A stretch of DNA of 33,391 bases from Ignavibacteriales bacterium (GTDB taxonomy: Bacteria > Bacteroidota > Ignavibacteria > Ignavibacteriales > Melioribacteraceae): positions 1-33,391 of the forward strand of contig JAFGPR010000146.1 of NCBI GenBank assembly GCA_016936095.1, given 5' to 3'. Shown one piece after another: positions 1 through 33,391 of this stretch. How positions within the stretch are numbered: position 1 is the stretch's first letter; every line of letters begins with the position of its first letter. A program made the position numbers and the translations under genes. The notes beneath the pieces were generated by a model. The model worked only from the letters and a program-made list of their open reading frames with translations, ran no database searches and was not told where the DNA came from.

Positions 1-1
1 A

Positions 2-616
2 AATGTGGTCGAAGAAAAGAAAGTTGACAAGCATCCCAAAAATGTTATTTTTCTGACATGCGATGCCACTGGTGTGATGCCTCCAATAGCATTATTGACA
101 CCTGAACAAGCAGAATATCATTTTATCAGTGGATATACGTCGAAGATTGCAGGAACTGAAATTGGTTTGGGAATAGAACCACAAATGACATTCAGTGCTT
201 GTTTCGGCGGTCCTTTCATGGTGCGTCATCCTTTTGATTATGCTGAGATGTTGAAAGAAAGAATTAGTAAACATAAATCAAAAGTATGGCTGGTTAATAC
301 TGGTTGGGTCGGCGGAAAATTCGGAGTTGGGAAAAGAATATCAATAAAATATACACGTGCATTATTGAATGCTGCCCTCGAAGGAAAACTCGACAATGTA
401 GAATATCGCAAAGATAAATTATTTGGTTATATGGTACCGACAAGTTGTCCCGATATTCCACAGGAAATTTTGGAACCTTCAAATTCTTGGAAAGATAAAG
501 ATGAATACTGGAAAAAATATGATGAATTAACAGCAAAGTTTATTGAAAATTTCAAGCAGTTTGAATCAGGCTGTTCAAAAGAAATTTTAGAAGCAGGACC
601 GAAGAGATTGAAATAA
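2..616 (+). CDS. pckA: Phosphoenolpyruvate carboxykinase (ATP), C-terminal part, truncated at left window edge
   Basis: Frame stays open to the window edge (GTG at 5 is internal). Motifs recognised: FLTCDATGVMPPIALLTPEQAEYHFISGYTSKIAGTE, FSACFGGPFM, NTGWVGGKFGVGKRISIKYTRALLNAAL. Confidence 0.95.
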   Translation, partial: NVVEEKKVDKHPKNVIFLTCDATGVMPPIALLTPEQAEYHFISGYTSKIAGTEIGLGIEPQMTFSACFGGPFMVRHPFDYAEMLKERISKHKSKVWLVNTGWVGGKFGVGKRISIKYTRALLNAALEGKLDNVEYRKDKLFGYMVPTSCPDIPQEILEPSNSWKDKDEYWKKYDELTAKFIENFKQFESGCSKEILEAGPKRLK

Positions 617-638
617 TTGTTAGTGCTAAATAAAAATT

Positions 639-670
639 AATCAACCATAGGGTTAGCCCTATGGTTGATT
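639..670. terminator. Bidirectional terminator-like hairpin between convergent pckA and flotillin
   Basis: Perfect 14-bp inverted repeat AATCAACCATAGGG-TTAG-CCCTATGGTTGATT between convergent genes. Confidence 0.75.
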
Positions 671-686
671 TGAAAATATTGTTGTG

Positions 687-2099
687 TTATCCTTTTTTTA
701 CTTCTTTCGTTACTTTTGTTTGCTCTTCCTTCATCTTACCAAGGAAATCCGGTAATTCCAATCCAGCCATATGAGCTACTTCCTGCAATGGTGGAAGACT
801 CTTAATCATATTGCTTAAAAAGTTTGCTGTTGAAGAACCTTTTCCGTCTGCACTGCCAGAATCCCAAACGGTAATCTTATCAATCTTGAGATTCTTAATT
901 GCATCAACCTGGAATGCAACAATCTCTTCAAGTTTCTCGAGCAATAATAATGTGGCTGCTGCTTGTGAATCTCCGTTACAACTTTTAACAAGAGAAGCAT
1001 AACCTGCTGCTTTGCTATTCAATAATTTCTGTACACCCTCTGCTTCTGCATTGTATTTCATAAGAATAGCATCAGCTTTACCTTTTGCTTCGCGTCTTGT
1101 TTTTTCCGCTTCTGCTTCTGCTGAGATTTCAATCTTTTGTTTTTCTATTTCTTTCTTAACAATATCTTCAGCTTTCAATCTTTCCTGCTCGGCAAGATAT
1201 TGTGCTTTCTGAATTTCAACAATTGCTTTTTTCCTAGCAACTTCAGCAGTCTGATTGGCTTCTGCCTGTTTTACTGCAAGTAGAGCTTCCGAGTTAGCAA
1301 TATCTGCCTTAGCTGTATTTTCACCAGTGATTGCTTCAGCTTCTTTCATCTGAACAAAAATTCTTTGATTCGATTCAGCTGCCTTTTTACCTTTTTCTGA
1401 TTCGGCAATATTTTCAGCAACTCTGATTTGTTTTTCTCGGACCGCTTCGGCTTGACCAATAGCACCGTTCTTTTCTGCAATTGATACATCAATGATTGCC
1501 CTGTTGACTGCTTCTGATGCGGCTTTTTTACCGATACTTTCGATATAATCTGATTCATCAGTAATATCAGTTATGTTTACGTTAATAAGGTAAAGCCCAA
1601 TTTTGTTTAATTCAGGCTCAACATTTTTTCTGATAGCTTCGAGAAAACTTTCTCGATCCTGATTGATTTGTTCAATTGTAAGAGATGCAACCGTCAAACG
1701 CAATTGACCAAAGATAATTTCCTTTGCCATATCTTCAATTTGTTTTGGTTGTAATCTCAACAACCTTGCTGCAGCGTTATTCATCGTTGAAGGTTCAGTA
1801 CTGATACCAACCGTAAAAGTACTTGGAACATTAATTCTAATATTCTGCATAGATAAAGCGTTCTGTAACGGAATGCTTATTGTTATCGGTGTCAAACTTA
1901 GATAAGCATAATTTTGCATGACAGGCATTACAAATGTAGCGCCGCCGTGATAACATCTCGCAAATCTGTCACCACCAACCTTACCATAAACAACCAGAAT
2001 TTGATCCGATGGACATCTACGGTATCTGCTAATAATGAAAATCAATAAAAATAATAAAACTATAGCACCACCTGCTATAAGAGCGATTGGAGAACCCAT
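687..2099 (-). CDS. Flotillin family protein (SPFH domain plus long EA-rich coiled coil)
   Basis: N-terminal TM, SPFH/flotillin domain (CPSDQILVVYGKVGGDRFARCYHGGATFVMPVMQ), then a long A/E/K-rich coiled coil. Strong SD (AGGAGGTG) before the ATG. Confidence 0.93.
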   Translation of the reverse strand: MGSPIALIAGGAIVLLFLLIFIISRYRRCPSDQILVVYGKVGGDRFARCYHGGATFVMPVMQNYAYLSLTPITISIPLQNALSMQNIRINVPSTFTVGISTEPSTMNNAAARLLRLQPKQIEDMAKEIIFGQLRLTVASLTIEQINQDRESFLEAIRKNVEPELNKIGLYLINVNITDITDESDYIESIGKKAASEAVNRAIIDVSIAEKNGAIGQAEAVREKQIRVAENIAESEKGKKAAESNQRIFVQMKEAEAITGENTAKADIANSEALLAVKQAEANQTAEVARKKAIVEIQKAQYLAEQERLKAEDIVKKEIEKQKIEISAEAEAEKTRREAKGKADAILMKYNAEAEGVQKLLNSKAAGYASLVKSCNGDSQAAATLLLLEKLEEIVAFQVDAIKNLKIDKITVWDSGSADGKGSSTANFLSNMIKSLPPLQEVAHMAGLELPDFLGKMKEEQTKVTKEVKKG

Positions 2100-2123
2100 T
2101 CACACCTCCTGATTTTTTTGTTT

Positions 2124-2870
2124 TTAATATTTATTTACAACTAAAAAATTATCTTTATTTATTTTAGTAACAACAACTCTTTCGCCGTCAGTTATTTCGT
2201 TCAAATCATTAGTAATTGCATCAACTACAACTGAATGCCCACCGACTAAAATATTAACTTTACCTCTACCCATTCTTTTAATAGTGGTATATACAATTCC
2301 TTCCTTGCCTACCAACTCATTTAAATTAATTGCTATATCATTCAAATCAAAATTAATCAAATATAATCCAATCTTATTAAGATTTGGATCAATGTTATTT
2401 ATAATTTCATTAATAAATTTTTCCCTATCTAACTTTATATCTTCAATAGACAAATAACTAATAATTTGTTTTAATTGACTATCAATTATTTCTTTTGCCA
2501 AATCCCCAATTTGACTTTCTGTCAGATTAAGTAATCTTTCTGCAGCTTTGTCCATAACCATTGGTTCGGTACTAATACCAACAATACATTTATAAGAAAC
2601 ATCAACTTTAATATTTTTCAAGGTTAATACTTTCTGAATTTGAGAAACAATGGTGATTGGAGATAAACTTAAGTATTTATGACTCTGTAAAAATGGTATA
2701 ATAAAAGCACCACCACCTCTATAACATTTTGCCGCTCTATTTCTATTTACCTTTCCAAATACCACTAATATTTTATCTGAGGGACATTTCTTATAATTCA
2801 TTAGGATAAAAATCATAATAATAAAAATTATTAGAATCATTCCAGAAAATAAAAATAAAGGAGAAATCAT
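2124..2870 (-). CDS. Chimeric protein: flotillin-type TM + SPFH N-terminal half joined to an NfeD-type C-terminal OB-fold
   Basis: Residues ~1-180 align without gaps to the adjacent flotillin (about half identical by eye). Residues ~187-248 (GKEGIVYTTIKRMGRGKVNILVGG...ITDGERVVVTKINKDNFLVVNKY) align to the C-terminus of the adjacent NfeD (CVGTVYLTIKGKDGGKVQVVV...IKTGEEIIVTNVINDNLLVVNKY). The flotillin coiled coil is absent. Confidence 0.85.
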   Translation of the reverse strand: MISPLFLFSGMILIIFIIMIFILMNYKKCPSDKILVVFGKVNRNRAAKCYRGGGAFIIPFLQSHKYLSLSPITIVSQIQKVLTLKNIKVDVSYKCIVGISTEPMVMDKAAERLLNLTESQIGDLAKEIIDSQLKQIISYLSIEDIKLDREKFINEIINNIDPNLNKIGLYLINFDLNDIAINLNELVGKEGIVYTTIKRMGRGKVNILVGGHSVVVDAITNDLNEITDGERVVVTKINKDNFLVVNKY

Positions 2871-2884
2871 TTTAATTCCCGATA

Positions 2885-3469
2885 CTAATATTTGTTTACA
2901 ACCAATAAATTATCATTTATCACATTAGTGACAATAATTTCTTCACCAGTTTTTATAACCTCATCATTTTCAGAAATTGCATCAAGAGTTAGCAATTGTT
3001 CTTTAACAACCACTTGAACTTTACCTCCGTCTTTGCCTTTAATCGTTAAGTAAACAGTTCCCACGCATCCTATTGATTCCAAAAGGTTTACTGTTCCATC
3101 TGCCTCTAATTTTTTCATCTTTTTAAAAATAAAAGCAATAAAATAAGCAACCAAGACACCCGCCCCAATACTGAATAATAAAATAAAGATTGATCCGATA
3201 GCTGTGTTTTCATATAACACTAACCCAACAAGTCCGAACATCATTATAAAGGCAGTAATACCTTGAAAAGTCAAAATATGCAATCCAGCATCGTGGTCAC
3301 CAATTCCGGAATGATCAAAATCTGTGTGTACATCTAAGTCACCGTCACCACCAAAATCACCACCAATTATCATCATTATCATTCTGACGATAAAAATTGT
3401 TCCTCCGCCAATCGCACAAATAAAATAGATTTTTCCCATAAAGTTCAGAGCATCAAAATAATCCATCAT
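2885..3469 (-). CDS. NfeD-like membrane protein with C-terminal OB-fold
   Basis: N-terminal TM segments, acidic/His loop, C-terminal beta-rich domain (GCVGTVYLTIKGKDGGKVQVVVKEQ...LVVNKY). SD GGGAGG. Adjacent to flotillin genes, as is typical of NfeD. Confidence 0.85.
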   Translation of the reverse strand: MMDYFDALNFMGKIYFICAIGGGTIFIVRMIMMIIGGDFGGDGDLDVHTDFDHSGIGDHDAGLHILTFQGITAFIMMFGLVGLVLYENTAIGSIFILLFSIGAGVLVAYFIAFIFKKMKKLEADGTVNLLESIGCVGTVYLTIKGKDGGKVQVVVKEQLLTLDAISENDEVIKTGEEIIVTNVINDNLLVVNKY

Positions 3470-3490
3470 AATATTACCTCCCTGATTTAT

Positions 3491-4138
3491 TTAGTTTATT
3501 TTAATAAACATTTCTTCGTATTCAGACCAAGAATATACTATTTCCTGGTTTGCAATTCTATTATAAGTCCCTGATGCCACAATTGAAAATGTACCTGCGA
3601 TAATTTTATATTCAATACCAAGGTCATGAACAATATCGCTTTCTAGCTCAGCATTTTCATTTATGCCAGAAGAAAACTCAGATACCGTTAACTCAAAAAC
3701 CTTTTTTATATCTTTTGTCAAAGGATTGGTATAAATGAGCAAGTCAACTCGCGAATAAGACTGACTAGAATCATGCCATGGCTCGACAAGTAACTCCATA
3801 TTTTCATCGCCCATTAAATTTCGTAATGAAATAGATAACAATTTATTACATTCAAAAGAATTAAAACTAATTGAATTTAACAAAACAATTTCCTCGCTAA
3901 TCTTGTAAATGTCAAGTCTCATTGGTTTATCAAAAACATATTCAGGATAGACTAAATAATGCTTTTCTTCATTAATCATATATCTGACAACATTAATGTC
4001 ATTAGAGTCATATTCTGAAAAAATTGAATAAATATGCTCTTTAAATTCATTCTCTGTAATTTGTCTTTTAGGTTCTTCATTACATGAAATAATTATGATA
4101 AGAATTATCAAAATAAAAAAAGAATAGAAGAGTTTCAT
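3491..4138 (-). CDS. Predicted lipoprotein of unknown function
   Basis: Signal peptide with lipobox-like IIISC-N; SD GGAGG; in operon between ClC and NfeD. Confidence 0.7.
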   Translation of the reverse strand: MKLFYSFFILIILIIIISCNEEPKRQITENEFKEHIYSIFSEYDSNDINVVRYMINEEKHYLVYPEYVFDKPMRLDIYKISEEIVLLNSISFNSFECNKLLSISLRNLMGDENMELLVEPWHDSSQSYSRVDLLIYTNPLTKDIKKVFELTVSEFSSGINENAELESDIVHDLGIEYKIIAGTFSIVASGTYNRIANQEIVYSWSEYEEMFIKIN

Positions 4139-4162
4139 TTCTTATAACCTCCAAGAATTAAG

Positions 4163-6235
4163 TTATTCAATATTTTTTACAATATTAATGTTTTTAATTT
4201 CACCCGCAATAATAAGTAAATCGTTTGTTTCAATGATGTAGTCAGGATTCGGTATTGCTTTTAATTTTTCTCTTCCTTTAAATTTTTGTTTAATTGAAAG
4301 AACATCAACACCATATTTTTTTCTTATCTCAAGTTCACGAATGGATTTTCCAATAAAAGATTTCGGTGGAATTATTTCAGCAATTGAATATCCTTCGATA
4401 AAATGTACATGTTTTTCTTCTTCTTTCATAGTAATTTTGCTTGCAAGACTTGAGGCAATGTCTTTTCTTTCAATTTCTTTTTGATAAGCATCGTGAATAT
4501 CTTTAAGAAATACCATACCGATTAATTTTCGTGAATTTAATTTTTCTACAACGGGATAACTGTCGCAATCATATTGATGCATTAAATCAAGAGCTGTCTG
4601 GCAATTATCGTCCATCGTTACAAATTTATTGATTGGGATAAAAATATCACTTGCAATAAGTACGTCTTGTAATTCATCCTTCTGTAATAAATTTTCTCTT
4701 ATTGCTGCAACAGAAATAATTCCGACCACATTATTTTTATCATCTGTAACGGGAAAAATTCTTCCGCGACCTTTTATTATCTTTGTAAAAATCTGATTAA
4801 AATTATCTCTAAAATTTATTATTTCAAAATCTTTTGTATACACTTCCTTGATAAATATTGATTCCATAATATTTATTTCAGTCCCTTCTTTCAATTTGAT
4901 GTTTTGAAGAAGAAGTTTCAAAGTATAAATTGATTCACGTGATAATTTTGTCGAGAGCAGCGTACTGATAATGCAGGTAATCATAAGTGGTAAAATAATT
5001 TCATAATTCAAAGTCAACTCAAAAACCATAATGATAGCCGTAATAGGTGCACGCATTGTGCCGGCTATAATGCCACCCATTGCTACCAAAGCATAAGCAC
5101 CTGGATCGGCAGTAATATTTGGGAAAAGATAATTTACCACAACACCAAAAAAACATCCAAGCATAGCGCCTATAAAAAGAGCTGGGGCAAACACACCTCC
5201 CGAGCCACCAGAACCAAGAGTGAGTGATGTTGCAATTATTTTTATAATTACTAAAAGAATTGCAAGATACCAGATCAAATTACTATGCAATGCAAAATCA
5301 ATTACTTCATATCCCATTCCTAATACTTGAGGAAAAACAAGAGCAGTTAATCCTATTCCTAAACCACCTATCATTGGTTTTAAGTAATCTGGAAATTTTA
5401 TTTTATTATCAAAAATATTTTCTGAGAAATATAAAAGCTTAATAAATAAGTATGAAACAACTGCTGTTAGCACACCAAGGGCCAAATAGAATGATAATTC
5501 ATAAGGAGAAGCAAGTTGATAAGTCGGAACGGCAAACTCAACAAAATTTCCTAATAATGCTCTTGAAACGACAGTAGCCATTACTGAAGCAACAATTATC
5601 GGAGATAAATGGACAACAGCAAAATCCATAAGAATTATTTCCAGTGCGAATAACGCACCTGCAATAGGAGCATTAAAGGCAGCTGCAATACCTGCAGCAG
5701 CACCACAGCCGACAAGTGTTTTAAGTTGCCTTGTGGGAAATTTCAACAATTGTCCAATCGTTGAACCCAAACCAGCTCCTATTTGAATTATAGGACCTTC
5801 TCTACCAACAGATCCCCCCGTCCCGATTGTAATTGCTGAAGTAACTGATTTTACAACTGCAACTCTAGAGCGGATTCGTCCTCCCTTCATAAGAATTGAA
5901 GACATAACCTCAGGTACTCCATGCCCTTTTGCTTCTGGTGCAAAAAAATGAATTATCGGTCCAACAATCAAACCACCAATGACAGGAATCAGAATCAAAT
6001 AAAACCAAGGTGTGCCGATAATATTTTCAAGCAAGGAACCATCGCCCGAAAAACTGATTGATGAAATCCAATTTATTAAAATACGCGTACCAACTGCTGC
6101 CAAACCAACGACTATACCGATTAAGAATGCGATAATAATCATAAAGGTGTATTCGGTCATTTTTGCTTTGCCAAGTAATATGTTTGAATAATATGAAAAT
6201 AGTTTAATTAATTTGTTCGATTTGCAGTCCTTCAA
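4163..6235 (-). CDS. ClC-family chloride channel/transporter with CBS pair and C-terminal RCK_C/TrkA-C-like domain
   Basis: GHGVPE, GREGPIIQIG, GSGGSGGVFAPALFIGA motifs; CBS-like segments (IFPVTDDKNNVVGIIS, DSYPVVEKLNSRKLIGMV); RCK_C-like tail (SIRELEIRKKYGVDVLSIKQ...NDLLIIAGE). TTG start preceded by AGGAG. Confidence 0.92.
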   Translation of the reverse strand: MKDCKSNKLIKLFSYYSNILLGKAKMTEYTFMIIIAFLIGIVVGLAAVGTRILINWISSISFSGDGSLLENIIGTPWFYLILIPVIGGLIVGPIIHFFAPEAKGHGVPEVMSSILMKGGRIRSRVAVVKSVTSAITIGTGGSVGREGPIIQIGAGLGSTIGQLLKFPTRQLKTLVGCGAAAGIAAAFNAPIAGALFALEIILMDFAVVHLSPIIVASVMATVVSRALLGNFVEFAVPTYQLASPYELSFYLALGVLTAVVSYLFIKLLYFSENIFDNKIKFPDYLKPMIGGLGIGLTALVFPQVLGMGYEVIDFALHSNLIWYLAILLVIIKIIATSLTLGSGGSGGVFAPALFIGAMLGCFFGVVVNYLFPNITADPGAYALVAMGGIIAGTMRAPITAIIMVFELTLNYEIILPLMITCIISTLLSTKLSRESIYTLKLLLQNIKLKEGTEINIMESIFIKEVYTKDFEIINFRDNFNQIFTKIIKGRGRIFPVTDDKNNVVGIISVAAIRENLLQKDELQDVLIASDIFIPINKFVTMDDNCQTALDLMHQYDCDSYPVVEKLNSRKLIGMVFLKDIHDAYQKEIERKDIASSLASKITMKEEEKHVHFIEGYSIAEIIPPKSFIGKSIRELEIRKKYGVDVLSIKQKFKGREKLKAIPNPDYIIETNDLLIIAGEIKNINIVKNIE

Positions 6236-6378
6236 TTGTTAAATTGCTCCTGTTGATAAAATATTATTAATTATCAAAATGTTGGAAATAAATTTATTAA
6301 AATTAAAACTTACATAAAAGAATTTACTAAAGTTTTTTTATATTTAAGTAAGAGTTATTTTAATTCATAGGAGTCATC

Positions 6379-7182
6379 ATGGAAAAATATTTAGTCAAGC
6401 CGAAGAACAAAATTAATTTATCACAAATCGATCCAAATGACACAAGTACTTTCGACGGAGATAAAAATTCTGCAAAGAATAAACTGAAAGAATTAAATAA
6501 TAAAATAGCGAGGTTGCAGGAAATTCTGTTCGCTCAAAATAAACATAAATTGCTTGTCATTCTTCAAGCGATGGATACTGCAGGAAAAGATGGTGTAATT
6601 AAAGATGTTTTTGAGGGAGTAAATCCTCAAGGTGTAAAAGTTGCAAATTTCAAAAGACCAACTGAAGAGGAATTAAGCCACGATTATTTGTGGCGAGTCC
6701 ATAAACAGACACCCGGAAAAGGAGAAATTGTAATTTTTAATCGTTCTCATTATGAAGATGTGCTTGTTGTGCGTGTACATAATCTTGCATCAAAGGAAAA
6801 ATGGGAGAAACGATACCAACATATAAATGAATTTGAAAAACTATTAACAGATGAAGGAACTACTATTGTAAAATTCTTCCTTCATATTGATAAACACGAA
6901 CAGAAAGAAAGATTGCAATCACGATTGGACGATACGACAAAGCATTGGAAATTTAATTTAGGTGACTTAAAAGAGAGAGAACTTTGGGATGAATATATGA
7001 AAGCATACGAAGATGCTTTGAATAAAACAAGCACAGATTTTGCTCCTTGGTATGTTATTCCATCAAATAAAAAATGGTATCGTAATTTAATTGTTGCAGA
7101 GATTATTGTTGATGCTTTAACTAAGATGAAATTAGAATATCCGAAGTCTGAAGAAGACTTAAGTGGCGTGGAAATAAAATAG
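6379..7182 (+). CDS. ppk2: Polyphosphate kinase 2 family protein
   Basis: Walker A-like AMDTAGKDGVIKDVFEGVNPQG, FNRSHYEDVLVVRVHN, RLDDTTKHWKFNLGDLKER. SD AGGAG. Confidence 0.92.
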   Translation: MEKYLVKPKNKINLSQIDPNDTSTFDGDKNSAKNKLKELNNKIARLQEILFAQNKHKLLVILQAMDTAGKDGVIKDVFEGVNPQGVKVANFKRPTEEELSHDYLWRVHKQTPGKGEIVIFNRSHYEDVLVVRVHNLASKEKWEKRYQHINEFEKLLTDEGTTIVKFFLHIDKHEQKERLQSRLDDTTKHWKFNLGDLKERELWDEYMKAYEDALNKTSTDFAPWYVIPSNKKWYRNLIVAEIIVDALTKMKLEYPKSEEDLSGVEIK

Positions 7183-7198
7183 TCTAATTATTTATTTA

Positions 7199-7220
7199 AC
7201 CCACGATTTAAATCGTGGGT
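7199..7220. terminator. Perfect palindrome between convergent genes, likely bidirectional terminator
   Basis: ACCCACGATTTAAATCGTGGGT lies between the ppk2 stop and the stop of the 7239 gene; T-run follows at ~7233. Confidence 0.65.
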
Positions 7221-7238
7221 CAATATCAAAAAATTTTT

Positions 7239-8114
7239 TTATTTAACCAATTCCAAGGAGTTAGTATTCTTCATTTTCATTGGAATTGTCATTCCCATCA
7301 TGCCACTTACATTTGCGTCAGTTGTACCGTCAGAATTATATTTTACAAGAATCCCTTCCTGGTAGGCAAAATACCAAGTATCTATTGCATCAATTGTTCC
7401 TTCTAATTTAAAATCCATTCCTTGTTGAGTAACATCACCACCCATCGTCCCTTTTACTGTTGAAACAATTTTCGCACAATCATAACCCATGACGCTTTCC
7501 AATCCTTCATACTTATTATCGCTTGTGAACATTAAAGTTATTTTACTTCCAGGCACATCTACGTTCACAGTATCGTATGATAACCAACTGTCTCCAATCT
7601 TAACTGGATTTTGTGAAAGTGTAGGAAACAGATTAGAAAAATTTCTGGTGATATTTTCATAACTATTGGCATCCAAAGCAGATTTGAAATCGTCTTCATT
7701 TGTGATACCTTTTTCTTCGCCATATTTTGTAACTGTCAGGTCAAAACCCTTTCCAATTATTCCACTGAAATCAGATTTCTGTTCTCCTTGCATTGATTTA
7801 ACAGATCCCTCTGAAGAATTAAAAACGATTCCTAAGACAATATCATCACCTTTTACATCTTTCACGCCTGTTGTGAAGTTGTGCTTATCAATACTCTCAG
7901 TTTCAACATTTTGTCCCATAATTTGCATATCCATTTTCATTGAGTTGTCGCTTGCGTAATTTAAGGAACCATTATCCTGTAGTCTGTAACTCATAATAAG
8001 TGCATTTTCGGGGTCACCCCAAAGATTATCACCACCTGAACAACCAGCGACAAATAGTAGCAAAGTAAAACTTGTTGCAAATACAACTAAATTGATGTTT
8101 TTGATTTTTTTCAT
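7239..8114 (-). CDS. Predicted lipoprotein of unknown function
   Basis: Signal peptide with lipobox LFVAGC; beta-rich body. Confidence 0.75.
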   Translation of the reverse strand: MKKIKNINLVVFATSFTLLLFVAGCSGGDNLWGDPENALIMSYRLQDNGSLNYASDNSMKMDMQIMGQNVETESIDKHNFTTGVKDVKGDDIVLGIVFNSSEGSVKSMQGEQKSDFSGIIGKGFDLTVTKYGEEKGITNEDDFKSALDANSYENITRNFSNLFPTLSQNPVKIGDSWLSYDTVNVDVPGSKITLMFTSDNKYEGLESVMGYDCAKIVSTVKGTMGGDVTQQGMDFKLEGTIDAIDTWYFAYQEGILVKYNSDGTTDANVSGMMGMTIPMKMKNTNSLELVK

Positions 8115-8240
8115 TTTTTATCCTAAATTTTTGAAATGTTAATCAAAATTTAGTAAAAAATATTTTCTTATTATCACAATAATTTGGAAAAAATAAAATA
8201 AGTTTGTTTTAAAGATTTATTAAAATAATTTAATAGTAAT

Positions 8241-8843
8241 ATGAAAATTAAAAAATTCAAAATATTAGTTTTATTTATATTTTTAGTTATTACTAAAAAC
8301 TTTTTTTCGCAGGATAGTAAGCGCGACATTTGGCAACAGCCAACCAAAATAATGGATAAAATTGGTGTTAAGCCCGGAATGATTATCGGTGAAGCTGGTG
8401 CAGGTGATGGTTATTTTACTTTTTTCCTCGCCAAACGCGTTGGAGATAAGGGTCGAATTTATGCAAATGACATTAATGTAGATGCATTAAAGAAATTGTG
8501 GAAAAGAGCATTAGCCGAAAATATTACAAATATTTCTCTAATTATAGGTGAATACGAAGATCCTTTATTCCCAAGAGGTAAAATGGATATGGTTGTGATG
8601 ATGTTAATGTTTCACGAAATTGAAAAACCAGTCGAATTTTTACAAAACACAAAATTATGCTTGAAATCCGGCGCTGTTGTAGTAATCATTGACCGAGATC
8701 CTGACAGATATGGGAAAAATTATTCGCATTTCAAAAAGAAAGAACAAGTAACAGAGATAATAAACAAAGCAAATTACGAAATACTTAAAATTGATGAATC
8801 CTTGCCGAGAGATTATATTTTTATTATTAGACCAAAAATATAA
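8241..8843 (+). CDS. SAM-dependent methyltransferase-like protein with N-terminal signal peptide
   Basis: KFKILVLFIFLVITKNFFSQ signal-like N-terminus, then class I motif I-like IIGEAGAGDGYFT and MVVMMLMFHEI. Confidence 0.75.
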   Translation: MKIKKFKILVLFIFLVITKNFFSQDSKRDIWQQPTKIMDKIGVKPGMIIGEAGAGDGYFTFFLAKRVGDKGRIYANDINVDALKKLWKRALAENITNISLIIGEYEDPLFPRGKMDMVVMMLMFHEIEKPVEFLQNTKLCLKSGAVVVIIDRDPDRYGKNYSHFKKKEQVTEIINKANYEILKIDESLPRDYIFIIRPKI

Positions 8844-8907
8844 GTGATAAAAAATGAGGAATTAGTGAAAAGCTGTAAACATTAATAATTTCAATTGCAC
8901 AAAAAAA

Positions 8908-9864
8908 ATGTTAAACGAAAGCAAAAATCGTGCTCCCAGAAATAAAACAATTTCGCTCTCTGAACAGGAAAAAAAAATTTATAGAACTAAATTGATAAGA
9001 TTAAAAAAACATTGTTCGATTGAGCAGATAAAAAACAAAACAATCAATCAGGATATTTTAGAAGCGATAAAATTTATACCTGTGAATTTTGTTGACCTTT
9101 TAATAATTGATCCACCTTATAATCTTAATAAAAAATTCAATTCAATATCATTTCAAAAACAGAACGAAGAATCATATAAAGATTATGTCGAATCTTGGTT
9201 GTCAAAACTTATTAGAATTCTTAAACCGAATGCGTCTATCTATATCTGTTGCGATTGGCAGTCATCTGCAATAATTTATTCCGTAATGTCAAAATATTTT
9301 ATTGTTCGGAATAGAATTACTTGGGAAAGAGAAAAAGGACGAGGAGCAAAAACAAACTGGAAAAATTGCAGTGAAGACATTTGGTTTGGGACGCTTTCAG
9401 ACAATTACTATTTCGATGTTGATGCCGTGAAAATGAAAAGAAAGGTAATCGCACCATATAAAGAAAATGGAAAACCAAAAGACTGGAAAGAAACCGCTGA
9501 TGGAAATTTTAGAATAACTTATCCGTCAAATTTCTGGAATGATATTTCGATTCCCTATTGGTCAATGCCCGAAAATACAGATCATCCAACTCAGAAGCCG
9601 GAAAAATTAATCGCGAAATTAATTCTTGCTAGTTGTCCGAAAAATGGTTTTGTCTTTGATCCCTTTTTGGGTTCGGGAACTACATCGGTTGTAGCTAAAA
9701 AATTAGGAAGAAATTTTTGCGGAATAGAAATAGATGAAACATTTGCTTGTTTATCCGAAAAAAGATTAAAATTAGCAGAAAAAGATTTAAGAATTCAAGG
9801 ATATACTGATGGTGTATTCTGGGAAAGAAATACATTAAATATTCAGAATAAAACTAAAACATAA
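8908..9864 (+). CDS. Site-specific DNA methyltransferase, beta-class motif order
   Basis: Motif IV IIDPPYNLNKKF precedes motif I FDPFLGSGTTSVVAKKLGRNFCGIEID; HPTQKPEKL. Confidence 0.92.
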   Translation: MLNESKNRAPRNKTISLSEQEKKIYRTKLIRLKKHCSIEQIKNKTINQDILEAIKFIPVNFVDLLIIDPPYNLNKKFNSISFQKQNEESYKDYVESWLSKLIRILKPNASIYICCDWQSSAIIYSVMSKYFIVRNRITWEREKGRGAKTNWKNCSEDIWFGTLSDNYYFDVDAVKMKRKVIAPYKENGKPKDWKETADGNFRITYPSNFWNDISIPYWSMPENTDHPTQKPEKLIAKLILASCPKNGFVFDPFLGSGTTSVVAKKLGRNFCGIEIDETFACLSEKRLKLAEKDLRIQGYTDGVFWERNTLNIQNKTKT

Positions 9865-9923
9865 AACTCAAAATAATGCTTAATCTTTTCGTCTGACATC
9901 TGGTGTCAGATGTTTATATTAAA

Positions 9924-11225
9924 ATGGAAATAGAAAAATCAGGTCTTACATTTAAGAAGATTCTAAAATTTTGGTATCCTCTAGCTGCTACTTGGATAAT
10001 GATGTCTCTTGAAGGACCGCTATTGACTGCATTAATCGCAAGAATGCTTGACCCAAAATTTAATCTTGCCGCTTTTGGTGTTGCATTTTCATTTGCTATG
10101 ATTGTAGAAGCACCTGTAATAATGATTATGAGTGCCACCACTACATTGGCAAAAAATTATTTCTCGTTTCTGAAATTGAAAAAATTTATTTATTCAATAA
10201 ACATTGTTGTTACTCTTTTTATGATAGTCCTCTTGATACCTCAGGTATTTGATTTTATTGCTTATAAATTAATCTCATTGCCTAAAGAGGTCGCTGAGTT
10301 AACTTATCGCGGCATTTTATTGATGTTGCCGTGGCCCGGTGCTATTGGCTATAGAAGATTTTATCAAGGACTATTAATCAGAAATCATCTGACACGAAGA
10401 GTTGCTTATGGAACGATGGTAAGAATTACATCAATGGCGACAAGTGCTTTTATAATGTTCAATTTAAAACTCGATGGAATAATAGTTGGTTGTGGTGCCT
10501 TATCAATCGGAGTTACAATAGAAGCAATTGCAACACGAATGATGGCAAACAAAGTAATAAAAAGATTAAGAAATGAATCGCAAGTTGACACTCAAAATTT
10601 AACATATAAACAAATAACAATATTTTATTATCCATTAGCTTTAATGTCTTTTCTTGCACTTGGAATAAATCCAATCGTAACATTTTTCCTTGGTAAAAGT
10701 TATATGGCTCTTGAATCTCTGGCGGTTTTGCCTGTTGTAAATGCGTTGGTATTTATATTCCGGGCAATCGGTCTTTCATATCAAGAAGTTGTAATTGCGT
10801 TGATCGGTGAAGAACACGAAAATTACAAAGTTTTGAAAAATCTTGCCCTTGCTGCTTCAGGTATTTTAACATTCGTTTTGGGAGTAATAGCTCTCACTCC
10901 TTTATCAGATTTATGGTTTTTGCACATATCGGGGCTATCAAGTCAGCTTGCACATTTTGCTATTCTGCCTCTAATAATAATGATAATTTATCCAGCGGTT
11001 ACGTTGCTTGTTGCTTGGCAGCGAGCAGTACTTGTTCATTCATCAAAAACAATTCACTTGACTGTGGCAACTCTTACCGAAGTAACGGTTATGTTTTTAA
11101 TATTGTTAATTGGTATAAAGTATCTCAGTTGGATTGGAGTAATTGCTGCTGCTCTGGCTTTTGTTCTTGGTAGAGGTGCTTCAAATTTGTATTTAATCTT
11201 TCCGTTGCGAAAAGTTGAAAAATAA
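9924..11225 (+). CDS. Multipass membrane protein, MOP/MATE-flippase-like
   Basis: About 12 hydrophobic segments over ~430 aa. ATG at 9924 preferred over the called GTG at 9903, which lies inside an inverted repeat. Confidence 0.65.
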   Translation: MEIEKSGLTFKKILKFWYPLAATWIMMSLEGPLLTALIARMLDPKFNLAAFGVAFSFAMIVEAPVIMIMSATTTLAKNYFSFLKLKKFIYSINIVVTLFMIVLLIPQVFDFIAYKLISLPKEVAELTYRGILLMLPWPGAIGYRRFYQGLLIRNHLTRRVAYGTMVRITSMATSAFIMFNLKLDGIIVGCGALSIGVTIEAIATRMMANKVIKRLRNESQVDTQNLTYKQITIFYYPLALMSFLALGINPIVTFFLGKSYMALESLAVLPVVNALVFIFRAIGLSYQEVVIALIGEEHENYKVLKNLALAASGILTFVLGVIALTPLSDLWFLHISGLSSQLAHFAILPLIIMIIYPAVTLLVAWQRAVLVHSSKTIHLTVATLTEVTVMFLILLIGIKYLSWIGVIAAALAFVLGRGASNLYLIFPLRKVEK

Positions 11226-11227
11226 TT

Positions 11228-11920
11228 TTATGTTTTCAGAGTAAATCCAGTTCCATGAACATTGATGATCTCAATGTTTTTATCCTCTTTAAGATAATTT
11301 CTTAATTTGGTAATATAAACATCCATACTCCTGCTTGTAAAATATGAATCCTCTTTCCATATAATCTTCAGTGCATCTGAACGGTTTAATGTTTCATTTT
11401 TATTTATGCAAAGCAAACGTAAAAGTTCTGCTTCTTTTCCTGTAAGATTAAATTTTTGCTTTTCAATTTTCAATTGGCGCTTCGGGTACTCAAATTCATA
11501 TTTGCCTAACTTAAATATTTTTTCTTCAGTTGATTTTTGTTTTTTCTGATTTGATACTCTTTTTAATATTGCTTTTATCCTCAGCAGTAACTCTTCGGTA
11601 CTAAAAGGTTTGGTAATATAATCATCACCACCGATTTTTAATCCATCAATTTTATCTTGTATCAATGATTTTGCTGTAAGAAATATTATAGGAATGTCAG
11701 AATCAATTTTGCGAATATCTTTTGCTAATGAGAAACCATCTTTCTTTGGCATCATAACATCAAGAATACATAAATCAAATTTGTTTTTTGAAAATACATC
11801 AAATCCTTCTTCGCCATTATTAGAAACGAAAACATCAAAATTTTTTATTTCTAGATACTCTTTAAGTAGTATGCTCAAATTTTGATCATCTTCAACAAGT
11901 AATATTTTATGTTTTTCCAT
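11228..11920 (-). CDS. OmpR-family DNA-binding response regulator
   Basis: Receiver domain (ILLVEDD, CILDVMMPKKDGF, IIFLTAKS, KPFSTEELLLRI) plus winged-helix trans_reg_C (LTGKEAELLRLLCINKNETLNRSDALKIIW...SMDVYITKLRNYL). Confidence 0.95.
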   Translation of the reverse strand: MEKHKILLVEDDQNLSILLKEYLEIKNFDVFVSNNGEEGFDVFSKNKFDLCILDVMMPKKDGFSLAKDIRKIDSDIPIIFLTAKSLIQDKIDGLKIGGDDYITKPFSTEELLLRIKAILKRVSNQKKQKSTEEKIFKLGKYEFEYPKRQLKIEKQKFNLTGKEAELLRLLCINKNETLNRSDALKIIWKEDSYFTSRSMDVYITKLRNYLKEDKNIEIINVHGTGFTLKT

Positions 11921-11926
11921 ACAACT

Positions 11927-13573
11927 TTACTTCAACAATGGTAAAAATATTTCGAAACAACTTCCCTCATTAACTTTGCTTTTTAATTCAATTTTTCCAC
12001 CGTGAGATTCAATGATTTTTTTTACATAACTCAATCCAATACCATATCCTTTTACATTGTGAATGTTGCCTGTGTGAACTCTGTAAAATGTATCAAATAT
12101 TTTTTCTTTATCCGAAGTAGGAATACCAATGCCGTTATCCTTAATTGAAACGACTATATATTCATTTTCACTTCTAGTTGTAATTTTAATCTCGGGCTTT
12201 GAACTTGTATATTTTATTGCATTATCTATCAAGTTGTTCAATACGTTTGATATGTGCATTTCGTCGCATAAAATATTGTTGTCAGTAGCTTGAAATTCTG
12301 TCGAAATATTTCCGTCTCTTTCTTTAATAACCATTTCGTATTTATGTACCACACCAGAAATAAGTTTATGAACATCGACTTCTTTTTTCTTTAAACTGAA
12401 ATTACCATTCTCAAGCAATGCAGTGTTAAGCAAGCTATCAATCAAATTCACAAGTTTTGTGTTTTCTTCCTTGATCATTTTTGTATATCGTTCAACTGAA
12501 TACTTATCTTTCGTTGAATACTTTTCAGAAATCGCATCACACGCAAGAGAGATTGTAGAAACTGGTGTCTTAAATTCGTGTGTTATATTGTTTATCAGAT
12601 CATTTTTCATCTCGGATATTTTTTTCTGTTTTATTAACATTTGAACTGTTTTAATAATCAGGTAAACAATTACTGCGATAACAAAAATTGAAATGATCAA
12701 CATCCATGAAATCGTTCTTAAGAGATATCCCGTTTCATTAGGGAATTGAACAATTAAAAAATCCGGCTTGCGAAACACTTCAGCGGGGAAAAGTCTGACT
12801 TTATAATTTGAGCTTGTCAATTCATCAACCGCGTTACTGTCATTACAAATAATCATACTATCTTTATCCAGACTTTCAATTCCAAAATTGTAATCTAGAG
12901 GTATACCGCGATTTTTAAATTCACTATCAATAATATCTTCCAATCTCTCTGATTCAATTCTTTCGCTTATGCTGTATTCCTCACGAATAAAAATAAGTTC
13001 ATCTATTACTTCATCAAATATTTTTTCTTTGTGAATTGTAAATGTATCAATATTTGTATCAACAAATATTCTTTCAACTCTGTAATCTTCTTTTCGGGGA
13101 ATAATTTGTCGTTCACGAATTATTTTGGAATTATCAACAACTATCTTACGAAAAGAAGAATCGCTTCTAATTATATTGTCTGTAACATAAATTTTGTTTC
13201 TATCTCTGGTAGAATCTTCATACTCAAATCTAAAATGAAATTTTTGATTTGATTTTAGTGAATCAACATAAACGCTATATTTTTCGAAATTATTATTTGT
13301 GTCAAATAATTTTGGTACTTTATCTTGCCAGTGAATTATATGTGGAGGCAACTTATCGGGTGGTAAACCTTTTCTTAAAATAATTTCAGCTGTTTCTTCT
13401 TTTTCAATTCTATCTGCAATAAAGTGAAGTGCATCAATTACGCGTGCTTGAAATTTTTCTTTCTCTAATGTAACTGAATTTACAATCCAATATAGCTGAA
13501 TAAAAATCAATCCGATAATTGCAGTGGTTAAAAAAATGATGATTAATTTTAATCTCTTTTCTTTCATATGCAA
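11927..13573 (-). CDS. Sensor histidine kinase
   Basis: Two TM segments, H-box NNITHEFKTPVSTISLACD, HATPase motifs NLIDNAIKYT, VSIKDNGIGI, GYGIGLSYVKKIIESHGG. Confidence 0.95.
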   Translation of the reverse strand: MHMKEKRLKLIIIFLTTAIIGLIFIQLYWIVNSVTLEKEKFQARVIDALHFIADRIEKEETAEIILRKGLPPDKLPPHIIHWQDKVPKLFDTNNNFEKYSVYVDSLKSNQKFHFRFEYEDSTRDRNKIYVTDNIIRSDSSFRKIVVDNSKIIRERQIIPRKEDYRVERIFVDTNIDTFTIHKEKIFDEVIDELIFIREEYSISERIESERLEDIIDSEFKNRGIPLDYNFGIESLDKDSMIICNDSNAVDELTSSNYKVRLFPAEVFRKPDFLIVQFPNETGYLLRTISWMLIISIFVIAVIVYLIIKTVQMLIKQKKISEMKNDLINNITHEFKTPVSTISLACDAISEKYSTKDKYSVERYTKMIKEENTKLVNLIDSLLNTALLENGNFSLKKKEVDVHKLISGVVHKYEMVIKERDGNISTEFQATDNNILCDEMHISNVLNNLIDNAIKYTSSKPEIKITTRSENEYIVVSIKDNGIGIPTSDKEKIFDTFYRVHTGNIHNVKGYGIGLSYVKKIIESHGGKIELKSKVNEGSCFEIFLPLLK

Positions 13574-13606
13574 AATTAATCTTTATTATTTAATTAGATA
13601 AACGCT

Positions 13607-13642
13607 TTAACTATTTTTAACAATTTTTAACATTTCATTAAC
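13607..13642. promoter_or_regulatory. Array of four TTAAC direct repeats, candidate response-regulator binding site
   Basis: TTAAC at 13607, 13617, 13627 and 13638 (spacing 10, 10, 11 bp) in the divergent intergenic region. Confidence 0.55.
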
Positions 13643-13664
13643 ATTTTTGATCTGAATGAATATT

Positions 13665-13672
13665 TATTTTTG
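13665..13672 (+). promoter_or_regulatory. Candidate -7 element (TAnnTTTG) for the secreted repeat protein gene
   Basis: TATTTTTG matches the Bacteroidota -7 consensus TAnnTTTG; a TTTG sits 15 nt upstream (13646-13649), slightly closer than typical. Confidence 0.35.
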
Positions 13673-13713
13673 CAATGAAAAAATTATCATTTCAAAAACA
13701 GGAGAAAAAAATT

Positions 13714-14661
13714 ATGTTTAATGGAAATCTTAGAAGAAAATTATTAATCATGCTTGGGCTTACAGTTATTGCTACAGTAAATTATTTTTTGTTTGCTCAA
13801 GATAATCCAGAAAAATTCAAGGATAAGATGGACAATATTAAAGGTGAAGTCCAAAAAATTACAATTACAACTGATGAAGGTGAAACTGTGCTCGAAGGTG
13901 AAGAAGCAAAAATGATCTTTGATTTAATTAAATTTCCACCTCACGAAAGATTAGAATATTTCTACCAAGTTTTTGATGATTCTACAATGGATAAAGACTT
14001 AGTTTTTTTAAGACAACACCGACCATTTGAGAAAGTAATCCGCATTGAAAGGGACTCAATGAGAGACGATGATTTAATCTTCCTACGAGAGCGTCACCCT
14101 CATGATAAAATGGTGTGGATGGATAAAGGAGAAAAAATGTTTACTATTAAACTATCTGACTCCTGCGACACAGGTGAGGAATTAATGAAAAAAATACAAG
14201 TCGAGGATGAAGACGGAGTTAAGAAGGTAACGGTTACAACAACTGAAGATGGCGAGGAAAATGTGGAAGTTTACGAAGGCGAAGATGCAGATGAATATCT
14301 TAAAGAACTTCACGGGGAAGGTAAATTTTTTATGGAATTTGATGCTCCTCCACCTGATAAAAAATTAATGTGGCTTGATGAGGATATGCATAAACACCAT
14401 ATTCAAGAAATGGGTGATAAAAAAATTGTTGAAGTAGAAAAAGATGATGACAAAACAAAAGTAACCATTACAACTTTTGAAGACGGAAAAGAAAAAGTTG
14501 AGGTACTAGAAGGCGAAGAAGCAGATAAATGGTTAAAGGAAAATGAAGCAGGAGATTTAGAATTTTATCCTGAAGAAAAAACTATTAAAGTCAAAATTGA
14601 AGATGGAAAGGTTATAATAGATAAAAATAATCAAAAAGAAATAATTATTATCGAAAAATAA
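13714..14661 (+). CDS. Secreted acidic protein with three internal repeats, divergent from the two-component system
   Basis: ATG at 13714 preceded by SD AGGAG (13700-13704), followed by a signal-like sequence ending in LFAQ. Repeats ITITTDEGETVLEGEEAK, VTVTTTEDGEENVEVYEGEDAD, VTITTFEDGKEKVEVLEGEEAD. Confidence 0.7.
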   Translation: MFNGNLRRKLLIMLGLTVIATVNYFLFAQDNPEKFKDKMDNIKGEVQKITITTDEGETVLEGEEAKMIFDLIKFPPHERLEYFYQVFDDSTMDKDLVFLRQHRPFEKVIRIERDSMRDDDLIFLRERHPHDKMVWMDKGEKMFTIKLSDSCDTGEELMKKIQVEDEDGVKKVTVTTTEDGEENVEVYEGEDADEYLKELHGEGKFFMEFDAPPPDKKLMWLDEDMHKHHIQEMGDKKIVEVEKDDDKTKVTITTFEDGKEKVEVLEGEEADKWLKENEAGDLEFYPEEKTIKVKIEDGKVIIDKNNQKEIIIIEK

Positions 14662-14676
14662 AATTAAATGCTCCGT

Positions 14677-14707
14677 AAAAGGCTGGCATATTTGCTGGCC
14701 TTTTTTT
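14677..14707. terminator. Rho-independent terminator-like hairpin
   Basis: AAAAGGCTGGCA-TATT-TGCTGGCCTTTTTTT (stem includes G-U wobbles) followed by a T-run, between convergent genes. Confidence 0.75.
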
Positions 14708-14718
14708 ATCCCTTGATA

Positions 14719-15402
14719 CTATAATTTTTCTAATCTTGCTTTAAAATATAATAATATTCCATTCTCATAAGGTAATTCTTCAAAAACGAAATTTTGATTT
14801 TGGAATTTTTCTTTCAATTTTTCTTTAGTGTACAATAAACCGTGAATTTTTACTCTCGGATTTTTCTTTTCTGGGAGTGGAATGCTACAAAAAAACGAAG
14901 CATTATTTTTAAGCACTCTTCGCAATTCAAAAATAAATTTGTCAATATTTTTAAAGAAATTTAAGGATAAATTACAAATTCCATAATCAAAATAATCGTT
15001 TTGAAAAGGTAAATCGCAAACATCTGCGACAAATAATTCTGTATTAGAAAATTTATTTTGATGAAAATTTTTATTTGCAATTTTCAAAAGGCCTTTACTT
15101 ATATCAACACCTGTAAAAAAAATATCACTGTTTAAAAACTTAACCGCATCTCCACTTCCACAAGCTAATTCTAATATATTGGCATTTCGAATGTGATTTA
15201 ACTCAGAATTCAATATTTCATAATGCTTACTTATCGAAGCTGAAAATTTTTTGGGAAATATTGATTTTTCCATAATTCTGTCATACAGAAAAGAAAACAT
15301 ATCTCCCAGCCAAGGTTTAAATTTTTTTATTTTATTATTATTATCCAATAGAAAAAAAACATCTTTTCTGTTCACTATTTTAATAGTTTCTTTTACTTTC
15401 AT
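14719..15402 (-). CDS. Class I SAM-dependent methyltransferase
   Basis: NILELACGSGDAVKFL, FTGVDISKGLLKIA, DYFDYGICNLSLNFF. Confidence 0.85.
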   Translation of the reverse strand: MKVKETIKIVNRKDVFFLLDNNNKIKKFKPWLGDMFSFLYDRIMEKSIFPKKFSASISKHYEILNSELNHIRNANILELACGSGDAVKFLNSDIFFTGVDISKGLLKIANKNFHQNKFSNTELFVADVCDLPFQNDYFDYGICNLSLNFFKNIDKFIFELRRVLKNNASFFCSIPLPEKKNPRVKIHGLLYTKEKLKEKFQNQNFVFEELPYENGILLYFKARLEKL

Positions 15403-15502
15403 TTTTAAAATTTTAATTAAATGTTGATTGAACGGGACGTAATTCTGTTAATATTTTATAATTCAAATTATTCTATAATTTTTATTTGAAATCTTAAAAA
15501 AA

Positions 15503-16141
15503 TTATTTAAATGCATTTATAACAACAAACGAACCTTCACCAAAACCTTCTTTAACGGGTTCAATCCCCTTTATTTCATTCAACATATTAAAAATTGTTT
15601 GAGAAAAAGAAAAATTTTTAAAACCTACACCCTTCATAACTGATACAACTTCATTTGTTGAATAAAAAGTTGCATCTTTATAGAAGACACTTTCATCCTT
15701 GTATAATTGATACATTTTACCTATTGGACTATCACTGTCGATAAATCCAACAATTATTGAACCCCCTTTTTTTATAATTCGGTATGCCTCATTAAAAGTT
15801 TTTTCTAAATCGTCAACAAAACAAATGGTGGTTACTAATAAGGCAAAATCAAATTTTGAATCTTCAATTGGAAGATTTTCCGCTAAACCATCTACTACTT
15901 CAATTCCTCGTTGTTTAGCAATTTCTCTCATTTTCTCAGATGGTTCAACTCCGAATTTTATACCCAGTGGTTGAGAAAATAAACCACTTCCAACACCAAT
16001 TTCAATACCATTATTACTTTGAGGTATTTTTTCTTTGACAGCTTGTAACTCCGATAAATAAGCAAATTCATTTATCTTGAACCAATCTTCATATTGGTGG
16101 GTATGTTCGTCGAAAGGTTTTGTTTTTGCCAAAATTTTCAC
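15503..16141 (-). CDS. Class I SAM-dependent methyltransferase
   Basis: GIEIGVGSGLFSQPLG, FGVEPSEKMREIAKQRG, FDFALLVTTICFVDDLEKTFNEAYRIIKKGG. Confidence 0.87.
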   Translation of the reverse strand: MKILAKTKPFDEHTHQYEDWFKINEFAYLSELQAVKEKIPQSNNGIEIGVGSGLFSQPLGIKFGVEPSEKMREIAKQRGIEVVDGLAENLPIEDSKFDFALLVTTICFVDDLEKTFNEAYRIIKKGGSIIVGFIDSDSPIGKMYQLYKDESVFYKDATFYSTNEVVSVMKGVGFKNFSFSQTIFNMLNEIKGIEPVKEGFGEGSFVVINAFK

Positions 16142-16180
16142 TCCTTTTTAAATTTTTATTAAAATATTTACAATTTCAAG

Positions 16181-16933
16181 TTAGATATTTTTTATCTCTT
16201 TTATCTTTCTTTTTCTAGTACTCTCTGCAATTTTTTTAATTTCCATAAGCATTTCTTCGGATATCGGAACTTCAATTTCTTCGCCAGAAAACAATGCATC
16301 TTTCATTCTTACAATTCGAAGGAATAAACGTAGCGGTTCAACCATACGTGTAAACATCAAGTTATCAGCTTTATCTTCCAATATTTTTATTTCTTTTTCG
16401 TAAGCGCTAGTACTGACAGCAAATGTATATGTTTTGCTTTTATCCTTCTCGATAATATCTTCTAAATTACTTAAAGTTGCTTTACTATATTTGTCTGAGA
16501 AAAGTAGTAAATTAAGAGCTGATCCAAATACCATAATACCTTTTTCGTTTTTAGTAAGCATATTTTCAGCAACCTTAACAGTATCATTCCAAACTTCTGG
16601 TTTCACCAAATTTGCTTGTAGAATATTATCATTCAAAATGTTATAATTACTTATAGTGGGTTCAAACTGAATAAATACAATTTTGTCAGAATAATCATTT
16701 AAATCAATATTGTAAAGTTTTTGCATTGCGGTTATCATTAGTTCTGCTTTTGGGTACTGTAATGGAATTGAAATTAACGCTCCACCCTCTTTCAGCCAGG
16801 CAGCAACAAATGCAAATTCCACAAGCGGTTTGCCCGTTCCGCCGGGTCCAGTAATAAGTGTGGATGTATTTAAAGAGATTCCTTCAGGGATTAAATTATC
16901 TAACCAATCTACATTTATTTTCAGTTTACTCAT
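16181..16933 (-). CDS. KaiC-like RecA-superfamily ATPase, single domain, with variant Walker A
   Basis: LITGPGGTGKPLVEFAFVAAWLKEGGALISI; hydrophobic strand GIMVFGSALNLLLF. Confidence 0.7.
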   Translation of the reverse strand: MSKLKINVDWLDNLIPEGISLNTSTLITGPGGTGKPLVEFAFVAAWLKEGGALISIPLQYPKAELMITAMQKLYNIDLNDYSDKIVFIQFEPTISNYNILNDNILQANLVKPEVWNDTVKVAENMLTKNEKGIMVFGSALNLLLFSDKYSKATLSNLEDIIEKDKSKTYTFAVSTSAYEKEIKILEDKADNLMFTRMVEPLRLFLRIVRMKDALFSGEEIEVPISEEMLMEIKKIAESTRKRKIKEIKNI

Positions 16934-17100
16934 TTTTTACCTCCATAAAAATTTTTTTACTCTTATATTTCTTAATATGATAAAAATTTTTTTTATTACT
17001 TTTAAAATTACAAAAATGTTTTTATTATATTTTCGTATTAGAAGCCAAATTTATTCTTCTCAGAATGTTATATAAAAATATAAGTTAATTTTTTTTTAAT

Positions 17101-17637
17101 ATGAAAAAAGTGTTTATCATTTCCTTTTTTATTGTAATAACCTCAGAAATATTTTCGCAGTATAATTTTTGTGATAATCATTCTATAGATTCTAATAATA
17201 CACACCAAGAAAAAAATTATAGTCTTTATACGCAGTTCCTTGGTGGAGTGATAACAGGATTAGCAATTGCACTTCCATTTAATATGTTTGCAAAAGATAA
17301 TTTTTCTGATATATCTGATAAATTTACATATATGTATCTTGGCTATACATTAGGTTCTACAATTGGGATTTGCCTTTTCTCAAACGAGCTGGATTTTTCT
17401 TCAGGACTTCTCACACTATTAGGTTCAGGAATAGGTGGTGTGATTGGCTATTTTACAAATAGCGTGGGATTAGCATTACTTTTTCCTCCCGCCTTTGGAC
17501 TTGCATTCAATAATTATTTTACTCCAAATAAATACGATAATTCGAATGGATTCAGTTTTAAGGTAACAGAATTATCACAAATCATTCCTAATAACAATAA
17601 CCTGATGTATCAATTAAATTTTTCGTATGGATTTTAA
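17101..17637 (+). CDS. Putative exported/membrane protein of unknown function
   Basis: Signal-like N-terminus KVFIISFFIVITSEIFSQ; Gly-rich hydrophobic segments; C-terminus YQLNFSYGF. Confidence 0.55.
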   Translation: MKKVFIISFFIVITSEIFSQYNFCDNHSIDSNNTHQEKNYSLYTQFLGGVITGLAIALPFNMFAKDNFSDISDKFTYMYLGYTLGSTIGICLFSNELDFSSGLLTLLGSGIGGVIGYFTNSVGLALLFPPAFGLAFNNYFTPNKYDNSNGFSFKVTELSQIIPNNNNLMYQLNFSYGF

Positions 17638-17846
17638 TTTCAATATGTTTTTATCAGATCAAAATGAAAAAAGATATTTGGAGTTGCTGGGTCAACAAAA
17701 AAATTTTTTACACAATTAATTTTTAACTCAGAATTCACAGAGGTGCTACAAAAGTAGATAATAATTAACTCAAATACTCTTGAACAATCTCCTCTGAATT
17801 AACTAAAACCTAAACGACTGCTAATAAAATTTCACAAGTACCCGGT

Positions 17847-17920
17847 GTTAGAGACCAACTAAAGTCAATTCGGGTTAGGCAAAACGTAGCTGGGTACCCG
17901 CTGTTAGTTAAAGTGTCTAA
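17847..17920. repeat. Nested three-tier inverted repeat downstream of the ankyrin gene
   Basis: Plus-strand arms: GTTAGA(17847-17852)/TCTAAC(17915-17920); AACTAA(17857-17862)/TTAGTT(17904-17909); CGGGT(17871-17875)/ACCCG(17896-17900). Confidence 0.5.
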
Positions 17921-17927
17921 CCTTTTC

Positions 17928-18389
17928 CTATTTCGCTCCAAATTCTAATAATAATTTCCGAATCTCTTGGTCCGTTTGGTCAATTGAGTCTTCCGGAGTT
18001 AAACTTAAAATATTTGCTGGGAATTCTCTATATGGAGGGTAGCAATTATCAATAAGAGCATTCGGATCAGCACCATTTTCTAATAGTACTTTAATAATTT
18101 CAATTTTTTTGGTTTTTACAGCATTCACTAGAGGAGTTTCAAATTCAAAGCGATTTGTAATACTTGTATTACATTTTAATTGATAGTTTACATTAGCACC
18201 TAAGTCTATTAGTAATTTAATTAAGGAGGGAGGAATATTATAATTCGTTGCAATAAAATAACTCGTTAGTTCCAGTAAAACTGTTCGATTATTTTCATCG
18301 AGTTCATCTATGTTTGTTCCCCTTTTTAGAAGTGAAAGTATTTTTTTAGTATCACCTTTATATACGGCTTTTCTTAATTTTGATTCCAT
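17928..18389 (-). CDS. Ankyrin-repeat protein
   Basis: LRKAVYKGDTKKILSLLKRGTNIDELDENNRTVLLEL; PSLIKLLIDLGANVNYQ; TPLVNAVKTKKIEIIKVLLENGADPNAL. Confidence 0.85.
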   Translation of the reverse strand: MESKLRKAVYKGDTKKILSLLKRGTNIDELDENNRTVLLELTSYFIATNYNIPPSLIKLLIDLGANVNYQLKCNTSITNRFEFETPLVNAVKTKKIEIIKVLLENGADPNALIDNCYPPYREFPANILSLTPEDSIDQTDQEIRKLLLEFGAK

Positions 18390-18589
18390 GATTTTATACT
18401 CCTTATCTCGCTAAAAAAAAAGATAATTCGCCAATTCACGCAATGGTTGGTTTATTAAAAGTTTCTGGAACGAAATGCAAAAAATCTGGGAAAAATCAAC
18501 AATATTTTTTCCTCATAAACCCTATTATGTTGTGAACCTGCAAAGCGAACCTGGCAGAATTATTGACATTAGGACATAGTATCCTTTAT

Positions 18590-18760
18590 TTATTTTAGCA
18601 ATCTAAAATTTGATGTCGCAAGAAGACCAATTCCAACAATACCGATTATCGCACTTGTGGATGAAGGAAGAATTCCTAAAAACAACAAAATTGCAGAAGT
18701 CAATGCGATGATAAGCCCTGCTATAAATAAAATAATACTTATTTTTCTTTCTTTTTCCAT
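18590..18760 (-). CDS. Small membrane protein (56 aa), not in supplied ORF track
   Basis: Manual translation: MEKERKISIILFIAGLIIALTSAILLFLGILPSSTSAIIGIVGIGLLATSNFRLLK*. Two hydrophobic helices with charged N-terminus; no strong SD. Confidence 0.5.
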   Translation of the reverse strand: MEKERKISIILFIAGLIIALTSAILLFLGILPSSTSAIIGIVGIGLLATSNFRLLK

Positions 18761-19184
18761 AGGGTCAAATTAGTATAAAATCAATAATTTTTTCATACAA
18801 AAAAGCTCCTAGTAATATTTTATCCAACTTATTCTATTCACAAATTCGATTTAATTAATTCATAAATTCCATTATTTTTATAGCAAAACTACTAAATATT
18901 TTTTTAAAAAGTATTATTTTTTCCCTTTTTTCCTCCTGTATTCTACATTCTAAATTATCCATTCATAATTGACCATTATCCTATTAACCATTTTAAAAAA
19001 CTTTCTCTCACAATAAGGTTTTCTCAAATTCAGTCCTATGATTCAGTGAGGAAAAATTCCCTAAAATTAACGCTTTTTATTTCTTCAATAATATAAAAAC
19101 CTAATTATTTTATATTAATTATAGTTAAAAACATTGGTTAAAAGTATATTTTTTGCTATATTTTGATGTTAAATTGGAGAAAAA
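18761..19184. other. AT-rich noncoding region upstream of dnaN, candidate replication-origin region
   Basis: No ORF of 60 aa or more. Degenerate DnaA-box-like sites: CTATTCACA (18834-18842, one mismatch to TTWTNCACA), TTATCCAAC (18820-18828), TTATCCATT (18955-18963). Adjacent to dnaN-recF-gyrB-gyrA, with a gene-polarity change here. Confidence 0.35.
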
Positions 19185-20318
19185 ATGGAATTTAAAGTTA
19201 ATAGTAAGGAATTAGAAAAACTTCTAACAAAAATTATCCCAGGTATTCCTCCTCGTACACCAGTAAATATTCTCGAAAACTTCCTTTTTGATATTTCTGA
19301 CGGTGTTTTAACTGTTTATGCAAGTGACATGGAGATGGTATTAAAATCTTCTATCAACGTCATTTGCGAAAGCAATAAACAAATTGTCGTTCCGGCAAAA
19401 TTATTTTATGACATTATTCGCAATCTTCCTGATGATACTCTGCATTTTACAATCAAGGACAATGGTAAGATGACTCTGAAAAGAGGAAAAAGCGAATATA
19501 CATTTAGCTACTTGCCGGGCGAGGACTTTCCTGAAATTCCTTCTTTCCCCGTAACTGATACTAACGAAGAAGATATACATGAAATTGTTATAAATGGTGT
19601 TGACCTTCAAGAGGCATTGGATAAAACAGTTTTTGCAATCAGTAAAGAAGAAATTCGTGCTGCAATGATGGGTGTTCTATTTGATTTTGCAAAAGATGGA
19701 ATACGATTCATTGCAACTGACGGACATAGATTATCTAAATATCACCACAAGGGATATAAACCGGATTTTGTCGATCAATATATTGTTCCAGAACGGGCAA
19801 TTAGTATTATTCTGAAAATCCTAAGTGAGAGGGATGTAAAAATTTTTCTTTCTAAAACTCACATTGAATTTAAACTTGATGATATGGAATTGATTACACG
19901 TTTAATTGGTAAGAAATATCCTGATTATAATACCGTAATCCCACTTGAGAATGAATTTGAAATGAAAATAAACACAAAGGAATTATTAGGTGTAGTTAAA
20001 AGAATGATTTTATTTTCAACTACCGGGTCAAGACGTGTTAAATTTTCTATCGAGCCTGATAATGTAGAGATTAGCGCTGAAGATGTTGAAGTTGGTACAT
20101 CGGGAAAAGAAAATATTCCCTGTTCATACAAAGGAGAGCCTTTAAGTATTGGTTTCAATACTCAGTATGTAAACGATATAACTAATCATATAACCGATCA
20201 AGAAGAAATTACATTTAAATTTAGTTCGCCGTCAAAAGCAGTGATAATTCAGCCTGTAAAAGCAAAGGAGAATGTTGATATCCTAATGCTTTTGATGCCA
20301 GTTCGACTGAATAATTAA
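19185..20318 (+). CDS. dnaN: DNA polymerase III beta subunit (sliding clamp)
   Basis: MEFKVNSKELEKLL...FIATDGHRLSKYH...VPERAISIILKIL...C-terminal LLMPVRLNN. SD GGAG. Confidence 0.97.
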   Translation: MEFKVNSKELEKLLTKIIPGIPPRTPVNILENFLFDISDGVLTVYASDMEMVLKSSINVICESNKQIVVPAKLFYDIIRNLPDDTLHFTIKDNGKMTLKRGKSEYTFSYLPGEDFPEIPSFPVTDTNEEDIHEIVINGVDLQEALDKTVFAISKEEIRAAMMGVLFDFAKDGIRFIATDGHRLSKYHHKGYKPDFVDQYIVPERAISIILKILSERDVKIFLSKTHIEFKLDDMELITRLIGKKYPDYNTVIPLENEFEMKINTKELLGVVKRMILFSTTGSRRVKFSIEPDNVEISAEDVEVGTSGKENIPCSYKGEPLSIGFNTQYVNDITNHITDQEEITFKFSSPSKAVIIQPVKAKENVDILMLLMPVRLNN

Positions 20319-20319
20319 A

Positions 20320-21432
20320 ATGAACCTAAGATTTCTTAAACTGATAAATTTTCGGTTACATAAAAATAGTTTTATTGAGTTCTCTGACAATTTGAATTAT
20401 ATCATAGGTGGGAATGGTCAAGGAAAGACATCCATACTCGAAGCAATTTATTATATCAGTACAACAAAGAGTTATATTGCTTCCTCTGATTATGAGGCTG
20501 TTTCCTTCAGCGAAAATTTTTTTGATATTGAAGGAACCGTTGACGATTTGACCGAAAATAAAGTTAAATTAAATTATAACGCATTAAGTAATAAAAAAGA
20601 AATAAATCTTAACGATAAAAATATTTACTCTGCCGCATCAATTATTGGAAAGTTTCCTATTGTTATTATTACTCAGTCCGATTACAAAATCACATTGGGT
20701 GCTCCGGCAGACAGACGAAAATTTATTGATTCTATAATTTCACAGGCAAGCGAAACTTACCTGAATCTTTTGCTTGAATACCAGAAGACACTTCGTCAGC
20801 GTTCTTCTTTGCTTAATCAAATTAAGGAAACCAATAATTCTGATTTGTTCAGGCAACTTGATGTTTGGACAGAAACATTGGTAAACAGAGGGACAGAAAT
20901 AGTTAAGCATAGATTAAAATTTATAAAATCGTTTAATGATTATATTACAGCTTGTTATAGTAAAATAATGAATGGTGCAGAAAAACCAATTATAAAATAC
21001 TCGTTCAACAACTGCGAAGATGAAGAAAAAGTTGAACCGGTTTTTGTCGAGGAGCTTGACAAATTACGAGAGCAGGAATTGAGGAGGGCTACTAATCTTG
21101 TCGGTCCACACAGAGATGATTTTCTTTTTTATGTTAACGATTACGAATTAAAATCATTCGGGTCGCAAGGACAAAATAAAACGTATCAGATTGCTTTGAA
21201 GTTTGGCCAGTTTTTTTTCCTGAAGGATGTGCTTGGTAAAACTCCTATGTTTTTAATGGATGATGTGTTTGGTGAACTTGATTCATATCGAGCAAATAAA
21301 ATTAGCGAATACTTAAATGAAATTGGTCAGGCATTTATCACGCTTACAGATTTTTCAAATTTCAGTCATTTAAACAAATCGGTAAACGATAAAATCATAA
21401 ATGTTACGAAAGGAAATGTTACCTATGTCTAA
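20320..21432 (+). CDS. recF: DNA replication/repair protein RecF
   Basis: LKLINFRLHKNSFIEF, Walker A GGNGQGKTSILEAIYYIS, GPHRDDFLF, SQGQNKTYQIALKF, LMDDVFGELDSYR. Confidence 0.97.
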   Translation: MNLRFLKLINFRLHKNSFIEFSDNLNYIIGGNGQGKTSILEAIYYISTTKSYIASSDYEAVSFSENFFDIEGTVDDLTENKVKLNYNALSNKKEINLNDKNIYSAASIIGKFPIVIITQSDYKITLGAPADRRKFIDSIISQASETYLNLLLEYQKTLRQRSSLLNQIKETNNSDLFRQLDVWTETLVNRGTEIVKHRLKFIKSFNDYITACYSKIMNGAEKPIIKYSFNNCEDEEKVEPVFVEELDKLREQELRRATNLVGPHRDDFLFYVNDYELKSFGSQGQNKTYQIALKFGQFFFLKDVLGKTPMFLMDDVFGELDSYRANKISEYLNEIGQAFITLTDFSNFSHLNKSVNDKIINVTKGNVTYV

Positions 21433-21709
21433 GTACAAAAGCATTGGTGACATTCTGGATAATGAAAACGATTTCAAAAAATTTAGGGAAATTTTAAAAG
21501 AGAGTGAAATATTAAACACTTTTATCTCGCTCTTCCCGGATCTGAAGAAAATTGCTAAGCCTGTAAGGATTGAGAAAAATGTTCTTTATTTACGTGTTGA
21601 AAATTCTGTATGGCGAAGTGAATTGCACATTAAACAGAAAATGCTAATTGAAAAAGTTAATGAACATTACCGAAAAAATATACTTAAATCAATAAAATTT
21701 GTATCGTAA
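21425..21709 (+). CDS. dciA: DUF721/DciA-like protein
   Basis: Small protein between recF and gyrB with DUF721 features (VLYLRVENSVWRSELHIKQKMLIEKVNEH). ATG at 21425 (MSKYKSIGDIL) overlaps the recF stop by 8 nt and is preferred over the called 21401 start. Confidence 0.75.
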   Translation: MSKYKSIGDILDNENDFKKFREILKESEILNTFISLFPDLKKIAKPVRIEKNVLYLRVENSVWRSELHIKQKMLIEKVNEHYRKNILKSIKFVS

Positions 21710-23722
<2,013 letters not shown>

Positions 23723-23761
23723 TTAAATTAATTTGTAATAAAAACTTAATGAATAAAAATT

Positions 23762-26209
23762 ATGACAACACTTTTTGAAAAAGTTATTCCCGTTTCACTT
23801 GAAGAGGAGATGAAATCTTCTTATATAGATTATGCAATGTCGGTTATAGTTGCAAGAGCATTACCCGATGTCCGTGACGGATTGAAACCCGTTCATCGCC
23901 GCGTATTATATGGAATGCATGAACTTGGGCTTGCACATAATAAACCTTATAAAAAATCTGCGAGAATTGTCGGAGAGGTGCTTGGTAAATACCATCCTCA
24001 CGGTGATACGGCAGTTTACGATACAATGGTTAGAATGGTTCAAGATTTTTCATTGCGTAATCCCTTGGTCGATGGGCAAGGAAACTTCGGCTCCGTTGAT
24101 GGCGATTCTCCAGCAGCAATGCGATACACAGAGGCAAGACTGGCAAAAATTGCACAAGAGATGTTGAAAGATCTTGATAAGAATACTGTTGAGTTTGTTC
24201 CAAACTTTGATGAATCTCTTCAAGAGCCAACAGTCTTACCTGCTTATTTACCAAATCTATTAATAAATGGTTCAAGTGGTATTGCAGTCGGTATGGCAAC
24301 TAACATCCCTCCGCACAACTTAAATGAAATTGTTGATGGGGTTATCGCAATTATTGACAAACCTGATATTCCAGTTGAAGGATTATTGAAATACGTAATT
24401 GCGCCGGACTTTCCAACAGCAGGAATTATTTTCGGCTATGATGGTGTTAAGTCGGCATATCTAACAGGAAGGGGTAGGATTGTAATTAGAGCAAAAGCGA
24501 ATATTGAAACTCTGAAGAACAGCAGAGAAAATATTATTATCACCGAACTGCCATATCAGGTAAACAAAGCGATTCTAATAGAAAAAATTGCTGAACTTGT
24601 TCGCGAGGGAAAGATTGAAGGTATCTCAAATATCCGAGATGAATCTGACCGTGACGGAATGAGAGTAGTTATTGAATTGAAAAGAGATGCTCAGGCAGAA
24701 GTAATATTAAATCAACTTTTCAAGCATACAAGAATGCAGGAAACCTTTGGTGTAATAATGCTTGCTTTGGTTGATGGTGTTCCTAAAGTTTTGAACTTGA
24801 AGGAAATTATGGAACACTTCATCAAACATAGAATGGATGTATTAGTTCGTAGAACGAAATTTGAACTTGATGCAGCAGAAAAAAGAGCACATATACTCGA
24901 AGGATATATAATTGCCCTCGATAATATTGACGAGGTTATTGAAACCATTAAATCTTCTAAAGATGTCGAGACTGCAAAAACAAGATTAATGAAACGTTTC
25001 AAGTTATCTGAGATTCAGGCAAAAGCAATTTTGGATATGCGTCTTCAAAGATTAACCGGACTAGAAAGAAAAAAAATTGAACTTGAATATAAAGAAATCA
25101 TTAAGTTAATTGAAAAATTGCGCGGCATTCTTGAAAGCGAAAAGAAACGTTATCAAATAATCAAAACTGAACTTCTTGAAATAAAAGAAAAATATGGAAC
25201 ACCGCGATTAACTGAGTTGATAAAAGATTTTAAAGATTTTTCACTTGAAGATACTATAGCCGAAGAAGATGTTGTAGTTACAATTTCGCATAGTGGTTTT
25301 ATCAAGAGATTCCCTGTCAGTGGCTATCGTAAACAGGCACGAGGCGGCAGAGGTGTTACTGGTGCTACCACGAAAGAAGATGATTTTATCGAGCATATGT
25401 TTATTGCTTCTACTCACCATTATATAATGGTCTTCACAGATCAAGGCAGAGGATATTGGTTGAAAGTATACGAACTACCCGAAGGGGGACGTGCTACGCG
25501 TGGAAGAGCATTACAAAATTTAATCGAAAAAGACAAGAATGAAAAAATTACTGCCTTTGTATCTGTCAAAGAATTTACTGACGATAAATATCTCTTTATG
25601 ATTACAGAAAAAGGAACCGTTAAGAAAACAGTTTTATCTGCTTATGGCAATGTTAGAAGAGGTGGAATAAATGCAATTAATATTGTAAAAGGTGATAAGT
25701 TGATAGAGGTCGGAATGACTGATGGTAGCAACGATATAATTCTCGGAACTAAGAATGGAATGGCAATAAGATTTAAAGAAAAGGATGTTCGTGATATGGG
25801 CAGAACTTCAACAGGTGTTAGAGGTATTAGGTTGGGTAAAAATGATAAAGTAGTAGGTGGTGTAGTTGTCCGTAGAAGCGCAACATTATTATCCGTCACC
25901 GATAAAGGCCACGGGAAACGAAGCGATATAAGCGATTATAGATTAACCAAACGCGGTGGTAAAGGCGTCATTACCATCAAGACTGATACAAAGAATGGTA
26001 ATTTAATTGCTTTAATGGAGGTACATGATCAAGATGAATTAGTAGTTGTTACTACCAAAGGTATGGCTATTAAGCAAAGTGTAAAGGATGTTCGTGTTAC
26101 GGGCAGAAATACACTCGGAGTTAGAATAATAAGATTGAAAGAAAACGACTCAATAGCAGATATAGCAAAAGTAATTCCTGAAGATTCATCTGTTGAAAAT
26201 GGGGAATAA
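23762..26209 (+). CDS. gyrA: DNA gyrase subunit A
   Basis: [55 protein letters not shown], GyrA-box-like [10 protein letters not shown], repeated C-terminal blades. Confidence 0.98.
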
Positions 26210-26242
26210 TTAATTAATTACATAAATATAGGATTAGAATTT

Positions 26243-27427
26243 ATGAAAAATAAAAATCAAAAATTTGACACTAAATGTGTTCATGCGGGAATTAAAGAAT
26301 ATGAATTTGGACCTGTTGTTCCTCCGATTTATCAGACTTCAACATTCAAATTTAAATCAACTTCTCACGGTGCTTCTCTCTTTAAAGGAGAGGAGGAGGG
26401 TTACATCTATACAAGAATGGGTAACCCCACAATAGAAGCAATGGAAGATGCCATTGCAGAACTCGAAGGTGGATATAAAGCACTCGGCTGTGGCAGCGGT
26501 ATGGCTGCTATCCATACTTGCCTGGTATCTCTTCTTAATCATGGCGAGCATGTAATCTGTTCAAAAGCAGTTTATGGCCCGACAAACACACTTGTCAAAA
26601 ATGTATTAAGCAAATTTAATATTGAAACAACTTTTGTGAACACTTCCAATCTCAAAGATATTCAAGAGGCAGTTAAGCCAAATACAAAAGTAATCTATAT
26701 CGAAACACCGGGCAATCCTACTCTGGAAATTGCTGACCTTGCTGAAACAGCAAAAATCGCAAGATCAATCAATGCCAAATTAGTTGTCGATAATACTTTT
26801 ATGAGCCCAGCACTTCAACAGCCTTTAACTCTTGGTGTTGATATTGTTGTGCATAGTATGACAAAATTCTTAAACGGACATGCTGATGTTGTTGCAGGAA
26901 TTATTGTTGTCAAGGATAAAGAAACTTATGCTTTATTCAGAAAAACACTAAATCAACTTGGTGGCGTTATTGATCCATTTAACGCATTTCTTGTTCATAG
27001 AGGATTAAAAACTCTTAGTATTAGATTGGAAAAACAATGTAAAAGCTCAATGAAGATTGCAGAGTATCTGGAGAAACATCCGAAAGTAGAATGGGTAATG
27101 TATCCCGGTTTGAAATCTCATCCCGAATATGAAATTGGCTTGAAACAACACAAAGATCATGGTGCAATGATTTCATTTGAATTAAAAGGTGGTTTCAGTG
27201 CCGGAGAAACAATGATGAATTCTGTCGAATTATGTCAATTGGCAGTTAGTCTCGGTGGGGTTGAATCGCTAATTCAACATCCAGCTAGCATGACACATTT
27301 ATCTATGGGAAAGGAATCACGAAAAGAAGCGGGTATTACAGATGGACTTGTACGTCTTTCCGTCGGGATTGAAAATGTTGATGATATTATTTCAGACCTT
27401 GAATCTGCCCTAAATAAAATTAGTTGA
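26243..27427 (+). CDS. PLP-dependent trans-sulfuration enzyme (methionine gamma-lyase / cystathionine gamma-synthase/lyase type)
   Basis: TKCVHAG, YTRMGNPT, SGMAAI, VYGPTNTL, ETPGNPTLEIAD, HSMTKFLNGHADVVAG, SLGGVESLIQHPASMTH. Confidence 0.93.
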   Translation: MKNKNQKFDTKCVHAGIKEYEFGPVVPPIYQTSTFKFKSTSHGASLFKGEEEGYIYTRMGNPTIEAMEDAIAELEGGYKALGCGSGMAAIHTCLVSLLNHGEHVICSKAVYGPTNTLVKNVLSKFNIETTFVNTSNLKDIQEAVKPNTKVIYIETPGNPTLEIADLAETAKIARSINAKLVVDNTFMSPALQQPLTLGVDIVVHSMTKFLNGHADVVAGIIVVKDKETYALFRKTLNQLGGVIDPFNAFLVHRGLKTLSIRLEKQCKSSMKIAEYLEKHPKVEWVMYPGLKSHPEYEIGLKQHKDHGAMISFELKGGFSAGETMMNSVELCQLAVSLGGVESLIQHPASMTHLSMGKESRKEAGITDGLVRLSVGIENVDDIISDLESALNKIS

Positions 27428-27450
27428 TTAATTTTATTTAATAAAAATTG

Positions 27451-27491
27451 AATGCAGCATTATAATAAATATATTTTGCTGCATTTTTTTA
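27451..27491 (+). terminator. Rho-independent terminator-like hairpin
   Basis: AATGCAGCA...TGCTGCATTTTTTT (9-bp stem, T-run). Confidence 0.75.
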
Positions 27492-27595
27492 TTTTAAATT
27501 AGATATTTTCAAATCATTTGTGTAGGAAATATATTAAATTTGAATAATTATTTATCAAACACATTTTTAATTAAAAAAAATCTTATGGAGGAAAA

Positions 27596-28531
27596 ATGAA
27601 CGATTTTGATGTGATACCTTATTTAATTTATTGTATCGGTGGACTTTTTGTTTTGATCTTATTCACAAAAATGTTTTTTATAGTCAAGCAACAAACTACT
27701 GTAGTAATCGAACGATTCGGAAGATTTAAGAGAATTGCATCTCCCGGTTTAAGAATGAAAATACCTTTTATTGACCAGATCATTGCGCGTGTTAACATGC
27801 GGATCAGACAACTAGATGTGGGTGTAGAAACTAAAACAGATGATGACGTATTTGTTATGGTGCAGGTATCCGTTCAATACTTTGTTATTCCCGAAAAAGT
27901 TTATGATGCTTTCTACAAGTTAAATAATCCCGAAGGGCAAATAACTTCCTACGTATTTGATGTAATTCGTGCTGAAATTCCAACAATTGAACTTGATGAT
28001 GTTTTCAGAGAAAAAGACAGAGTGGCACAAAGCGTAAAAGAAAGTCTTTCTGATGTTATGAAAGATTATGGGTATGATATTGTGAAAAGTCTTATTACTG
28101 ATATTGATCCTGCACAAGTTGTAAAAACAGCTATGAACGAAAAAGAAGCAGCAAAGCGAATTAGACAAGCCACATTAGACAAAGCTGAAGCAGATAAAAT
28201 ACGAGTTGTTAAAAATGCAGAAGCAGAAGCTGAAAGCAAAAAATTACAAGGAGAAGGATTAGCACAGCAAAGAGTTGCAATTGCGAGAGGTATGAAAGAG
28301 TCGGTTGAGATATTAAAATCTGTTACAGAAAGTTCGGGAAATGAAGTATTAATTCAATTGCTAATAACTCAATATTTTGACACATTAGATTCAATGGCTA
28401 AACATAGTTCATCAAATACAATTATGCTACCTCATAATCCTGCTGGTATAAATTCATTTTTTGAAGAAATACGAAATACACTTATTGCTGCGAAATTAGT
28501 AGAAACAGATCACACAAAAGGGAAGAAATAA
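27596..28531 (+). CDS. SPFH/stomatin-prohibitin family membrane protein
   Basis: N-terminal TM, FIVKQQTTVVIERFGRFKRIASPGLRMKIPFID, EKDRVAQSVKESLSDVMKDYGYDIVKSLITDIDP, Ala/Glu-rich coiled coil. SD GGAGG. Confidence 0.93.
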   Translation: MNDFDVIPYLIYCIGGLFVLILFTKMFFIVKQQTTVVIERFGRFKRIASPGLRMKIPFIDQIIARVNMRIRQLDVGVETKTDDDVFVMVQVSVQYFVIPEKVYDAFYKLNNPEGQITSYVFDVIRAEIPTIELDDVFREKDRVAQSVKESLSDVMKDYGYDIVKSLITDIDPAQVVKTAMNEKEAAKRIRQATLDKAEADKIRVVKNAEAEAESKKLQGEGLAQQRVAIARGMKESVEILKSVTESSGNEVLIQLLITQYFDTLDSMAKHSSSNTIMLPHNPAGINSFFEEIRNTLIAAKLVETDHTKGKK

Positions 28532-28550
28532 TCAGTAATGAAATTATTAG

Positions 28551-28577
28551 CCCCCGATAATATCGGGGGTTTTTTTG
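28551..28577 (+). terminator. Rho-independent terminator
   Basis: CCCCCGAT-AAT-ATCGGGGG followed by TTTTTTT. Confidence 0.85.
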
Positions 28578-28634
28578 TTTCTATAAATAATAACATTATT
28601 TTAAAAATAAATATTATATTTCATTTCTTTTTCT

Positions 28635-28642
28635 TACATTTG
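28635..28642 (+). promoter_or_regulatory. Candidate -7 element (TAnnTTTG) upstream of proC
   Basis: TACATTTG matches TAnnTTTG, 31 nt before the proC ATG; no clear -33 TTG seen. Confidence 0.35.
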
Positions 28643-28673
28643 CGCACTTTAATTTTTAATTTTAGGGGATTAT

Positions 28674-29498
28674 ATGAATACCAAGAAAGAAAAAATAACA
28701 ATAATTGGTGCAGGCAATATCGGGATGGCGATTGCGAAAGGCTTGGCTAATTCAAAAAATTATCAACCTAAAGATATTATTCTTACAAGAAGACATCTTC
28801 ATCTTCTCGACGATTTTAAAAAGAAAGGATTTGCTGTAACAGATAATAATTGTAAAGCAGTAAAAGAAAGTAATATAATTATTATCGCTGTTGAACCACA
28901 ACAACTAAATTCTTTATTGACTGAAATTTCAAATTCAATAAATATTAAACAACATTTAATAATTTCTGTCGTATCGGGTGCAAGTGTAAAACAGATAAAA
29001 GAAAAAATCGGGAAAAATGTAACTGTAATCCGGGCAATGCCAAACACCGCAATTGCTGTTGGGGAATCAATGACTTGTATTGCGGCGTTAAAAGCAAATA
29101 ATTCGTCCATTCAAAAAGCGAAAAAAATTTTTGAGACAGTTGGTAAATGTATGGTGATTGAAGAAGAACAAATGACAGCAGCTACAGCACTCGGTGCCTG
29201 CGGTATTGCTTTTTTCTTGCGTGCAATAAGAGCTGCATCGCAAGGTGGAATTGAGATTGGTTTCCGTTCAGATGTTGCTCTTACAATTGCTGCACAAACT
29301 GCAAAGGGGGCAGCAACTATTATGCTTAATTCTGAGAGACATCCCGAGTTTGAAATTGATAAGGTTACGACTCCGCGAGGCTGTACAATATCAGGATTAA
29401 ATCATATGGAACATGAAGGGTTTAGTTCAGCGATGATAAAGGGAATAACCGTATCTGCGGAAAAAGCTGCAAAGCTTTATCAAACAAATAATGATTAA
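28674..29498 (+). CDS. proC: Pyrroline-5-carboxylate reductase
   Basis: ITIIGAGNIGMAIAKGL, VIRAMPNTAIAVGESMTCI, TTPRGCTISGLNHMEHEGFSSAMIKGI. Confidence 0.94.
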   Translation: MNTKKEKITIIGAGNIGMAIAKGLANSKNYQPKDIILTRRHLHLLDDFKKKGFAVTDNNCKAVKESNIIIIAVEPQQLNSLLTEISNSINIKQHLIISVVSGASVKQIKEKIGKNVTVIRAMPNTAIAVGESMTCIAALKANNSSIQKAKKIFETVGKCMVIEEEQMTAATALGACGIAFFLRAIRAASQGGIEIGFRSDVALTIAAQTAKGAATIMLNSERHPEFEIDKVTTPRGCTISGLNHMEHEGFSSAMIKGITVSAEKAAKLYQTNND

Positions 29499-29755
29499 AT
29501 TAGTGTAATAAATTAAATTTTTGCGACTTTTAAGTTGTGAAAAAAAATAATTTGAATAAAGGTTTTAATCAAAATTAATTCTTTATTAGGTGAAAGTTCA
29601 AGCATTTTTGTGTTATTTAATAACAGACTTAAGATTGATGAAACTAAAAAATGATTATTCTGTTATAGTCTGTTCTTGAATAATTTTATTTTGTGAAACC
29701 TTTAGACATATTAATCATCTTAATTTCGAAAATTAAATTAACTTTGGAGAACAAA

Positions 29756-30091
29756 ATGGGTAATTACGTCATTGGAACTGACGCAAACTTTGAAACAGAA
29801 GTATTGAAATCAGATATGCTTGTATTGGTTGACTTTTGGGCACCTTGGTGTGCTCCTTGTAAGATGGTCGCACCAGTTGTTGAAGAAATTGCAGACGAAT
29901 ATGCAGGTCAATTAAAAGTTGTAAAAGTAAACACAGACGAAAATCAACAGATTGCTTACAAATATGGAATAATGAGCATACCAACTTTAGGAATTTTTAA
30001 TAAAGGTGAAGTAGTAGATGGAGTGGTCGGAGCTGTGCCGAAGCAAATGTTATTAGAAAAAATAAAACCTCATCTTAGAAAAACAAACTAA
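29756..30091 (+). CDS. Thioredoxin
   Basis: [23 protein letters not shown]...[30 protein letters not shown] precedes the ATG at 29756, so the called 29693 start is probably too early. Confidence 0.94.
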
Positions 30092-30093
30092 AA

Positions 30094-30125
30094 AAAAAGC
30101 CTCTTAATTTATAAGAGGCTTTTTT
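30094..30125. terminator. Bidirectional terminator between thioredoxin and ferredoxin
   Basis: AAAAAGCCTCTTA-ATTTA-TAAGAGGCTTTTTT. Confidence 0.85.
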
Positions 30126-30139
30126 GATTATAAGGCAAT

Positions 30140-30355
30140 TTATTTTTCTATAATTGCTTCAACAGCACAAGTAGGAATGCATGTTTTGCATTCAGTGCAC
30201 AAATCAGGAACAATAAAAGTAAAATCTTGTGACAGAGGAGGGTGCATTTCACCATTAAAATTATACTCTTCGCCTGCAGCAAAAATTGCACCTTCTGGAC
30301 ATTCATCTATGCATGCTCCACAATTGATGCATTCTTCCGTGATTACAATAGCCAT
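30140..30355 (-). CDS. 2[4Fe-4S] ferredoxin
   Basis: CINCGACIDECPEGAI and CTECKTCIPTCAVEAI cluster motifs. Confidence 0.94.
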   Translation of the reverse strand: MAIVITEECINCGACIDECPEGAIFAAGEEYNFNGEMHPPLSQDFTFIVPDLCTECKTCIPTCAVEAIIEK

Positions 30356-30463
30356 ATTTTTCTCCGTTTTATTGTTAAAGTTAAAATTGAACTATGTTAA
30401 TTTATTGATTTAATAATTAAATTCAAAATAGAATTTTATTGTCTGAATTAAACAAATAAATTT

Positions 30464-31192
30464 TTATTTTATGTTACTCAAAATTAAATATATTGACAGT
30501 AAAAACAAAATAATAAGAATAATTTTATCATAAATTTCTGTTCGTATTCTGGTAAAAAAGAAACTTCCGATTATTATTCCCATAATCACTACTGGAATTG
30601 ACTTAACGAAATCCCAAAATACATTTTTTGTCGTAAGACCTGTAAAGAAATGAATGCTTACAATAAAAAAAGATAGAACAATAAAATATCCTGTGATTTG
30701 AGCTTTCTTAAAAACCTTGTCATAATCGTTCATCGCGAAATAAATAATTACTGGTGGACCGCTTGTATTAAAGGCACCACCTAATAATCCCGAGAAAAAA
30801 CCAGATATATAAGCATACTTCGAATTTACTTTTGTTGAATTTATCTTGATTAGTGTTTTGTAAATTACAAATGTAAGAAGAATTATACCAAGAGATATTT
30901 TTATTATTTCTGGACTTGCTTTTGCAAGGAAAAACACACCCAATGGCACACCAATAATTGCACCCAAGAAAATCTCTTTCAACTCAGAAAATTTTATGTT
31001 TTTTCTAAATTCAATAAATAAAGCAAAATTTACAATAAATCCACACAAAGCACCAAGAGGTATAGCATGCTTAACAGGAAGAAAAATAGTCAGAACCGGA
31101 ATTGAAATTATTGCAAATCCAAATCCTGTTAAACTTTGAACAAACGATGCCAAAAAAAATACGAACAAAATTAATATAAATTCTAAGTTCAC
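30464..31192 (-). CDS. TauE/SafE-family sulfite exporter-like permease
   Basis: ASFVQSLTGFGFAIISIPVL, GFFSGLLGGAFNTSGPPVIIYFA; multiple TM segments. Confidence 0.9.
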   Translation of the reverse strand: MNLEFILILFVFFLASFVQSLTGFGFAIISIPVLTIFLPVKHAIPLGALCGFIVNFALFIEFRKNIKFSELKEIFLGAIIGVPLGVFFLAKASPEIIKISLGIILLTFVIYKTLIKINSTKVNSKYAYISGFFSGLLGGAFNTSGPPVIIYFAMNDYDKVFKKAQITGYFIVLSFFIVSIHFFTGLTTKNVFWDFVKSIPVVIMGIIIGSFFFTRIRTEIYDKIILIILFLLSIYLILSNIK

Positions 31193-31216
31193 TAATAATG
31201 ATAGATTGTTAAAAAA

Positions 31217-32545
31217 TTATACCTGAAGATTTTTCTTAGCATCAATTTTTTTTATAACAATTTTAAATACAAAAAGTGCTATTGCTGCCAATAAACCAAT
31301 CCCGACAAAATAATACCAGATATAGTGAGCGTCAGCATAGTATGCCATTCTCTGTACTTCAGTTAATCCTGCCGGTAACGTTGTAGGATCGGGACAATAA
31401 GAATCAAGTAAAAATCCCGACATTACAAAACCAATAATATATGAGAAGAAAGAATGTAGATGACTAAAACCCATATATAAACCTTCTTCACCTTTTGGTG
31501 CTTGTAAAGAAAAATATTCAAGAAATCTTGGCGAAATAAAACATTCTGCTAATCCCTGCAATGCGATACCAACAATCATCATAAATGTTAATGGATGCAT
31601 ATTAAAAAGTCCAAAAACATTAATTGCTTGACTACCCAATATATTACTAAACGCCATTGCTAATGCTGATAAAGGCATAATTAACATACCAACAAAAATT
31701 GAATTAACTGCTTGCTTCTTTCTCATCAATTGAGTAATTAACACGACAAATATTACCACGACAAGAGGATTAACATTAGCTAACCATTCAGGTTTTGCTT
31801 CTTCACCTTGAAGACGAATTACGAATTTTGGCATTGTAGCATATAGCTGACCCTGAATTAACCAAAATCCTGACACAATAAGTGTTAATGCAATTAATCT
31901 TCCCTTTGTAAAAATTCTAACCAAACCTTCCCATACTTCTTTCAATGATTTTCCTTTTGTATCTTCTTTTACGTCTTTAAAAACAAATAGTGCAAATAAT
32001 AATGCAAGAAATGCCATCCCAGAAGAGAAAAAATTAACGTGCTCAAGTCCTAGTCCTTGTCGAATATATGGAACAACCGTTTTACCACTAAAGGCACCAA
32101 TATTTACAACCCAGTAGAATAATGAAAAACCTCGCGCCCTATTAATTTCATTTGTTGTTTTAGCAACGGTTCCTGTAATCAACGGTTTAATAAATGATGC
32201 GCCAACCATTAAGATTATTAATAGAATTATTACCATTAATTTCGTTGTAAAAATTCCCAAGAAAAAATATCCGATCGTCAGTAAACCAAAGGCAATAATT
32301 AATCCGTTTTTAAATCCTATCTTGTCTACAAATGTGCCCGAAAATGGAGGAAAGAAATATACTCCTGCAGAAAAAACACCTGCAATAATACCTGTTTCTA
32401 TGTCGGTAAATCCGACAATATCAGTTAAATAAAGTGTAAGAACGATAAAAAATCCGTAATAAGCAGCACGTTCCATTAATTCCATCGCATTTGCAATCCA
32501 AAAACGAGACGGAAACTTCCACGATGTTGGTTGTGTGTTCTCCAT
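31217..32545 (-). CDS. MFS transporter (POT-like)
   Basis: FWIANAMELMERAAYYGFFIVLTLYLTDIVGF, GTFVDKIGFKNGLI; about 12 TM segments. Confidence 0.85.
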   Translation of the reverse strand: MENTQPTSWKFPSRFWIANAMELMERAAYYGFFIVLTLYLTDIVGFTDIETGIIAGVFSAGVYFFPPFSGTFVDKIGFKNGLIIAFGLLTIGYFFLGIFTTKLMVIILLIILMVGASFIKPLITGTVAKTTNEINRARGFSLFYWVVNIGAFSGKTVVPYIRQGLGLEHVNFFSSGMAFLALLFALFVFKDVKEDTKGKSLKEVWEGLVRIFTKGRLIALTLIVSGFWLIQGQLYATMPKFVIRLQGEEAKPEWLANVNPLVVVIFVVLITQLMRKKQAVNSIFVGMLIMPLSALAMAFSNILGSQAINVFGLFNMHPLTFMMIVGIALQGLAECFISPRFLEYFSLQAPKGEEGLYMGFSHLHSFFSYIIGFVMSGFLLDSYCPDPTTLPAGLTEVQRMAYYADAHYIWYYFVGIGLLAAIALFVFKIVIKKIDAKKNLQV

Positions 32546-32562
32546 TTAGTTCCTTTATTAAA

Positions 32563-33391
32563 TTATTCGATTATTGAATTATAGATTAAACCTTCTTTTT
32601 GTTCGATATCATAAACATAACCATTGACAACTATGTATCGTATCTCATCCTTTTCTTTAATAATAAAATTAGCGGAGCTACCAATTTTTATTTCCTCATC
32701 TTTATTTTTATCTTTTGTTATTATATTTATCGGTAATTTAGTGCATCTTTCTTTAGTAGTGAAATTATTTACTTTTACTGAAGTGTAACCTTGTTCATAT
32801 AATTTTTCATAATCTAATTTTTCCACATCTTCAATTGAATTGATTTCACTTAAATATATCTTGCCGGGAAATATTTTCATCGTATCACAGTCAAGTTCAT
32901 CATAACCAAAAAAAGGGGTAAGGTCTCCTATGTCTTGTACTCTGCCGATAAAATTTATTTCTTGTTTATCTTGAAAAATATTTTCTGTCCTATAAATACC
33001 AATATCAACTAATATATCCCGTCCATCCTTTTCCATGGTAACATTTCTCAATAGCAGATCAAATGCCCGCCTTTCGTTTTCTGGTATATTAAAGTAAGTT
33101 TGTATATCTGATGTTTTATAACATTCGTTTGATATAGATTGAAATGCCGAAAGCAATGCAACAAAATTTATTTTTCTAAGGAATTGTTTTTCGAAATCAT
33201 TTTTCCATCCACCGGTTTCAATTAAAACTGAACTCGTTCCCCACTTTATCATATTGTCACCAAATGCTCTCGGCTCGAAATCGTCATTGTATTTAGCAAT
33301 GTATCCAGGAATAAATTGTGAAAGTTCTTCAAATAAACAGGAAATTAATTTCATTGTCCTTTCTCTGACATCGTTGATATCTTTTTCATAA
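32563..33391 (-). CDS. C-terminal part of a probable M14-type zinc carboxypeptidase, N-terminus beyond right window edge
   Basis: Reading frame stays open to the window edge (YEKDINDVRERT before the called ATG). PRAFGDNMIKWGTSSVLIETGGW resembles the end of M14 catalytic domains; catalytic zinc motif not in window. Confidence 0.5.
   Translation of the reverse strand, partial: YEKDINDVRERTMKLISCLFEELSQFIPGYIAKYNDDFEPRAFGDNMIKWGTSSVLIETGGWKNDFEKQFLRKINFVALLSAFQSISNECYKTSDIQTYFNIPENERRAFDLLLRNVTMEKDGRDILVDIGIYRTENIFQDKQEINFIGRVQDIGDLTPFFGYDELDCDTMKIFPGKIYLSEINSIEDVEKLDYEKLYEQGYTSVKVNNFTTKERCTKLPINIITKDKNKDEEIKIGSSANFIIKEKDEIRYIVVNGYVYDIEQKEGLIYNSIIE

Follow-up and report, generated by a model that had tools for sequence, protein, structure and literature searches.

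Why an operon that already encodes a complete NfeD and a complete flotillin should carry, between the two, a further gene that appears to join a part of each is the question raised by the locus described here. The DNA analysed (33,391 nucleotides, hereafter the window) is one whole contig from a 2.6-Mb metagenome-assembled genome (MAG) of an Ignavibacteriales bacterium. An earlier reading, made from the sequence alone, had proposed that the gene is a flotillin N-terminal half fused to the C-terminal OB-fold of NfeD. We therefore set out to establish what this protein is, how it may have arisen, how widely it occurs and what it might do beside its two apparent parents.

Results

Domain layout of the chimera

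The features of the locus are collected in Table 1. The sequence-only reading had put the first ~180 residues at about half identical to the adjoining flotillin without gaps, and this is borne out by a gap-free alignment of residues 1-183 at 48.6% identity. The protein gave two Pfam matches of unequal strength: Band_7 (PF01145) is unambiguous over residues 30-180 (E 8.1e-16, 59 bits vs a cut-off of 23.6), whilst NfeD (PF01957) is matched over residues 184-238 at E 8e-4 but, with 20.1 bits, falls under its cut-off of 29.1. Profile and fold together place the chimera in the SPFH/Band 7 superfamily, and its SPFH region is of the flotillin subgroup, the best PDB sequence matches being flotillin-1/2. 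Over the last 65 residues it shares 43% identity with the OB domain of the adjoining NfeD, and the ending LVVNKY is indeed common to the two proteins. The switch in homology described earlier is present, but not at residue ~185 (near nt 2315) as first thought; we place it at residue 180/181 (nt ~2330), where the SPFH sequence ..LNDIA is followed by INLNE.., because INLNE (181-185) already matches the NfeD of a sister species (GTINLNE).

Table 1. Features of the chimera locus, in window coordinates
Feature	Position	Strand	Basis or remarks
SPFH-OB chimera gene	2124..2870	(-)	248 aa, ATG start; Band_7 + NfeD domains
Chimera N-terminal transmembrane helix	2799..2861	(-)	residues 4-24; AlphaFold2 H4-24, hydrophobic sequence
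Flotillin-derived part of chimera (TM, SPFH1, SPFH2)	2331..2870	(-)	residues 1-180
NfeD-derived OB-fold of chimera	2127..2330	(-)	residues 181-248; own-NfeD clade, AlphaFold2, PDB matches
Full-length flotillin, 470 aa	687..2099	(-)	Band_7 + Flot; PDB flotillin-1/2 matches
NfeD partner, 194 aa, TM helices + OB domain	2885..3469	(-)	homologous to flotillin-upstream NfeD genes
Small gene for a putative lipoprotein, preceding nfeD	3491..4138	(-)	ORF; no Pfam match
Intrinsic terminator after flotillin	639..670	(-)	14-bp stem, T-rich tail; strong

In a flotillin, SPFH is followed by an EA-rich coiled coil and, at the C-terminus, a Flot domain. Both are missing from the chimera, as had been noted for the coiled coil: PF15975 finds no match and the reading frame stops after the OB-fold, whilst NF058507 scores 73 bits vs a cut-off of 700. 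The multi-pass transmembrane N-terminal region of an NfeD is likewise absent, a single N-terminal helix leading instead into SPFH. The full-length NfeD next door is itself not recognised by the Pfam NfeD profile, which matches the chimera's copy of the OB domain, if weakly. The window also holds a second SPFH protein, stomatin/QmcA-like, far from the chimera operon (27596-28531, (+), 311 aa, Band_7 E 8e-32).

Predicted fold

Alignments that mixed SPFH and OB sequences put the OB rows in the wrong place, so the OB region was modelled by itself from a separate OB alignment, and the whole-protein model used SPFH rows only. For residues 180-248 AlphaFold2 predicts a five-stranded barrel (pLDDT 90.4), and the best five PDB matches of this model in Foldseek are all NfeD domains: YuaF 2k14 (TM 0.79), 3cp0, PH1510-C 3wwv, 2k5h and YbbJ in 8z5g. 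Model and matches agree that the C-terminal segment is an OB-fold, and they back the weak Pfam NfeD match. The whole-chimera model (pLDDT 83.3, with a spread of 57.7-83.3 across five models) runs in the order of one N-terminal helix, SPFH1, SPFH2 and OB, and its best Foldseek matches are the flotillins 9l3g (E 1.3e-12) and 9bq2, with YuaF lower in the list. These data confirm the chimera as a flotillin SPFH N-terminal half fused to an NfeD OB-fold, with no coiled coil.

Operon neighbours and translation signals

In many genomes across the phylum a homologue of the adjoining NfeD is encoded upstream of a flotillin, and most of the flotillins that we recovered directly follow an nfeD gene. The putative lipoprotein gene, possibly the first of the operon, also lies upstream of nfeD in the sister species (70% identity, dN/dS 0.12). 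The Shine-Dalgarno (SD) energies in the two species are -4.3/-3.8 kcal/mol for the chimera, -12.2/-12.1 for nfeD and -11.6/-11.6 for flotillin, the chimera's being weak only relative to its operon neighbours, since it ranks 12/27 in the window. That this signal is weak in both species suggests a minor product; the chimera does, however, start 1-14 nt past the end of nfeD, and translational coupling could raise its expression.

A second genome, conservation and selection

A second MAG of the same genus, an Ignavibacteriales genome from Zodletone Spring (JAFGID010000181.1), carries the order lipoprotein-nfeD-chimera-flotillin with the same junction, which means that the concern that the fusion was a misassembly in one MAG can be set aside. 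Retention of the architecture in a second species also suggests more than chance. The three proteins have diverged to very different extents, identity between the species being 95.5% for flotillin, 77.3% for NfeD and 62.5% for the chimera, and GC3 in the chimera is low. Its reading frame is nevertheless free of stop codons in both species, whereas none of 2000 copies simulated neutrally at the same divergence was stop-free (about 18 stops expected). With dN/dS at 0.29 overall (SPFH 0.33, OB 0.19), compared with 0.05 for flotillin, these data indicate a gene under selection, looser than that on flotillin.

Of the SPFH positions that are near-invariant in flotillins, 27/63 are retained in both chimeras, so the SPFH side contacts may differ and the chimera may no longer join flotillin rings. 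Strand b7 is identical at 11/12 positions between the chimeras, compared with 4/12 vs own flotillin. We also considered a 13-residue identical run (NDLNEITDGERVV) in OB b3-b4, a region which in S. aureus forms the flotillin-binding face, but rejected it as a conservation signal (P 0.10 within the OB, 0.16 for the whole protein).

Distribution

The full-length architecture was sought in 79 genomes of the family, 164 of the order, 391 of the class and 396 of the phylum, about 720 of them distinct. Only the two congeneric genomes carry the chimera, and no other SPFH-OB fusion was found among these about 720 genomes, the remaining matches being long flotillin-type ORFs or separate NfeD proteins. 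A PF01957 scan of 297 genomes listed NfeD ORFs in a short (~145-215 aa) and a long (~430-520 aa) class, with none among those listed at the 230-300 aa expected for a fusion. Plasmid, phage and viral-contig searches returned flotillins, but none that matched the chimera over 80% or more of its length, and a single-sequence scan of genome contigs gave no match. As far as searched, which is to the level of the phylum, the fusion is limited to one genus.

Flotillins of the chimera-operon type are sporadic in the order (4/164 genomes), suggesting lateral gain of the operon. During these searches nfeD-flotillin pairs were also seen on large viral contigs of IMG/VR (L071, L073, L075-L077, L086), and flotillins in two named phages, csAssE-Sib (OR575929.1) and Vibrio phage KIT04 (LC487410.1).

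Origin of the fusion

In the OB tree the chimera's OB-fold and its own NfeD form one clade (support 97/87). The SPFH tree places the chimera inside the flotillins (35-row clade, 100/100), where it falls on a long branch with its own flotillin and three further ones, among them G010, at weak support (88/38). The SPFH half could not be placed cleanly as sister to its own flotillin, but sisterhood is not rejected (AU p 0.44 and 0.12). The fusion could have formed when two nfeD-flotillin operon copies underwent unequal crossover, a break in flotillin after SPFH being joined to a break in nfeD before the OB domain. A single such event would yield exactly the observed succession of genes, nfeD / floN-OB / flotillin. 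The spacer in front of flotillin, which is conserved and carries a strong SD, is likewise consistent with a crossover. The chimera would then have been retained as a separate, weakly translated gene. A crossover origin thus fits the sequence data, with the OB half in support and the SPFH half compatible.

Discussion

Considering what this protein might do, some guidance comes from better studied assemblies. In S. aureus the PHB domain alone forms monomers and dimers, and higher multimers require the coiled coil; PHB and OBL, when isolated, both form dimers, and the OB of NfeD binds both the coiled coil of FloA and other OBs (PMC11222466). The wall of the human flotillin cage is built from the long helices after SPFH2 (PMC11260169). 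The reading that we favour, by analogy with these systems and with about an even chance of being right, is that the chimera is a minor, coiled-coil-less subunit that co-assembles with flotillin and NfeD. It would be anchored through its own TM/SPFH1, with the OB-fold on the same (cytoplasmic) side, and would enter the assembly by SPFH-SPFH side contacts together with the OB. As it combines SPFH and OB without a wall helix, it could in principle take a place on the rim at the membrane, where, instead of lengthening the ring wall, it would terminate, open or mark it. Co-transcription, co-assembly, low abundance and the wall-ending role are all features that we infer for it. The weak SD and absent coiled coil fit a minor subunit that ends or adapts an assembly better than they fit an abundant seed, and the chimera probably modifies the scaffold. 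More tentatively, it may be a built-in wall terminator, a dosage-controlled subunit whose OB replaces the wall helix and gives open or size-limited flotillin assemblies; we regard this specific form as rather doubtful.

The altered SPFH surface raises a different prospect, that the chimera forms a small complex of its own through SPFH dimers and OB-OB contacts, acting as a membrane receptor or chaperone and only sharing the operon. The many flotillin-invariant positions altered in both chimeras would be explained in this way, as would a strand b7 that resembles its counterpart in the other chimera far more than that of its own flotillin, and the dimerisation of the isolated S. aureus domains offers a precedent. 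We nonetheless consider it unlikely, though worth keeping in mind, given that the position between nfeD and flotillin is kept in both species and that NfeD's partner-binding domain is retained. If one instead considers the OB to be the working part, the chimera may be a tethered decoy, its SPFH serving as an anchor and its OB competing with NfeD for flotillin, or binding NfeD OBs, so as to tune NfeD entry. The tighter constraint on the OB than on SPFH, the grouping of this OB with the chimera's own NfeD and the finding in S. aureus that the OB binds flotillin's coiled coil all agree with such a role, but the SPFH half is under purifying selection too, and we think a decoy improbable.

Two remaining explanations deny the protein a function or an existence. 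A decaying by-product of the crossover, kept by chance, would suit a gene which evolves far faster than flotillin and has a weak SD and low GC3. Against this stand the frames free of stops in both species, the dN/dS of 0.29 and the neutral simulation, together with halves that both model with good confidence, making a by-product very unlikely. That the window is a metagenome contig might invite suspicion of an assembly artefact, a notion that the diverged Zodletone Spring MAG leaves with almost no credence.

A natural SPFH-OB fusion constitutes genetic (Rosetta-stone type) support for a function of both domains in direct contact, and it bears on how SPFH cages are initiated, how they close and take in clients, and on NfeD's part in this. 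Control of cage closure by a wall-terminating subunit, like an SPFH-NfeD fusion itself, was not described in the literature that we searched, and the chimera offers a subunit naturally devoid of the coiled coil for testing what terminates flotillin assemblies.

Relationship to known systems

The flotillins of the SPFH2 group (FloT/YuaG, FloA; human 9bq2, 9l3g) share with the chimera a TM or membrane-inserted N-terminus followed by SPFH1 and SPFH2, but continue into a coiled coil, cap and Flot domain where the chimera has an OB-fold, and many of their invariant SPFH positions are changed in it. Short NfeD proteins of the NfeD2/YuaF type have the same C-terminal OB-fold, with YuaF 2k14, 3cp0 and PH1510-C 3wwv the closest structures, but reach it from a multi-pass TM region and not from one TM helix and SPFH. 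In QmcA-YbbJ (8z5g) and S. aureus FloA-NfeD, SPFH and OB cooperate as two proteins (PMC11222466; PMC13086221, 26-heterodimer cage), whereas the chimera is one polypeptide that stands beside a complete pair and has no wall helix. Recombination inside SPFH-NfeD operons is also evident in NfeD1b (ClpP-NfeD) and in the duplicated NfeD-SPFH1-SPFH1 operons, but there NfeD is joined to a protease or an entire SPFH gene is duplicated (PMC2636767). The parts of the chimera are thus known and the SPFH-NfeD partnership is established; their fusion beside a complete pair is, to judge from the literature covered, a new architecture.
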